The translations under genes were made by a program, and so were the position numbers. From the NCBI RefSeq assembly GCF_000832065.1, contig NZ_JXQM01000001.1, positions 1 through 64,000 of the forward strand: a stretch of DNA of 64,000 bases, in the 5' to 3' direction. Source of the stretch: Nitrosospira sp. NpAV. GTDB lineage: Bacteria; Pseudomonadota; Gammaproteobacteria; Burkholderiales; Nitrosomonadaceae. The first letter of the stretch is position 1. Every line of letters begins with the position of its first letter. Shown one piece after another: positions 1-64,000 of the stretch. The notes under the pieces are model-generated. The model was given only the letters and a program-made list of their open reading frames with translations, made no database searches and had not been told where the DNA came from.

Positions 1-8
1 TTTGCCAT
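1..8 (-). CDS. tuf: Start of elongation factor Tu gene (5' end only)
   Basis: Only ATG GCA AA (Met-Ala-Lys) is visible on the minus strand at the window edge. An AAGGG ribosome-binding stretch lies just upstream. The call rests on gene order. In many proteobacteria a tRNA-Tyr, tRNA-Gly, tRNA-Thr array is co-transcribed with tuf, and EF-Tu begins Met-Ala-Lys. Eight bases alone cannot prove it; the sequence left of the window would settle it. Confidence 0.55.
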
Positions 9-62
9 GTTGTGCCCTTTTTAAAGCTTTTTATATCCAGATTTTTAAAATTTAAATACCTA

Positions 63-137
63 TGGAGCCCATGGCCAGGATTGAACTGGCGACCTCTCCC
101 TTACCAAGGGAGTGCTCTGCCACTGAGCTACATGGGC
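63..137 (-). tRNA. tRNA-Thr (GGT)
   Basis: The reverse complement folds as a complete 75-nt cloverleaf. The acceptor stem is GCCCATG/CATGGGC, the anticodon loop TTGGTAA gives GGT, the T-arm contains GTTCAAT, and the 3' CCA is encoded. It is the last tRNA before the presumed tuf start in a leftward transcript. Confidence 0.96.
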
Positions 138-213
138 AAGCACTGTTTCTGCCTATACCTCTCTGCTTAAAACAATAACCTTCCGGTTTTCCAGCTTTAT
201 TTAGCCTGGAATC

Positions 214-287
214 TGGAGCGGGTGAAGGGAATCGAACCCTCGTCGTAAGCTTGGAAGGCTTCTGCTCTACCATTGAGCTACACCCGC
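214..287 (-). tRNA. tRNA-Gly (TCC)
   Basis: The reverse complement is a 74-nt tRNA with acceptor stem GCGGGTG/CACCCGC, anticodon loop CTTCCAA (TCC), a GGTTCGATTCC T-arm and an encoded CCA. It is the middle member of the Tyr-Gly-Thr array. Confidence 0.96.
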
Positions 288-410
288 GACTAGCAATTAA
301 CTCGAATAGAAGCAGCCCAATCAATTACCTAATACCAACTCATCCATCCCGCGCCCAGGACGACCTGCCCCCATATCCCCCACCGCTGCCGCACCCGCAA
401 GCACAGCTGG

Positions 411-497
<87 letters not shown>

Positions 498-511
498 AAA
501 CGAAACTCCTA

Positions 512-540
512 ATTGTGAATGTTTTAGACTGACAAGTCAA
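512..540 (-). promoter_or_regulatory. Sigma70-type promoter of the tRNA-Tyr/Gly/Thr(-tuf) transcript
   Basis: On the minus strand TTGACT (540-535) is followed after exactly 17 bases by CACAAT (517-512). Transcription would start about 8-10 bases before the 5' end of tRNA-Tyr at 497. The -35 box matches 5 of 6 consensus bases and the -10 box 4 of 6. Position and spacing make it a good candidate; no transcript data are available. Confidence 0.55.
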
Positions 541-614
541 CGTGCATTTCAGGGTTTCTTATACTCATCAAACCGGAATATTCGAAACAATGAAATAGTG
601 ATGGCGCTTCCTCT

Positions 615-631
615 AGCCCCTCCGGGGGGCT
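615..631 (-). terminator. GC-rich hairpin downstream of the FKBP gene
   Basis: On the minus strand AGCCCC-CCGGA-GGGGCT forms a 6-bp GC-rich stem about 30 bases after the FKBP stop codon. No U-run follows, so it is a weak intrinsic terminator at best, or a 3'-end-stabilising hairpin. It lies between the FKBP gene and the tRNA promoter. Confidence 0.35.
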
Positions 632-662
632 GCCATCCATTGACAAATCATCACTGACGATA

Positions 663-1127
663 TTAGTGCGTAGAACCTTGACGCAGGCCTAATAGCTCCA
701 CCTCGAATATCAACGCCGCGTTCGGTGGAATGACATTACCGGCTCCCCGTGCCCCATAGGCCATCTCGGCGGGAATAATCAGCGTGCGCTGTCCACCCAC
801 TTTCATACCGGTAACACCGCGATCCCAACCTTTTATTACACGCCCCGCGCCCAATAGAAACGAAAAAGGCGTGCCGCGATCACGGGAACTATCGAATTTT
901 GCACCCTTCTTGTCGGATGCAGTCGCATCGTAAAGCCAACCGGTATAATGAACCTCGACCATTTTGCCGATAACTGCTTCTTCGCCGGTTCCTATTTTTG
1001 TATCTTTTTTTACGAGCTCAGTCACGTTGGTTGCTCCTTTTTGAGTTTCGGAAAATGCAACTTGGGGCAGAAGAATCATACCCAACATCAATACGCTCAA
1101 ATTAATCAGGGTGCTCACTTTAGTCAT
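663..1127 (-). CDS. FKBP-type peptidyl-prolyl cis-trans isomerase, exported
   Basis: The 154-aa protein has an N-terminal signal peptide (residues 1-26, with hydrophobic LSVLMLGMILLPQVAF and cleavage near Ala-Phe-Ser). A single FKBP domain follows (about residues 35-150), including VEVHYTGWL, GRVIKGWDRGVTGMKVGG and PPNAALIFEVELL, which are typical of the family. It should catalyse proline isomerisation during periplasmic protein folding. A GAGGAAG ribosome-binding site lies 2-3 bases before the ATG. It is a single-gene unit by the sequence, ending in a GC-rich hairpin region. Confidence 0.9.
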   Translation of the reverse strand: MTKVSTLINLSVLMLGMILLPQVAFSETQKGATNVTELVKKDTKIGTGEEAVIGKMVEVHYTGWLYDATASDKKGAKFDSSRDRGTPFSFLLGAGRVIKGWDRGVTGMKVGGQRTLIIPAEMAYGARGAGNVIPPNAALIFEVELLGLRQGSTH

Positions 1128-1329
1128 GGCTTCCTCAAAAATTGAATTAAAATTATCGACGATACTCTCAAAATGATGGTTCCTTAATCAGGAATATGCT
1201 TTGTCAATATATTCTGCTCGCCTCTCGCGACTCTCGAATATTATACCCGGTATACCAAGCCATGCCGCAGCCTGATTAATGGATCCGTTGATTCTGTAAT
1301 TGTTATCAATCACTGGAGACACCGCACGC

Positions 1330-1770
1330 ATGCAGGAGCGTATGACCGAGGAGATACAGCAGGAGCAGGGAGCAAGTCCGGTGCGCCTTCATGATTCACG
1401 CCTGGTACGCGCGCTCTATCTGACAGTGGGATTCGCCGCGGTAATACTGGGCCTAGTGGGAATAGTGCTGCCGGTATTACCCACAACGCCTTTCCTTTTG
1501 CTCGCGGCCGCCTGTTTCGCACGCAGTTCACACCATTTCCACGACAAACTGCTGGCGAATCGCATCGCCGGACCCATAATCCGCGAATGGATCGAGCATC
1601 GCAGCATTCGGCGCTCCGTCAAGCGCTGGGTATACCTGCTCTTGGCGCTATCATTCGGCAGCTCCATCCTGTTGATGCCAACCGTTTGGCACCAAGCGAT
1701 GCTGGCTGCATTGGGTGTCGTCCTGGCGATGTTTATCTGGCGCATACCGGTGAGAGATGCCGAGGCATGA
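1330..1770 (+). CDS. YbaN-like inner-membrane protein (DUF454)
   Basis: The protein has about 146 aa and three hydrophobic segments. The first contains the conserved stretch GLVGIVLPVLPTTPFLLLAAACFARSS, characteristic of DUF454/YbaN. A basic region (HRSIRRSVKRW) and two more membrane helices follow. Its function is not established. The ATG at 1330 is preferred because a GGAG lies 11 bases upstream; a TTG at 1300 would add ten residues. It is convergent with the OmpA-type gene that follows. Confidence 0.75.
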   Translation: MQERMTEEIQQEQGASPVRLHDSRLVRALYLTVGFAAVILGLVGIVLPVLPTTPFLLLAAACFARSSHHFHDKLLANRIAGPIIREWIEHRSIRRSVKRWVYLLLALSFGSSILLMPTVWHQAMLAALGVVLAMFIWRIPVRDAEA

Positions 1771-1847
1771 CAACATAGAACACGAACCGAGTCGGGTACG
1801 CCCATCTTTCTCTGGAAGCAGGCGAATGATCCTACCCCTCTTAATGT

Positions 1848-2519
1848 TTACTGCGCTGCAGCCTGCGGCTCGGCTACAAAGATTTCGACACGACGATTTT
1901 TTGCCCTATTTGCGGGCGTATCGTTTGCCGCCACTGGCTCGCGGGAACCGCGGCCATCAATACTGATGCGATTTGAAGAAACACCCCTGCTTATCAGATA
2001 ATCGCGTGTGCTGGCCGCACGGTTGAAGGACAACGGGTTATTGACGGCATCGCTGCCTGAGCTGTCGGTATGGCCAATAATAGTCACCAGAGTCCCCGGA
2101 TTATTGGTCAGGCTGGTCGCAAAACTATCCAATACCGGGCGGAAATGGGATGTGATCTCCGCGCGCCCGGTGTCAAATGAAATATCACTGGGGATATCCA
2201 GCTTCAGGCGATTGTCTGCGGTCTTGACAACTTGCACCCCCGTTCCCGATGTGGCTTGTTCCATTTCCTGTTTCTGCTGCTCCATTCGCCTCGACCAGAC
2301 ATTTCCTGCAATCGCCCCGGCGCCGGCACCGGCCGCCGCGCCAATCGCCGCCCCTTTCCCGCCACCGGCAAGAGCGCCGATTATTGCACCCGCGCTTGCA
2401 CCGATACCCGCGCCTATAGCGGTATCCCGGGTGGTAGCGCTCTGTGTTGCAGGCGAGCTGGCACAGCCACTCAATATCAGAACTGCCGCTATGGAAATAA
2501 CTGACAATTGATTACGCAT
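1848..2519 (-). CDS. OmpA-family peptidoglycan-binding lipoprotein (YiaD-like)
   Basis: The 223-aa protein starts with a lipoprotein signal whose lipobox (LSGC) predicts acylation at Cys19. Residues about 30-75 form a glycine-zipper segment rich in Gly-Ala repeats (GAGIGASAGAIIGALAGGG). The C-terminal half (about 110-215) is an OmpA domain with IIGHTDSSG, FNRAASTRDYL and NRRVEIFV, the peptidoglycan (diaminopimelate) binding fold. The inferred role is tethering the outer membrane to the cell wall. It begins with ATG preceded by GGGAGAC. Confidence 0.88.
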   Translation of the reverse strand: MRNQLSVISIAAVLILSGCASSPATQSATTRDTAIGAGIGASAGAIIGALAGGGKGAAIGAAAGAGAGAIAGNVWSRRMEQQKQEMEQATSGTGVQVVKTADNRLKLDIPSDISFDTGRAEITSHFRPVLDSFATSLTNNPGTLVTIIGHTDSSGSDAVNNPLSFNRAASTRDYLISRGVSSNRISIDGRGSREPVAANDTPANRAKNRRVEIFVAEPQAAAQ

Positions 2520-2666
2520 GGTCTCCCTTCATTGTTGATGGTTGATTATGGTAAGAATTATCTGCCTTTGGCAGAAATTATTCTATGGGTATCTATTGCA
2601 ATAACTTAGGAAGAAAAAAGGACACAAATCGCTTTTAAGAATGAAGCAGCTTGCCATCACATGCCG

Positions 2667-3578
2667 TCATCCGCGCGGGTGGTGCAGGGCATGGATCTGC
2701 TTCAGCCGCTCTCGCGCCACGTGAGTATAAATTTGCGTGGTGGAAATATCGGCGTGGCCCAGTAATAGTTGCACGACACGCAGGTCGGCACCGTGATTGA
2801 GTAGATGGGTAGCAAAAGCATGACGTAACGTATGGGGCGACAAGGTTTTGTTGATCCCAGCGAGACGTGCATGACGCTTGATCAGATGCCAGAAAGCCTG
2901 GCGTGTCATGGCTGAACCGCGGGCTGTAACAAACAGCGTATTGGTGACTTTTCCACGCAGTAACATGGATCGTGCTTCTTTAATGTAGTGAATTACCCAT
3001 TCCAGCGCTTCCTCGCCCAGCGGCGCCAATCGCTCTTTCCCACCCTTCCCCATCACGCGTATAACGCCCATATTCAAGCTAACTTGCGCAGCCTCAAGAT
3101 TGACCAACTCGGATACGCGTAACCCGCTGGCATACATCACCTCAAGCATGGTGCGATCACGCAACCCCAGTGGTTGTTCCACATCGGGTACGTTCAGCAG
3201 CGCCTCCACCTCTGCTTCGGTCAGACTTGCGGGCAGGCCGCGGGGGAGTTTTGGCGTGTCAATATTGAGACTGGGATCAGCCTCGATTTTTCCCTGGCGT
3301 AGGAGAAAACGGTAAAACCGCTTCAAGCTCGACAACTCGCGGCTGGTGGTGCTGGCCTTGACTCTGATCGAAACCTTGTAGGCAAGAAATTCGAGCAAAT
3401 CGGCATGCGTCGCGGCTGTCAGCGCACGGTCATCCCATCTTTTTTTCGCAAACCATTCGCTGAATTGCCGCAGATCGCTGCAATAGCTCTCCAGAGTATT
3501 GCGCGACAGCCCATCTTCCAGCCATAAGGCATCAGAGAACTCATCCAATAACCCTGCATTGAACTCAGTCGCGCTCAT
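2667..3578 (-). CDS. xerD: Site-specific tyrosine recombinase XerD
   Basis: The 303-aa protein resolves chromosome dimers at dif together with XerC and FtsK. The N-terminal SAM-like DNA-binding domain spans residues 8-95 and the catalytic domain about 115-300. The full active-site set is visible: Arg154, Lys178, His249-x-x-Arg252, His275 and Tyr284. Sequences such as PLGLRDRTMLEVMYASGLRVSEL and the C-terminal HHPRG point to XerD rather than XerC. The start at 3578 (MSATEF) overlaps the last 14 bases of ogt, implying translational coupling. An upstream in-frame ATG at 3626 lies inside ogt and is less likely. Confidence 0.93.
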   Translation of the reverse strand: MSATEFNAGLLDEFSDALWLEDGLSRNTLESYCSDLRQFSEWFAKKRWDDRALTAATHADLLEFLAYKVSIRVKASTTSRELSSLKRFYRFLLRQGKIEADPSLNIDTPKLPRGLPASLTEAEVEALLNVPDVEQPLGLRDRTMLEVMYASGLRVSELVNLEAAQVSLNMGVIRVMGKGGKERLAPLGEEALEWVIHYIKEARSMLLRGKVTNTLFVTARGSAMTRQAFWHLIKRHARLAGINKTLSPHTLRHAFATHLLNHGADLRVVQLLLGHADISTTQIYTHVARERLKQIHALHHPRG

Positions 3579-4068
3579 GATGCAACAGCCAACGCTTGAT
3601 AGTGAGCGGGATGCCGTCGCTTGCATTCATGAAGCCGCCCAGCCCGCCGTTTTTTGCAATGACGCGATGACAGGGAATAACAATGGGAAGCCGATTGGCG
3701 CCACATGCCTGCCCCACCGCCCGTGGTGCGGAATGCAGTTGTGTAGCGATATCGGCATAACTGCGGGTTGTACCACTGGGAATATCCTGAATAGCACTCC
3801 ATACCCGGCGCTGATGAATAGTGCCCCCGATGTGCAACGATAAATCAAATACGAAACCCGAATCAGTCAGATACGCCTGCAATTGATTGCAAACTTCCTT
3901 TGCCAGAAGAGTTTGCGGCTCAAGAGGCGGCGTCTCCAGTGGCAGATATTCGATATCGGTCAACCAGTCTTCCTCGATGCGAATACCAAGAACAGCAAAT
4001 GGCGCAACCAGTTTTGCCTGATAGGCATCCGCTGATTTTTCTCTAGGATTAGTCTTCGGTTTAGTCAT
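3565..4068 (-). CDS. ogt: Methylated-DNA--protein-cysteine methyltransferase
   Basis: The protein transfers the methyl group from O6-methylguanine in DNA to its own cysteine, a suicide repair reaction. The active-site motif IPCHRV with Asn-Gly-Gly-Leu-Gly-Gly-Phe downstream is intact, as is the DNA-binding helix region RRVWSAIQDIPSGTTRSYADIA. With the start at 4068 (MTKPKT) it has 167 aa, close to the usual Ogt size. An upstream ATG at 4128 would give 187 aa; neither start has a convincing ribosome-binding site. The 3' end overlaps xerD. Confidence 0.88.
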   Translation of the reverse strand: MTKPKTNPREKSADAYQAKLVAPFAVLGIRIEEDWLTDIEYLPLETPPLEPQTLLAKEVCNQLQAYLTDSGFVFDLSLHIGGTIHQRRVWSAIQDIPSGTTRSYADIATQLHSAPRAVGQACGANRLPIVIPCHRVIAKNGGLGGFMNASDGIPLTIKRWLLHHERD

Positions 4069-4257
4069 TACAGCATTGTTTATCGCCAATTTTCTGTTAT
4101 ACACAACATCCGCAACGATGCATCCCATTGCCCTGTGTCCGGCATATCCAATGAAAATTATCGCTAATCGGATATTCCGTCCGTTTTGACTTTATCCAAA
4201 CAGACCGGCGATAATTGGTTATTATGGGCTTGGATCAACTGCCGGCGAGAACAATTA

Positions 4258-4467
4258 AACCTGAATCCGGTAGTGACCACTCATTTGATAGATCAGTGTT
4301 ATGATTAATAACAATATCTCGCATTACTTGATTCTCACCTTCTGGGTGAGGTCCCCTACGAAGTGAATTGCATGGTTTTTGTGGCACATGAGTGCATTGT
4401 TCGCAACACCTTGCCCTGCGTCCCAAAAACCACACACCTTCGCCCCGTACAATTATCGGATTCGGTT
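4258..4467. repeat. R1 inverted-repeat element, copy B (upstream of pepA)
   Basis: The left end AACCTGAATCCGGTAGT (4258-4274) and the right end, whose reverse complement is AACCGAATCCGATAAT, form imperfect terminal inverted repeats. The interior, including a CTCACCTTCTGGGTGAG hairpin (about 4335-4350) and CGCAACACCTTGCC, aligns with copies at 46836-47108 (opposite orientation) and 44028-44211. No coding capacity is seen. The right end stops four bases before the pepA Shine-Dalgarno, so the pepA promoter must lie in or beyond the element. It has the form of a MITE-like element. Confidence 0.75.
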
Positions 4468-4481
4468 AAAAGGAGCAAACA

Positions 4482-5981
4482 GTGAAATTTAACATAAAAA
4501 GCGGAAATCCGGGGAGACAGCGCGGTGCCTGCGTGGTCGTGGGGGTATTCGAGCCGAATAAATTGACTGAAGCTGCGGAAGCCCTGGACAAGGTCGCTGG
4601 TGGTTATATCGGCGGCATATTACGCAGCGGGGATATGAGAGGAAAGGCGGGCTCGACATTGGTACTGCACAATGTGCCCGGCACGCTCTGCGAGCGTGTA
4701 TTGCTGGTGGGGCTTGGCAAGGAACAGGAGGTCAACGGCAAGGTATATCGGGATGCGGTGCGCGCCGCCTTTAAGGCGTTGCATGAAACGGGTGCCGCCG
4801 ATGCCACTCTGTTTTTGACTGATGTGCCGGTTAAAGAATGCGACACTGCCTGGAAGGTTTCACAAGCCGCAATTGTGGCAATGGAAAATATCTATCGCTT
4901 TGATCGTCTCAAAAGCAAAGCGGAGGGAGCCAAACCGCACCTGCGCAAGGTTACGCTCGGCACGGCCAGTGGAGCGAAGCTTGCCGCCAGCGAGGAAGCC
5001 TTGCAACAGGGGCTCGCTATCGCCGACGGCATGAATCTGGCCAAGGATCTCGGTAATCTGGCACCCAACATCTGTACTCCGACCTATCTGGCGGAACAAG
5101 CCGCAAGTATAGCCAAGGCCTATAAGCTCAAGGTTACGATCCTGGACCAGAAAGATATGGAAAAGCTCGGCATGGGATCATTGCTGGCTGTCGCACGCGG
5201 CAGCCGTCAACCCGCCAAGCTGATCGCATTGGAATACTGGGGTCAGGCGAAAAAACAAAAGCCGGTCGTGCTGGTGGGCAAGGGAATTACGTTCGATACC
5301 GGTGGCATCTCATTGAAACCCGCGGCAGAGATGGATGAAATGAAGTATGACATGTGCGGGGCAGCCAGCGTACTGGGTACCATTACAGCAATTGCCCGCA
5401 TGCATCTTCCCGTCAACGTGGTGGGCATTATTCCCACCACCGAGAACATGCCCGGCGGCAATGCCACCAAACCTGGCGATGTCGTCACCAGCATGTCCGG
5501 GCAAACCATAGAAATCCTCAATACCGATGCCGAAGGACGGCTGATTTTATGTGATGCATTAACCTATGCCGAGCGCTATGAGCCCGATACGGTAATAGAT
5601 ATCGCCACTCTTACCGGTGCCTGTGTCATCGCGCTGGGGCATGTGGCATCGGGTCTGCTCAGCACTGATGATAAACTGGCGGAGGAATTGCTGCGGGCCT
5701 CCGAGCAAGCGGCGGATCGCGCCTGGCGTCTACCACTATGGGATGATTATCAGGAGCAGTTGAAAAGCAACTTCGCTGACATGGCGAATATAGGTGGACG
5801 CGCCGCGGGAACCATTACCGCGGCCTGCTTCCTGGCGCGTTTCACCAAGAAGTATCGATGGGCTCATCTGGATATCGCCGGTACCGCATGGAAATCCGGG
5901 AAAGAAAAGGGTGCCACAGGCCGGCCGGTGCCGCTGTTGACACGATTTTTAATCGGTCGGACGGTAACGAAGGCCCGCTAA
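4482..5981 (+). CDS. pepA: Cytosol aminopeptidase (leucyl aminopeptidase)
   Basis: The 499-aa protein matches the M17 family length. It removes N-terminal residues from peptides using a two-metal centre. The family signature NTDAEGRL is at residues 347-354, and [15 protein letters not shown] and [11 protein letters not shown] (metal and catalytic Lys region) precede it. It starts with GTG at 4482, preceded by AAAAGGAG at a good spacing. PepA also serves as a DNA-binding accessory factor in Xer recombination in E. coli, and xerD lies nearby, although a functional link here is only a suggestion. holC follows after 7 bases. Confidence 0.95.
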
Positions 5982-5988
5982 CATCGCT

Positions 5989-6411
5989 ATGACTGAAATC
6001 GACTTTTATTCTGGTGGGGGCGATAGATTGCAGACTACCTGCCGCCTCGTCGCCAAGGCGGTACGGCAAGGCCTCAAGCTGATGGTTTATAGTTCTGATG
6101 CAGCGATGATCGAGCGGCTCGACAAATTGTTGTGGACTTTCTCCCCGACCGATTTTATCCCGCATTGTCGCACGAGCGACAAGTTGGCAGGGGTAACTCC
6201 GGTCGTGCTCGGTCACCAGTGCAGCGAACTGCCACACGATGATGTACTACTCAACCTGGATAGTGAGCACCCACCCTTCTTCAGCCGTTTCCGACGCTTG
6301 ATCGAAATTACCGGAAACATGCCGGAAGATACGCAGGCCGCACGGCAGCGCTACCGTTTTTATAAAGACCGGGGATATGAAATTCGCCATCACAAGCTCG
6401 GAATGGTATAA
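5989..6411 (+). CDS. holC: DNA polymerase III chi subunit
   Basis: The 140-aa protein shows the HolC pattern: an N-terminal beta strand (TEIDFYSGG), the conserved LDKLLWTF segment, FIPHC and the closing RYRFYKDRGYEIRHHKLG. Chi binds single-strand binding protein and, with psi, connects it to the clamp loader. It starts seven bases after the pepA stop. The pepA-holC-valS order is common in proteobacteria, which supports both the call and an operon. Confidence 0.9.
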   Translation: MTEIDFYSGGGDRLQTTCRLVAKAVRQGLKLMVYSSDAAMIERLDKLLWTFSPTDFIPHCRTSDKLAGVTPVVLGHQCSELPHDDVLLNLDSEHPPFFSRFRRLIEITGNMPEDTQAARQRYRFYKDRGYEIRHHKLGMV

Positions 6412-6453
6412 CCCCCTCTTGCATCCCACGACCCTCGTGAATTGCGGAATCCC

Positions 6454-6819
6454 ATGACAGACAGCAGCGAAACCTCGCCGGAAACTGATTACAACGAGAT
6501 CCTGGAGAAGCTCGACGCGTTGCTGCGCAAGCATCAAGGCGGGCATTCGGCTTTGAATGAAGCGGACGCAAATGCGACCTCTCCAGACCTGATTCTCAGA
6601 ACCGCATCCGAGGAGCTCTCTCTTGCAGCTTCCGACAATATACCGACGCTTACAGAAGCGGTATTTCTTCCCCCTTCAATGCTGTCGCCTCAGTCTGACA
6701 TCACATCCTTATTGGAGCAGATTCTGGATTCCGCACTCAAGGATGCGGGAGTCGAACTGGATGCCGGAGCGCGTAACGCATTGATTCAGGCACTGGAATG
6801 CCGTCTATTTGGTCTTTGA
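6454..6819 (+). CDS. Small acidic protein of unknown function between holC and valS
   Basis: The protein has 121 aa, is rich in Glu, Asp, Leu and Ser, and has no membrane segment or signal. The N-terminal part (ETDYNEILEKLDALLRKH) and the C-terminal part (DITSLLEQILDSALKDAGVELDAGARNALIQALECRLFGL) look helical and amphipathic, joined by a low-complexity linker. I do not recognise a family. The position inside the holC-valS interval and the helical ends suggest a small protein-interaction partner, but this is a guess. The start is the ATG at 6454; a TTG four codons upstream is possible. Confidence 0.6.
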   Translation: MTDSSETSPETDYNEILEKLDALLRKHQGGHSALNEADANATSPDLILRTASEELSLAASDNIPTLTEAVFLPPSMLSPQSDITSLLEQILDSALKDAGVELDAGARNALIQALECRLFGL

Positions 6820-6958
6820 TAAATTCTGTTGCATCAATCCAAAATTTTCCACGACCATTCGTTGCCAGTTTGTCAGAGATGAATCCTGGCGGCCACATTG
6901 TGCGTCCAGATCTTCAATTTATAATCGCTAATTTGCCAGCCTCGCCGGTCTGATATCC

Positions 6959-9745
6959 ATGGAACTCGAAAAAAGCTTTGAACCCCGGTCCATTGAAAGC
7001 CGTTGGTATTCCCGCTGGGAATCCGCGGGTTATTTTAAGCCCATGCCCGGCGGCACACCCGCTGAAACGACCCCTGCCTACTGCATTATGTTACCGCCGC
7101 CCAATGTAACCGGCACGCTGCATATGGGGCATGCTTTCCAGCATACCTTGATGGATGCATTGACACGTTATCACCGCATGTGTGGAGACAATACGTTATG
7201 GCAGCCAGGAACGGATCATGCGGGTATTGCCACTCAGATTGTGGTGGAACGTCAATTGGATCAGCAAAATATCAACCGCCGTGACTTGGGGCGTGAAGAA
7301 TTTCTCAAGCGCGTGTGGCGGTGGAAGGAGGAATCCGGTTCCACCATTACCCGCCAGATGCGGCGGCTGGGGACTTCCTGCGATTGGTCGCGCGAACGTT
7401 TCACCATGGACCCGGCGCTATCCCGCGCCGTCACGGAGGTGTTCGTGCGGCTTTATCACGAGGGATTGATTTATCGCGGCAAGCGGCTGGTAAACTGGGA
7501 CCCGGTGCTGCAAACCGCGGTTTCCGATCTGGAAGTCGTATCAACGGAGGAAGAGGGATCTCTCTGGCATATTCTCTATCCGCTCGAAAATACAAATCCA
7601 GGCCCGGATAAACTGGAAGAAGGACTGATTATCGCCACCACACGCCCCGAAACCATGCTGGGCGACATGGCGGTCGCCATACATCCGGACGATGCGCGCT
7701 ACCGCCATCTGATTGGCCGTCATGTACGTTTGCCACTATGCGAACGAAGCATCCCCGTGATCGCGGACTCCTATGTCGACCCTGAATTCGGCACGGGTTG
7801 CGTAAAAATTACCCCCGCACACGATTTCAATGACTATCAGGTGGGGCAGCGGCACAAACTTGTACCGCTCAATATTTTCACGCTGGACGGCAAAATCAAC
7901 GATTCCGCTCCTGCCGAATATCAAGGGCTGGACCGTTTCGACGCGCGCAAGAGAATTATCGCTGCTCTGGAGAAAAGGGGGCTTCTGCTTGAGACCAAAC
8001 CGCACAAGCTCATGGTACCGCGTGGCGACCGCACGCACACGGTCATTGAGCCAATGCTCACCGATCAATGGTATGTGGCGATGGAAGGGCTGGCAAAACG
8101 CGGTCTGGAAGCGGTAGCGGGCGGTGAGGTGAAATTCACGCCGGAAAATTGGAGTCACGTTTACAACCAGTGGCTCGAAAATATCCAGGACTGGTGCATT
8201 TCACGACAATTGTGGTGGGGGCACCGGATTCCCGCGTGGTACGATGAGGATGGCAATATCTTTGTCGCACACAGTCCGGAGGAAGCGCAACGCGAGGCTG
8301 GCGAACGCAAGCTCACACAGGACGAGGATGTTCTCGACACCTGGTTCTCGTCCGCGCTATGGCCCTTCTCCACACTCGGCTGGCCTGAAAAAACACCGGA
8401 ACTCGGAACATTCCTGCCGACTTCAGTGCTTATCACCGGTTTTGACATCATCTTCTTCTGGGTAGCGCGCATGGTCATGATGTCGCTGCATTTCACCGGG
8501 AAAGTGCCGTTCAACGAAGTCTATGTAACCGGCTTGATCCGGGATGCCGAAGGCCAAAAGATGAGCAAATCCAAGGGCAATGTGCTGGACCCGCTGGATC
8601 TTATCGACGGCATTGCATTGCCGGATCTGATCTCAAAGCGCACTACCGGCCTGATGAATCCCAGGCAGGCTGAATCTATCGAAAAAATCACGCGCAAGCA
8701 TTTCCCAGACGGCATTCCCGCATTTGGTACCGATGCGCTACGCTTCACTTTTGCCAGTCTCGCTTCTCATGGCCGCGATATCAAATTCGATATGCAGCGC
8801 TGCGAAGGCTACCGGAATTTCTGCAATAAACTCTGGAATGCCACGCGTTATGTATTGATGAATTGCAAGGGCAAAGATACGGGCCTGGTCACGGAATTGG
8901 CCAATGAGCCGCCATTGGAATATTCGGACGCCGACAGGTGGATCATCAGCCGCCTGCAACAGGCGGAAAGCGCGGTAGAGCAGGCTTTCCGTGACTACCG
9001 CTTTGATATCGCAGCACGCGAAATCTACGAATTTGTCTGGGACGAATATTGTGATTGGTATCTTGAACTTGCCAAGGTGCAGTTAAACAGCGACCGCGAC
9101 GCCATACAACGCGCAACCCGCCGCACCCTCACACGAGTACTGGAAACCACGTTGCGCCTGGCCCATCCCATCATTCCATTCATTACGGAGGAATTGTGGC
9201 AGAAAATCGCCCCACTCGCCGGCAAGCAAGGTGCGAGCATCATGCTGCAGCCCTATCCCAAGACCGATCCGGCGAATATCAGTGAAGACGCCATCAAGCA
9301 TATTCATGCACTCAAGGAGATGATCAATGCCTGCCGCACTTTGCGCGGCGAGATGAATTTATCCCCGGCATTAAGGGTTCCGCTACTGGCTGCGGGGGAC
9401 CGGCAGACCCTGGCCGCTTTTTCTCCCTACCTGGTGGCGCTGGCCAAACTCTCGGGTGTGGAAATCATGCAGGATGGATTGCCCCATGCCGAAGCACCCG
9501 TGGCAATCGTCGGCGAATTCAGGTTAATGCTGAAAATCGAGGTGGACATCGCCGCAGAGCGCGAACGCCTGGCCAGGGAAATGACTCGTATTGAAGGTGA
9601 AACCACCAAAGCGCAAATCAAGCTTGCCAACGCCAATTTTGTCGAACGCGCCCCGGCCAAGGTAGTGGAACAGGAAAAAGAACGGCTTGCAACTTTTAAT
9701 GCGACATTGGAAAAACTCAAGGAACAGCTGCAGAAACTAGACTGA
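6959..9745 (+). CDS. valS: Valyl-tRNA synthetase
   Basis: The 928-aa class I synthetase charges tRNA-Val. The HIGH-type motif appears as [12 protein letters not shown] (about residues 47-58), and the second signature KMSKS is at 534-538, preceded by the editing (CP1) domain with [13 protein letters not shown] and the Trp-rich [16 protein letters not shown] region. The C-terminal 70 residues form the long coiled-coil arm typical of ValS ([15 protein letters not shown] onward). The ATG at 6959 has only a weak ribosome-binding site. Confidence 0.97.
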
Positions 9746-9959
9746 ATCACGCTCTCGATCATCCGGCGCTCCGTCACATATGAATCAGCCTGCTTAAGCT
9801 GTGGCAACCGCTGATATTCCAGCCCCCCACTGCCGGCTCGCCATTACTGTAAATCATCGTAAAAACTTCAAGTTTTCACTTTTGCTGCGCTATAATCACC
9901 GAAACCAACGAATAGATGCTTCTCATTCTCCCCGCCATACCAGGGAGAACCTTATATAA

Positions 9960-10625
<666 letters not shown>

Positions 10626-10822
10626 CGTCAGTCACGATTCCTGGCGGACTGGGATTATTGATGCCCGCCTTTTAAATTCGCGAACAGAGCAATGCTGCGT
10701 CGGCAGAAGATTCTACGCTTTGCCAACGCATTATGGCGCTGCCGGACCTTTAGCGCCGCGGAGCAGCGCGCGCCGTTGTATAGGCGTAAGCCGCAAGAGA
10801 TTTAAATAATCAGGAGAGAAAT

Positions 10823-12082
10823 ATGGCAGCAAAAAATGCTTTTTATGCGCAGTCAGGTGGAGTTACCGCCGTCATCAACGCATCCGCCGCCGGCGTCATC
10901 GAGGCCGCACGCCAGCAAAAAGGTAAAATAGGTAAAATTTATGCGGGTCGTAACGGCATTATTGGCGCGCTAACCGAAGATCTAATCGATACCGGCAAAG
11001 ACTCCATCGCGGCAATCAGGGCGCTGCGTCATACGCCATCAGGCGCATTTGGCTCCTGCCGCTACAAATTAAAGAGCCTTGAAGAGAATCGGCGCGAATA
11101 CGAGCGTCTGATCGAAGTATTCAAGGCACATAACATCGGCTATTTCTTTTATAACGGCGGCGGTGATTCCGCCGATACCTGTCTCAAGGTATCGCAGTTG
11201 GCCGACACGCTTGGCTATCCTATCCAGGCCATTCATGTTCCAAAAACAGTGGATAACGATCTCCCCATCACAGACTGCTGCCCCGGCTTTGGCTCGGTGG
11301 CAAAATACATCGCCGTATCCACGCTTGAAGCGAGCTTCGATGTAGCCAGTATGTCGAAGACATCGACCAAGGTATTCGTGCTGGAAGTGATGGGGCGTCA
11401 TGCCGGATGGATCGCGGCGGCGGGTGGCTTGGCATCCAGTAAGGATTGTGAGATTCCTGTTGTTATTCTGTTTCCCGAAATCTCGTTCGATAGATCGAAA
11501 TTTCTCGCCAAGGTGGATAGTTACGTCAAGAAATTTGGCTACTGCTCGGTAGTGGTATCTGAAGGGGTAAAAGGAGAGGATGGCAAATTTCTCTCCGACC
11601 AGGGAGTGCGCGATGCTTTCGGTCACGCTCAACTGGGCGGGGTCGCACCCGTCGTGGCAAACATCGTCAGAGATGGTCTGGGACTCAAATATCATTGGGG
11701 TGTGGCGGACTATCTGCAACGCGCCGCTCGTCATATCGCGTCGAAAACCGATGTGGAGCAAGCTTACGCGATGGGCAAGGCGGCTGTCGAATTTGCCGTC
11801 AAAGGCCATAACTCGGTAATGCCCACGATTGAGCGCCTCTCCAGCAAGCCTTACCGGTGGAAAGTCGGCATGGCTCAGCTCAGCAAAGTCGCCAACGTTG
11901 AAAAAATGATGCCCAAGAATTTTATCAGCAAGGATGGTTTTGGCATCACTGACAAATGCAGGGAGTATCTTGCGCCTCTTATCAAGGGTGAAGACTATCC
12001 ACCTTATAAGGAAGGTTTACCTAACTACGTACGCCTGAAAAATGTGGCGGTAGCAAAAAAATTGAGCGATTTTACAATTTGA
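10823..12082 (+). CDS. pfp: Pyrophosphate-dependent 6-phosphofructokinase
   Basis: The 419-aa enzyme phosphorylates fructose 6-phosphate with pyrophosphate in place of ATP, reversibly. NGGGDSADT (residues 111-119) replaces the ATP-type GGDGS, and PKTVDND (140-146) has the Lys typical of PPi-dependent enzymes where ATP forms have PGTIDND. EVMGRHAGW (about 188-196) is the substrate-binding stretch. An AGGAGAG ribosome-binding site precedes the ATG. It sits directly upstream of the H+-pyrophosphatase gene, so PPi can serve either glycolysis or proton pumping. Confidence 0.92.
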   Translation: MAAKNAFYAQSGGVTAVINASAAGVIEAARQQKGKIGKIYAGRNGIIGALTEDLIDTGKDSIAAIRALRHTPSGAFGSCRYKLKSLEENRREYERLIEVFKAHNIGYFFYNGGGDSADTCLKVSQLADTLGYPIQAIHVPKTVDNDLPITDCCPGFGSVAKYIAVSTLEASFDVASMSKTSTKVFVLEVMGRHAGWIAAAGGLASSKDCEIPVVILFPEISFDRSKFLAKVDSYVKKFGYCSVVVSEGVKGEDGKFLSDQGVRDAFGHAQLGGVAPVVANIVRDGLGLKYHWGVADYLQRAARHIASKTDVEQAYAMGKAAVEFAVKGHNSVMPTIERLSSKPYRWKVGMAQLSKVANVEKMMPKNFISKDGFGITDKCREYLAPLIKGEDYPPYKEGLPNYVRLKNVAVAKKLSDFTI

Positions 12083-12224
12083 ATGTTTCCAGTGGAACCA
12101 ATGGGAAACAGTTAATCGGCATTCATAACTCTATTTTTATTTAGGAATAAGCACTTAATGCGGAATTACGGGATCGGAATTTCGTATGTGTTTTCAGCTG
12201 GTCTGACTTTAACTGGAGATTTTA

Positions 12225-14258
12225 ATGGCTAATGGTTTAATCATCGCAGTCGGTTGTGCGATGGCGGCACTTGTATACGGAGTGATTTCGATAAAATGGA
12301 TTGTGGGTCTGCCCACCGGCAATGAGCGCATGCGCGACATTGCCGCTGCGATTCAACAAGGAGCTTCCGCGTACCTGAATCGCCAATACACCACCATCAG
12401 CATCGTCGGCGTTATCCTGCTGATGGCCATCTTTTTGGCTCTGGGTTGGCAGACCGCTGTCGGCTTCGCACTCGGTGCTTTTCTGTCAGGATTAACCGGT
12501 TATATTGGCATGAACGTGTCTGTGCGTGCCAACGTACGTACCGCACAAGCCGCCACGCAGGGGCTCAACGCCGCGCTGGATGTGGCTTTCAAGGGCGGCG
12601 CGATAACCGGCATGCTGGTGGTGGGCTTGGGTTTGCTTGGAGTGGCCGGGTACTTCGCCGTGCTTATCGGCATGGGCGCCACTGAATCGGAAGCCACGCA
12701 TGCGCTGGTGGGCGTTGCCTTCGGTAGTTCGCTGATTTCCATTTTTGCCCGTCTCGGCGGCGGCATATTCACCAAGGGTGCCGACGTCGGCGCCGACCTC
12801 GTGGGGAAGGTTGAAGCCGGTATTCCGGAGGATGATCCACGCAACCCGGCGGTTATCGCCGACAACGTGGGTGACAATGTGGGTGACTGCGCCGGCATGG
12901 CAGCCGATCTGTTCGAAACCTATGCCGTGACGATTATCGCCACCATGCTGTTGGGTGGCCTGCTCATCACCAATGCCGGTCCGAATGCGGCGCTCTACCC
13001 GCTGGTGCTGGGAGGAGTTTCCATTATCGCATCCATCATCGGCTGCTATTTCGTCAAGGCACGTGAAGGCGGAAAGATCATGAATGCGCTTTATCGTGGC
13101 TTGGCGGTGGCGGGCGGACTGGCGGCAGTATCATATTATCCCATCACGACCATCATGCTCGGTGATGGTGTAATGATCGAGGGCAAGCTGGTTACTTCGA
13201 TGAACCTGTATCTGGCCGCATTGATAGGGCTGGCGCTGACCGCCGCCATGGTATGGATTACCGAGTATTACACCTCCACCGAATATACGCCGGTTCAGCA
13301 TATCGCGGAAGCATCCAGCACCGGTCATGGCACCAATGTCATCGCCGGTCTGGGTGTGTCCATGAAATCCACTGCCGCGCCGGTGCTGGTCGTTTGTCTT
13401 TCTATCTGGGGTACATTCGAACTGGCGGGCCTGTATGGGATTGCTGTTGCGGCGACTTCGATGCTGTCGATGGCGGGGATCATCGTGGCGCTGGACGCTT
13501 ACGGTCCCATCACCGACAATGCCGGCGGTATCGCGGAAATGGCCGGCTTGCCACCGGAGGTGCGCAATATCACCGATCCGCTTGACGCAGTGGGTAACAC
13601 CACCAAGGCGGTAACCAAAGGGTATGCCATCGGCTCCGCCGGTCTGGCCGCGCTGGTGCTGTTTGCCGACTATACCCATGCGCTTACGAGTGGTGGTAAA
13701 TCGGTTAGCTTTGATTTATCCGATCACATGGTGATCATTGGCCTGTTTCTGGGTGGCATGGTTCCCTACCTGTTCGGTGCCATGGCGATGGAGGCGGTCG
13801 GCCGCGCTGCCGGTTCAGTGGTGGTGGAAGTGCGCCGCCAATTCAAGGAGATTCCCGGCATCATGGAAGGTACCGCCAAACCGGATTATTCCAGGGCGGT
13901 GGACATGGTAACCAAGGCCGCGATCAAGGAAATGATTTTGCCCTCATTGCTGCCCGTGGCAGTACCCCTCATCGTTGGTCTCATGCTGGGCCCCGTGGCT
14001 CTGGGCGGAGTACTGATTGGCGCCATCATTACCGGTATTTTCGTGGCAATCTCCATGACCGCGGGTGGCGGAGCCTGGGATAACGCGAAGAAATATATTG
14101 AAGATGGCCACTTCGGCGGCAAGGGTTCGGAGGCGCACAAGGCCGCCGTAACCGGTGACACCGTTGGCGACCCCTATAAAGACACCGCCGGCCCTGCGAT
14201 CAATCCGCTCATCAAGATCATGAATATCGTCGCATTATTGATTGTACCGCTGATATAA
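12225..14258 (+). CDS. hppA: Proton-translocating membrane pyrophosphatase, K+-independent type
   Basis: The 677-aa integral membrane protein with about 16 helices couples PPi hydrolysis to proton export. Substrate-site motifs include [30 protein letters not shown] and [16 protein letters not shown] (457-462) carries Lys461 where K+-dependent enzymes have Ala, so this belongs to the K+-independent class by the established diagnostic residue. A GGAG site precedes the ATG. A strong intrinsic terminator follows at 14276-14310. Proton over sodium specificity is inferred from the subclass. Confidence 0.95.
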
Positions 14259-14275
14259 CTTGCATTGTTTTCACG

Positions 14276-14310
14276 AAGCACGCCCGATAATTCCGGCGTG
14301 CTTTGTTTTT
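14276..14310 (+). terminator. Intrinsic terminator after hppA
   Basis: AAGCACGCC-N10-GGCGTGCTT forms a perfect 9-bp stem followed by TTGTTTTT. It starts 18 bases past the hppA stop and is the clearest rho-independent terminator in the window. Confidence 0.88.
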
Positions 14311-14370
14311 GCTGCAATTGCGGGTAGCCGCCGCACTTACCATCTATTTTTCATCTACCGGGCCACTTTT

Positions 14371-14781
14371 ATGGATAATAGAATTACCCTTACCCTCGAC
14401 GACGCCAAAAAGATCGCCGCTGCCGCGGAAACAGAAGCCCGGCGCAATGACTGGCCGGTTGTGATTGCTATTGTCGACGACGGCGGTCACCTTCTTCATC
14501 TCTCACGTCTTGACCATACCCAGTTCGGCAGCATCGAAGTGGCAATACAGAAAGCCCGCGCCGCCATTGCCTTTCGCCGTCCCACCAAGGTATGGGAAGA
14601 ACACGTCACCGAAGGACGCATCCGTTATCTCGGCTTACCTGGAACCCTGCCCATCGAAGGTGGTTTACCCATCACGATGAACGGTCAATTCATTGGCGCT
14701 GTGGGAGTCAGCGGTGTGAGATCCAATCAAGATGCGCAAATTGCACAGGCGGGGATGGACGCACTGTTGAAATCCGGTTGA
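14371..14781 (+). CDS. GlcG/HbpS-family protein (DUF336)
   Basis: The 136-aa protein has the alternating helix-strand pattern of the GlcG/HbpS family: LDDAKKIAAAAETEARRNDWPVVIAIVDDGGHLLHLSRLD, then KARAAIAFRRPT, LPGTLPIEGGLPI and GAVGVSG. Members bind haem or cobalamin-like cofactors or have unknown roles. No signal peptide is present from the ATG at 14371, so it should be cytoplasmic. Longer in-frame upstream sequence (from 14260) overlaps the hppA terminator and is not coding. Confidence 0.78.
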   Translation: MDNRITLTLDDAKKIAAAAETEARRNDWPVVIAIVDDGGHLLHLSRLDHTQFGSIEVAIQKARAAIAFRRPTKVWEEHVTEGRIRYLGLPGTLPIEGGLPITMNGQFIGAVGVSGVRSNQDAQIAQAGMDALLKSG

Positions 14782-15132
14782 GATATTCATCAACATCATT
14801 CCAAGCTTATCCACTGATAACGCCATCCCTCTCGGACCACCCCTAACTCAACGAAGACTCCGCCCGCCTTTATCGAAATACCGGTATTTTCGGGTGATGC
14901 GGATGGCGGTTGGCCTACCCCATGTTCGCCGCGTGCCAGATCCATAGACCAGGCCCATAGACTTCTTCTTCCAATCGGCAAGCCGTCCCGCAATCCGCCT
15001 CACCGCCATCTCGCATCCCCATGGATCGCCTGGGTAAGTAAATATTTGCATGTCACTTAACCATACTGATATTATGGTTATGCTTCTAACTTGAATGTAC
15101 TCTTTATAAGTGTGTCAATTTGAGAAGGAGAA
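14782..15132. other. Intergenic stretch without a recognisable gene
   Basis: About 350 bases are left between the GlcG-like gene and the 33-codon gene. A minus-strand reading at 14848-15051 (67 codons, basic, starting MQIFTYPGDPWG) is open but matches no family I know and has no good ribosome-binding site; it could be a gene remnant. The last 80 bases are AT-rich and probably hold the promoter of the small gene that follows. Confidence 0.4.
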
Positions 15133-15234
15133 ATGGCGATGAAAACGGATAAAACGTTGGTAACCCTCATAGTATTGGTTCTCGGCCTGATATCGCTCTT
15201 CGGAATTCTAAACAGGTGGTTCATTGTAATGTAG
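15133..15234 (+). CDS. Small single-pass membrane protein (33 aa)
   Basis: The ORF encodes MAMKTDKTLVTLIVLVLGLI followed by SLFGILNRWFIVM and a TAG stop. The Shine-Dalgarno GAGAAGGAGAA directly precedes the ATG, which is among the best in the window. After a short charged N-terminus the peptide is one continuous hydrophobic helix (residues 9-26), then Asn-Arg-Trp. This composition and the strong ribosome-binding site support a real small membrane protein. It may regulate or stabilise another membrane complex; no partner is evident from the neighbours. Confidence 0.6.
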   Translation: MAMKTDKTLVTLIVLVLGLISLFGILNRWFIVM

Positions 15235-15661
15235 TTCTTATATGACTTTGGGGCTTGGACGATAGTTATTTGGTGCTGAAATTTTCACATGAAATTATTT
15301 ATTTTTTCATCGTAAAATTTCTATCGCTTAGACAACCTCTGTCGTATCTTGGGCAAGTAGGGAAAATTGCCAGCCGAGATAATGGCTACCGCCTTTAATG
15401 CGGCGGGGTGGTGTTGCTACGTTCTTTAGTGGCAATGGCCGGTTTTCACCGGTCTGCCCAAAACAATAGCATACCGCTGCAATTCGCATGAGTCATACGC
15501 TATTGTCGCCCTTCCTTGAACTACTTTAGCTCGACTGGGAAGCTTCCCTGCGCGCAACGCCCTCTCACTTTTTTCATTTCTCTACCCAGCCGGCGGCCAA
15601 GTTAAGGTAGGATTGCACAAGCTCAATGAAATGCAGTTTTTCCCTTCATCCTTGGATTTAG
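15235..15661. other. Intergenic region, no gene recognised
   Basis: The 427 bases begin AT-rich and become GC-balanced after about 15340. Short complementary stretches such as CCGGTTTTCACCGG (15439-15452) can fold, so a small RNA is possible, but no known RNA family is recognised. The last 60 bases upstream of 15662 have no clear Shine-Dalgarno for the permease gene. Confidence 0.4.
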
Positions 15662-16720
15662 ATGAATTCCCCGGACCTTCAGCAAAAAACCTTCCTGCTC
15701 ATGTTGATCGCCGTCTCCCTGGCGTTCGGATGGATATTGCTGCCCTTCTTCGGTGCGGTATTCTGGGGGTCCGTTCTAGCCATAATATTTACGCCGTTTT
15801 ATCGTCGGCTGCTCGTCCTCATGCGCCAGCGCCAGAATCTTGCGGCGCTCACTACCCTGCTGCTTTGTCTGATTATGGTGATTTTTCCGTTCACATTGAT
15901 TACGGCTTCGCTGCTGCGGGAGGGCGTCACCATCTATCAGCGTATCCAGTCGGGAGAACTGAATTTCGGTGCCTATTTTCAGCAAATCATGGGTGCATTG
16001 CCATCATGGATGATCAATTTCCTGGATAGCGTGGGACTCACGAGTATTTCCGGGATGAAGGATATGTTATCGAATGGCGCGTTGCAGGGAAGCCAGCTCA
16101 TTGCAACGGAGGCGCTCAACATGGGGCAGAATACGTTTGAATTCTTCATCAGTTTCGGCATTATGCTGTATCTGCTATTTTTCCTGTTGAGAGACGGTGC
16201 CGTTCTGTCGGCGAGGATCAAGCAAGCGATTCCGCTAAGCGTAGAACACAAGCGGCATTTATTCAGCAAATTCACCACCGTCGTTCGTGCCACGGTGAAG
16301 GGCAATATTGCCGTGGCCGCGATGCAAGGCACCCTGGGCGGTGTAATATTCTCGTTTCTGGGTATACAAGGAGCCTTGCTATGGGGTTTTGTGATGGCTT
16401 TCTTATCTTTGTTGCCCGCGGTGGGTGCCGGGCTGATCTGGGCACCGGTGGCAATCTATTTTCTGCTCACCGGAGCCCTGTGGCAGGGCATAACCCTCAT
16501 CGCCTTTGGCGTGCTGGTGATTGGAATGGTCGATAATGTTCTCCGGCCCATACTTGTCGGCAAGGATACGCAGATACCCGATTATGTGGTCCTTATCTCG
16601 ACACTCGGGGGTATGGTCATTTTTGGTCTGAACGGTTTCGTCATTGGTCCGGTGATTGCGGCACTATTCATCGCCGTATGGGATCTCTTTTCTGCAACGA
16701 AGGAAGCGCCAAGAGATTGA
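15662..16720 (+). CDS. AI-2E family transporter (PerM/TqsA-like permease)
   Basis: The 352-aa protein has about eight membrane helices in the AI-2E arrangement: a two-helix N-terminus, a long soluble segment (about 95-150) and a C-terminal helix group with GNIAVAAMQGTLGG, LLPAVGAGLIWAPVAI and GKDTQIPDYVVLISTLGG. Family members have been tied to autoinducer-2 export, Na+/H+ exchange or unknown roles, so substrate is not assigned. The final segment GLNGFVIGPVIAALFIAVWDLF is also typical of the family. Confidence 0.85.
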   Translation: MNSPDLQQKTFLLMLIAVSLAFGWILLPFFGAVFWGSVLAIIFTPFYRRLLVLMRQRQNLAALTTLLLCLIMVIFPFTLITASLLREGVTIYQRIQSGELNFGAYFQQIMGALPSWMINFLDSVGLTSISGMKDMLSNGALQGSQLIATEALNMGQNTFEFFISFGIMLYLLFFLLRDGAVLSARIKQAIPLSVEHKRHLFSKFTTVVRATVKGNIAVAAMQGTLGGVIFSFLGIQGALLWGFVMAFLSLLPAVGAGLIWAPVAIYFLLTGALWQGITLIAFGVLVIGMVDNVLRPILVGKDTQIPDYVVLISTLGGMVIFGLNGFVIGPVIAALFIAVWDLFSATKEAPRD

Positions 16721-16721
16721 T

Positions 16722-16751
16722 CTCAGATCCGGTGGTTGACCCGCTCATTCT
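16722..16751. repeat. Fragment of the R1 element (one end only)
   Basis: AGATCCGGTGGTTGACC followed by CGCTCATT closely matches the ends of R1 copies at 4258 (GAATCCGGTAGTGACCACTCATT) and at 47108 on the other strand (AAATTCCGTAGTTGACCGCTCATT). No second end is found nearby, so this is probably a truncated copy just after the permease gene. Confidence 0.5.
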
Positions 16752-16784
16752 TCAATTTAGCATTATCCTTTCATGGAGGATTTT

Positions 16785-16826
16785 ATGTGTGGCATAGTCC
16801 TCAGCCAAGACCGGACACTTGCTTGA
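16785..16826 (+). CDS. 13-codon ORF beginning like a class II glutamine amidotransferase
   Basis: A strong GGAGG (16775-16779) and six-base spacer precede ATG TGT GGC ATA GTC, read as MCGIVLSQDRTLA then TGA. MCGIV is the typical N-terminus of class II glutamine amidotransferases (AsnB, PurF, GlmS), in which Cys2 is the catalytic nucleophile. Nothing downstream continues such a protein. It may be the 5' remnant of a deleted gene, a very small peptide, or coincidence. Confidence 0.3.
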   Translation: MCGIVLSQDRTLA

Positions 16827-16877
16827 TTTAGGAGGGGCAGAATAACTGCCGGTATATCGGGAATTGTTCATATCATT

Positions 16878-17693
16878 TCAGAATTTCATCTGACGCCGGA
16901 TTACCCAGGCAAAAAGACGAGCGCCGAACAACCACCGGGCGGCTACGGCCATCTTCGCATCCAAGGGTAGGGCATGCCGCACCGGCGGACTGGAGTTTTT
17001 AGTGGCATCAAGTACCGCCTGCGCAATGATTTCTGGACCCGGTGATGTGGGTTCGTTAACCAGAAGCGCATAAAGGCCTGTAATAATTTTCTGATAAGCA
17101 GTCGGATGTGCGACAGTTTTGAGTAGTTCCAATTGCTTGGGTACAAACTCGGTCTTGATCAAACCTGGCGCAATAAGCACGACATCGATCCCGAACTCCA
17201 TCACCTCGCCTCGCACGGCATCGGTCAATGCTTCTATAGCATGCTTGGATGCCGCATACCAGCCAAACCCCGGCGTTGATATCTTGCCCATGACCGATGT
17301 AATGTTTACGATGCGCCCTGACTTCTGCTCCCGCATATGCGGCAAGACCGCCTGCATGAATCTCACGTACCCGAAAACATTAACCTCGAACTGTCGATGG
17401 GCCGCTTCCATCGAAACACACTCGATGGCGCCCAATTGACCATAACCTGCATTATTCACCAATACGTCAATCCGACCCTTGGTCGATATGACGTGATTTA
17501 CCGTCCTGCAAATGGCGTCTTCATCGATAACATCCAGCTCGATGGGTTCAATGTCATCGGAACGTATCTGTTCCAGCCTGTCCATGCGCCGGGCCGCGGC
17601 GAACACATAATAGCCATTTTCCGCAAGAAGCAATGCCGTAGCTCGGCCGATACCGCTGGACGCGCCGGTGACCAATGCGATTCGCTGAGTCAT
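16878..17693 (-). CDS. Short-chain dehydrogenase/reductase
   Basis: The 271-aa classical SDR has a Rossmann fold with TGASSGIG at residues 9-16 and Arg35/Arg36 after beta-2, which favours NADP(H). NNAG is at 80-83 and the catalytic set Ser133, Tyr146 and Lys150 is complete. A C-terminal extension rich in Arg and aromatic residues (ARWLFGARLFAWVIRRQMKF) may contact membrane. The substrate is not known. It is divergent from a second SDR gene at 17799, with about 100 bases between them. Confidence 0.88.
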   Translation of the reverse strand: MTQRIALVTGASSGIGRATALLLAENGYYVFAAARRMDRLEQIRSDDIEPIELDVIDEDAICRTVNHVISTKGRIDVLVNNAGYGQLGAIECVSMEAAHRQFEVNVFGYVRFMQAVLPHMREQKSGRIVNITSVMGKISTPGFGWYAASKHAIEALTDAVRGEVMEFGIDVVLIAPGLIKTEFVPKQLELLKTVAHPTAYQKIITGLYALLVNEPTSPGPEIIAQAVLDATKNSSPPVRHALPLDAKMAVAARWLFGARLFAWVIRRQMKF

Positions 17694-17798
17694 GTTTTCA
17701 CTCCTATTATTGTCATCAAGTTAATTTTTTCTACATAATAAGCGAGTATCGGGTCACAACGAAAGTCAAACCATGGGCATGTGCATAAGGAGAGAGAT

Positions 17799-18491
17799 AT
17801 GAAAACTACGTTGATCACAGGCGCCAATCGCGGGATTGGTCTGGAATTTTCTAGACAATATGCCGTGGATGGCTGGCGTGTTTTCGCTTGCACTCGTCAT
17901 CCGGAGAAATCCGATGCGCTCAATACATTGGCGGCTGAATTTCCTCAGCAGATCACCGTGCACAAACTTGATGTAGGGGACCATGCGCAGATTGAGAAAT
18001 TGGCGCGATCACTCGTTAACGAATCCATCGACCTGCTCCTTAATAATGCCGGTATCTATACATCCTGTCACAAGGATGACAACATCGATCAGGAAGCATG
18101 GATGCACGCATTTCTCGTCAATACTATAGCCCCGCTAAAAATGGCTCAAGCATTTGCTCCCCAAATCGCCCGCGGCAGTCAAAAAAAGATCATCACCCTC
18201 AGCAGTAAAATGGGCAGTATTGCGGACAACAGCGGTGGCGGCAGTTATATTTACCGCTCAAGCAAGGCGGCGGTAAATATGGTGGTAAAGAGCCTGGCCA
18301 TCGATCTCAAATCAGCCGGTGTCACTGCGGTAGTATTGCATCCTGGATGGGTAAAGACCGATATGGGCGGCCTGAATGCATTGATCTCCACGGAACAAAG
18401 CGTCTCCGGCATGCGACATGTCATCAGTCAACTCACTCGGGCTGATTCAGGAAAATTCATTGCTTATGACGGTCAAACGATTCCATGGTAG
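17799..18491 (+). CDS. Short-chain dehydrogenase/reductase (C-factor-like)
   Basis: The 230-aa SDR has TGANRGIG (7-14), NNAG (82-85), Ser135/136 and Tyr152-x3-Lys156. The short length and KTDMGG after the PGWV segment resemble the C-factor (CsgA-like) group. The substrate is unknown. The start at 17799 is chosen because AAGGAGAGAG lies just upstream; an ATG six codons earlier lacks a site. A 7-bp stem-loop overlaps its stop codon. Confidence 0.87.
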   Translation: MKTTLITGANRGIGLEFSRQYAVDGWRVFACTRHPEKSDALNTLAAEFPQQITVHKLDVGDHAQIEKLARSLVNESIDLLLNNAGIYTSCHKDDNIDQEAWMHAFLVNTIAPLKMAQAFAPQIARGSQKKIITLSSKMGSIADNSGGGSYIYRSSKAAVNMVVKSLAIDLKSAGVTAVVLHPGWVKTDMGGLNALISTEQSVSGMRHVISQLTRADSGKFIAYDGQTIPW

Positions 18492-18579
18492 GCATGGCCG
18501 GCTTGTCCATGCCGATACTTTCCAAATGAAAGAGGAAACGGCTGCCCGCGATAGTCGGGTTGGTCGAGCTTACTCGACC
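18491..18579. terminator. Two stem-loops between convergent genes
   Basis: GGCATGG/CCATGCC (18491-18513) and GGTCGAG/CTCGACC with a CTTA loop (18562-18579) lie between the SDR gene and the YbjQ gene, each overlapping or abutting a stop codon. Neither is followed by a U-run. They may act as a bidirectional transcript-end region. Confidence 0.4.
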
Positions 18580-18890
18580 ACTACCGCAGTTCCGCTGGCG
18601 GAAACCATTAGCATGCCGTTTTCCTTACCCATTATCTCGTAATCGATATCGATGCCTATCACCGCATTTGCGCCGAGATCCTGGGCGCGCTGACGTAGTT
18701 CTTCAAGCGCGATTTCGCGGGCTCGCTGAAGCTCCTTCTCATAGGTTGCGGAGCGTCCTCCCACCAGATCCCGGATTCCCGCGAAAAGATCCTTGAACAG
18801 ATTGGCACCAAGGATTGCTTCGCCAGCGATGACACCACAATATCGGGTGATACGCTTCCCTTCTATGCTCGGTGTCGTTGTAAGTTGCAT
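18570..18890 (-). CDS. YbjQ family protein (UPF0145)
   Basis: The 106-aa protein matches YbjQ throughout: [44 protein letters not shown], the helical [15 protein letters not shown], then [12 protein letters not shown] and [10 protein letters not shown]. The family forms a small pentameric ring fold and has no assigned biochemical activity. It is full length. The stop codon sits in the loop of a 7-bp hairpin. Confidence 0.9.
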
Positions 18891-19001
18891 ATATTTCCCC
18901 CAATAATATTTTGAAAGGTGATGATCAACAGATCATCAGAATTGCAGGTCGGGTAGCAAGCGCAACCCGATTGGATTTGCCGGCCGTTTAAGCGGCAGGT
19001 C

Positions 19002-19283
19002 CTATGGTGCCCCTCCTCCCGATCCTCCTCCTTTGGGCGGTCTCTTGCGAAGCTTTTTCGGCGGCCTTTTATTCTGCACCCCATCGCGCAGCTTAAACTG
19101 ATCGGGGGGCGCGGCGGCTGGGCGCCGGTTACCTCGCTCTGAAGATATTGCTCGATTGACGGGAGTCAGCGTGATTTCGAGTTCATTAATCTCGTCCCAC
19201 TGGGCTTCCGTACGTTGTCGCTCGGGTATCGCGAGAAGCTCTTGCAAGCGGTGACGAGAGGAGATTGGTTGAGGTTTATCCAT
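19002..19283 (-). CDS. Hypothetical basic protein, divergent from fbpA
   Basis: The 93-aa protein has an N-terminal helical part (SSRHRLQELLAIPERQRTEAQWDEINELEI) and a disordered tail rich in Pro, Arg, Lys and Gly (PPKKLRKRPPKGGGSGGGAP). No family is recognised. It has no signal or membrane segment. The Fur box at 19308-19326 lies between this gene and fbpA, so both directions could be iron-controlled. Confidence 0.5.
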   Translation of the reverse strand: MDKPQPISSRHRLQELLAIPERQRTEAQWDEINELEITLTPVNRAISSERGNRRPAAAPPDQFKLRDGVQNKRPPKKLRKRPPKGGGSGGGAP

Positions 19284-19307
19284 GGTATATTAATGCAAAC
19301 CTTCACT

Positions 19308-19326
19308 GATAATTATTATCATTTAT
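19308..19326. promoter_or_regulatory. Fur box upstream of fbpABC
   Basis: GATAATTATTATCATTTAT matches 14 of 19 positions of the classical Fur consensus GATAATGATAATCATTATC. It lies 51 bases before the fbpA start, where it could block the promoter when Fur carries iron. This fits iron-repressed expression of a ferric-iron transporter. Confidence 0.68.
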
Positions 19327-19376
19327 AATGGGTGATTGTGACCTGTCCTGCTACTTATATCCGGAGTAAATAAAAA

Positions 19377-20390
19377 ATGTCGAGATCTTGCATCGATCGC
19401 TATCTTACCGCAATGTTTTGCTGTGTCACTCTGTTTGGCGCCAGTGTATCTCACGCGGAGCAAGTTGTTGTGTATTCGGCACGGATCGAGCAACTCATCA
19501 AGCCGATGTTTGATGCTTTTACCAAAGAAACCGGTATCGACGTGAAATTCGTTACCGATAAGGAAGGCGCATTGCTCGCGCGCCTGAAGGCGGAAGGAAA
19601 GAATACCCCCGCCGACATGCTGATCACTACGGATGCGGGTAATTTATGGGAAGCTGCGCGGGAAGGATTATTGAAACCCATAGAGTCAGAAACACTAGAA
19701 GCCAACATTCCCGCTTATCTGCGAGATCCCCAGAAACAGTGGTTTGGTCTGTCGGTGCGCGCCCGCACCATTATTTACAATACACAAAAAGTGAAACCTG
19801 CCGACCTTTCTACCTACGAAGCGCTGGCCGAACCCCAGTGGAAAGGACGCTTGTGTCTACGCACTTCCAAGAAAGTATACAACCAGTCGCTGGTGGCAAT
19901 GATGATCGCTGAATCAGGCGAGGCGAAGGCCGAGCAAATCGTAAAAGGCTGGGTCGCCAATTTAGCTACCGATCCCTTGTCCGATGACACCAAGGCGATG
20001 GAATTCGTCGCCGCCGGGAAATGTGACGTTACCCTGGCCAACACCTATTATTATGGCCGCCTGATGGAAAAGAATCCCACATTGCCTTTGGCGATTTTCT
20101 GGCCCAATCAGGCGGGCAGCGGAGTTCATGTGAACATCTCGGGAGCTGGCGTTACCCGTTATGCCCATAATGGACCCGCCGCGATCAAATTGCTTGAGTT
20201 CCTTTCATCGGAAAAAGCCCAAAATCTGTTTGCCGATATCAATATGGAGTACCCCGCGAATCCCAAGGTAAAAACCGATCCTGCCGTTGCGGCCTGGGGC
20301 AACTTCAAACAAAACCCGGTAAATGTGACCAAAGCCGGTGAATTGCAAGCAGAGGCGGTGAAACTGATGGACCGGTCCGGTTATCGATAA
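19377..20390 (+). CDS. fbpA: Ferric-iron ABC transporter, periplasmic binding protein
   Basis: The 337-aa protein has a signal peptide (1-27, ending SHAEQ). The start of the mature protein, VVVYSARIEQLIKPMFDAFTKETGIDVKF, is typical of the FbpA/FutA transferrin-like family. The tyrosine cluster NTYYYGRL (about residue 222) supplies the usual iron-phenolate ligands. GGAG lies upstream of the ATG. The permease and ATPase genes follow in order, and a Fur box precedes it, supporting Fe(III) as substrate over other anion-type substrates. Confidence 0.9.
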   Translation: MSRSCIDRYLTAMFCCVTLFGASVSHAEQVVVYSARIEQLIKPMFDAFTKETGIDVKFVTDKEGALLARLKAEGKNTPADMLITTDAGNLWEAAREGLLKPIESETLEANIPAYLRDPQKQWFGLSVRARTIIYNTQKVKPADLSTYEALAEPQWKGRLCLRTSKKVYNQSLVAMMIAESGEAKAEQIVKGWVANLATDPLSDDTKAMEFVAAGKCDVTLANTYYYGRLMEKNPTLPLAIFWPNQAGSGVHVNISGAGVTRYAHNGPAAIKLLEFLSSEKAQNLFADINMEYPANPKVKTDPAVAAWGNFKQNPVNVTKAGELQAEAVKLMDRSGYR

Positions 20391-20400
20391 GGCATAAGGG

Positions 20401-22086
20401 GTGAAAGGTAGTACGCTGAACTCAACGGTAAACAATACTACCACGAGATACGGGTTTTCCGGATTTTTAAGCTCCACTTATCGCTCCTCATCAGGCTGGC
20501 GTCTAATCCCTTTCCTGATGGCTGCGCTCGTGCTGATCCCTGTTGGCACCGTCATCTCATCATTTTTTGCGCCCGCCAGCGATATCTGGCAGCATCTGGT
20601 CGAAACGACGCTGGCCAGTCTGTTGGTTAATACATTTTGGCTCGTCCTGGGCGTAGCATCCGGCACCGTGCTGTTGGGGGTCAGCCTGGCATGGTTTACC
20701 GCGGTGTGTGAATTTCCGGGGCGAAAGTTCTTTTCCTGGGCGCTATTACTGCCGCTCGCCATCCCCGCATATGTCACCGCATTCGTTGCGTTGGGGTTGT
20801 TCGATTACACTGGCCCGGTACAAACTACGCTACGCGCCTGGCTGGGACCGGAACTCTCATGGTTTCCCAACGTGCGCGGCAGGATGGGCGTCATTACTGT
20901 CATGATTCTGGCATTTTATCCCTATGTCTATTTGCTCGCGCGCAATGCCTTCCTCACCCAGGGTAGGCGGTCGCTGGAGGCTGCTCAATCGTTGGGCTTT
21001 AATCGCACGCAAGGGTTTCTCAAGGTGGCACTGCCCATGGCCCGACCGTGGATAGCAGGAGGTGTAATGCTGGCGCTTATGGAAACCCTGGCGGACTTTG
21101 GTACGGTAGCGGTGTTCAATTACGATACCTTCACCACCGCCATTTACAAGGCCTGGTTCGGAATGTTTTCCCTGGCAGCTGCCTCGCAACTTGCCTCGTT
21201 ACTGATTGTGATCGTCTTTGCGATGATCATCGTGGAGCAACGATTCCGCTCGCGTATGCGCTATGCTGAAACCAGGCAAAGTGGGCGAGTTAATCGTATC
21301 CCACTCACCGGCTGGCGCTCATGGCTGCTGGTCTTTTTTGCCTCCGGCACGTTGTTCCTTTCGTTCCTGTTGCCGGTTACGCAGCTAGGCGTTTGGGCGG
21401 CAGATGTTTTCGCTCAGGACTTCGACCAGCGCTACCTGGAATTTCTCGGGCATTCACTGCTGCTGTCCTCACTCGCTGCCCTGCTTACCTGTTCCGTCGC
21501 GCTGCTTATGGTATATGCGGCACGCCGTCACCCCGATCCGGCTACTCATGCCGCAGTGCGCATCGCCACGATTGGTTACGCCCTCCCTGGCGCCGTTTTG
21601 GCGGTAGGAATTTTCGTCCCGGTCGCCTGGCTGGATAACTGGCTGAGCGAGTTGGCCATGCAATTCTTTAATATAGAAACCGGGCTATTGATCCAGGGCA
21701 CCCTCTTCACCATGCTGATCGCTTATATTACGCGTTTTCTTGCGGTCAGTCATAGTCCAATAGACAGCGCCATGCAACGTATCACCGGCAGCATCGATGA
21801 AGCCGCGATGGGACTTGGTTTGAATGGATGGACGATGCTGCGGCGCGTACATTTACCGATACTGAAAGGTGGAATATTTACCGCTGCCGCCCTGGTATTC
21901 GTGGATGTGATGAAAGAGATGCCCATTACCTTGATGACCCGGCCTTTCGGCTGGGACACGCTGGCGGTGAGAATTTTCGAGATGACTTCGGAAGGGGCAT
22001 GGGAGCAGGCCGCGTTACCTGCAGTGGCGCTCGTGCTGGCGGGTCTGCTGCCGATAATATTGCTCGTGCGGCAAACAGAGAAATAA
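20401..22086 (+). CDS. fbpB: Ferric-iron ABC transporter, fused permease
   Basis: The 561-aa inner-membrane protein contains two tandem permease domains (about 35-290 and 330-555), each with the EAA loop (SLEAAQSLGFNRTQGFLKVALP and SIDEAAMGLGLNGWTMLRRVHLP). This duplicated layout is normal for FbpB/SfuB. About 12 membrane helices are visible. It starts with GTG at 20401, ten bases after the fbpA stop, preceded by TAAGG. Confidence 0.92.
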   Translation: MKGSTLNSTVNNTTTRYGFSGFLSSTYRSSSGWRLIPFLMAALVLIPVGTVISSFFAPASDIWQHLVETTLASLLVNTFWLVLGVASGTVLLGVSLAWFTAVCEFPGRKFFSWALLLPLAIPAYVTAFVALGLFDYTGPVQTTLRAWLGPELSWFPNVRGRMGVITVMILAFYPYVYLLARNAFLTQGRRSLEAAQSLGFNRTQGFLKVALPMARPWIAGGVMLALMETLADFGTVAVFNYDTFTTAIYKAWFGMFSLAAASQLASLLIVIVFAMIIVEQRFRSRMRYAETRQSGRVNRIPLTGWRSWLLVFFASGTLFLSFLLPVTQLGVWAADVFAQDFDQRYLEFLGHSLLLSSLAALLTCSVALLMVYAARRHPDPATHAAVRIATIGYALPGAVLAVGIFVPVAWLDNWLSELAMQFFNIETGLLIQGTLFTMLIAYITRFLAVSHSPIDSAMQRITGSIDEAAMGLGLNGWTMLRRVHLPILKGGIFTAAALVFVDVMKEMPITLMTRPFGWDTLAVRIFEMTSEGAWEQAALPAVALVLAGLLPIILLVRQTEK

Positions 22087-22097
22087 ATACCTTTGTC

Positions 22098-23171
22098 ATG
22101 AACGCACTGCTTGAGCTCAGGGATATCCGGCATGCCTACGGCAAACAAGTCGTCGTAAACGATTTATCGCTCACGCTGAGGAAAGGGCAAATCGGCTGCC
22201 TGCTGGGACCAAGCGGGTGCGGTAAAACAACCGTGTTGCGCTGCATCGCCGGATTCGAGCCCATCTCGGCTGGAGAAATCCTGGTTAATAGCGTAATCGT
22301 AAGCAATGCTGGCTTTTGTATGCCACCGGAACGGCGGCATATCGGCATGGTATTTCAGGATTATGCGCTGTTTCCCCATCTGACCGTCGCGGCCAATATC
22401 GGTTTTGGTCTCCACCGCATGCAGAAAACCGGTCGCGACTCGCGCATCGCCGAATTGCTGCAAACCGTGGGGCTCATCGATGCGGCGGCAAAATACCCGC
22501 ACGAACTTTCCGGTGGCCAGCAGCAACGCGTGGCATTGGCGCGCGCCCTGGCCCCGCGCCCTGACTTGTTGCTGCTGGACGAGCCCTTCTCCAATCTTGA
22601 TGTCACGTTGCGCGAGCGTTTGAGCCTGGAAGTACGCGATATCCTCAAGAGCCAGAACGCCACGGCTATGTTAGTGACCCACGATCAGGACGAGGCATTT
22701 GCCATTGCGGATGAAATTGGCGTCATGCATCGCGGTGAAATCCAGCAATGGGATACGGCCTATAATCTCTATCACAAACCTTCCAACCGTTTCGTCGCAA
22801 ATTTTATCGGGCAGGGTGTATTCCTTTCAGGCAAGATACTTGACCCGCGCCATGTGGAGATAGAGCTGGGGATTTTGACGGGGCAGTTCCAGCATGAATG
22901 TAAACCGGATTGCCAACTCTGTGTAAAGGGCCATCCCGTCGATGTATTGATACGTCCGGATGACATCGTGCACGATGATACCAGTCCCATTCAAGCGGCA
23001 GTCGTACATAAGGCTTTCCGCGGTGCGGATATTTTGTACACGCTTCGCCTGCCCGGTGGCAGCACCGCGCTATCGCTGGTACCCAGCCACCACAATCATG
23101 CCATCGGTGAAAAAATAGGCATCAGACTGGAAGCCGATCACGTGGTTGCATTCAGCCAGTCTGCATCGTAA
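22098..23171 (+). CDS. fbpC: Ferric-iron ABC transporter, ATP-binding protein
   Basis: The 357-aa ATPase powers the FbpB permease. Walker A GPSGCGKT is at 37-44, the signature LSGGQQQR at about 137-144, Walker B LLLLDEPFSNLD after it, and the switch His in VTHDQDE. The C-terminal part (about 240-357) is a TOBE-like domain common to this transporter group. The start ATG at 22098 is 11 bases after the fbpB stop; an in-frame reading upstream of it is the shadow of fbpB. Confidence 0.94.
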   Translation: MNALLELRDIRHAYGKQVVVNDLSLTLRKGQIGCLLGPSGCGKTTVLRCIAGFEPISAGEILVNSVIVSNAGFCMPPERRHIGMVFQDYALFPHLTVAANIGFGLHRMQKTGRDSRIAELLQTVGLIDAAAKYPHELSGGQQQRVALARALAPRPDLLLLDEPFSNLDVTLRERLSLEVRDILKSQNATAMLVTHDQDEAFAIADEIGVMHRGEIQQWDTAYNLYHKPSNRFVANFIGQGVFLSGKILDPRHVEIELGILTGQFQHECKPDCQLCVKGHPVDVLIRPDDIVHDDTSPIQAAVVHKAFRGADILYTLRLPGGSTALSLVPSHHNHAIGEKIGIRLEADHVVAFSQSAS

Positions 23172-23244
23172 TCCCGCAATCCAGACGGGCCTGCAAAAGA
23201 TTTATGTAGATAATTGAAATTAACCCCGAGAGGAGGATCAGAAC

Positions 23245-24342
23245 ATGTCCGACCCCGCCATACAGGACCGCGCCGCCGGCGCCATCATGGGCGCCTTTAT
23301 CGGGGATGCCTTAGGCCTCGGGCCTCACTGGTACTACGACCTGGCGGTGCTCCGCCACGACTACGGCGACTGGATCACGACCTATGCCGATCCCAAGCCC
23401 GGGCGCTACCATAGCGAGCTCAAAGCGGGCCAGCTCTCTCAGAGCGGCATCATTCTCCGGCTCATGCTTTGTTCACTCATCGAGCGCGGCGGCTATGATG
23501 AAGCGGATTTCTGCCGGCGCATGGATGAGGAAATCTTCCCGTTGCTCAACGGCATGCCCGTAAACGGCCCGGGCGGATATACCCAGCAGTCGATCCGCGA
23601 CGCTTGGCGCAAGCGCATCCAGCGGAACCTGCCTTGGGGACAAGTAGGTGGGCAGGCCGACACCACCGAAGCGATAGGACGGACGCTCGCCCTGGCGGTT
23701 CGCTATGCTTTCCAGCCGCAGGAACTGGCAGCCGCCATCTCCAGCAATACGCGGCTTACCCAGATCGACGATACCGTGGTTACCCTGACTGTCGCGTATG
23801 GGGCGGTATTGGGCCTCCTGGTGCAAGGGCACAAGCTCAACAAGAGCCTTTCCGGCAAGCTCATGCGGTTGGCAAGAGCGGGAAAACTGCCATTCCATAC
23901 GATGGCGCATACAGACATGCAGCCGCCTCAGGAGGACCTTCCGCGGGAAAGCGGATATTTCGTCTCTCCGGATGCCCTGCTCACGCCTTCCTATGTAGCC
24001 GCGGCCGCATTGGACCCCGAGATCCGTATAGAGCCTGCATGGAAAGTCTCTGTCGTGTATGGCATGACTTGCGCCATTTATCACCAGCTTCCCGCAGCCT
24101 ACCATCTCACTAGCCGCTTTCCGGATGATTTTGAATCGGCTGTGCTCCACGCCATCAATGGCGGTGGCGAGAATCAAGCCCGCGCTATTTTGACCGGTGC
24201 GCTCGTCGGAGCCCAAGTCGGGTTATCGGGAATACCCCGGCACTTTCTGGATGGCCTGGACGAAGCAGAAACGCTTCAGCGATTTGCGATGGAGCTGGCC
24301 TCGCGGGTAGGCGCTTCAATCGCCGGCGGACATGTTAACTAG
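23245..24342 (+). CDS. ADP-ribosylglycohydrolase-family protein with altered metal motifs
   Basis: The 365-aa, all-helical protein begins with the ARH-type helix AAGAIMGAFIGDALGLGPHW and ends with a region equivalent to the second metal motif. In canonical enzymes the two Mg2+ sites come from TDDT near the N-terminus and GGDTDT near the C-terminus. Here the corresponding stretches read GQLSQSGIILRLM and NGGGENQARAILTGALVGAQVG, so most Asp ligands are gone. The fold is probably kept but hydrolase activity may be lost or changed. An AGGAGG site precedes the ATG. It lies just downstream of fbpC but has its own spacing of about 70 bases. Confidence 0.8.
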   Translation: MSDPAIQDRAAGAIMGAFIGDALGLGPHWYYDLAVLRHDYGDWITTYADPKPGRYHSELKAGQLSQSGIILRLMLCSLIERGGYDEADFCRRMDEEIFPLLNGMPVNGPGGYTQQSIRDAWRKRIQRNLPWGQVGGQADTTEAIGRTLALAVRYAFQPQELAAAISSNTRLTQIDDTVVTLTVAYGAVLGLLVQGHKLNKSLSGKLMRLARAGKLPFHTMAHTDMQPPQEDLPRESGYFVSPDALLTPSYVAAAALDPEIRIEPAWKVSVVYGMTCAIYHQLPAAYHLTSRFPDDFESAVLHAINGGGENQARAILTGALVGAQVGLSGIPRHFLDGLDEAETLQRFAMELASRVGASIAGGHVN

Positions 24343-24649
24343 CTTCTGCAAGCACGCGTAACGAGGAGTATCGAAGGAGCGCTGTCTTGCAAGCTCATTT
24401 GCACGGTAAATCCCCGTTGAACCAGGGATTCCGTGCTGGCCGTATCCTCTCTACAGCATTGAATACATGGAGATTGGTGTTTCACGCTCGCAATGCGCCG
24501 TGTGTCGCAACGGCCTGAATAAATCTGGGGGATGTCATCAAAGATCTCCATCCAACCGGGCGAGTACCCCGGATGGCAGCCACAGCTTCACACCCGGGCA
24601 CTTACGATCGCTCACCGAATAACCGTACCGGATGGGGTTTGAACCATCT
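24343..24649. other. Intergenic region with short hairpins
   Basis: The 307 bases between convergent genes contain AATCCC/GGGATT (24409-24430) and CCATCC-aa-CCGGG/CCCCGGATGG (about 24548-24576). No gene or known RNA is recognised. The hairpins may mark the transcript ends. Confidence 0.4.
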
Positions 24650-25051
24650 TCAGTAGGGTTTGGTTCCATAGTACGAATGGATCGTGTCTTGCCAAGTGGG
24701 ATCCGCCATATCCGGCCAGCTGTCTTTATCGAATCCGGGGGCAGATTCGAGGCTCTTCTTATCCGCATTAAGCAGGAAGCGCTTGTTCACGGTATCGAGT
24801 TTCAACGCACTCCAGGGCACGGCAAACAGCTTATCGGCAATGCCGAGAAAACCGCCAAAAGATAACACTGCATAAGCGACTCTCCCGCTGTTCACGTCCA
24901 GCATAATTTCCTTGATATCGCCCAAGTCCTCATCCTTATGATTGTAGACATCATTTCCGACGAGCGTGTCAGCGCCCATTAATCGAGGCCCAGGGCCTTT
25001 TTCATCGTAGTTTTTGTACATACCGTAGGTATCGCGATCTTCATAACTCAT
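24650..25051 (-). CDS. PRC-barrel domain protein
   Basis: The 133-aa protein has a PRC-barrel (about residues 24-95): MGADTLVGNDVYNHKDEDLGDIKEIMLDVNSGRVAYAVLSFGGFLGIADKLFAVPWSALKLD. Such stand-alone barrels are common soluble proteins that bind other proteins or membranes. The N-terminus is rich in Tyr and charged residues; the C-terminus ends with aromatic residues. The GGAGACAAAC site is upstream. The neighbouring hemerythrin protein on the same strand suggests a stress-linked pair. Confidence 0.85.
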   Translation of the reverse strand: MSYEDRDTYGMYKNYDEKGPGPRLMGADTLVGNDVYNHKDEDLGDIKEIMLDVNSGRVAYAVLSFGGFLGIADKLFAVPWSALKLDTVNKRFLLNADKKSLESAPGFDKDSWPDMADPTWQDTIHSYYGTKPY

Positions 25052-25171
25052 GTTTGTCTCCTGCGAAGGTAAATTTAAGAAATTCTCGTTACTGCTGTCC
25101 GCCCAGAGAAGCTATTCGTTCAAGGGCGGAACCAACCGGGATATATATATTGAAGAAGAGTTTCGGTTCTT

Positions 25172-25681
25172 TTAATCCTCTACTAATACTTTTTTACGCT
25201 CGACCATTTCGAGGCCAACCTCCTCAAGATCCATATCCGACTTTTTCACCTTGGGAAACATTTCATTCTGCTCTTCTTCCACATGATGGTTAATATACTC
25301 ACGCAGCACGGTGACGACAGCGTCATACATCGGATCCGAGGCTGCCATGGATTGGATTTGTGAGATCAGGTCCTTAGCCGATCCATGTTCCACCATCGCC
25401 TCATTCATCAACTCATCATCATCAATGGCTTCACGCACTGCAGGATAGAATATTTCCTCCTCCAACTGCGCATGCACGGTCAATTCTTTACAGATCTGGG
25501 CCGCAAGTTCTTCCTTTCCCCCCTCATCATTCTTTTTGCAGAGTTTTTCAAACTCCTTGAATAATTTCTTGACCTTATTGTGATCCTCGGTCAGGAGTTT
25601 GATCGCATCATTTTTCGTCGTACGTGTGGCTGTGCTACGCATGGTTGTCTTTCCTGAGGTGGTGCTTCCGGTCGTGGGCAT
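25172..25681 (-). CDS. Hemerythrin (HHE) domain protein
   Basis: The 169-aa protein has a Thr/Ser-rich N-terminus (1-22), then a four-helix HHE domain. Candidate di-iron ligands are His34, His70 with Glu74/75, His99, His132/133 and Glu137, in the usual HxxxE spacing. Such proteins bind O2 or NO, or sense iron. It lies 120 bases upstream of the PRC-barrel gene on the same strand, and the two could be co-transcribed. Confidence 0.88.
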   Translation of the reverse strand: MPTTGSTTSGKTTMRSTATRTTKNDAIKLLTEDHNKVKKLFKEFEKLCKKNDEGGKEELAAQICKELTVHAQLEEEIFYPAVREAIDDDELMNEAMVEHGSAKDLISQIQSMAASDPMYDAVVTVLREYINHHVEEEQNEMFPKVKKSDMDLEEVGLEMVERKKVLVED

Positions 25682-26186
25682 GATTCATTCTCCTATAATA
25701 TTAAAAATAAATGCTTCAGCTGCGGCTTCAAGGATCAGTGCGATACGAAAATAGTTTCTCAACACCGAGCGGGTGATAATGTAATAGTTGACTCAGGACG
25801 TCCGTGCGATGGCAGACACTCAAATAAAAGATTTACGGCTTTGAAGCGCTGCCCTGCCAGGGGCAATGAAATCTGTTTCATTCCGAATGTATTTGATGTG
25901 TGTGAACTTGGCTCGCCCCGTTGATAGCATTGCGCGGGGTAGCTCCCTTTCCGGAAAAATTCTCAACGAACGGGCAGAATTCCTGGCGGATCTGCGAAAA
26001 GGCAACTATGGAATGAACGAATATGAAACTGAAGGCTTATGAGGAGAGCAGGGATACGGGAGATAACCGGAAAAGATAATGCCGAGAGGGCCGTATCCTG
26101 TACGTCTGTTCTTTCAGAAAAACGACTGGCAGCACATCGTCAAGAATAGAAATGCGTTGCCGATGCCATGGCACGGGGAGGAATGT
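25682..26186. other. Intergenic region, no gene recognised
   Basis: About 500 bases separate the hemerythrin gene from the 3' end of mltB. Small open frames here have neither plausible ribosome-binding sites nor family resemblance. AT-rich sequence near 25690-25790 probably contains the hemerythrin promoter. Confidence 0.4.
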
Positions 26187-27170
26187 TTATTGCGAACCGG
26201 AATTCCGTGCCGCACGAATCTCTTCCGCCAATTGCCATACGGACATGGCGTAATGTACGCTGCGATTGTAGCGCGTGATAACGAAGAAATTGTTAAAACC
26301 CAGCCAATACTCGTTTCCATTGTTATTCGCCAGCTCGACCAGCGTGACCGGACGGTCGCGGGGAATATCCGCCCGCGTCATGACACCCAGTTTCCGCATT
26401 TCTTGCAATGTATACAGTGGCTTGCTTCCTGAGAATAAAGCATTGCGATAATTCTCGCCATTCACCAGGGCAGGAACTGCCACCGTCTGCCCTGCCTCCC
26501 AGCCGAAGCTCTTCAGATAATTCGCGACACTGCCTATTGCGTCCGCCATGCTTCCGGATAAATCGATTCTACCGTCACCGTCAAAATCCACCGCGTAACG
26601 CCGATAGCTGCTGGGCATGAATTGTGGAATACCAATCGCGCCTGCATAGGAGCCCCTGATATTAAGCACGTCCGCACCTTGCTCACGTCCCATCAGCAGA
26701 TACTGCTCCAACTCGTCCCGAAAAAATCCGGCGCGTTTCGGATAGTCGAATGCCAGTGTCGTCAATGCATCCAGTACACGGTGTTTACCGGTCTGAGCGC
26801 CATAAATGGTTTCCACACCCATCACCGCAGTGATGATTTCCTCGGGAATACCAAATTCCCTGTGCGCCCGCTCCAGCGTTCCGGCATGGCTGTTCCAGAA
26901 ATCAACGCCGCCCGCAATCCGCCGTGGGTTGACAAAAATAGGACGAAATTCATACCATGGTCTGGAAGTTGCCGGGCGTGAAATTGCATCAATGATGGCG
27001 GGCTGAAACCGCGCCGCACCAAGAATACTCTCAAGCCCGGCCTGCTCGAATCCATGCCGTGCCACCATCTCACCGATAAAGGTTTCTATCTCCGGACGCA
27101 ACGGCTCGGCCATGGCTGGTGCGCTCCCAGCGATTGAAAGAAACCCGAACGCATACAATAGCAGTCGCAT
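26187..27170 (-). CDS. mltB: Membrane-bound lytic murein transglycosylase B
   Basis: The 327-aa protein cleaves peptidoglycan between MurNAc and GlcNAc to form 1,6-anhydromuramyl ends. After a signal sequence (1-21) the SLT-type domain shows the catalytic Glu in MGVETIYGAQTG, GAIGIPQFMPSSYRRYAVDFDGDGRIDL and NYLKSFGWEAG, typical for MltB. No lipobox Cys is seen, so it may be periplasmic, not lipid-anchored. The start at 27170 (MRLLLYAF) is preferred over an ATG eight codons upstream. Confidence 0.9.
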   Translation of the reverse strand: MRLLLYAFGFLSIAGSAPAMAEPLRPEIETFIGEMVARHGFEQAGLESILGAARFQPAIIDAISRPATSRPWYEFRPIFVNPRRIAGGVDFWNSHAGTLERAHREFGIPEEIITAVMGVETIYGAQTGKHRVLDALTTLAFDYPKRAGFFRDELEQYLLMGREQGADVLNIRGSYAGAIGIPQFMPSSYRRYAVDFDGDGRIDLSGSMADAIGSVANYLKSFGWEAGQTVAVPALVNGENYRNALFSGSKPLYTLQEMRKLGVMTRADIPRDRPVTLVELANNNGNEYWLGFNNFFVITRYNRSVHYAMSVWQLAEEIRAARNSGSQ

Positions 27171-27251
27171 GATTATCCCGCCATCCAACAACAATCGTTT
27201 ATTGATACTTGCGAATAACTTGGAGGTTTCATTGATCCCATCCGTTGGGCT

Positions 27252-30200
27252 CTATCCTTCACCGCCCCACTCCCGCCATCCCCTTAACAACGGGAAATAC
27301 AACCCTCGCCTCACCCGCCCCTCAGTGCTTATGCGCATAAGTCCTGCATAGCAATCCAATTGAAGCCGATAGCGCTCCTGCTCACGATCAAGAAATCCTT
27401 CCACATCGGCACCCTCATGGCTGCTTGTCTTGTAATCCACAACCCAGCGCTGACCCTCCGCATCAAGAAAGGTGCGATCGATAATGAGATCCCTGTGCTC
27501 GCCCGCCATAACTGTTGTCATGCGCAATTCGTTGTAGGCATCCTGCTGCGGTCCAAGCAACCATTGCCCGCGCTTATCGGTCACCGCGTGGGCGAGTGCC
27601 ATTATTACGCGTCCGACGGCTGTATGGGTATCGCTGCCATTGCGATCCATACCGCATGCAATCAACTGACGTTTGAAAGTATCCCGCAGAATCTGAATCC
27701 GCGCCATACTCCAATTCTCCACTCCATCCTCGGCGATACGGCGCAGCCAGCGGTGCACGATAGTTCCAATATGGCGAGCCGTTTCACCCGCCCATGAATA
27801 CTCGATATCGCCGCTCACCGGCGTCATTTCCCGCTGCGCGTTCCACCGCACCGATGGCGGCGCGGCTGGCAACGCCCAGTTGGAAACAAGACGATGTAAC
27901 GATTGGTCGACGGAGGGCTTTTTCTCTTTCCTATTTTCTTCTCCCTCTGCGACCGAACCCATATCCGAAGCTATTATTTGTGCTGCTGCATCTGCGTAAG
28001 CTGGCCGGACCACAGGCCAAATCTTGTTCAGCAATGTTTTGCCGGCGGGAGGCTTTAGTTTGAAACCCCCTCCACCATCGTAAACAACACCCGTGCTGCC
28101 AAGCAAATGCAGGCGCTGTCTGGCGCGCGTCGCAGCAACATAAAGCAGCCGCTCATCCTCAAAACACTCCTTCTCACCATCGAGTTTTTCCAACCAGGAA
28201 TAGATGCGATCAGCGTCCGCATTCGTTTCCTGAATGGGTGCAAGCAATAAATCGCTTCCTTCATTTGACTCCCCCGCGAACAGTTTGATACGCGGCTGTT
28301 CCATCCATAGAAACAACTGCTTGTTGCTGATACGCGGCAATCGGCCGAGACCGGGTATGATTACGCAGTCGAACTCAAGTCCCTTGGCCTTGTGGATGGT
28401 CATGATCTGCAGCGTATCGTCGGCTTTCAGGTCAGGTAACGCATAGAGCTTGGCAAGTCCTTCTTCCAAGGTGGAAAGTACAGGAACACTTCCACCCTCC
28501 TCATGCGCTTCAAGATAATCAAGATAGACCACAGCGTCTTCCAGATCTGTCGCATCTTCGATACATCCAGGACCTCCCAGCGCAAGCCATGCCGCCTCCA
28601 CGGTCAACCGGAGCGATTGACGGCAACGATTGTCCATGCAATTCCTCAGCACGTCGCGCGCACGCAGCAACCGGGCGCAGCCATCGGAGGAAAGTGCCGC
28701 CATACACGCATCGTCATTGAACAACTCCCATATCGTTCGATTATTTGCCTTGATGCTTCGTCTCCCTTTCTCAACATCGGGCGGATCGCCCGCGTTGTCA
28801 GGAATAGCGGCTGCGCCTGCCGAAATAAGCGCATGGATATCCGCAAGTGTAAGGCCGCACCATGGCGCGCGCAGCAGTGCAAGCCATGCCAGGCGATCCG
28901 CCGGATGCACCAGCGCGCGCGTCAGTGCCAGCAAATCCTGTACCACTGGCCGGAAGCCCAACCCCTCGATTTCGATCGCCCGGAACCTGATTCCAGCTTC
29001 CTTGAGCCTGGGCACGATCTGGTGAAGATGATTGCGGTTGCGCACTAGAATTGCCGTGGTGGCAGACGGATCATCACGCCGCACCTGCATGACGATTTCC
29101 ACCACCTTCGCCGCCTCGGCTGGGTGGTCATTATTGAAAAACGGATGTACGCTGACTGCCGCACCGGCAAGCATGCCATGCGTCGCCATCGATGGCGTAT
29201 AGGGAACCGCACCGAGCGCGATATTCTCCTGCTGCGGCATTACCTGGTCGAAAGCATGGTTGACCCAATCCACGATACCGCGTTGCGACCGGAAATTACT
29301 GGAAAGAGAAACGGGATGCAGGATAACGTTGCCGATCCCCGCCGCACGGGCACGCAAGAATAATCCAACCTCCGCCTCGCGAAAACGATAGATGGACTGC
29401 ATCGGATCTCCGACCACCAGCACACTGCGGCCGTCTCCCGGTTCCCATCCGGCGGTGAGTTTGGTGACCAGTTCATATTGACTGATCGATGTATCCTGGA
29501 ACTCGTCTATCAATAGATGCCGAATGCGATAGTCGAGCGCAAGTGCAAGATCAGTGGGCGCCTCCGGCTCGCCAAGCGCACGCAAGGCGCCTTGCGCGAC
29601 TTCCGTGAAATCCACCTTGTTATGCGACTGGAATACGAGCTTGAGTTGTCCGGCGGCGCGCAGCAGCAACCGCGTGATCGCGCCGAGCACTTCCCATTGC
29701 TTTTCGGTGTAAGCCGGTGGCGGCAAGAGACGAATATCACGTAACGCATGGCGCAATGCCTCCCCATCATCGGCCACAAGCCGACCCATCAACACAAGCG
29801 CCCTTTCTTTCCATAACCTTGCGATTGCTTTTTCGGCTTGGGTGCCGCCGGGCGGAAAGCCATCGCTGACCGTGTGTTGCTTCCGCCAGGCCCCCTCTTT
29901 TGTGAGTAACAGATCGGCAATGGCAATCCAGACGGCAACATCCCGTTCGTCATCGCCGGGCAGCTCAACGCCTGCATTGAGCCCCTCAAACGGTGCAAAT
30001 GACGGTTTCCCTCCCCCAAGGGCTAAATTACCGGCGGCATACTGCGCCAGTCCCGCCAATTCACTTTGTGCCGAGACCGGATAGCGTCCGCATAAACCAC
30101 AGAGGCGCTTCAGCACCGCGTGGCGCGTATTCTTCAATGCCGCCTCCAGTTCATCGCGATCCTTGCCATGAACATGGCGTAACCAATGGTCGCGGCGCGC

Positions 30201-30809
30201 CAGCATTTCGGCAAGCAGGCTTTCGACGCGAGCCACGTCGTTGTCGAGATGTTCCAGCAGGTGCTGGATGTCCTGCGCCACCGCGTCGTCGCCTTCCATC
30301 AGACCAATGGCTGCGCGCGCGGCTTCGAGATATAAATCGGATGCGTCCTCGATTGTTTCCGGTTGCGCACCGAATTCCGATAGTATCGGCATCTGGCGCG
30401 TTAGCGACGCGCACAACGAATCGAGCGTTTGAATGCGCAACCGCCCCGGATTCTCGATGATATGCCAGGCAGCGTGTTTATCTCGCCGCAAGACGGCATC
30501 GGCAAGTTCGCGGGTGAGTTTTTCGTGTGCGGTTTCAGCGGTTTTGGCGGGATCGGATGTGTTGTCGCTCCCCACAAGCGCCCCAACCACCCGTTCGCGC
30601 ATCTCCGCCGCAGCTTTGCGGGTAAACGTAATCGCAACGATCTCTTCCGGCTCATCGGCACACGCAAGCAGCGCGAGGTAACGCTGAATCAGAAGTCCGG
30701 TTTTACCGGAACCGGCAGGCGCCTGAACGATAAAGGAATATTCAGGATTGAGCACACGCCGGCGCTCGGCGAGATCGGGAGTGTCGGGCACAATCGGGGC
30801 GGCGCTCAC
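27252..30809 (-). CDS. addA: AddA-type helicase-nuclease
   Basis: The 1185-aa protein is a UvrD/RecB-type superfamily 1 helicase: Walker A APAGSGKT (30-37), AITFTRKAAAEMRERV (motif Ia), LLIDEFQDTS (motif II), VVGDPMQSIYRFREAE (motif III), IMTIHKAKGLEFDCVIIPGL (motif V) and VAATRARQRLHLL (motif VI). A C-terminal RecB-type nuclease domain ends with VVDYKTSSH. With AddB it resects double-strand breaks to load RecA. It overlaps the end of addB by four bases (ATGA). Confidence 0.93.
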   Translation of the reverse strand: MSAAPIVPDTPDLAERRRVLNPEYSFIVQAPAGSGKTGLLIQRYLALLACADEPEEIVAITFTRKAAAEMRERVVGALVGSDNTSDPAKTAETAHEKLTRELADAVLRRDKHAAWHIIENPGRLRIQTLDSLCASLTRQMPILSEFGAQPETIEDASDLYLEAARAAIGLMEGDDAVAQDIQHLLEHLDNDVARVESLLAEMLARRDHWLRHVHGKDRDELEAALKNTRHAVLKRLCGLCGRYPVSAQSELAGLAQYAAGNLALGGGKPSFAPFEGLNAGVELPGDDERDVAVWIAIADLLLTKEGAWRKQHTVSDGFPPGGTQAEKAIARLWKERALVLMGRLVADDGEALRHALRDIRLLPPPAYTEKQWEVLGAITRLLLRAAGQLKLVFQSHNKVDFTEVAQGALRALGEPEAPTDLALALDYRIRHLLIDEFQDTSISQYELVTKLTAGWEPGDGRSVLVVGDPMQSIYRFREAEVGLFLRARAAGIGNVILHPVSLSSNFRSQRGIVDWVNHAFDQVMPQQENIALGAVPYTPSMATHGMLAGAAVSVHPFFNNDHPAEAAKVVEIVMQVRRDDPSATTAILVRNRNHLHQIVPRLKEAGIRFRAIEIEGLGFRPVVQDLLALTRALVHPADRLAWLALLRAPWCGLTLADIHALISAGAAAIPDNAGDPPDVEKGRRSIKANNRTIWELFNDDACMAALSSDGCARLLRARDVLRNCMDNRCRQSLRLTVEAAWLALGGPGCIEDATDLEDAVVYLDYLEAHEEGGSVPVLSTLEEGLAKLYALPDLKADDTLQIMTIHKAKGLEFDCVIIPGLGRLPRISNKQLFLWMEQPRIKLFAGESNEGSDLLLAPIQETNADADRIYSWLEKLDGEKECFEDERLLYVAATRARQRLHLLGSTGVVYDGGGGFKLKPPAGKTLLNKIWPVVRPAYADAAAQIIASDMGSVAEGEENRKEKKPSVDQSLHRLVSNWALPAAPPSVRWNAQREMTPVSGDIEYSWAGETARHIGTIVHRWLRRIAEDGVENWSMARIQILRDTFKRQLIACGMDRNGSDTHTAVGRVIMALAHAVTDKRGQWLLGPQQDAYNELRMTTVMAGEHRDLIIDRTFLDAEGQRWVVDYKTSSHEGADVEGFLDREQERYRLQLDCYAGLMRISTEGRVRRGLYFPLLRGWREWGGEG

Positions 30810-33583
30810 TCTTCATCCTCCTGCCCGGTAAATAGGGTCTCCATTCGCTCATCAATACGGCAGATGGATCGCAAATCACAATTACGGCACGTATGCGGAA
30901 ATTCCCTGGGATCAACCTGGGCATCACCGCTGGAAAAACTGATTGCGATACGAGTAAGATCGGTGCGCCAGGCGCCAACCAGCTCCTCCCATGAACGGTA
31001 ACGATTACCCAGGCGCGACTCGGGCAGCATCTTCACGCCAGGCAGCACATCGCTATCGCGTACAAGGGCAGCGAATCGCGTGTCGCCCATCTTGACCTGC
31101 GCGAATGCCACCGCGACGGCAGCCGGCTCGGCGGCGACGAGATACAGCGGCAGTTGCGGCTCCTCTGGGCGAGCGCCAAGCATGGCATTCACGGATGGCG
31201 CCCGAGTCTTGTAATCGATGATGATGCGGCGTCCGTCGCCGAATTCGTCTACGCGGTCCAGACATGTCGACAACCGGAGCCCCCCGATGTCGATGCTGCG
31301 CTTGTCTTCAATCGCGATGACTGTGTAACCGCCACGCGCTTTCTCTTCGTCAAGCCATGCACGCGCCAGCCGCACCAGGCGCCGGCGCTCAATTTCCGCG
31401 AAACGCCCCAAAAGCGTGTCTGGGCGTTCCCGCTGAACGCGCGCGATCGCCTTATCCGCGGCGTGCATGAGCAATGATTCAAGACTGTCATCGCTGATGG
31501 TATCCAGCCTACTTTTGGTCTTGAGTTCGTTCCATACCTGTGCGAGCACATGGTGCACCAACGTACCGCGCTCCATTGCATCAAGCCCCGTATGAGGAGT
31601 TCTCATACTTTCGGCGCCGAATCGATGCATTGCCAACGCGCGGAATGGACAAGCGGCATGATCTCTTATCACCGCCGTGCCGCCGCTGACGTCACTGTTC
31701 ATTCCGGTAAGCGCCAGGTCAATTGCCGGTGCCTTGTCGTCAGTGATGCGCTCAAGCCGGCCCGCATTATGAATCAGATCACGGTGGCTGGCGTAAACAG
31801 GCAATACAAGTTCGCGGACAGCGATGTTTGCGATCATCGGACTGGGTGCAAGTTCACGGGTATCGTGATCATCGCCGTGTCGCGAATGACTGAGAATGAT
31901 CTCATCCGCGCTCGACAGCCACGCGTCAGTAAAGCGCTGCGCGAGTTCCATTGACGCGACCGCCGAGCCCCGTGGCAAACTCGCGGCCCGCTGTAGCTCA
32001 ATCGGCAGAAACGGACTCGGACTTGGTTGCAATGGCCATATGTCATTGGACAACCCCATGACCCAAAGATAATCGAACCCCATGCCCGCGGCCTCGAGCA
32101 CGCCAAGTATCTGGATCGGAACGTCTGGTGTCCTGGGCTGGAACTGCGTTTCCGCAGCCATGCGGCGGAGACGCGATACCCCGTCGCTATATCCCATGCG
32201 TGACACTACGCTGCCGAGCGTGGCAAAGTCGGCAAGAACTTCATGCCATTTTTCCAGTATCTGATACTCGGATGAGTCTAGGACACGCTCGCCAGGAAAA
32301 CCGGCAATCCGCAGGGCTTCGGAAACCACTCTCGCCCATGCTGAGGGGGTTTGTAGACGGGATAGCGCTGCCTTGCGGAATTCAGCAAGAGCCGCCAACC
32401 GTTGTACCAGGATCGGGCAGTTTGCTTCGCCTTCGTCACGTTCAATCAGGAGGAGCAGCCGTTCGAGTGTAATCATAGGCTCGGCGCGCTTGCGCAACTG
32501 TGCATCGAGTTGCGCGCGAGCGACCATTTCACTCTCAGCCCCGTCCAGGAAGGGCGAACGGAGTAAAAGGCTGACGTGCGCAAACTCCATTTCCCGCCCG
32601 CTGAGGTCGAGTATCAGGAAAGCTGCGCTTACAAGTGGATAAGCACTCAGAGCCATGCCAAGCGATACGTTAAAGGGCAGCATGCGTCTGGCGGTGCCTG
32701 GCAGCGATTGCTGGACATCCGGTTCCATCACGGAACTAAAAATACGCGTGATTGCGCTGCGATACTTCGAAAACTCCGGAACGACAACACCAATGCGGGC
32801 GGTACCATCAGCCTCGATTCGCGCCCGCGCCCACACCGCCGCACGACGAATCTCGTCATCGCTGTTGTCACATACCACGCGCCCCGCATTGCCGCTGCGC
32901 AGCTGAAGCTGCGGCTTCACCCGCATCACTTCGCAACCCGCCTTCTCAAGTTTAATCAGTAACGCCGCCTGCTGCGGTGTGACGATATCAAAACCGTAGC
33001 AAGCCAAGCGCTTCGGTTTGCTGACCACCGCATATTCGCATAATTCGCTTACCAGGTCGCAAAGACGCGTACGATCAATCTGTTGCGCCCGACGGGTTGT
33101 TTTCTCATAGCATTGGGACCAATCCTGAAATGCCTTGCAATCTTCATTGAGGGAGAAATTCTTGAGCAATGGAACGAGTTGCCACGCATTGGCAAGCTGC
33201 CACGCTTCGCGCGCAAGCCGCGCGGCTGCTCCGATGGCAAGCAAGTCTCCGCCGGTATCTGAACGGCGAATGGCATCTTCCCACAGGATCTGTTCCTGAG
33301 CGGGGGTGAGGAGCACCGGTAATTCAGGCGCCTGCCCGGAATAAAACGCCTCTTCGTAGAGACGTTCAATGAATGTGGAAAACGGGAGGATATCCGCGGC
33401 ATGCCAGGCCGCAATTCCCCGGGCGGCCTGGCATTCGTCGAACTCGCGTTTAAGCGCGATCGCGAGGCGTCGATTGGGAGTAATTACCGTAAGGCCGGCT
33501 TTCAGGCCTACGGCGAGATCCGCGAAAATGTTGCTGAGAGGAGCTTGTGGAAAATTCAGAATGGGAAACATGCGCGGTGACAA
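30806..33583 (-). CDS. addB: AddB-type nuclease subunit
   Basis: The 925-aa partner of AddA has an inactive helicase-like body and a C-terminal PD-(D/E)XK nuclease with IIDYKTRAPS as the Asp-Lys core. Four cysteines typical of the AddB iron-sulfur staple are visible: one in DHAACPFRALAMHRFG and three in CRNCDLRSIC near the C-terminus. The AddB start lies 15 bases after the ferredoxin stop, all on the minus strand. Confidence 0.9.
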   Translation of the reverse strand: MSPRMFPILNFPQAPLSNIFADLAVGLKAGLTVITPNRRLAIALKREFDECQAARGIAAWHAADILPFSTFIERLYEEAFYSGQAPELPVLLTPAQEQILWEDAIRRSDTGGDLLAIGAAARLAREAWQLANAWQLVPLLKNFSLNEDCKAFQDWSQCYEKTTRRAQQIDRTRLCDLVSELCEYAVVSKPKRLACYGFDIVTPQQAALLIKLEKAGCEVMRVKPQLQLRSGNAGRVVCDNSDDEIRRAAVWARARIEADGTARIGVVVPEFSKYRSAITRIFSSVMEPDVQQSLPGTARRMLPFNVSLGMALSAYPLVSAAFLILDLSGREMEFAHVSLLLRSPFLDGAESEMVARAQLDAQLRKRAEPMITLERLLLLIERDEGEANCPILVQRLAALAEFRKAALSRLQTPSAWARVVSEALRIAGFPGERVLDSSEYQILEKWHEVLADFATLGSVVSRMGYSDGVSRLRRMAAETQFQPRTPDVPIQILGVLEAAGMGFDYLWVMGLSNDIWPLQPSPSPFLPIELQRAASLPRGSAVASMELAQRFTDAWLSSADEIILSHSRHGDDHDTRELAPSPMIANIAVRELVLPVYASHRDLIHNAGRLERITDDKAPAIDLALTGMNSDVSGGTAVIRDHAACPFRALAMHRFGAESMRTPHTGLDAMERGTLVHHVLAQVWNELKTKSRLDTISDDSLESLLMHAADKAIARVQRERPDTLLGRFAEIERRRLVRLARAWLDEEKARGGYTVIAIEDKRSIDIGGLRLSTCLDRVDEFGDGRRIIIDYKTRAPSVNAMLGARPEEPQLPLYLVAAEPAAVAVAFAQVKMGDTRFAALVRDSDVLPGVKMLPESRLGNRYRSWEELVGAWRTDLTRIAISFSSGDAQVDPREFPHTCRNCDLRSICRIDERMETLFTGQEDEE

Positions 33584-33598
33584 GCTACCGCTGCCGGA

Positions 33599-33922
33599 TC
33601 AGCGTTCCAGTTTATCCAGCTTATCCGTTACCTTTGCCCAATCATCGGCATCGGCCAAGGCATCTTTCTTTTCAATGATGGGTTTCCAGTCTTTTGATAA
33701 CTCGGAGTTAAGTGTTATGAAATGCTGTTGATCCGTCGGCACATCATCCTCGGCGAAAATCGCTTCCACCGGACACTCAGCCACACATAGTGTGCAATCT
33801 ATACACTCGTCCGGATCGATCACCAGAAAATTAGGCCCCTCGCGAAAGCAGTCCACCGGGCACACATCTACGCAATCAGTGTATTTGCATTTGATACAGC
33901 TTTCAGTTACCACATAAGTCAT
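33599..33922 (-). CDS. fdxA: 7Fe ferredoxin (FdxA)
   Basis: The 107-aa protein is a seven-iron ferredoxin with one [3Fe-4S] and one [4Fe-4S] cluster. Ligand cysteines appear in [19 protein letters not shown] and [12 protein letters not shown]. The C-terminal helix extension of about 45 residues is normal for the FdxA group. The ATG at 33922 has AAGGA upstream; the frame continues open above it, but that part is intergenic. Its exact partner enzyme is not known. Confidence 0.93.
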
Positions 33923-34126
33923 GACGAGTCCTTGCTTGTCTCTTTGAGAATCCGCGATTTTACCAGAAATTTTGCGGACACCACTAAACTCTATTACCCG
34001 GTTGTGCGAGGATAGCCACGCCATTATCAGGGGTTTAAACACCGGTGTGATTCGCTCAGGCGCAAGCGGCAAAAATGGGTGCAAGCTGACCAGCACTCGC
34101 ATAGGTCCGGAGCGCGGCCCAATGGA

Positions 34127-36184
34127 TTATCCGGGCTTAACCCCACCCCTTCCGTTACCGGGTAATCCGTCGGGCCTGCTCTTTTTCGTATTGAACTCCA
34201 AAGTAATAATCAATTCCCCAACACTGAGCGGCCACTCCAGCATCAGTGTCACAGCCTGCATGATTTTTTCGAATCCGCCTTCTGATTGTGATACGGAATA
34301 ATGAGGCTGTGCACGTAATGCCGCTGGAGATGAGATATTTAGCACAATACTTCCACCCAGTTCATCGTCATCCAGCGTCAAGCGGGTCATAGTGGACAAT
34401 TCAAGCAATTGGCCGAATCCGCCGGGAATCTGACCCTCATGGATGTAGCGGCCACCCCAACCATCGCAACTTGGCATGGCGAGATTGATCTCGGTGCTGA
34501 ATATCCCCTCCACTTCACCGGCAAAACGGTATGACACAAGCAGCCGGTTATCTGTAAGGTTAAAACTTTTTTTAATATGCAGCGGAAACACATCCGCCCG
34601 GAAGCATGTTCCATCGACAGCAGACGACTCATGCCGGTAACTCACAAACACACCATTCAAACGATCCACAAAAAGCCCTCGCGCATGATCGTCAGCTTCC
34701 ATATCAATCGTTTCTATCTTATGCTTGAAACTGATCCGGTCATGTGCCGAGGCGATTCCCGTACCGTTGTGTTCGCGTGCGCCATGCCCGCTCCGATGAA
34801 TTCTATGATGATAATGTTCAGCCTGCCGCTGTAACGTATCGCCAAAATTATGCCGCAATGCATACGAATCAAGTTCATAAATGGCGCCGCCGTCATCCAG
34901 CTTCAGCACTGCCTGGATCAAACCATTCTGTAAATATATTTCCTCCGTTCCGTCAAGATCGGTATCTTCCACGAAACGTGCGGGGCGTGGTGCGCACGCA
35001 TCGAGCATCGCTTCCAGTTCGACGATCGCTTTATAAACTGCACGCCGCAGATGGGGTAGATACAATCCCCCAAACAAACCATGCCAATAGGCATCGTTAG
35101 CCTGGGCCTCATAGAGTCTTTGTTTCATTGCGGCGTCCCTCTTCCCCTCCGGCAAGGCAGCCAGCCGCGCGGAAAGACCCAGCATGCGTTTATGCATCCA
35201 GTTGGATTCGGGATAACGGGACAGGAAATTTTTCCAGATGCCCCCACGCAGGAATGCCTTGTGACGCTCATACCAGCCTGCGGTTTTAGCTTGTTGTATC
35301 AGACCGGCATAGATATTGGCGGGTTGGGCGGGCAATGTCCACTCGTTCATTTCGATATATGAAGTGGTGGGCAAATAAATGATACCGCGGGTTCTTCCCC
35401 CGCTATGATAGTTACGATAATGCTGGGTACGAATCCTGGAGGATGCCAGCACCCCCTGAATGAATTTATCGAGCCAGCCCTTTTCATATACCCATTGATA
35501 CGTTTCCGGCCAGATACCGAACTTTTCGATATCATCAAAATAAATCGCCGCATTACCGCCGCCCGCTGTGTTTTCAGCGAGCGACTCGATATACGCCACG
35601 ACTTCGTTGGCCGGTGAAAACGGCAGCTTGTAACGCAAGGATTCCGAGATGGGAAAGAGATCAAGCTTACGCCCATCTTCTTCAGTGGTGAAATAGCCGT
35701 CCAATTCTGTTGCGGCTTTACCTGCGCAGAGAAAATGATAATCATCCACGATCACATAGCGGATGCCGCAATCGGCCAGAGCCGGCACCACCGTCGCCTC
35801 CCAGACGCGCTCTGTCAGCCACGCGCCTTGAGGACGGTGCCCAAGTTTCATTTCCAGTTTATCCGAGAAGGTCTAAATCTGGCCGATGCGATCCCGGTTG
35901 GGAATCGCCGCCAATACGGGCTCCGTGTCACCGGCGCCGAATAGCTCAACCTGTCCGCGCATCACCATTTCCCGCAACAACGCCATATCCTCTGGATAAC
36001 TGTCAATCAGATAGTCCAATAGCCAACCGGAGATATGCATTGCAAAGCAAAAATCAGGATAACGATAGAGCACACGCAAAAAAGGTTGATAACAGCGCAG
36101 ATGCGCGTCAGCGAGCACTTCTGGGAAATTGCCGACAGGCTGGTGGGCATGAACACCGAAAAGCAGGGAGATGGGTTGGGGCAT
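34127..36184 (-). pseudogene. GH57 4-alpha-glucanotransferase-like gene with an in-frame amber codon
   Basis: Two segments in the same frame read as one GH57 protein of about 685 codons. The first (36184-35876) starts MPQPISLLFGVHAHQPVGNF and runs to NRDRIGQI. The codon at 35875-35873 is TAG, and the reading continues TFSDKLEMKLGHRPQGAWLTERVWE to the TAA at 34127. HAHQPVGNF and GAWLTERVWE (nucleophile Glu region) are family motifs. No frameshift is needed: one base changed from CAG, AAG or GAG would explain the stop. The C-terminal domain is intact. It sits in the glycogen cluster, where it would rearrange alpha-1,4-glucan chains. A sequencing error is possible. Confidence 0.8.
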
Positions 36185-36380
36185 CGAGTTATCCTCGGGA
36201 GAAATATTTCGCCACGGACTTATACGGATGCTTGCGTGCGTACTGCGCCGCTACTTAGTGCTCTTACTGTATGTATAAATATCCTGCTGCCGGAACATCC
36301 GTTCTTGCCAGGTCCCGCCACCGAAATCGCTTCAGTAAGGAAGCGCCGCATTTGAGGCGGAAAGTTTGCGATAACCTATC

Positions 36381-38117
36381 TCAAGAAGCGCGTCGCATTG
36401 TGCCGCCAGACTCGGGAGCACCGCCCCCATGACTGATGGGTTCGAGTACGGTTTTTGGCGTTGGCAGTTTTAGCAGACCATAAAGATTGGCCAGGTTTTC
36501 GCGAAATAACTGATCGAAGCTCGATACCACATAAGGCGGATTATAATCGCCTAACCACCAGAACCAGTCGGAACTTTCGCAGGAAGCCAGCTGCCGCTCG
36601 GCTTTGAGCATTTCTTCATCGGTCAATCGTCCGCTTTGCATTACCAGGTCGTAGCTATGCTTGGCTGCACACAACAGATCCCAGGCGTAATTCTTATCAC
36701 GGTCGCCGATCCATGTGGAGAACGTGCCATATACCCAGCTACCGGCAGCCAATACCGGCAGATCGGTCGCGTCAATGTGCTTCATCGATGCAATATAGTC
36801 ATGATAAGTGGTGACTTGAATCGAGGCATGGTTTTCAAGTATCCCATACAGATCATTAAGAAAATAGTATCCATTGTACGGGTAGTACTCCCACGCATTT
36901 TCGCCGTCCAGAATCACGCTTACCACCGGATTCTCTCCGGGCAGCGCATTACGGCCGATATCTTCAAGGGAGTGCACCAAATGCTCGGCGGCATCGCGTC
37001 CGAACCATTTCGCATACTCGAAGCCGATCATGTCCGATAACTTCTCATCGCGGAAGAAGCAGGTAACGCTGTCGGTTTTACCTCGTACCCGGTAGGGACG
37101 ATAGAGATAACGTCCTCGGTCTGGTAGATGCTGGTTTTCATATGAATGGCGCAAGCTATTGGCCAGCACGGCTTCGCCACTGGCGGTCCATTGACAACCA
37201 TGTTCCGCCAGGATTTCCAGGAACGGCGCGGATACGGCGCCTTCCGCCGGCCACACGCCCCCGGGGCGTATGCCGAAGCGCCGCGTATGACTTTCGATGG
37301 CCGAGGCCAGATGAACCGCGACGCGCCCCCTCCCTCCAGGGTAAGCCGGCTCCGCTGGCAGATTCTCATGGGGCATGCTGTCGCGAGCGGAGGAGAAATC
37401 GATCAGCAGTGGAGCGAGCGGATGGTAATGCGGCGTAGTGGACAACTCGATCTGACCCGACTCGGCCAGCTTGCGGTAGCGCGGAATCAACTCCTGTATC
37501 AATTTCCCAATAAGATCGAGCAATTGCATCCGGTCAGCATGGCTGAAACCCCCGCCTTGCGTCATCAATCGCACCACGGTCTCATTGGTTCTGCGCACGC
37601 TCTCCCCGGTCCACGCCAGGTGATACCATACCAGCAGGTCCGCCAGATACTGGGCGGAAAGATAGGCCAGCTCAGCCTCTCCGTGTCCCCGCAACGTTTC
37701 ATGCATATCATACAGACGCTTATATGCCGGATACGGCTGCATCATCGTTACATGATTGCTGCGAAAACAACTATCGAATACACGCAGGCGATCACTGGCG
37801 GAGACTTGCTCCAGGTCAGGCGTCGCCAGCAAACGCAACAGCGGGTCCCGTATATCTCCCATGGCGAACTGTGCGGCATAGTCCTCCAGTTGATCCAGCA
37901 GCACCGGCACAAAATTTACAACCGCCTTCATTAAAGGATGCGCCTCGAGATGCGATACCATATCGGTGTAATCTTTGATGGCGTGCAGATACACCCACGG
38001 CAGCATGAATTCGCCCGTCTCGTAATTGCGATAATCCGGCTGATGCATGTGCCACAGCAGGACAAAATTTATTGGTTGCATTTCGATATAGACCTGATTC
38101 GACAGCTTACGTGCCAT
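36381..38117 (-). CDS. Glycoside hydrolase family 57 protein
   Basis: The 578-aa protein has the GH57 beta/alpha barrel: LLWHMHQPDYRN (motif 1), TTPHYHPLAPLL (motif 2), GVWPAEGAVS with the likely nucleophile Glu (motif 3) and ILDGENAWEYY with the acid/base Asp (motif 4). Family members act on alpha-glucans as amylases, branching enzymes or transferases; the exact reaction is not assigned. It lies 117 bases downstream of glgC on the same strand, with the interrupted GH57 gene next, so a glycogen role is likely. The ATG at 38117 is used; MQPINF twelve codons later is the alternative. Confidence 0.85.
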   Translation of the reverse strand: MARKLSNQVYIEMQPINFVLLWHMHQPDYRNYETGEFMLPWVYLHAIKDYTDMVSHLEAHPLMKAVVNFVPVLLDQLEDYAAQFAMGDIRDPLLRLLATPDLEQVSASDRLRVFDSCFRSNHVTMMQPYPAYKRLYDMHETLRGHGEAELAYLSAQYLADLLVWYHLAWTGESVRRTNETVVRLMTQGGGFSHADRMQLLDLIGKLIQELIPRYRKLAESGQIELSTTPHYHPLAPLLIDFSSARDSMPHENLPAEPAYPGGRGRVAVHLASAIESHTRRFGIRPGGVWPAEGAVSAPFLEILAEHGCQWTASGEAVLANSLRHSYENQHLPDRGRYLYRPYRVRGKTDSVTCFFRDEKLSDMIGFEYAKWFGRDAAEHLVHSLEDIGRNALPGENPVVSVILDGENAWEYYPYNGYYFLNDLYGILENHASIQVTTYHDYIASMKHIDATDLPVLAAGSWVYGTFSTWIGDRDKNYAWDLLCAAKHSYDLVMQSGRLTDEEMLKAERQLASCESSDWFWWLGDYNPPYVVSSFDQLFRENLANLYGLLKLPTPKTVLEPISHGGGAPESGGTMRRAS

Positions 38118-38234
38118 AAATTATTCATAATTTCCATTCCTGATTTCTTGAGGAATCCCAGCATAGGTCCTGTCGTGCGCGTGTTACCGAAAAACTTGGG
38201 ACTTATTCAGGATTTCTCTGGCATTATCTCCTGG

Positions 38235-39512
38235 TTACCTGACATGATGTATTCTTTGGTTAAGCATTTCGGAGGTAATCAATGTGACGCCATTTTCGGT
38301 GACATGAAATCGCTTACGATCCTCTTCCGGGTCGAATCCCGCCATCAAACCCGGTGGAATCATACAATTCTTGTCCACTATTACCCGCCTCAGGCTCACG
38401 TTACGGCCGATATCCACATTGGGTAGAATTACCGAATCCTCGATGCTGCTGTAGCTGCGTACCTGAACATTGGAAAATAATAGCGAGCGTCGCACCGTCG
38501 AGCCGCTGATAATGCACCCGCCCGAAACCATCGAATCGAGCGCCTGACCTCTCCGATCATCATCATCAAATACAAATTTAGCGGGGGGCAACTGTTCCTG
38601 ATGAGTCCAGATCGGCCAATCCTCATCATACAAATTGAGATCCGGCGTCACATGAGTAAGATCAAGATTGGCTTCCCAGTAAGCATCGATGGTGCCCACG
38701 TCCCGCCAGTAAGGCACGCCGGATGCCACGTTGACGCAACTGTCAAAAAAACGGTGGGCGAATACCCGGTGACGAGGCACGAGGTACGGAATCAGGTCTT
38801 TGCCAAAATCATGGGACGAGCGCCGTTCATCATGGTCGTGAATCAATTGCTCAAAAAGAAACGAGGCATTGAACACATAAATACCCATGCTCGCAAGCAC
38901 TTGTCCAGGTTGCCCCGGAATGTGCGTGGGGTCCGCGGGTTTTTCCGCAAAGCTGGTGACGCGCCAATCGTCGTTAATACTCATGACGCCGAATGCGCCC
39001 GCTTCAGCCGCCGGAATGTCGATACACGCCACTGTCATGTCTGCGGCCTTCTCCACATGATCCGCCAGCAATTTGCTATAGTCCATCTTGTAAACATGAT
39101 CACCCCCCAGGATCAGCACATACTGAGGATCGTGCCGGCGGAGGATATCGATATTCTGGTACACGGCGTCGGCGGTTCCCTGGTACCAGGTTTCCTCGAT
39201 CCGCTGCTGAGCCGGCAGCAGCTCGACGAATTCCTTAAAGCGCCCGTCGAGAAAACCCCATCCGTGCTGGATATGGCTGATAAGACTCTGCGCCTTGTAC
39301 TGAGTGGCGACGCCAATCCGGCGAATACCGGAGTTAACGCAGTTTGAGAGGGGAAAATCAATGATGCGGAATTTGCCGCCAAAAGGCACGGCGGGTTTGG
39401 CGCGCCAATCGGTAAGCTGCCGCAAACGGCTACCCCGCCCCCCCGCCAATATCAACGCGATTGAATTACGCGTAACCTGGCTATGAAAACGCAAATCCGC
39501 TTCTTGTGTCAT
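38235..39512 (-). CDS. glgC: Glucose-1-phosphate adenylyltransferase
   Basis: The 425-aa enzyme makes ADP-glucose, the committed step of bacterial glycogen synthesis. The N-terminal nucleotidyltransferase domain has [40 protein letters not shown], the [12 protein letters not shown] active-site loop and [12 protein letters not shown]. The C-terminal left-handed beta-helix has repeats typical of allosteric GlgC. It is divergent from glgB, with about 425 bases between. Confidence 0.95.
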
Positions 39513-39746
39513 CGGATAGTCCTCCGCATGTTTTTATACCGGATGTTCCATAAATCCGCGTAATACAGGGCCTTGTTTTTCTGGGATATCTTGTAAAGGC
39601 CGGCGTTGCTATTCATGCGCCCGACTGAACAAAACTTCCACACGAAACCAATACAGCGAGAACACGCGTAATGGAACATCTGCATTATGTTTATACCACT
39701 TCTTTTCCGCCTATGCACCTATTGCGATGGCGAAGCTTATCGTAGT

Positions 39747-39894
39747 GTTAAATCCAGATAATTCATATGGCGGCTCTGTGGGGCCTCCCAAGTGCTGGCG
39801 GTCAATTTCGGGCATTTTAGCGCGCCTCAGCAGAACCGCCTCTCGCAACCCGCCTCGCCATTCTCTCTCGTCCGAATGGATTATCTGGGTTTAC
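39747..39894. repeat. R2 inverted-repeat element in the glgC-glgB intergenic region
   Basis: GTTAAATCCAGATAATTCAT (39747-39766) is matched on the opposite strand by GTAAACCCAGATAATCCAT (39894-39876), giving a 148-bp unit with roughly 19-bp inverted ends. The right end is about 45 bases before the glgB start. The rest of the 39513-39937 interval holds the divergent promoters, none of which is clear. The same end sequence occurs at 47037 and, on the minus strand, at 34137-34117. Confidence 0.65.
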
Positions 39895-39937
39895 CGATCT
39901 AAATCCATAGCCACGTCAAGCAAGCTATAATCCCGGC

Positions 39938-42157
39938 ATGAATCCAAATCTTATGAAATCCGGCATTCCCTACAGGAACAACCCGATGCTGGACATCCTA
40001 TTGGCCGCGCGGCTGCATGATCCTTTCGCCTATCTCGGCGCTCGCAAGGAGCGGGACTACAGCCTGGTGCGCGCGTTTTATCCCTATGCAGCGAATGTGT
40101 GGGTCAACATAGCAGGCGAATTCGAGCCAATGGTCCGAGTCCACCCCGCTGGCGTTTTCGAATGGCACGGCCCAGCCTTGCCGCAGATGCCTTATCTCTT
40201 GCGTATCGAGGACGGTAGCGCAGCGCCTGAAAGAATAGTATACGAAACCTATGATGCCTATGCTTTTCCGCCGCAAATTTCCGATCATGATTTGTATCTG
40301 TTCAACGAAGGCCGGCTACGGCAAGCTTATCGCACGTTGGGTTCGCATGCTATGGAAATCAAAGGTATTGCCGGCGTACTTTTCTCTGTATGGGCACCCA
40401 ACGCGGAGCGTGTCAGTGTAGTGGGAAGCTTCAACCGGTGGGATGGGCGAGTTCATCCGATGTCGGTTCATGGCTCCAGCGGAGTATGGGAACTATTCAT
40501 TCCAGGTCTTCCCCCGGGATCACTCTACAAATATGAGATACGTAATCGCAACAGTGGTGAAATTCTTCTCAAAACAGATCCTTATGCCACGCAGTACGAG
40601 TTACGTCCAAATAATGCCGCATGCACGCCTAATAAGGGTGAAATAGGCTGGCACGATTCTGGGTGGATAGCAGATCGTGCGGCATGGGATTGGCTGCGGG
40701 CACCATTGAATATTTATGAAATTCACGCGGGATCTTGGAAACGGCATCCGGACGGACGCTTTTATACTTATCGGGAACTTGGCCGGTACCTGGTTCCTTA
40801 TATCCGCGAGATGGGCTACACCCATATCGAATTGCTGCCCGTTTCCGAGCATCCGCTCGACGAATCATGGGGATATCAGACAACAGGTTATTTCGCCGCT
40901 ACCAGCCGCTATGGTTCACCGGATGATTTAAAATTTTTTGTCGATACCTGTCATCAAGCAGGCATCGGTGTTTTGCTCGACTGGGTGCCGGCGCACTTTC
41001 CGCAAGACGCATTCGCCCTATCCCGATTTGATGGCACCGCTCTGTACGAACATGAAGATCCGCGTGTGGGCCTGCATCAGGATTGGGGCACCTATATTTT
41101 TAATTTCGGACGCAACGAAGTGAAATCGTTTCTATTATCCAGCGCCCATTACTGGCTGTCGGAATTTCATTTTGACGGATTGCGGGTGGATGCCGTTGCG
41201 TCGATGCTCTACCTGGACTATTCCCGCCGTCCGGGTGAATGGCTGCCCAATAGATATGGCGGCAGGGAGAATTTGGAGGCTATCGATTTCCTGCGTGAAC
41301 TGAACATTATGGTGCACGAAGAGTTTCCGGGTGCCTTGACACTTGCCGAGGAATCCACCGCATGGCCAGCCGTATCCCGGCCTACCTATGTTGGCGGGCT
41401 GGGATTCTCAATGAAATGGAACATGGGCTGGATGAACGATACCCTTTCTTATATGCTCGAGAATCCGGTCCATCGGCGATTTCATCATGACAGGCTTACT
41501 TTCGGTCAGTTGTATGCATACACCGAAAATTTCGTGCTGCCGCTTTCACATGATGAAGTCGTGCATGGCAAGGGCTCGCTGCTAAGCAAAATGCCGGGTG
41601 ACGCGTGGCAGCAGTTCGCAAATCTGCGCCTGTTATTTACTTATCAAATGACCTATCCCGGCAAAAAGCTCAATTTTATGGGGAACGAATTTGCACAGGG
41701 GCGCGAATGGAATTCCAGCCGGGAACTGGACTGGTATCAGTCAAGTTATCCACAGCATAGCGGCGTCCAGGCGGCATTGCGCGATCTCAACCATCTGTAC
41801 GCCAATATTCCCGCGTTGCATCAGCTCGATTTCTCACCGGAGGGTTTTGCCTGGATAGATTGCCACGACGCCGATAACTCCGTTATCAGTTATATCCGGC
41901 GCGCATGCGATGGTTCACCCGTGCTGGTCATTCTTAATTTTACACCGGTCCCGCGAATAGGCTACCGCATTGGCGCCCCTTCCCCAGGACCCTATCATGA
42001 GATATTCAATAGCGATTCTTCACACTATGGTGGCGGTAATGTGGGCAACATGGGGGAAATCGATACATTAGGCCAGCCATGGATGGGGCTGCCGGATTCC
42101 GTTATTATTACGCTGCCACCGCTCGCGGGAATTATCCTTTCGCTTGAGCCCAGATAA
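39938..42157 (+). CDS. glgB: 1,4-alpha-glucan branching enzyme
   Basis: The 739-aa GH13 enzyme transfers alpha-1,4 chains to make alpha-1,6 branches. An N-terminal carbohydrate-binding pair (about 25-230, including [21 protein letters not shown]) precedes the barrel. Catalytic elements are [23 protein letters not shown] with nucleophile Asp418, the acid/base Glu471/472 in LAEESTAWP and [10 protein letters not shown]. The full N1-N2 form length agrees with proteobacterial GlgB. glgA follows on the same strand. Confidence 0.96.
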
Positions 42158-42539
42158 TCCGTTAGGAAGCGAGAGGTGCGAGACGGGTTGCAGGGCAGTC
42201 TTGCCGGTCGGGAGAAGTCCCAGAGCTTGGTCGTAGTCCCATGGACGCCGCGCAAGCGGCGAGAATGACCGAAAACTCGTACCCTATAGCGGGGAAGCTC
42301 GGGCAACGCAAACCGTGGCTGATTGTGGAGCCCCAAGCCAAAGGCCGGAAGCGAGGGATTTCGATCTGGACCGGTTAAGAACGTGACAGTATTCCGGACA
42401 CAGCCGTGAAGCGCTCTCAGCCTCCCTCGCAGCCGCAAAAATCGCACCGTCAGGAATACAATGTTTTGCGTGGCGGATCATGCCCCGACGCAAAACAGGT
42501 AAGGCTTGAACCTAAATCCGGTTGATCAAGGACCCACTC
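42158..42539. other. glgB-glgA intergenic region
   Basis: The 382 bases contain no credible gene. CGCCGC-GCAA-GCGGCG (42246-42261) is a stable stem with a GNRA tetraloop. The motif AACCTAAATCCGG at 42508-42520, just upstream of the glgA Shine-Dalgarno, matches one end of the R1 repeats. A minus-strand open frame of 140 codons that crosses into glgB looks non-coding. Confidence 0.45.
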
Positions 42540-44024
42540 ATGTCGCCTGTTCCATCAAATTTACCTCCCGGCGTTCTGTTCATAACACCGGAAGTCTATC
42601 CTCTACTCAAAACCGGTGGACTGGGTGATGTGAGCGCGGCATTGCCGGCGGCATTGCGGGAGCTGAAAGTGGACGCCCGCCTGCTTATCCCGGGCTATCC
42701 TCAAGTACTGGATGGACTCAAACACAAACGTAAAATTGCGGAGTTCGCCGCTCAGCCGCCATTCCCGGCCTCGCTACTGCTATCCGCCAGATTACCGTTG
42801 AGGGCGTCTGCGAGTGTTCCCGTATTTATCATCGACTGCCCCAGTCTTTACCGGCGTGAAGGGAACCCTTATGTGAATGCGGCGGGTCATAATTGGCCCG
42901 ATAATGCATTGCGTTTCGGTCTTCTTTCAAAAATTGGCGCAATTCTGGCGAGCGATGCCAGCCCACTTCCCTGGCGCCCACAGGTCGTTCACTGCAATGA
43001 TTGGCAAAGCGGTCTCGTGCCGGCATATCTGAATTTTCATCCTGGCGAAAAAGCGGCTTCCCTGATGGCGATCCATAATCTTGCTTTCCAAGGAATATTT
43101 CCTGCAGACACGGTTGCTCAATTGGGATTGCCCGCCGCCAGCTTCCACATAAATGGGGCCGAATATTATGGCGGCATGTCGTTTCTCAAGGCTGGGCTCT
43201 ATTATTCCGATCACATCGCGACCGTGAGTCCCACCTATGCCAGGGAAATTCAGGAGGAATCCCTGGGTTTTGGCATGCAGGGTTTACTGTCGGCACGCAG
43301 CAAGCATATCAGCGGCATCGTCAATGGCATCGATACCATCGAATGGGATCCTTCCACCGATCCCAATCTTTCGCGAAATTACAGCGCCAATAAACTCGCG
43401 GCCAAAGCCGCCAATAAACAGGCACTTCAGCAGTTGCTGGGATTGGCCGTCGATCCCCGCATTCCGCTGTTCGGAGCTGTAAGCCGACTCACTTACCAGA
43501 AAGGCTACGATCTGTTACTTGAGGTAGCGGCGCAATTGACCGGACTGCCGGCGCAACTGGCAGTTCTGGGTAGTGGTGAGGTCAAGCTGGAACAGGCATT
43601 GACGGCGTTGGCGAGAAACCATCCCGGAAAAATCGCCATACATATCGGATTTGATGAAAAGCTTTCACACTTGATCGAAGCCGGAGCGGATAGCTTTCTG
43701 ATGCCCTCCCGTTTCGAGCCCTGCGGCTTGAATCAGATGTACAGCCAACGCTATGGGACGCCCCCGCTGGTACATGCGACAGGGGGACTTGTAGACACGG
43801 TGGTCGATTGCACACCCGCAACCCTTGCTGATGGAAGCGCTAGCGGTTTCCTGTTTTTCGATATGACCGCCGATAGCTTTCTCGGTGCTATCCAGCGGGT
43901 CACCGTCGCCTACAATAATAAACCTGTCTGGCGCCGCTTAATGAAAAACGGCATGGCCAAAGATTTCAGCTGGCGCTCCAGCGCCGACGCCTACCGGAGA
44001 ATCTACTTGTCGCTGCGATCTTGA
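42540..44024 (+). CDS. glgA: Glycogen synthase (ADP-glucose type)
   Basis: The 494-aa GT5 enzyme extends alpha-1,4 glucan from ADP-glucose. KTGGLGD (24-30) is the ADP-glucose binding motif, HNLAFQG and the C-terminal MPSRFEPCGLNQMYSQRYGTPPLVHATGGLVDTV are conserved family segments. AAGGA lies nine bases before the ATG at 42540; a TTG at 42522 would add six residues but has no site. It is convergent with glgP, with an R1 element in between. Confidence 0.95.
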   Translation: MSPVPSNLPPGVLFITPEVYPLLKTGGLGDVSAALPAALRELKVDARLLIPGYPQVLDGLKHKRKIAEFAAQPPFPASLLLSARLPLRASASVPVFIIDCPSLYRREGNPYVNAAGHNWPDNALRFGLLSKIGAILASDASPLPWRPQVVHCNDWQSGLVPAYLNFHPGEKAASLMAIHNLAFQGIFPADTVAQLGLPAASFHINGAEYYGGMSFLKAGLYYSDHIATVSPTYAREIQEESLGFGMQGLLSARSKHISGIVNGIDTIEWDPSTDPNLSRNYSANKLAAKAANKQALQQLLGLAVDPRIPLFGAVSRLTYQKGYDLLLEVAAQLTGLPAQLAVLGSGEVKLEQALTALARNHPGKIAIHIGFDEKLSHLIEAGADSFLMPSRFEPCGLNQMYSQRYGTPPLVHATGGLVDTVVDCTPATLADGSASGFLFFDMTADSFLGAIQRVTVAYNNKPVWRRLMKNGMAKDFSWRSSADAYRRIYLSLRS

Positions 44025-44027
44025 TTG

Positions 44028-44211
44028 AACCCAAATCCGGTGGTTGGCCGCCGCGCATTAACCAAAATAATCCATGGGGACGCAAAATGATGGCAAGCCG
44101 GGTTACGGTGTTCGCAACGCTTGAATGGGAATAGTCGTTCCACATCGTTGCGCCTTGTTCCGCATCCCGAAAACCGCACACTTTACCTCATCCAACTATC
44201 GGATCTAGGCC
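44028..44211. repeat. R1 inverted-repeat element, copy A (between glgA and glgP)
   Basis: The left end AACCCAAATCCGGTGGTTGG (44028-44047) and the right end, reverse complement GGCCTAGATCCGATAGTTGG, match at 14 of 20 positions. The right half aligns base by base with the copies at 46836 (reverse) and 4258: shared GCGCCTTGTTCCGCATCC and AAAACCGCACACTTTACC-like segments. The left half is shorter than in other copies. It fills the whole space between the convergent glycogen synthase and phosphorylase genes. Confidence 0.75.
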
Positions 44212-44221
44212 GTGGCGTCGA

Positions 44222-46777
44222 TTATAGCCAGACCATCATGCCCATTTCAAAGGGATGCGTCAGCAATGGGTGGGACGGATAAACGCGTATGTAATATTCC
44301 AGTTTTCCGCATAAATCCGGAGTAAGATTCAGCGTGAACTGATACTCACCCGATTCCTCAATACCGGAAAACTCGAACGCAAAGTGTTTGAAATCGCATA
44401 GCTTGCTTTTCTTGAGTTGACGGCAAATCAGCAACTCCACCACTACGTCCTCAGGCTGCAAACCGTTCAGTCTCACCGCTACATCGAAATGCAGCGCATC
44501 GCCAAAACTAATGCGCTTCCCCGGCGTGTCCAATCGGCGTATTGATACGCCATGCCACGCCTTTCTCACAAAAGCTTTCCACACGGCAATTTTTTTTGCG
44601 CCGCTGAAATCTTTATCGGCGTACAGCGCACCCTGCCTGCTGGCTGGCACATAAAAATTTTTGGCATACTCGCTGACCATGCGTGCGGCATTGTATCTTG
44701 GCAGCAGCGACATCATCGAGTTTTTGGCCATTTTCACCCACCCTGGCGAATAACCGAATTTATCGCGGTTGTAATAGAGCGGCACCACATGGTCTTGCAG
44801 GGTTTCGTAGAAATCCCTGCTTTCTTCCTTGTCGCGTAACGATGGCGCCATATTCTCCGGCCCCGGCTTGATGGCCCAGCCATTCTTACCGTTATAACCT
44901 TCTCCCCACCAACCGTCGAGGACACTCAGATTGATTGTGCCGTTTATACCCGCTTTCATACCCGAGGTGCCACTGGCTTCCAGAGGATATACCGGGCTGT
45001 TAAGCCACACATCCACTCCCGCCACCAACCGGCGGGCAAGACGGAGATCGTAGCCCTCGACCAGAAGAAGCTGCCCCTCGAATTCAGGACGCTGCGCAAT
45101 CTGGCTGACACGCCGGATCAAGTCCTGTCCTGGCACATCGGCGGGATGTGCCTTGCCCGCAAAAATCATCACCACCGGGCGTTCTTGATGAATCACAATT
45201 CTTCGCAACCAGTCAAGATCTTCGAACAGCAATGCAGCGCGTTTATAAGTGGCGAAACGGCGGGCAAAGCCGAGTGTCAGGATATTTGGATTAATGGGGT
45301 CGGTGAATCTGAGCAGGCGATCGAGATGCGCTTCAGAACCGTGATTGCGCGAATTCTGCAACGCAAGACGGGCACGTATGCCATAGAGCATTTGCGATTT
45401 CAGCGTTTGCCGTACGCTCCAGAACAAATGATCAGGGATACCCTCTATACGTGACCAATATTCAGGATCGGTAATATTGGTGCGCCACTCGTAACCGAGA
45501 TAGCGATCGAACAGATCGGACCATTCCTGCGCCAGAAAGGTTGGCACATGAACGCCGTTTGTGATGTACGCCATCGGATTTTCTTCCGGCTCGATCTGAG
45601 CCCATAAATCTTTGCAGATGTGCGCCGATACGTTGCCATGTATCTTGCTTACGCCATTGTGAAAGCGTGAACCGTGAATGGCGAGGGCCGTCATGTTGAA
45701 ATCGTTGCTGCCTGGCACATGTCCCAGCGAAATAAGCTCCTCGCGGCTTATCTTGAGATTCTGGCAAAATCCCTCGAAATATGTTGATATCACATCATGG
45801 CTGAAATAATCATGTCCCGCCGGAACCGCAGTATGGGTAGTGAACACCGTATTTGCCGCAACCGCCTCCAGCGCGCCAGCGAAATCCAGACCGTGCTTCA
45901 CCAAATCACGCATGCGCTCCAGCATCATGAATGCCGCGTGCCCCTCGTTGATATGCCATACCGTCGGGGTGATCCCGATTTCCCGTAGCGCACGGGCGCC
46001 GCCCACGCCAAGAATGATCTCCTGCTCGATGCGCATGATTCTGTCGCCACCGTAGAGTTGATGGGTGATATCACGGTCTCCCATTGAATTCTCCGGTAGA
46101 TCGGTATCCAGCAAATAGAGTACTACGTGACCGATTTTTGCCCGCCAGACCTTCACGACCACCTTGCGATGCGGCAATTCCACCTCGATGCGCGCTTCCG
46201 AACCATTCTCATGTAGTACGGGCACGACCGGCAAATCCTCGAAATCCGAGTCGGTATAGGTGACTTGCTGGTTCCCCTGATTATCGATGGTCTGGAAAAA
46301 ATACCCTTGACGATAAAGTAGCCCGACACAAATCAATGGCAGGCGCAAATCACTCGCTGCCTTGCAATGATCACCGGCAAGGATGCCGAGACCCCCGGAA
46401 TAGATCGGGAAGCTCTCGTGGAATCCAAATTCGAAACAAAAATATGCTACCAGGTCATTTGGCTGAAAACCTCCGCCGCTATCCGGGTGTGCCGGCCCGG
46501 ACTGATAGGAATCGTAGGCGGATATTGTGCTATTGTAGTTAGCCATGAACACCGGATCTTCCGTCGCTTTCAGCAATATCGATTCATCCACCCGCTTGAG
46601 AAAGGCTTTGGGATTATGCCCTACCGCACCCCAGAGTCCGGGATGCAGGCGCGAAAACAACGAGCGTGTGGAACGATCCCAGCTGTACCAGAGATCGTTG
46701 GCAAGCTCCTCAAGACGCGCTAGGCGAGGGGGAATTTTTGGGTTGACAGCGATAGTGAAAGCGGTGCCGGAAGACAT
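44222..46777 (-). CDS. glgP: Alpha-glucan (glycogen) phosphorylase, GT35
   Basis: The 851-aa enzyme releases glucose 1-phosphate from glycogen. An N-terminal DUF3417-type domain (LARLEELANDLWYSWDRSTRSLFSRLHPGLW) marks the shorter phosphorylase class. Family segments are CFEFGFHESFPIYSGGLGILAGDH, THTAVPAGHDYF and the pyridoxal-phosphate region SGTSGMKAGINGTINLSVLDGWW. The start at 46777 (MSSGTAF) has AAGGAAAAT upstream. It is the degradative partner of the adjacent glgA, glgB and glgC. Confidence 0.94.
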   Translation of the reverse strand: MSSGTAFTIAVNPKIPPRLARLEELANDLWYSWDRSTRSLFSRLHPGLWGAVGHNPKAFLKRVDESILLKATEDPVFMANYNSTISAYDSYQSGPAHPDSGGGFQPNDLVAYFCFEFGFHESFPIYSGGLGILAGDHCKAASDLRLPLICVGLLYRQGYFFQTIDNQGNQQVTYTDSDFEDLPVVPVLHENGSEARIEVELPHRKVVVKVWRAKIGHVVLYLLDTDLPENSMGDRDITHQLYGGDRIMRIEQEIILGVGGARALREIGITPTVWHINEGHAAFMMLERMRDLVKHGLDFAGALEAVAANTVFTTHTAVPAGHDYFSHDVISTYFEGFCQNLKISREELISLGHVPGSNDFNMTALAIHGSRFHNGVSKIHGNVSAHICKDLWAQIEPEENPMAYITNGVHVPTFLAQEWSDLFDRYLGYEWRTNITDPEYWSRIEGIPDHLFWSVRQTLKSQMLYGIRARLALQNSRNHGSEAHLDRLLRFTDPINPNILTLGFARRFATYKRAALLFEDLDWLRRIVIHQERPVVMIFAGKAHPADVPGQDLIRRVSQIAQRPEFEGQLLLVEGYDLRLARRLVAGVDVWLNSPVYPLEASGTSGMKAGINGTINLSVLDGWWGEGYNGKNGWAIKPGPENMAPSLRDKEESRDFYETLQDHVVPLYYNRDKFGYSPGWVKMAKNSMMSLLPRYNAARMVSEYAKNFYVPASRQGALYADKDFSGAKKIAVWKAFVRKAWHGVSIRRLDTPGKRISFGDALHFDVAVRLNGLQPEDVVVELLICRQLKKSKLCDFKHFAFEFSGIEESGEYQFTLNLTPDLCGKLEYYIRVYPSHPLLTHPFEMGMMVWL

Positions 46778-46835
46778 GCGTGATTTTCCTTGAAAGAGTT
46801 GGAAAAAGATTATCTCCACCCGGAGATCGCGTTTA

Positions 46836-47108
46836 TCCTAAATCCGGTAGTGGCAGGTGAAGTGTGGGGTTCTCTGGGTGCGGAGCAAGGCGCACGACGC
46901 GGAATGGCTGTTTCATTCCAAGGCGTGGCGAACAACGCGCCATATCGCAAAACTATGTGATTCACCCCCGTAGCGACCCCACCCGAAGGGGGAGTCAAAT
47001 AATACGAAACATTATTGGTAATCTTAACATGATCTGTTAAACCCAGATAACCATGGCGACTCTTTGAGCCTAACTGGATTTAATGAGCGGTCAACTACGG
47101 AATTTAGC
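46836..47108. repeat. R1 inverted-repeat element, copy C, carrying a nested R2
   Basis: The left end CCTAAATCCGGTAGTGG (46837-46853) and the right end, reverse complement GCTAAATTCCGTAGTTGACC (near 47107-47088), are terminal inverted repeats. Read in reverse, the interior aligns along its length with copy B, including the hairpin ACTCCCCCTTCGGGTGGGG, GTTGTTCGC and CGCCTTG. About 47 bases near the right end (47037-47083) have no counterpart in copy B and are themselves a palindromic R2 unit. The element ends just before the orn stop codon. Confidence 0.72.
47037..47083. repeat. R2 short palindromic element nested in R1 copy C
   Basis: TTAAACCCAGATAACC (47037-47052) pairs with CCTAACTGGATTTAA (47069-47083; reverse complement TTAAATCCAGTTAGG), with an inner GAC-TCTTTGAG loop region that can extend the hairpin. 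The end sequence equals that of the 39747-39894 element. It interrupts R1 copy C when compared with copy B, so it was inserted later. Confidence 0.6.
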
Positions 47109-47114
47109 GGTATT

Positions 47115-47660
47115 CTATATTTTAATAAAATGTTCGCGATAATAGCTCATCTCGGCAATGGAATCATAAATATCCGACAAGGCTTCGTGCTTGCATTGCT
47201 TGGTCAGCCCCGCGGCGATCTCCGGCTTCCAACGTTTTACCAATTCCTTCAGAGTACTCACATCGAGATTACGATAATGAAAATAGGCTTCCAGTTGTGG
47301 CATCCAACGAGCCAGAAAACGCCGATCTTGACAGATCGAGTTGCCGCACATAGGAGAAACCCCGGGTAAAATATGTTCCTGCAGAAATGTGATCATGCGC
47401 ATTTCCACCTCGGCCTCATTCAGTCTGGATGCCTTGACCTTGTCTATCAGACCGGATTTGGAGTGAGTGGATTTATTCCAGCTATCCATTCCATCCAGCA
47501 CCGCTTCGGATTGTGATATCACCAGAACCGGTGCCTCAGCCAGCACGTTCAATTGAGAATCAGTGACTACCAAAGCAACTTCGATGATGCGGTCATTATC
47601 CGGGTTCAATCCGCTCATTTCCATATCTATCCAGATGAGGTTATTGCTATCTTGTGCCAT
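47115..47660 (-). CDS. orn: Oligoribonuclease
   Basis: The 181-aa DEDDh 3'-5' exoribonuclease degrades RNA dinucleotides and oligonucleotides, including pGpG. Catalytic Asp12 and Glu14 are in [26 protein letters not shown] and [22 protein letters not shown] supply the later acidic residues and the His. The start at 47660 (MAQDSNN) is the family-typical one; an ATG nine codons upstream would extend it. It is divergent from the M48 protease gene. Confidence 0.94.
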
Positions 47661-47763
47661 AATTGAACCGGTTTCCTGAATTTTCAATCTGTAATTGTGT
47701 CATATTGGTGGTGGCCCGTCACCTTTCGTCAGGCTCATCAATTCGATCATCGGCGAATAATAT

Positions 47764-49020
47764 ATGCAAACTTTTACAGCTGTATTTCTCGTTGCCCTGC
47801 TGCTTACATTCTGTGCGCGGATGTGGTTGGCAACACGGCATATCCATCATGTTCTCGCCCATCGCAATAAGGTGCCGGCAAATTTTTCTTCGCGGATCGA
47901 TCTTGAAGCACACCAGAAAGCTGCGGACTATACGTGCGCGAAGACCCGCCTCGGCTACGCCAGCATATTATTGGAAACAGGGCTTTTGCTGATATTTACC
48001 CTGGGAGGCGGGCTGAATGCGCTGGCCGCATTCTGGTCGGCCTGGTTAAGCAATCCGCTTGCTCATGGCATGGCGCTAATTATCAGCGTCATGTCGCTGA
48101 TAAGCCTGGCTGGCATTCCCATAAGCTATTATCGAACCTTCGTTATCGAGCAAAAATTCGGCTTCAATAAAATGACGCCTCGGATGTTCCTGAAGGACCT
48201 CGCCGGCCGGGCTGCACTGGGGATGCTGTTGGGCATGCCCTTGTTGTTTGTCGTGCTCTGGCTAATGGAAAAAATGGGTACAAACTGGTGGATATATGTC
48301 TGGCTCGCCTGGATGGGTTTCAATCTGGCGGTTCTGGCCATTTACCCCACCTGGATCGCCCCCCTGTTCAACAAATTCACGCCGCTTGAAGATGCTCCGC
48401 TCAAGATGCGTATTGAACAACTCATGCGTAAGTGCGGCTTCAAGTCCAGCGGTCTTTTCGTGATGGATGGCTCGCGCCGCAGCAATCATGGCAACGCATA
48501 CTTCACCGGCTTCGGCAAAACCAAGCGGATCGTTTTCTTTGATACCCTTCTCTCCCGGCTGGATGGGTCCGAGATTGAAGCGGTATTGGCGCATGAATTG
48601 GGACATTTCAAGCGCCGTCACGTCATTAAGCGCATCCTCTGGACATTTGCCATGAGCCTGATATTCTTGTGGGTGCTTGGCTATTTGATGCAGCAGGACT
48701 GGTTTTACCGGGGATTGGGAGTTTCGGTTTCTGCCCTCCCTTCAACTGCGATGGCGCTACTTCTGTTTTTTCTGATAATGCCTGCATTCACCTTTCTATT
48801 CCAACCGTTGGCGAGCCTATACTCGCGTAAGCACGAGTTTGAGGCGGACGAGTATGCGGCGCACAATGCGTCCGCCACAGATCTCATACGAGCCCTGGTA
48901 AAACTCTACCAGGACAACGCGGCAACGCTTACCCCCGATCCCCTGCATTCGGCGTTTTATGACTCGCATCCGCCCGCGGCAATGAGAATAGCACGGCTAC
49001 AAAACCTGGCGCATAATTGA
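47764..49020 (+). CDS. M48-family membrane metalloprotease (Ste24-like)
   Basis: The 418-aa protein has about six or seven membrane helices, the zinc motif HELGH at residues 277-281 and the third-ligand region KHEFEADEYAA about 60 residues later, the Ste24/CAAX prenyl protease 1 layout. The N-terminal LETGLLLIFTLGGGLN region matches the peptidase M48 N-terminal domain. In bacteria such proteases act in membrane protein quality control; the natural substrate is not known. Confidence 0.9.
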   Translation: MQTFTAVFLVALLLTFCARMWLATRHIHHVLAHRNKVPANFSSRIDLEAHQKAADYTCAKTRLGYASILLETGLLLIFTLGGGLNALAAFWSAWLSNPLAHGMALIISVMSLISLAGIPISYYRTFVIEQKFGFNKMTPRMFLKDLAGRAALGMLLGMPLLFVVLWLMEKMGTNWWIYVWLAWMGFNLAVLAIYPTWIAPLFNKFTPLEDAPLKMRIEQLMRKCGFKSSGLFVMDGSRRSNHGNAYFTGFGKTKRIVFFDTLLSRLDGSEIEAVLAHELGHFKRRHVIKRILWTFAMSLIFLWVLGYLMQQDWFYRGLGVSVSALPSTAMALLLFFLIMPAFTFLFQPLASLYSRKHEFEADEYAAHNASATDLIRALVKLYQDNAATLTPDPLHSAFYDSHPPAAMRIARLQNLAHN

Positions 49021-49188
49021 CACCAAGGCACGTCTGAAAAATTCAAGATCCAGGGTAACAAGAATATTGACGCCGGCGCCTATGACCGATATATGGAAAT
49101 CAGATGGCTGCGAAATTGAAATTTTTGCGGCCTCTTCTTAAATGTGGGATATCGACTTAATTTATATCATTAACCAGTGGGAGCGCTA

Positions 49189-49530
49189 ATGGATACTGTT
49201 GTCAACGATCTGGCCACCAAGCAATGCAGGCCCTGCGAGGGGGGAATGCCGCCGCTTTCATCCACGGAAGTTACCATACTGATGGATCAGCTTGATGGAT
49301 GGGAGTTTTCCGGCAAACTCATTGCAAAGACCTACAATTTCAACAATTACTATCAGACGATGGCTTTTGTCAACGCCATTGCATGGATCTCGCATCGCGA
49401 AGACCACCATCCGGATATGACTGTTGGCTATAATAAATGTCACGTGGAGTACACCACTCACGCCATCAATGGATTGTCCGAGAATGATTTCATTTGTGCC
49501 GCAAAAATAGACACGCTCTTCAAGATTTGA
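49189..49530 (+). CDS. phhB: 4a-hydroxytetrahydrobiopterin dehydratase
   Basis: The 113-aa protein is a pterin-4a-carbinolamine dehydratase, the DCoH fold. The family pattern SHREDHHPDMTVGYNKCHVEYTTH (about residues 65-87) includes the active-site histidines. The start at 49189 is preceded by GGGAG. A phenylalanine hydroxylase partner is not in the window; in many autotrophs the enzyme is thought to serve molybdopterin or other pterin metabolism. rsgA overlaps its 3' end. Confidence 0.9.
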   Translation: MDTVVNDLATKQCRPCEGGMPPLSSTEVTILMDQLDGWEFSGKLIAKTYNFNNYYQTMAFVNAIAWISHREDHHPDMTVGYNKCHVEYTTHAINGLSENDFICAAKIDTLFKI

Positions 49531-50423
49531 GTCCAACTCGCCGCACTTCTTCCCCATCAGCAATTCCGGGACAGATAGTTGCTGCGTTTGGCCGGCATTT
49601 TCTTGTTAAAACCGCAAGCCACGAATCACTTTCTTGTGTAATGCGCGGAAAAAAAGGGGGTGCGGCATGCGGTGATCATGTGGAAATCAAGCTCACCGCG
49701 TCGGGACAAGGCGTGATCGAAACGATTCTACCCCGCAGTGCGCTGCTTTACCGCAGTGACGTTTATCGTGAAAAAATTATCGCTGCCAATGTCACCCAGG
49801 TAGTCATCGTGGTGGCGGCCGTGCCGAGCTTTAGCGAGGAACTTGTCAATCGTTGTCTCGCAGCCGCCGAGAACCAGCGTATCAAGGGTTTGATCGTACT
49901 CAACAAGGCAGATCTTATTGAACCTACGCGTGCTGCTGCTGCCTCCCTCTCCCTTTATCGGGACTTAGGTTATCCCTTGCTGGAAATCAGTGCCAAAACC
50001 AGCGTTGCGCCGCTTCTACCCTATTTTAAAGATCAGCTTAGCGTTCTGGTTGGGCAATCCGGCATGGGCAAATCCACCCTCATCAACGCTCTGAGTCCGG
50101 ATGCTGAACGCGTTACCGCCAGTATTTCCGTTGCGCTTGATACCGGACGGCATACCACTACCCATGCCCGGCTCTTCCACCTCGATGAAAACACTCGCAT
50201 TATCGATTCTCCGGGTATGCAGGAATTCGGCCTGCACCATATTGATGGCGAAGATTTGGCATGGGGATTTATTGAGTTTCATCCTTATATTGGACGATGC
50301 AGATTCAACAATTGCCGCCATACCGCTGAACCGGGTTGCGCGCTTACTCAAGCGGTGCAGGAAGGAAAAATCAGCCGGCGGCGCCTACGTTTCTATCACA
50401 CGCTGGCAGCTTGCCGCGCTTAA
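49527..50423 (+). CDS. rsgA: Ribosome small-subunit-dependent GTPase A
   Basis: The 298-aa GTPase assists 30S maturation. An N-terminal OB-fold (about 10-70) is followed by a circularly permuted G domain: VLNKADL (G4), EISAK (G5), GQSGMGKSTLIN (G1) and IDSPGMQEFGL (G3), then the zinc knuckle CRFNNCRHTAEPGC. No ATG is available near the start. The TTG at 49527 overlaps the phhB stop (TTGA), implying coupled translation; a TTG at 49494 is the alternative. Confidence 0.88.
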   Translation: MSPTRRTSSPSAIPGQIVAAFGRHFLVKTASHESLSCVMRGKKGGAACGDHVEIKLTASGQGVIETILPRSALLYRSDVYREKIIAANVTQVVIVVAAVPSFSEELVNRCLAAAENQRIKGLIVLNKADLIEPTRAAAASLSLYRDLGYPLLEISAKTSVAPLLPYFKDQLSVLVGQSGMGKSTLINALSPDAERVTASISVALDTGRHTTTHARLFHLDENTRIIDSPGMQEFGLHHIDGEDLAWGFIEFHPYIGRCRFNNCRHTAEPGCALTQAVQEGKISRRRLRFYHTLAACRA

Positions 50424-50659
50424 AACGTGAAAGAGAGGGTATGGGGGGATAATCTTTAGGATTTCGAAGGCCAACGATTATTTTATCGGCCAAGAAGGGG
50501 AAACTAATGTGGACTAACCGGAACGCTATCGCTGCCGATTCCGGGAGATTCCGGGGTTAAATACCTACGCAGACGAAACAAACACTTTCCGCGAGCAAAT
50601 AACCCCGGTTTGGGAGACTTTACAACTGCCGACAAGCGCTCAGATGACGCTGAAGTACC

Positions 50660-51247
50660 TTATGCCTCTTTAGCCAGAGCCTGCCGTGTGCTATCCACAT
50701 CGACATGAAAACGGCTTAGCGGCAGGTCGCCAAATAACAGCGCCTCCCTCTCGGCACGGCGATCGCTATTTGAATCCGCTTGTGCTTCGAATGTCCGCAG
50801 CCATTCGACGTATTCAATCGGCAAGCCATGGTCGAGAGCACCTGCTATGACGAATGCCTTATACCATTGATAGGGCCGCAGCACCGCTTCTTTATAGCTG
50901 GCCACGTAAGTTGCCGCGGGGTACGTACCCGTTGCGGTAACCACCTGAACATTGGCTTCACTGTATCCTGTTCCAAGGCCTTCCGCCGCGTTGAGGCTCT
51001 CCTTGTCCTTTACATTTATCTTGTAAAGAACTCCATAAACCCGATTATTGGGATTATTCGTCGTTTCGATATCGCATTTACCCGAGCCATCGCGGCTGAC
51101 TTTGCCAAAAGTAAATCTGTGGCCCTGAACGAAACCGACATCGATTGCGACAGCGGATGGTGCGATATTCGAGGCTTGAAGCCTACGGGAAAACATATTT
51201 GCACCGTAGGCGAAATAGAAAAATGTCTGGGTCGATATTTTTTGCAT
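50660..51247 (-). CDS. Gamma-glutamylcyclotransferase-like protein
   Basis: The 195-aa protein has the GGCT/AIG2 fold. YFAYGANM corresponds to the substrate-binding YGSN loop, and LNAAEGLGTGY contains the catalytic Glu. KVSRDGSGKCDIETTNNPNNRVYGVLY is the usual beta-barrel core. Such enzymes release 5-oxoproline from gamma-glutamyl compounds, although the family has other activities. It is followed upstream by a 275-base non-coding region. Confidence 0.8.
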   Translation of the reverse strand: MQKISTQTFFYFAYGANMFSRRLQASNIAPSAVAIDVGFVQGHRFTFGKVSRDGSGKCDIETTNNPNNRVYGVLYKINVKDKESLNAAEGLGTGYSEANVQVVTATGTYPAATYVASYKEAVLRPYQWYKAFVIAGALDHGLPIEYVEWLRTFEAQADSNSDRRAEREALLFGDLPLSRFHVDVDSTRQALAKEA

Positions 51248-51522
51248 GATTGATTATCTATAAAAATGGTTGGAAAAAATCCGGAGCATCTGAATGCTTG
51301 ACGGATACATGTTTAGAACCACTACTTAACGACAACTAAGATAAAGGTTGTGTCATTCGTGCTGGCCGGAATGCCGGTTTATTGCCACCCGCTATCCTTT
51401 TACCGTTTCTAACACACTCTTTTCCTATACTTCTAACTTCTATTATCTGATTTATTCCTTCGTTTTTCAGTTACAGCTTCTACCGCATAGCTTCCGACCC
51501 TGTGGAGCGCTTATGCTTGTAT

Positions 51523-51954
51523 CTATAGATTTGCGTCATAGGTACTACCCGTGTTCATTTCGGGTGAATAAGCGCCCTCGCACTCTTTACGGTCGTGATC
51601 GAATTTCTTCCATATACGTACCCGCTCCTTCTTTTTTTCGGCATTCGCAGCGCGAAGACTCTTTCCGTAATCGCTCCACGCCTTTCTTTGAGAAAACCGC
51701 CGTTCTTTATAGCTTGGGATATTCCAGCTGGCCTTTTCTGCGTCGCGCCGGGCTTCCAGTGCGTTCCCGGCTAAGGATGACCAGATATTTACCATATTTG
51801 CCAGCGAAGTATCACGTTCGTCAATGGCGTTCTGTATGCAGGAAATATCTATTTGCGCACCCGCCACCCCGGTGTTGCCCTCCTTTGCGGAGACCGGAAG
51901 CGCGATGAACCCTATACTTGCGAGAATGAGCACTTTAACAATCCTGCTTTTCAT
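51523..51954 (-). CDS. Hypothetical exported protein
   Basis: The 143-aa protein begins with a clear signal peptide (residues 1-23, cleavage after VSA). The mature part is highly charged and helical (ALEARRDAEKASWNIPSYKERRFSQRKAW, AEKKKERVRIWKKFDHDRKECEG) with two Cys that may form a disulfide (ISCIQN and KKECEG positions). No family is recognised. It is probably periplasmic. TTCTTGACAT direct repeats lie about 100 bases upstream. Confidence 0.6.
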   Translation of the reverse strand: MKSRIVKVLILASIGFIALPVSAKEGNTGVAGAQIDISCIQNAIDERDTSLANMVNIWSSLAGNALEARRDAEKASWNIPSYKERRFSQRKAWSDYGKSLRAANAEKKKERVRIWKKFDHDRKECEGAYSPEMNTGSTYDANL

Positions 51955-52394
51955 TAATCTTCCACAAAACGAAACGGTACTAATTATTCCGAAGCTGATT
52001 CTCGGCGACTTCTTATTACGGATTGAATCTAACGTCTATTCACAAATTCTTGACATCTATTATACACTTTCTTGACATTTGTAAAGAGCTTTTTCTGAAT
52101 CTAATACACTTTTTTGTTGCGCATCGGGAATCCGCAGGGGGAGCAAACGGGAGGAAACCAAGCCTTCGAAATACTTCATTAACCGAGACCGGCAAGCCGA
52201 TAATCCAATCCCGACTCCTCCAAGTTTTCTAGACTAACTTACGAGCCGTTGCTCCCCCACTTTCAACATCTGAAATCCGGTAAAATTATTGAATGCCGTC
52301 CAGGTACAGGAACAATTTCTTCACAATTCCCGCCCATTCCTTGCATTCGCAAGATCGATCCGAATAACCCGGATCCCATTTTTTTTGTGAGGAT
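51955..52394. other. Intergenic region with a TTCTTGACAT direct repeat
   Basis: The 440 bases hold TTCTTGACAT twice (starting at 52048 and 52070, 22 bases apart) around a minus-strand TATAAT (52064-52059) that has TTTACA 15 bases upstream of it on the same strand. This could be the promoter of the exported protein gene and a binding site. AAATCCGGTAAAAT at 52273-52286 resembles an R1 end. No gene is seen. Confidence 0.45.
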
Positions 52395-52817
52395 TTACGG
52401 GAGACGAACCAGAAGAATCGAAGTATCCACCGTATTCACCAGTTGCCCCGCCACGGACCCGATAACCAGGCGTTCCAGGCCTCGCCGGCCCTTTGTTCCT
52501 ACCACAAGTAAATCGGCCCCCCATTCGGTGACGGCATTGGCGATAGCTTCCGATACGCCGTTCAAACCATATTCGCCGTCCGCGTCCAGTAGGCGGGTTT
52601 CCACCGTGATCGCATTGCTGGCGTTGGACTTGGCTCTTTCAAGTAGGCCCGCCCCCTTTTCTCGATTCCCGCCACTTTCTTCGTCCGCATCGGATTCCGC
52701 CACGGCATGAACCACGCATAGTTTGGCGCCGTACGCGCCGGCAATACTCAGAGCTTCTTGTAATGCATTCCGGGAAATTTCATCGTCGCCTATCGCGACC
52801 ATGATTTTCATGTACAT
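52395..52817 (-). CDS. Universal stress protein
   Basis: The 140-aa protein has the UspA fold: MKIMVAIGDDEISRNALQEALSIA (beta-1/alpha-1), LCVVHAVAES, and the ATP-binding pattern VVGTKGRRGLERLVIGSVAGQLVNTVDTSILLVR near the end, matching G-2x-G-9x-G-(S/T). It is therefore of the ATP-binding type. GAGG lies upstream of the ATG at 52817. It is 80 bases downstream of the SulP gene on the same strand and is probably co-transcribed. Confidence 0.9.
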   Translation of the reverse strand: MYMKIMVAIGDDEISRNALQEALSIAGAYGAKLCVVHAVAESDADEESGGNREKGAGLLERAKSNASNAITVETRLLDADGEYGLNGVSEAIANAVTEWGADLLVVGTKGRRGLERLVIGSVAGQLVNTVDTSILLVRLP

Positions 52818-52897
52818 TTGAATTCCTCTTGATAAAGAAAGATCTATAAAATGGCGGGCATGCCTCGGCCCGCCATCCGTTGCCAGGAAACTACCGA

Positions 52898-54262
52898 TCA
52901 GTCGGCACCGCCATTTGCGTTCACCGAGAATTTCTCAAAATATTTTTTGACAATGACCTTGCTCGGTATTTTGCCAGCTTGCTTGAAAACCAGATAGTTG
53001 ACAAGGCCGTGCACCGCCATGGCGATCAGCAAACCTTCGAAAATACCGACCTTATAGACTAGGAGGCCGCAAAGCGTGGCCAATATCATGGCGTATTGGC
53101 CGTAATGGGCCACGTGCCATAGTCCCATGATCATTTTCCAGCCGGAGAAAATCATGATGGCCGCCAGCGAAAACTTGGGAAGATACTCAAGATACTGGGA
53201 GTTAAGGACAAAGAATGTGACCACGATGCCTACGATAAGGACGGAGAACTTGGTCATGGCACCGGCCAATCTATTGGTGGTGCTTTTTGCCAGGCCGTCC
53301 AGATTGGTCATGCCGCCGAAGAAGCTGGAACCCATATTGGATATCCAGATAGCCAGCAAGCTGTTATTGGTGTTGCATTTGCGTTTTAGCGGATCTATTT
53401 TCTCGATGGCGGCGTTGCTCATGACCTGTTCTATCACATCGATCACCGCCAGCATGGCCGCAAAGCCGATCACATACATCCAGGTCAATGCGCTGTCGAA
53501 GTGCGGTATCGGCAAAGCCAATGCGAGGTCCACATCATCCACGTGCAACATGGACATGGGCATGAATTGTGCAAGCGCTATGCTTGCCCCGATCAACAGG
53601 AAATAGGGAATCGCTGGTTTTGTATCCTTGAATTTCGAAAACAGGTATACAAACATGGAAAAACCGGCTAAGGATACGAGCGCCATTTGTACACGTGCAC
53701 CGTTCCAGAATGCATCAGCAGATTCTTGCTCAGCGGGCAACTCATAGGTAAATGTCAAAAACTTGAGAGCGATCTTCAAGCCGACCCCCGCCAGCAGTCC
53801 TTCGACAAGATAGCTTGGCACCGCCAGCAAAATATATTTTTGCCAATCGAATTTCCATATCACCGCTTGCATGGCGGCAGTCAGGAAAATAACGAACGCC
53901 ATGTTTTCGATGCCAAAACTGTGAACCCCCATCGCCAGGACTGGCGCCAAGCCCGCTGCCACCCCAGGAGTGCCAATGTAGTTGCCCGGCCTGATGAAAG
54001 CATTGATCCAACCGATGAAACAGGCGAACGCAACAGTCGCCAGGGCCACCTTGATGGGATACTCGGACATCAAGGCAATCCCGACAGACAGGGGAATCGC
54101 CATGGCTCCCGTTATGATCCCCGCCTGGAGATCGCGGGCAACATATTTAGCCTGAAATCCCGCTGACCCTACGGGGACAATTGGTTCCGGTGTCCCGTCG
54201 GATTGGTGATCATCCGACGGTACAAGCGGTTTGTCTGAAGTATATGAACTCATAATACTCAT
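52898..54262 (-). CDS. SulP-family anion permease without STAS domain (candidate bicarbonate transporter)
   Basis: The 454-aa protein has about 12 membrane helices of the SulP/SLC26 fold: a conserved start at DLQAGIITGAMAIPLSVGIALMSEYPI, GTPGVAAGLAPVLAMG and FFGGMTNLDGLAKSTTNR. The C-terminal STAS domain usual in sulfate carriers is missing; the protein ends soon after the last helix. Short SulP proteins near carbonic anhydrase or DAB genes are known or proposed bicarbonate importers in autotrophs. Bicarbonate as substrate is inferred from the neighbours (sbtA, dabA). Confidence 0.85.
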   Translation of the reverse strand: MSIMSSYTSDKPLVPSDDHQSDGTPEPIVPVGSAGFQAKYVARDLQAGIITGAMAIPLSVGIALMSEYPIKVALATVAFACFIGWINAFIRPGNYIGTPGVAAGLAPVLAMGVHSFGIENMAFVIFLTAAMQAVIWKFDWQKYILLAVPSYLVEGLLAGVGLKIALKFLTFTYELPAEQESADAFWNGARVQMALVSLAGFSMFVYLFSKFKDTKPAIPYFLLIGASIALAQFMPMSMLHVDDVDLALALPIPHFDSALTWMYVIGFAAMLAVIDVIEQVMSNAAIEKIDPLKRKCNTNNSLLAIWISNMGSSFFGGMTNLDGLAKSTTNRLAGAMTKFSVLIVGIVVTFFVLNSQYLEYLPKFSLAAIMIFSGWKMIMGLWHVAHYGQYAMILATLCGLLVYKVGIFEGLLIAMAVHGLVNYLVFKQAGKIPSKVIVKKYFEKFSVNANGGAD

Positions 54263-54505
54263 CCTTCCTTAAAAAATTTAACTATCGAAAAGTTTTACAT
54301 ACAAAAAGAATAAACCGCCACGAAGCCTGATTCTGTCATTGCTTTGACCTCTGCTGCCCTACGGGTGAGAAAAACGGCTGATCTGACGTATAGCATAAAC
54401 AGCGTATGGCGCCCGATCCCCCAACAACCCAACCTCTTCCAAAAGTTTTTCCCGATCCAGTGCGATGGCATTTTGTAATGAATGCTTAGCAACTGCCTTC
54501 ATCGA

Positions 54506-54530
54506 AAGCGTTATATAAATCGCAACGCTT
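54506..54530. promoter_or_regulatory. Palindrome AAGCGTT-N11-AACGCTT upstream of the SulP gene
   Basis: AAGCGTT (54506-54512) and AACGCTT (54524-54530) form a perfect 7-bp inverted repeat separated by 11 bases, in an AT-rich region about 245 bases before the SulP start. Half-sites 18 bases apart suit a dimeric regulator. No regulator is identified. Confidence 0.4.
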
Positions 54531-54570
54531 CGTTAATGCCTTAAACACGACGCTAACATATCACTACATG

Positions 54571-54609
54571 TGTGAAGAAACTGTTTGCTATTTATAAAGA
54601 ATTTGTGAA
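54571..54609. promoter_or_regulatory. Bipartite motif TGTGAAGAAA-N19-AATTTGTGAA, copy 1
   Basis: TGTGAAGAAA (54571-54580) and AATTTGTGAA (54600-54609) recur with exactly the same 19-base spacer upstream of the dab operon (58909-58947). The spacers themselves are not conserved, which is typical of paired protein-binding sites. It lies about 310 bases upstream of the SulP start. Confidence 0.55.
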
Positions 54610-55315
54610 GTACAATAAGATTTCTGGTATGAATATCGTCGTCCATAGCAGAAACCTATGATTAAAAGCAGGCTTAATATTTTATATTTTTTATATAAAT
54701 CAATTATATATTTATGTCTCTATACCCTCTTGCGGAAAATATCAAACTCACGAGGTCGATTGAAAGAGATCTGCATAAATCTCTATTTGTGATCTTTTAT
54801 TGATATTGTTATGGTTGGATTCGGATAGGATTATGTCGGTCCGGGTTTTTCACCGGATCGCGGAATGGAGATGTAGCTGCCTGCACCGGACAGGTAGCTG
54901 AACATCGATCTGCCAATGGTGTAAGCATCAGGGGCGGCCATCGGACGCAGGGCCACGAGCATCATCTCTAAACGAAAGTGCCGACGCCGCCAGAGGAAAG
55001 GGGTTCTCACGCCAGCCAACACTGCTGGTTCCTCGAATTCGACCCGAAGTTATTTCCCGTCAGGATGAAAAACCAAAAGGGGCTTAGATAGGAACGATTT
55101 GCGTGAAATGGTACGTTCGACTAGCGGATATACGAAAGGAAATGGAGAGATCCGGAGATTAAATACTACTTTACTAGAAACTATTTCTTCGACCCGAGAC
55201 AGTTTGATGGAATTGAAAATGGGGGCCGCTTGTCGGCAGAAGATGGCAAATAGATTTTATGAACCGAAAACCACCGCAAACAGGAAGGATATAAATATCC
55301 TTTCCTGTGAGAGGT

Positions 55316-55807
55316 CTATTTTTTCGAACCCATTCTTTTCCATGCCTGCATCACCTCAATATCGGTTCTCGGATGCTGTGCAAGTTTTGACCATCCGTGG
55401 CGCCTGAGTAATTGATAAACCGTCGACGTCGATACCGATCTGCCCACACGGCGTTCAAGTTCCGCTTTCAATTGTGGAATATGCAAAGCCCCCGTATTCT
55501 GTGCCTCGATAATGAAAGGAGTAAGAAAATTCACTTCTTCATCCAGGCTCATGCGCGCATGATTACGAAGCCCTTTTTTTGTTTTAACCTGTTCGACACC
55601 GGTCTCGATACGTTGAAACCGCGTCCGTAATTTTCCCGTGCGACTTTTGGAAAGTCCGATGATAGTAGCCGTCTGTTCCAGCGAGAGACCGAACTCCAGT
55701 GGTAATAGTAGAGCTTGAGCTGCCCGTAAAGCATCAACCGTCTTTGCGGTCTGAATTCTTTCCTTCGCCGTCTTCACAAATTCTCTTCCCGTCACAGGTC
55801 TCGCCAT
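55316..55807 (-). CDS. Helix-turn-helix protein resembling the N-terminal part of IS630-type transposases
   Basis: The 163-aa protein has two HTH segments: LSLEQTATIIGLSKSRTGKLRTRF (about 48-71) and a winged part with VSTSTVYQLLRRHGWSKLAQHPRT (about 125-148), the layout of the DNA-binding half of IS630/Tc1-type transposases. No DDE catalytic part follows, and the protein ends KRMGSKK with its own stop. It is either a truncated transposase or an orphan DNA-binding protein. The start at 55807 (MARPVTG) is chosen because the sequence above it reads as non-coding; the frame stays open to 55948. Confidence 0.6.
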   Translation of the reverse strand: MARPVTGREFVKTAKERIQTAKTVDALRAAQALLLPLEFGLSLEQTATIIGLSKSRTGKLRTRFQRIETGVEQVKTKKGLRNHARMSLDEEVNFLTPFIIEAQNTGALHIPQLKAELERRVGRSVSTSTVYQLLRRHGWSKLAQHPRTDIEVMQAWKRMGSKK

Positions 55808-56166
55808 CGCATGCTCGAATAAGGTTAATGTTGAATACACAACGGATGATTCCACACAATTGGTTGCCCGAAAGTCTTGTCTGCATGGTTTCATAAGCAC
55901 TTGGGCTGCTGGTAATGGTAAGAAAAAACCTGCGAAGTAAGAATTCAAAGGTTTAGTCCGTTTCGCCAGTGACCCGGCAACTCAGCGACTCCCAGGCAGA
56001 TTGAAACCCGTTGTATCGATGTACACCGCTTATATGGAGAAACCGTCACAAACCATTTTAGCGCGGAGCCGGCCCGCCTTTCTTTCCCGCATCACGTTGC
56101 GGGAGCATGAATTCATGCAGTTCTCGCATCAAAGATACTACGAAGCGGACTCACCAATCGGCGCCC

Positions 56167-56808
56167 TTACTGCCCACGTTCGAGATCCATACTGCCCTGG
56201 CCTATTCCCCGGCGCTTGGGCTTTTCCCCCGGCTTGGCCGCGCGCAATACCGGGTAGTGCTGGGAAAAAACCATATCGTCAGCGGCGTTGGCCTGATGGC
56301 ATGCCGCGCAGGCATCGTCGGCTTGCGCCACGGCGGTTGGTTTGTCGCCAAAGCCAAAATAGGCCCAATTATTTATCTTATCCTTGAAGCGTTTCTTGCT
56401 CTTGACTGCGGCTGCGACGCCACTAAACTCTCCCTGGAAGTAGCCGTTTCCGCTGGATGATTTCTTGTCACCCACGCTGACCATTTCCAGCACAAAAATG
56501 GTTCCATCGCGGAATTTTCCCGTTCTTTTCCAGTAACGCCAGCTTGCGGGATCAATATAAACGTTATGAAACTCCGGAAATGCCGGTTTGCCATCATTCA
56601 TGTCTTTGGGAGTGACAGGAGAACCGACAAAAATCCACTCCCGGTAGTGAACGGGACGAACCAGTTCCCCCGCTTTATTGAATTTAGCGTATACGGTATC
56701 CAATGCATTCGCAGGGGTGGCCTGCGTGACTAACATGCCTGACAGCAATAATGGCAAAACGCTACCTAACAATATTTTCCTGGAAAGTCGCTGCTTCAGC
56801 ATAATCAA
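56167..56808 (-). CDS. cytL: Cytochrome P460
   Basis: The 213-aa protein has a signal peptide (1-36, ending ANA) and a single c-type haem motif CAACH (Cys167, Cys170, His171) near the C-terminus. FPEFHNVYID, WKRTGK (93-98) and YFQGEFSGVAAAVKSKKRF are P460 family segments; the WKRTGK lysines include the candidate for the haem cross-link found in this family. P460 of ammonia oxidisers converts hydroxylamine, with NO, to N2O. The C-terminal 40 residues after the haem motif are longer and more basic than usual. It sits between sbtB and the HTH gene on the same strand. Confidence 0.9.
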   Translation of the reverse strand: MIMLKQRLSRKILLGSVLPLLLSGMLVTQATPANALDTVYAKFNKAGELVRPVHYREWIFVGSPVTPKDMNDGKPAFPEFHNVYIDPASWRYWKRTGKFRDGTIFVLEMVSVGDKKSSSGNGYFQGEFSGVAAAVKSKKRFKDKINNWAYFGFGDKPTAVAQADDACAACHQANAADDMVFSQHYPVLRAAKPGEKPKRRGIGQGSMDLERGQ

Positions 56809-56876
56809 CTCCTTCGATTATTTGGAAACGGATTACGAGATTCAAATTCCAAACCGCATCAATGATGACTGTAGCA

Positions 56877-57206
56877 TCAATATGATACGGCGGGCCCTAT
56901 CACCCATTCGCAGTCTGAAACCAGGCACATTCCGCCAAACTCCTTTAATTTAGGACGGATCGTCATGACTACCCTCTCCGCCTGTTTTTCTTCGCAGGCA
57001 AGAATCACCACCGCATTTTTCTCCTCCAACGCATAGTCGTCCGGACGCCGCTCACCTCGCGAGCCCAGTCCGCCCGCATGTTTGATGGTGGTATAACCGC
57101 GCACGCCAGCCGACCTGCATAGATCAAGCAAATCACCCAGTGATTCTTCGTCCACTACAATTTCGATCCGCTTCATCGCAATTAATGTTTCTGGTCTCAT
57201 TATCAT
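56877..57206 (-). CDS. PII-like protein, SbtB type
   Basis: The 109-aa protein has the PII/ferredoxin-like fold: MKRIEIVVDEESLGDLLDLCRSAGVRGYTTIKHAGGLGSRG, a loop region (ERRPDDYALEEKNAVVIL) shorter than the GlnB T-loop, and a C-terminus with two cysteines (CLVSDCEWVIGP). No Tyr51-type uridylylation site is seen. SbtB proteins bind adenine nucleotides (AMP, cAMP) and control SbtA. The gene is 112 bases downstream of sbtA, the usual arrangement. GGGAG precedes the ATG at 57206. Confidence 0.82.
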   Translation of the reverse strand: MIMRPETLIAMKRIEIVVDEESLGDLLDLCRSAGVRGYTTIKHAGGLGSRGERRPDDYALEEKNAVVILACEEKQAERVVMTIRPKLKEFGGMCLVSDCEWVIGPAVSY

Positions 57207-57318
57207 GGTTTCTCCCGATAGTGGTTACACGATAGGCTGGATTCGAATGCTTTCAACAAATCACAGCCCATCTCTCAAATTCTTAATGAATTGACAAATC
57301 ATCCCGGAATAATTGGGC

Positions 57319-58299
57319 TTACTGTCCGGCCAAATACTGGGCCGCGCCGTAGTACAAGGGAATGCCGACCACCACGTTGAATGGAAAAGTACATCCGAGC
57401 GACAGTGTTAGATAGAAAGACGGATTAGCCTCCGGTATCGCAAGACGCATCGCCGGGGGTACCGCGATGTAGGAGCAGCTGGCCGCGAGTACCGTCACCA
57501 GGGTGACTCCGCCTACGGAGTAGTGAAGGAAGTAATGAGCCGTAAGTATCCCGACAGTGGCGCCGATCAAGGGCATCACTATGCCAAAGCCGACCAGGAA
57601 GACACCCACCTGCTTGAATTCCGACAGTCTTTTTCCCGCCTCCATCCCCATATCGGCCAGGAATATGCATAATGCGCCCATGAATATGGTTTCGAAGAAC
57701 GGCTCGATCTTGTGATAGCTTGCCTCCGATACCACCGCGCCGATGCCCATGGAGCCAAACAGCAACAAAATACTGCCGTTGGTAAAGGCCTCGATCATCA
57801 GGTGCTTCATCATACCCTTATCGGCTTTGGCCGCTCCCCCCATGATTTTCCGGGAATAGCCTGCCAGCACCAAGCCGATCATGATCGCGGGAGATTCCAT
57901 GATCGCCAGCATGATCACGGGATAGGCCTCATAGGTCACGCCGATACCGCCCAGAAATGCGACCGCCGTCATATAGGTTCCCGCGCTCACCGAGCCGTAG
58001 TGCGCGGAAATGGCTGCGGCGTTGAGCGGATCGATCTTTCCAATGGCTCGCAAGATGATATAAGCAACGATAGGCAAGCCGAAGCCGAATGCAAGCGCCG
58101 CCCAGACGGCAGGAATTGCGTCACCCATATTGGATGTAGCCAACGCCTTGCCGCCATGAAGCCCGATACCGATCAGCAGATAGATAACGATCATCTTGTG
58201 CATATCGGGCGGGAACTTCAGGTCCGATTTAACTATGCACGCAAACATGCCAAGGGCAAAAAACAGTATCGCCGGTACGAGAAGACTGGAAATTGACAT
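57319..58299 (-). CDS. sbtA: Sodium-dependent bicarbonate permease SbtA
   Basis: The 326-aa protein has about ten membrane helices in two inverted halves. ISAHYGSVSAGTYMTAVAFL and GALCIFLADMGMEAGKRL with VLAASCSYIAVPPAMRLAIPEANPS near the end are SbtA (DUF897) family segments that shape the Na+ and HCO3- sites. In cyanobacteria SbtA is a high-affinity Na+/HCO3- symporter regulated by SbtB, which here follows directly. AAGGGGG precedes the ATG. Confidence 0.93.
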   Translation of the reverse strand: MSISSLLVPAILFFALGMFACIVKSDLKFPPDMHKMIVIYLLIGIGLHGGKALATSNMGDAIPAVWAALAFGFGLPIVAYIILRAIGKIDPLNAAAISAHYGSVSAGTYMTAVAFLGGIGVTYEAYPVIMLAIMESPAIMIGLVLAGYSRKIMGGAAKADKGMMKHLMIEAFTNGSILLLFGSMGIGAVVSEASYHKIEPFFETIFMGALCIFLADMGMEAGKRLSEFKQVGVFLVGFGIVMPLIGATVGILTAHYFLHYSVGGVTLVTVLAASCSYIAVPPAMRLAIPEANPSFYLTLSLGCTFPFNVVVGIPLYYGAAQYLAGQ

Positions 58300-58359
58300 T
58301 AATATACCCCTTCTTATTTAATTATTAATCTGATCGCATTTTTATGATCGCCGCCGCTC

Positions 58360-58608
58360 TCACCGGCCGTCACGAACGGATTCGAGCCATTGGCTTGTAT
58401 GCTCGGGCAGCCACTTACTCGATGGAGAATATCTCACCGATCTTCGGGCATTATTCAACGGAAGCTGAAAACAGCGGAAAACGTCTGACCACAATGCCTT
58501 CCGCTCCGATTCCCGCAAACCTCCCGCGGCGCCGACGGAGACGGTATCCTTCGCAGGCCCGATTTTAGTGCGAAATTTCTTCGCATCCTCCAAATATAAG
58601 ATCGTCAT
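58360..58608 (-). CDS. Small hypothetical protein upstream of sbtA
   Basis: An 82-codon frame begins MTILYLEDAKKFRTKIGPAK with a GGAGAAAGAT ribosome-binding site directly before the ATG at 58608. The first 45 residues look protein-like, with Asp, Glu and Lys alternating with hydrophobic positions; the C-terminal part (NNARRSVRYSPSSKWLPEHTSQWLES) is basic. No family is recognised. It is 60 bases upstream of sbtA on the same strand and may be the first gene of that transcript. It could also be a non-coding leader. Confidence 0.4.
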   Translation of the reverse strand: MTILYLEDAKKFRTKIGPAKDTVSVGAAGGLRESERKALWSDVFRCFQLPLNNARRSVRYSPSSKWLPEHTSQWLESVRDGR

Positions 58609-58908
58609 ATCTTTCTCCGAAGATGAATGAGTATTTCTAGAACGAAACGGAACGTACTTAAACCAATCTGCATATATCATTTTGTACCGGCACTTTAAGT
58701 CTTTTCACTCATTAAACGAGCGGATTCCTTCTGTTCTTGCTATAGTTTAGTGAAAATTAAATCTTGAATTAAATCACCATTACAAGCTGCCTTATCAAGC
58801 CTTGTTGAACTAAGTATTTGATTATTAATAATTCATTAACATTACAGAGAAGGCGGTTTCGTTATAAGGGATGCGAATTACATTTTGAAAGAAAATTAAC
58901 ATACCCAC

Positions 58909-58947
58909 TGTGAAGAAAACATTTTGGAAGTGTGATTAATTTGTGAA
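58909..58947. promoter_or_regulatory. Bipartite motif TGTGAAGAAA-N19-AATTTGTGAA, copy 2
   Basis: TGTGAAGAAA (58909-58918) and AATTTGTGAA (58938-58947) repeat the arrangement found at 54571-54609 with the same 19-base spacer. Each half contains TGTGAA, 33 bases apart (about three helical turns). It lies 144 bases before the NuoM-like gene and 300 bases before the start of the sbtA-side transcript. Confidence 0.55.
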
Positions 58948-58961
58948 TGCCGCAAAGTAAC

Positions 58962-58992
58962 CTGCATTTTTCAAAAAAATTTGCAGTTTTTT
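58962..58992 (+). terminator. Hairpin with T-run upstream of the dab operon
   Basis: CTGCATTTTTC-AAAAAAATTTGCAG (58962-58986) can fold as CTGCA/TGCAG plus an A/T stem with a two-base bulge, followed by TTTTTT (58987-58992). No gene precedes it on this strand, so if transcribed it would act as an attenuator or end a short RNA. The A/T stem is weak. Confidence 0.35.
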
Positions 58993-59090
58993 GTTGAATC
59001 CACGACACTATCAAATATGAATAACAAATAACCACCCGAAAATCGCAACTTTTAACGGGTGGCAAACGGGAGTTTTTAACAACTAAAAAA

Positions 59091-60566
59091 ATGGGGATTT
59101 TGAGTGCAATTCTCTGGACCCCCGCAATTGGTGCCCTGATCCTGGCACTGATCTCGGGCCGGGACGCGGATATAGCCCGTTATCTCGGGAATCTATTTGC
59201 CGGCTTCACCCTTTTACTTACCTGCTACCTGCTTTTTAATTACGACCCGCACAATGCCGGTCTGCAGTTCAACGAATACTACGCAATCAACCCCAAGATC
59301 GGAAGCGCTTACGCATTAGGCGTTGATGGGCTGTCACTTCCCATGGTGGCGCTGGCCACACTACTTACCCTGATCTCTCTCCTCGTTTCTTCCAGCATCA
59401 CCAGCAGTATTAAGGGTTACCACATCTGCATTCTGTTGACAGAATTTGGCATGCTGGGAGTGTTCCTGTCCCAGGATTGGTCTCTCTTCTATATTTTCTG
59501 GGAGATCACCCTGATCCCAATGTTTTTTCTGATTGATCGATGGGGTGGCAAACGTCGGCAAACGGCAAGCCTTAACTTTGTGCTGTATACCATGGGCGGC
59601 TCGATTTTCATGCTCGTCAGCCTGATTGCGGTGTACCAATATGTGCCAGAGCATGTCTCCCTGATGAGCGCCATGAACCAGGTTTCGCAGGAAATGCCCA
59701 AGGATCAGCAGATCTGGGCCTTTCTGGGTTTCATGATTGGGTTTGGTGTGAAGATGCCGATATTCCCGCTCCACGGATGGCTGCCTCTCGCTCACGTTGA
59801 AGCACCCAGTCCAGTCAGCATTTTGCTATCCGGCGTTTTACTGAAAATGGGAGCTTATGGTCTGCTCCGGGTCGTAGTCATCCTGCCAATTGCTGCCCAA
59901 GCCATGCAATCGCTGCTGGTTTTTCTGGCGCTATTCGGCATGATCTATGGCGGTTTACTGGCATGGCGGCAAAGTGACCTCAAAGCCATGGTCGCCTATT
60001 CATCGATCAGTCACATGGGCATCGTCTTATTGGGAATTTCAACATTGAATGAGACCGGCTTTACTGGGGCGGTCTTGCAGATGAGCGCGCACGGCCTGAT
60101 TGCGGGCGCGTTATTTCTGGTAGTGGGCCTGCTTTACGACCGCACCCATACCCGCAACATTCAGGATTACAGTTCTCTGGTTCAGGTGATGCCGCGTTTT
60201 GCATTCTTTACCACCATCACGCTGTTGGCTGCAATGGGTATGCCCGGAACCGTGGGAGCTGTAGCTGAACTCCATGCAATGATCGGCGGTTTCCGGCAAT
60301 GGGGCGAACTCATGGTGTTTTTCAGTCTGGCCATTTTAATCAGCACCGCTTATGCGATCCGCACCATTGGTCTGCTATTCACGGGTCCGGTAAAACCGCA
60401 AATGAAGCAGATTGAAGATTTAAGACCAGCTGAGCTATTAGCACTGGGAGTTTTGGTCGCTGGCATTGTGTTATTCGGCTTGCTGCCAGCCTCACTGATT
60501 GATTTGTCAACCGCAACCGTCTCACAAATGAACAGCCTGATCAGGCTACGAGTTCTGGAGGGTTAG
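59091..60566 (+). CDS. NuoM-like proton-channel subunit of a DAB-type complex
   Basis: The 491-aa membrane protein has about 14 helices and the complex I antiporter-type core: FYIFWEITLIPMFFLIDRWGG with the conserved channel Glu, GFGVKMPIFPLHGWLPLAHVEAPSPVSILLSGVLLKMGAYGL with the central Lys, and MSAHGLIAGALFLVVGLLYDR. It resembles NuoM more than NuoL. It is not in a nuo operon: dabA follows after two bases and a NuoL-like gene follows that. It likely supplies proton flow for bicarbonate dehydration. GGGAG lies 18 bases upstream of the ATG, so the ribosome-binding site is weak. Confidence 0.9.
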   Translation: MGILSAILWTPAIGALILALISGRDADIARYLGNLFAGFTLLLTCYLLFNYDPHNAGLQFNEYYAINPKIGSAYALGVDGLSLPMVALATLLTLISLLVSSSITSSIKGYHICILLTEFGMLGVFLSQDWSLFYIFWEITLIPMFFLIDRWGGKRRQTASLNFVLYTMGGSIFMLVSLIAVYQYVPEHVSLMSAMNQVSQEMPKDQQIWAFLGFMIGFGVKMPIFPLHGWLPLAHVEAPSPVSILLSGVLLKMGAYGLLRVVVILPIAAQAMQSLLVFLALFGMIYGGLLAWRQSDLKAMVAYSSISHMGIVLLGISTLNETGFTGAVLQMSAHGLIAGALFLVVGLLYDRTHTRNIQDYSSLVQVMPRFAFFTTITLLAAMGMPGTVGAVAELHAMIGGFRQWGELMVFFSLAILISTAYAIRTIGLLFTGPVKPQMKQIEDLRPAELLALGVLVAGIVLFGLLPASLIDLSTATVSQMNSLIRLRVLEG

Positions 60567-60568
60567 CC

Positions 60569-63500
60569 ATGCATACTGCATCCTTAGGTACCGATCCCGC
60601 AGGTAATTTACGCGAGCAGATCACGACGGCATTAAATCATCTGGATCATGTCTTGCCCGGTCAAGCGCCCATCCTTGATTTTGTGCATCACAACACCCTG
60701 CATGGCTTCCAGCATCTCCCATTTGAGGAAGCATTGGCGGACTTCGAAAAATTAACCGGTATTTGTGGTTATCTTCCTGAAGCACGCAGCCGTGAGTTTT
60801 ATCAGCAAGGGCGTATCAATGATGACGATATTTTTGCGGCGCTCGCGCATGACCCTCATTTACAAGCAGAACAGATCGTCTGCAAATTAAAAGACAGAAA
60901 CATCAGCCGAAAGGAATTGTATCGGATCGCTCTGCTATTCGATTTGCAGCCCCTGACCGTAAGTCAGCTGAATTGGCAAATAGAAGAGCTGAACGCACTG
61001 GATGCCGTACAGGCGGATGTGCCTCAACAAGTTCGTGACGAACTCCTTGCCGGCAGTGCCCGCCCGGACAGCGTAGTGAAGCAACTGTGGGAAAGCATTG
61101 TGACAAAGCTTGGAATGCAACAGGCTGGACTACACCCTGAGAATTTGCTTGATTTGTCGCTCGAGCAAGCTGAAGAGTGGCTGGACTATGCTCGCGAAAG
61201 AAGCGATGGAGCCTCGGTTCATCAGCAAATGCAACTGCAGGCGAGAAAGATAATGGACGATTTAGATGATCAGCTCGGCGATGATATTACCCTCCGCGGC
61301 TTTGTCATGACGTTGAGCGGAATCGATATTCTTGACTCTGTGCGCCCACAGCTAATCCGGATCTGCGCATCGAGCATGGATGAAGGCATAGCTGCCTGGC
61401 ATACCCCGGAGCGAAGCCGCTTGGGTCTTTATGCTGCCTGGCGGGCGATTGTTCAATATGATGCCAATCCCTTCTTGCAGGATCTGCCCAACTGGCAGCA
61501 GATTATAGCGGAATTGCCCTCCGACGCTTTAGACACCATTATCCTTCAACTAACTCAGCTTGAAATACCTCGAACAAAATGGGAAGGATATCTCCAGCGC
61601 TTAACACTTGAATTGCCGGGCTGGTCTGGCCTGATTAACTGGCGCCAACACCATCCTTCCTATTATGCGGTAGAGGACGCAAAACCCAATCTCGCCGATT
61701 ATCTGGCAATACGGTTAACGCTTGATCGGCTCTGGTTAAATCAAGTCTGCCGAGAAATTTGGCTGATCGAAGCGAAGTTGAGCAGTTTACAGACATATTT
61801 TCGTAAAAACTTATCAGAATTTTTGGTTCGGCACCATTTATATCAGGGAAAATTGCCGGAATATCTGACCCAGCGGGCAGAATCGCTAACAATGCTTGCA
61901 GTTTCAGAACGACATAAACGTGCTGATTGGCAACACCTTGCCGACCTGATTCAGACCTGGGAATTGAGTCCGCTGGCTGAACAACAAGGTAAAAACCACA
62001 CCATTTATAGTAGCGGCTGGCGCCTGTTTCGCTTGTGCCAGCACTTAGGCCTGAGTGCCTTATCCCTACAGACACTCGAAAAACGGGATTTGCTGCAAAT
62101 AATCACATTGCTGGATCAATTTTCCATAACGGAACGTGGCAAAGTCTGGCTTTACGCTTATGAGCGACACTATCGCGACAGCATCTTTCAGGCGATAAGC
62201 GCTAATCACAATCGGGGAACCTGGGCGAAGCGCAATACCCGTCCCAGCTCACAAATTATTTTCTGTATAGATGATCGCGAAGAAAGCTTTCGCAGACATC
62301 TGGAAGAACTCAACCCTGATATTGAAACGCTGGGTGCGGCAGGATTCTTTGGCGTACCGATGAACTATAAGGGTCTCGATGACACCAGGGTAACGCCCTT
62401 ATGTCCGGTAGTGGTAACACCTGCCCATGAAGTAAGGGAAATACCGCGATCCGGGCGCGAACAAGCGATGATCCGGCATACCAACGGGCGCAAATGGTTA
62501 CAGGCAGGCGTTAACCTGCTGCATCAAAGTATACGTCGCAACCTCGTATTGTCCCATCCGTTTATTGATGCAATTGCGCCGGTCACTCTCCTTGGATTAT
62601 TGGCCAAATCAATAATACCTAGAAGCCAGCAAAAACTGGTGGCAGAGGTGCGCCAGTTGGTATCTCCTGCAGTCGACACAGAACTGATGTTTACGTCAAC
62701 GGATAATGAAACGATTGCCACGCCGGCCCAACCCAAGCTGGGCTTTACGGACAAGGAGCAGGCCGACAAAGTTGCCGGTTTTTTACGGAATGCCGGGTTG
62801 ACCTACGGATTCTCGCAACTAGTAGTGTTGATGGGGCATGGCTCTATCAGCCAGAACAACCCTCATTTGGCGGCCTATGACTGTGGGGCATGCAGCGGCC
62901 GTCATGGGGGACCGAACGCAAGGCTGTTTGCGGCAATGGCCAATCGCCCGGTAATACGCAAGCTGTTAGTGGAACGGGGCATTGATATTCCATCCGATAC
63001 CTGGTTCATTGGCGCCGAACATAACACCTGCAATGAGGAAATTATCTGGTATGACCTGGGCGATGTACCTGAGGAACGGCGAGATGGACTCACCGAATTA
63101 CTTGGCCAATTGCGTCATGGGCAACAGATGTCCGCGCATGAACGTTGCCGGCGGCTGGCATCAGCACCGCGTAAACCTACACCGGTAAAAGCTCTGAAAC
63201 ATATTGAAGAGCGTGCTACCGATTTTTCCCAAGCCAGGCCTGAATTGGGACATGCCACCAACGCAGCTGCAGTGGTGGGACGCAGATCGGTGACACAAGG
63301 CGTATTCTTCGATCGCCGTGTCTTCCTCATTTCCTATGATCCAACCCAGGATCCAGAGGGGAAGGTGCTGGAAGGCATCCTGCTGGCTGTAGGACCCGTA
63401 GGTGCCGGCATTAATCTGGAATACTACTTCTCTACCGCGAATAATGAACGATTTGGTTGCGGGACAAAGGTACCGCACAACGTGGCTGGAATGTTTGGAG

Positions 63501-63853
63501 TCATGGAAGGGGCATCCAGCGATTTGCGTACCGGCCTCCCGCGCCAGATGATCGAGATTCATGAAGCGATGCGCTTGCAAATCATGGTCGAAGCCAAAAC
63601 ATCCGTTCTTGAGCAAATTTACGCCCGCCAGGAGAGCCTGCGCGAATTGATAGCAGGAGGATGGATACTTCTCAGCGCGAAAGATCCTGATAGCAGTGAG
63701 ATATTTATCTTTGAGCGCGGTATCGGATTTGTTCTCTGGCAAGCTGAAGCAGCAAAAATACCCATATTCAGAAATTCGCCAGAATATTACCGCGATCACA
63801 GTCAGCCATTATCTCCTGTATTGATCAGGCAACCCGCATTATTGGAGATATAG
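60569..63853 (+). CDS. dabA: DabA-type inorganic carbon uptake protein (DUF2309)
   Basis: The 1094-aa soluble protein resembles the beta-carbonic-anhydrase-like subunit of the DAB energy-coupled carbon uptake system. Candidate zinc ligands are Cys566 and Asp568 in IIFCIDDREESFRRHLEE, His757 in VLMGHGS and Cys772 in AYDCGACSGRHGG. The 15-residue spacing between His and Cys equals that of characterised DabA2. DAILDFVHHNTLHGFQHL-like N-terminal and GINLEYYFSTANNERFGCGTKVPHNVAG C-terminal segments are family-typical. It overlaps neither neighbour: 2 bases after the NuoM-like gene and 4 before the NuoL-like gene. The proposed role is vectorial CO2-to-HCO3- conversion driven by proton flow. Confidence 0.93.
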   Translation: MHTASLGTDPAGNLREQITTALNHLDHVLPGQAPILDFVHHNTLHGFQHLPFEEALADFEKLTGICGYLPEARSREFYQQGRINDDDIFAALAHDPHLQAEQIVCKLKDRNISRKELYRIALLFDLQPLTVSQLNWQIEELNALDAVQADVPQQVRDELLAGSARPDSVVKQLWESIVTKLGMQQAGLHPENLLDLSLEQAEEWLDYARERSDGASVHQQMQLQARKIMDDLDDQLGDDITLRGFVMTLSGIDILDSVRPQLIRICASSMDEGIAAWHTPERSRLGLYAAWRAIVQYDANPFLQDLPNWQQIIAELPSDALDTIILQLTQLEIPRTKWEGYLQRLTLELPGWSGLINWRQHHPSYYAVEDAKPNLADYLAIRLTLDRLWLNQVCREIWLIEAKLSSLQTYFRKNLSEFLVRHHLYQGKLPEYLTQRAESLTMLAVSERHKRADWQHLADLIQTWELSPLAEQQGKNHTIYSSGWRLFRLCQHLGLSALSLQTLEKRDLLQIITLLDQFSITERGKVWLYAYERHYRDSIFQAISANHNRGTWAKRNTRPSSQIIFCIDDREESFRRHLEELNPDIETLGAAGFFGVPMNYKGLDDTRVTPLCPVVVTPAHEVREIPRSGREQAMIRHTNGRKWLQAGVNLLHQSIRRNLVLSHPFIDAIAPVTLLGLLAKSIIPRSQQKLVAEVRQLVSPAVDTELMFTSTDNETIATPAQPKLGFTDKEQADKVAGFLRNAGLTYGFSQLVVLMGHGSISQNNPHLAAYDCGACSGRHGGPNARLFAAMANRPVIRKLLVERGIDIPSDTWFIGAEHNTCNEEIIWYDLGDVPEERRDGLTELLGQLRHGQQMSAHERCRRLASAPRKPTPVKALKHIEERATDFSQARPELGHATNAAAVVGRRSVTQGVFFDRRVFLISYDPTQDPEGKVLEGILLAVGPVGAGINLEYYFSTANNERFGCGTKVPHNVAGMFGVMEGASSDLRTGLPRQMIEIHEAMRLQIMVEAKTSVLEQIYARQESLRELIAGGWILLSAKDPDSSEIFIFERGIGFVLWQAEAAKIPIFRNSPEYYRDHSQPLSPVLIRQPALLEI

Positions 63854-63857
63854 GATC

Positions 63858-64000
63858 ATGGACGTCCTCGCTGGGCTAATTCCCATTTTTCCACTGATTG
63901 CTGCGGCAGTTATCGGTATAGGACACCTGTTCGGGAAGCTCGAGGGCGAAAACAGCGAAACTACGACGGCGGCTATTGCCAGCTGGGCTATCGTACTGTC
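63858..64000 (+). CDS. NuoL/DabB-like membrane subunit (5' end, runs off the window)
   Basis: The first 47 codons (MDVLAGLIPIFPLIAAAVIGIG then HLFGKLEGENSE) show a hydrophobic N-terminal helix followed by a charged loop and a second helix start, as in NuoL and DabB. GGAG lies 10-11 bases upstream. The start four bases after dabA indicates one operon. DabB, a NuoL-type protein, is the usual membrane partner of DabA. Confidence 0.7.
   Translation, partial: MDVLAGLIPIFPLIAAAVIGIGHLFGKLEGENSETTTAAIASWAIVL

Follow-up and report, generated by a model that had tools for sequence, protein, structure and literature searches.

The window, the 64,000-nucleotide stretch of a Nitrosospira sp. NpAV contig analysed here, carries genes for the uptake of inorganic carbon together with copies of a bipartite motif. 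The genes around these copies are as follows.

52395..52817, minus strand: universal stress protein gene adjoining the SulP gene (PF00582)
52898..54262, minus strand: SulP-family transporter gene, presumed target (PF00916)
55316-55948: gene for an HTH_33-type small protein, beside sbtB
56877..57206, minus strand: sbtB, PII-like gene, presumed target together with sbtA (PF00543)
57319..58299, minus strand: sbtA, Na+-dependent bicarbonate transporter, presumed target (PF05982, E 2.7e-106)
59091..60566, plus strand: NuoM-like subunit of the dabB type, perhaps also a target of the 58909 box (PF00361)
60569..63853, plus strand: dabA (PF10070, E 1.8e-252)

The earlier note had described two identical motif copies in the same orientation, one upstream of the SulP gene and one between sbtA and dab, and this description was accurate: TGTGAAGAAA-N19-AATTTGTGAA occurs without mismatches at 54571-54609 and 58909-58947, both times on the plus strand, and the neighbours are indeed SulP (52898-54262, minus), sbtA (57319-58299, minus) and dab-type genes (59091-63853, plus). 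With up to 3 mismatches allowed, the window holds 3 matches compared to 0.01 expected from dinucleotide shuffles, and the whole genome holds 9 compared to 0 for a reversed control pattern. The sites and the elements associated with them are listed below.

52039..52077, minus strand: third motif copy, 1 mismatch, upstream of a gene for a 143-aa exported protein (51523-51954)
54558..54565, plus strand: upstream inverted element of the SulP box, ATATCACT, fitting TNNCAY (alignment of 32 sites)
54571..54609, plus strand: long-form box upstream of SulP, 4 units of 11 bp with unit 3 degenerate (0 mismatches; model R1, 41.6 bits)
58862..58867, minus strand: -10-like TTATAA, inferred from sequence reading to be part of the presumed sbtA promoter
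58896..58903, plus strand: upstream inverted element of the sbtA/dab box, TTAACATA (alignment of 32 sites)
58909..58947, plus strand: long-form box between sbtA (minus) and the dab genes (plus) (0 mismatches; model R1, 50.1 bits)

Read on the SulP strand, the box at 54571..54609 gives TTCACA, and a TTATAAC was also read 3' of the box in loci L016, L025, L026, and L031.

The description as a simple bipartite motif around an empty spacer was dropped because a further unit is frequent inside the spacer, at +22. The spacer had been called unconserved, which is wrong in detail: TGTNA stands at +22 in 57/96 distinct sites (up to 3 mismatches), and in the window TGTGA is present there in the 58909 copy and absent from the 54571 copy. 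Beyond the motif as originally described, TNNCA is found at -12..-8 in 71/96 distinct sites at the same threshold. Both fractions are upper estimates since most loci were picked by eye or through model R1, which contains both features. Alignment A1 comprises 32 of 55 distinct sites, picked by eye for an apparent upstream element after loci L009-L012 had been excluded, and the invariance of that element in A1 is therefore not independent evidence and also inflates the value of 71/96. In the same way, the 27 sites of alignment A2 were picked by a regular expression for the box, so that model R2 fits them by construction. As judged from the aligned copies, the site is built of 11-bp units arrayed head to tail, with an upstream inverted element (T..CAYA-N5-TGTGAA).

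The motif proved to be conserved in close relatives, as the earlier note had required, being present in 22/23 genomes of the genus with 144 matches compared to 6 for the reversed pattern, and it was at background in 24 genomes from other families of the order (4 matches compared to 6 reversed; all summed by hand). A genus-wide model gave hits in 23/23 genomes, and the hit counts are lower bounds because no more than 150 first-look candidates per genome were scored. Strong hits, defined as those down to E 1e-4, numbered 110, with genes assigned by a crude longest-ORF caller and then, in a second round, through a tblastn comparison with carbon genes. An inorganic-carbon gene lay within 1 kb downstream of 48 of the 110 strong sites, in one orientation in 46 of these 48, and the targets were sbtA (20), alpha-carbonic anhydrase (13), SulP (9), the Pro_CA_2 type (4), and dabB (2); SulP-associated sites were found in 9/23 genus genomes. 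The expected restriction to carbon-fixation loci was thus met only in part: the motif recurs at the sbtA, SulP, carbonic anhydrase, and dab promoters of relatives, but 62/110 strong sites lie elsewhere. Thirty-eight of these non-carbon sites precede four recurrent protein families that by reading appear to be membrane bound or exported, namely, DUF2490 (12 genomes), a 132-aa membrane protein (11), an exported protein of ~506 aa (9), and a PEP-CTERM protein (6). RuBisCO was rejected as a regulon target since neither large-subunit gene (C1:100193 and C288:164677) had a model hit nearby. The Nitrosospira genome studied has two sbtA copies.

A transposase gene adjoins one site (the leuA locus) in three genomes, which could suggest that the copies are ends of mobile elements, or merely chance repeats, without a regulatory role. 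We give this idea next to no credence and consider it refuted by the expectation of only 0.01 matches in the window, by the constant position and orientation at orthologous genes in many genomes, and by the box being the best-conserved intergenic block at 19 Nitrosomonas-type loci. In these 19 intergenic regions the best 28-column window coincided with the box, with 93% identity compared to a mean of 52%, although the loci were chosen by us and every one has a recognizable box.

An operon of a response regulator (RR) and a membrane histidine kinase (HK) lies next to hemE on the window's contig, where it occupies about 69885-71874 and so begins 6 to 8 kb past the window's end. Its products match PF00072 and PF00486 (receiver and Trans_reg_C) and PF00512 and PF02518 (HisKA and HATPase_c) above the cut-off, and the genome encodes five OmpR-type DNA-binding domains. 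Either the long form of the box or its short form, TTCACGAATTCTTCACA-N5-TRTGNTAA, is found between the RR-HK operon and whichever carbon gene comes next. The RR-HK loci came from one capped scan that retained the best 80 relatives, with 10 R1 boxes added by hand from a second table. Among these relatives, 42/50 named close loci have an inorganic-carbon gene after the operon, and the gene in this position varies (sbtA, dabA2, SulP, Pro_CA_2, or CsoSCA-like) while the box is constant. Forty-four Nitrosomonadaceae-type loci from the same set extended at least 2 kb past the kinase gene; 37 had both a carbon gene and a box, 2 a carbon gene only, none a box only, and 5 neither, an association with a Fisher value of 1.9e-5. 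The Fisher and binomial values treat these related loci as more independent than they are. At L202 (SulP) and L242 (sbtA), the kinase gene is followed by a carbon gene but only by weaker traces of a box, which fell short of the box criteria, and L239, on a short contig and not among the 44, has a TTCAC repeat with no carbon gene in view.

The distribution of the regulator largely follows that of the motif, with orthologs in 22/23 g1 and 5/5 g2 genomes, where the motif is present, and in 0/4 g4 genomes, where it is near absent. In the 12 genomes with a known regulator position, 12/13 genome-wide short-form matches lay no more than 2.5 kb from the regulator gene, the stray one being G014:C10:937221. 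Individual genomes depart from this pattern: G017 has a 91% identical regulator yet no strict long-form match, G024 has a 77% regulator without the long or short form, and G018 has 7 motif matches with no close regulator found in its 260 contigs. The family-wide box check was run with stricter filters on 100 sampled family genomes. In the Nitrosospira genome itself, the strict short pattern is absent, the gap between the kinase and anhydrase genes holds only a degenerate box, and no box was seen by eye before the regulator's own gene; in two genomes, a partial site precedes the gene of a regulator paralog.

Distant homologs of the operon, with regulators 50 to 64% identical, were also examined. 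Of 28 such loci, 16 carried an 11-bp TTNACR direct repeat at -60..+600 relative to the kinase stop, always on the plus strand, whereas the frequency in the remainder of these loci predicts 0.032 per locus. This test is partly post hoc, as the final pattern and window were set after 18 of the 28 loci had been viewed, and the repeat was found in 14/18 viewed loci compared to 2/10 unviewed ones. In L262, a four-unit array just outside the test window was scored as negative.

It could be argued that the RR-HK operon is a mere neighbor and that the box is read by PhoB, by a LysR-type carbon regulator, or by the HTH_33 protein beside sbtB. The classical PhoB box is likewise an 11-bp direct repeat, its half-site differs from that of the box here, and PhoB belongs to the OmpR family, as does our regulator. 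A separate PhoB-PhoR pair is encoded in the same genome, and the regulator scored 168 bits on the PhoB equivalog model, under the cut-off of 296. A Pho-box scan of the genome was at background (19 matches compared to 14 for the control), so it neither revealed PhoB's own sites nor ruled PhoB out; we set PhoB aside as the reader because the RR-HK synteny argues against it. An HTH_33-type gene again lies beside sbtAB in L046, L054, L055, L058, and L059, but L175, L176, and L178 have the box with no such gene among their listed ORFs. Against any other reader stand the repeat trailing RR-HK homologs at the distant loci and the proximity of short-form matches to the RR gene, although LysR genes were outside the search, and we regard this alternative as improbable. 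The cyanobacterial regulator CcmR is of the LysR family. It controls inorganic-carbon uptake genes and, going by the part of the report available to us, is a one-component sensor of internal metabolites, whereas the system here is a putative membrane two-component system (PMC3401165).

The accessible parts of reports on two known systems describe sites that resemble the box. The cre/blr tag of CreB/BlrA, TTCAC-N6-TTCAC, has the same half-site and spacing, and in Stenotrophomonas it lies in the creC-creD gap, just 3' of the kinase gene, as here (PMC4689548). The targets of CreBC differ from those of the box (PMC4689548); the regulator scored 154 bits on the CreB equivalog model, under the cut-off of 273, and its operon neighbors were read by eye, without a profile search, as hemE and inorganic-carbon genes with no creD seen. 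ColRS also has an OmpR-family regulator with many membrane-protein targets (PMC2689224, PMC4074579). By our reading of Table 1 of one report, 5/7 ColR sites have the form TT(C/G)AC-N6-TT(C/G)AC, sharing with the core TTCACGAATTCTTCACA a TTCAC-type direct repeat at 11-bp spacing, and the ColR target PP0903 lies downstream of colRS, so that a boxed target gene directly 3' of the kinase gene is common to both systems (PMC2689224). The ColR sites differ in their T-rich spacer, and most of the genes predicted to be under ColR control are membrane related, not carbon uptake genes (PMC2689224). In what could be consulted of these sources, an inverted third half-site or a four-unit form is not described for ColR (PMC2689224, PMC4074579).

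This likeness raises the possibility that the same RR-HK pair binds the box in response to an envelope, pH, or metal cue, as in ColRS, with the carbon genes as one branch. The shared half-site and the mostly membrane-type predicted targets of ColR (PMC2689224) fit with this, as do the 62/110 strong sites that are not at carbon genes, many of them at genes for membrane or exported proteins. ColS is a sensor of Zn, Fe(III), Mn, and Cd with a periplasmic FExRE (ExxE) metal motif (PMC2689224, PMC4074579). No FExRE-like motif was found in any of the 39 kinases examined, while a bare ExxE within residues 31-160 was found in 10/39, 5 of these as ExRE (L233, L239, L243, L246, and L248), none with a carbon gene behind it in the loci examined. 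The five ExRE kinases count in favor of such a cue. The missing FExRE-like motif, the carbon gene behind the operon in most close loci, and the several unrelated types of carbon gene among the targets speak against it, and we consider it possible but doubtful. The sensor domain gives no clue to the signal, since its model had a mean pLDDT of 77.8 and a pTM of 0.43, the 50 PDB matches listed in a structure search were mostly histidine-kinase cores or kinase-containing entries, and a Pfam search of the domain found no sensor family.

We therefore favor, with good but incomplete confidence, the reading that the motif serves an OmpR-family response regulator as its binding array and that the RR-HK pair next to hemE is its likely reader, coordinating carbon uptake. 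The best reading of its scope is inorganic-carbon uptake in Nitrosospira and Nitrosomonas, with binding, the sign of regulation, and the signal all inferred. On the target strand, the site reads as TTCAC(A/G)-N5 repeated head to tail with an 11-bp period and then, 5 bp further on, an inverted half-site, TRTGNTAA, oriented toward the promoter. The signal, most plausibly a shortage of inorganic carbon, would lead the kinase to phosphorylate the regulator, which, if its DNA binding depends on phosphorylation, would then occupy the arrays and jointly turn on sbtA-sbtB, the SulP, dab, and carbonic anhydrase genes, and several genes for membrane or exported proteins. The arrays, their apparent targets, orientation, and conservation, and the linkage to the two-component operon emerge from sequence comparison, and in the absence of binding or expression data, it is an inference that the regulator physically binds the arrays and that it activates and does not repress, as is the nature of the signal. 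The earlier proposal of a pair of sites for one regulator coordinating the island is supported by conservation and recurrence, but the pair belongs to an apparent genome-wide regulon of 11-bp arrays, and binding has not been demonstrated. We count against our explanation the 62/110 strong sites without a carbon gene downstream and the third window site, at 52039-52077, with an orientation opposite to the rule seen at carbon-gene sites; this site has counterparts in the relatives' loci L059 and L112.

Nitrification begins with the ammonia oxidizers, which live on CO2. Among the literature matches listed, no title or abstract opening named a regulator of their bicarbonate or CO2 uptake. Given a candidate for the regulator, an exactly defined site, and targets that include sbtA, SulP, Dab, and three kinds of carbonic anhydrase, the control of carbon acquisition in these organisms is now testable. 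A further idea, for which we see even chances, is that chemolithoautotrophs have a dedicated two-component sensor of inorganic-carbon supply, with the operon end as a fixed docking promoter where sbtA, Dab2, SulP, and carbonic anhydrase may have been swapped behind one box, and with four-unit copies spreading the response over the Nitrosospira genome. The shared box also ties genes of unknown function, those for DUF2490, the 132-aa membrane protein, and the ~506-aa exported protein, to carbon uptake.

Both copies of the bipartite motif that the earlier note had placed upstream of SulP (54571-54609) and between sbtA and dab (58909-58947) lie exactly at those positions. With up to three mismatches allowed, the window contains three matches (the third at 52039-52077) against 0.01 expected, and our later 52-position model returned the same three sites and none besides at E ≤1. 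The whole genome has nine matches versus none for the reversed pattern. Among 61 scanned genomes (group totals summed by hand from the scan table), we counted 144 matches versus 6 in the reversed control in the 23 genomes of the same genus, 22 of which were positive, 11 versus 0 in five genomes of a sister genus, and 4 versus 6 in 24 genomes from other families of the order.

The box is built from 11-bp units arranged head-to-tail, TGTGAAGAATT on the strand of the motif in the earlier note. Units 1 and 4, both inside the search pattern, are the strongest; of the 96 sites examined, unit 3 was present in 57, an upper estimate given that most of the loci were preselected by model or by eye, and unit 2 in 15. 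Upstream of the units, across a 5-bp gap, T(A/G)NCAYA is an inverted copy of the half-site, and on the presumed-target strand the box reads TTCACA...TTCACA-N5-TRTGNTAA. At the presumed sbtA promoter of the window, a -10-like TTATAA (58862-58867), read by eye, comes after the box. Some genomes carry purely tandem arrays without the upstream inverted element; TGTGAA-N5 arrays were seen at L048:5629-5765, L050:5984, L051:5898 and L052:5778-5827. The L048 array is upstream of a DUF6733 protein gene (Pfam check on this locus only) and divergent from a hisG-like gene, with similar genes in L050-L052. In one relative, six box-like matches fall in a 1.1-kb stretch that lies between dab and sbtA (L055:4657-5758), and at G087:C22:6441-6559 a core box is followed by five further partial core matches spaced by about 18 bp, not 11.

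A long-form (four-unit) model, built on 32 sites from sequence only, matched in all 23 genus genomes, from at least 3 to 14 times each (E ≤0.01). An inorganic-carbon gene, located by tblastn with the site -60 to 1000 bp upstream, stood behind 48 of the 110 matches with E ≤1e-4: sbtA (20), alpha-carbonic anhydrase (13), SulP (9), Pro_CA_2-type anhydrase (4) and dabB (2). The gene was opposite to the TGTGAA strand at 46 of these 48 sites and on the same strand at 2, both dabB. By ORF calling, a reading frame of ≥90 aa was in position on the opposite strand for 104/110 matches and on the same strand for 41/110.

Target clusters on the opposite strand, ORF method (domain names from one or two members per cluster; smaller clusters are also present)
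sbtA: 17 sites, 11 genomes
PEP-CTERM alpha-carbonic anhydrase: 13 sites, 11 genomes
DUF2490 protein: 12 sites, 12 genomes
132-aa membrane protein: 11 sites, 11 genomes
SulP: 9 sites, 9 genomes
Exported protein of ~506 aa: 9 sites, 9 genomes
PEP-CTERM protein: 6 sites, 6 genomes
Pro_CA_2-type: 3 sites, 3 genomes (one a fragment)

In five genomes the sbtA box has dab on its other flank, so a single box may serve both. In the NpAV genome, the alpha-anhydrase (C1:398609) has a site (398387-398429, E 3.2e-4), as does the second sbtA copy (C2:41181), and no long-form match was found at the RuBisCO genes. The second sbtA-sbtB pair, on contig C2 (L046:3713-5203), has its own long-form box.

This genome encodes five PF00486 domains. 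Judged by neighbours and sequence, four of the proteins are PhoB, KdpE, a ToxR/TPR-type protein and a regulator resembling CpxR. The remaining one, 5 to 8 kb beyond the dab end of the window, is a response regulator encoded beside a histidine kinase and a CsoSCA-like anhydrase gene (L066). This regulator is 88-100% identical in 22/23 genus genomes (the exception, G018, is a 260-contig assembly), 86-90% in 5/5 of the sister genus and 77-79% in 3/5 of a further family genus; no ortholog was found in the four genomes of another, and identity in the order sample was no higher than 52%. Paralogs occur in G022 and G015 (L171, L147; three copies in G022), one per genome with a partial box upstream, and autoregulation is possible there.

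The gene order in the sister genus is regulator-kinase-box-sbtA. In genus members without sbtA behind the kinase, dabA2-dabB2 come next, with SulP after them in loci that extend far enough to show it. The gap is occupied by a short form, TTCACGAATTCTTCACA-N5-TRTGNTAA, which also precedes sbtA in two genomes of the further genus. At ≤2 mismatches, the short form was found in 36/121 genomes, every one from the genus of NpAV or the further genus (0 control matches), and in 0/48 genomes outside the family; 12 of 13 matches in the 12 genomes with known regulator position lay ≤2.5 kb from it. A short-form model (27 sites) matched in 80/100 sampled family genomes (E ≤0.05).

In a named-genome scan, the close relatives of the regulator among the best 80 listed were Nitrosospira, Nitrosovibrio and Nitrosomonas, which makes Nitrosospira the most likely source of the window. 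In the 50 close kinase-bearing loci among these 80, hemE lies ahead of the regulator in all but L233 and L239, where it was not seen (48 of 50). The first carbon gene to follow within 2.5 kb is sbtA in 32, dabA2 in 4, SulP in 4, Pro_CA_2 in 1 and a CsoSCA-like anhydrase in 1; 8 loci have none. Where these loci offered ≥2 kb past the kinase gene (44 loci), 37 had carbon gene and box, 2 a carbon gene alone (L202, L242), none a box alone and 5 neither; L239, a short contig outside the 44, has a TTCAC repeat and no carbon gene in view. When 19 selected gaps of the Nitrosomonas type were compared, no 28-column block was better conserved than the box (93% versus a mean of 52%).

More distant homologs (29 loci, regulator 49-64% identical, kinase end usable in 28) come from Rhodocyclaceae, Sideroxydans, Gallionellaceae, Desulfobacterota and others. 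TT(C/G/A)AC(A/G)-N5-TT(C/G/A)AC(A/G) was present within -60 to +600 of the kinase stop in 16/28, always on the plus strand; elsewhere in these loci it occurred 20 times per 414,017 bases, or 0.032 expected per locus. However, 18 of the 28 loci had been viewed before pattern and interval were fixed, and the repeat was found in 14/18 of these versus 2/10 unviewed loci. It was not found in three own-genome stretches around the PhoB, KdpE and CpxR-like systems. The repeat would thus belong to this regulator lineage, a sequence-based inference whose main evidence is the distant-locus repeat and synteny, although related loci are not independent. The genes behind the repeat vary; in L272, for example, a STAS-domain SulP is found there. 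SulP-family genes follow distant homologs of the regulator-kinase pair at L266:6065-7858, L272:11039-12850 (both Pfam) and L179:9742-11448 (by eye), in Magnetococcales and betaproteobacterial MAGs and one order-level relative.

PMC4689548 gives the cre/blr tag as TTCACN6TTCAC, and among the ColR sites tabulated in PMC2689224, 5/7 have the same repeat by reading; there, a target operon is directly behind colRS. The regulator scores under the NCBIfam cutoffs for PhoB, PmrA, QseB and CreB, and the FExRE metal motif of ColS, as described in PMC4074579, was found in 0/39 kinases here. Bare ExxE occurs within residues 31-160 in 10/39, as ExRE in five (L233, L239, L243, L246, L248), and Nitrosospira and Nitrosomonas kinases mostly have a Y.(I/V).(L/F)H segment ahead of the second membrane helix. 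Given the shared repeat and tag, the scores below cutoff and the missing FExRE, the system may be likened at the DNA level to either ColRS or CreBC, with binding inferred, and is assigned to neither. Like binding, the steps of phosphorylation and activation and the nature of the signal as carbon rest on inference, none of them having been demonstrated, and a structure model with fold search did not identify the predicted kinase sensor domain. Among the publications listed, none dealt with this regulon, judged by titles and abstract openings, and both "two-component" and "response regulator" are absent from the searched passages of PMC12628692 and PMC10880623.

The carbon island also holds, at window 55316-55948 on the minus strand, a transposase-like HTH protein (HTH_33/HTH_23) with no catalytic domain seen. 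Proteins of this kind (163-210 aa, relatives judged by eye) repeatedly adjoin sbtA-sbtB across several genomes and are possibly a domesticated regulator:
L046:3048-3557, HTH protein
L054:6981-7493, HTH protein
L055:7820-8317 and 11807-12298, HTH proteins
L058:7441-7953, HTH protein
L059:9028-9519, HTH protein
A cytochrome P460 gene (window 56167-56808, minus strand) adjoins sbtB within the island, and a P460-like protein (by eye) occupies the same place in a relative (L059:8068-8694).
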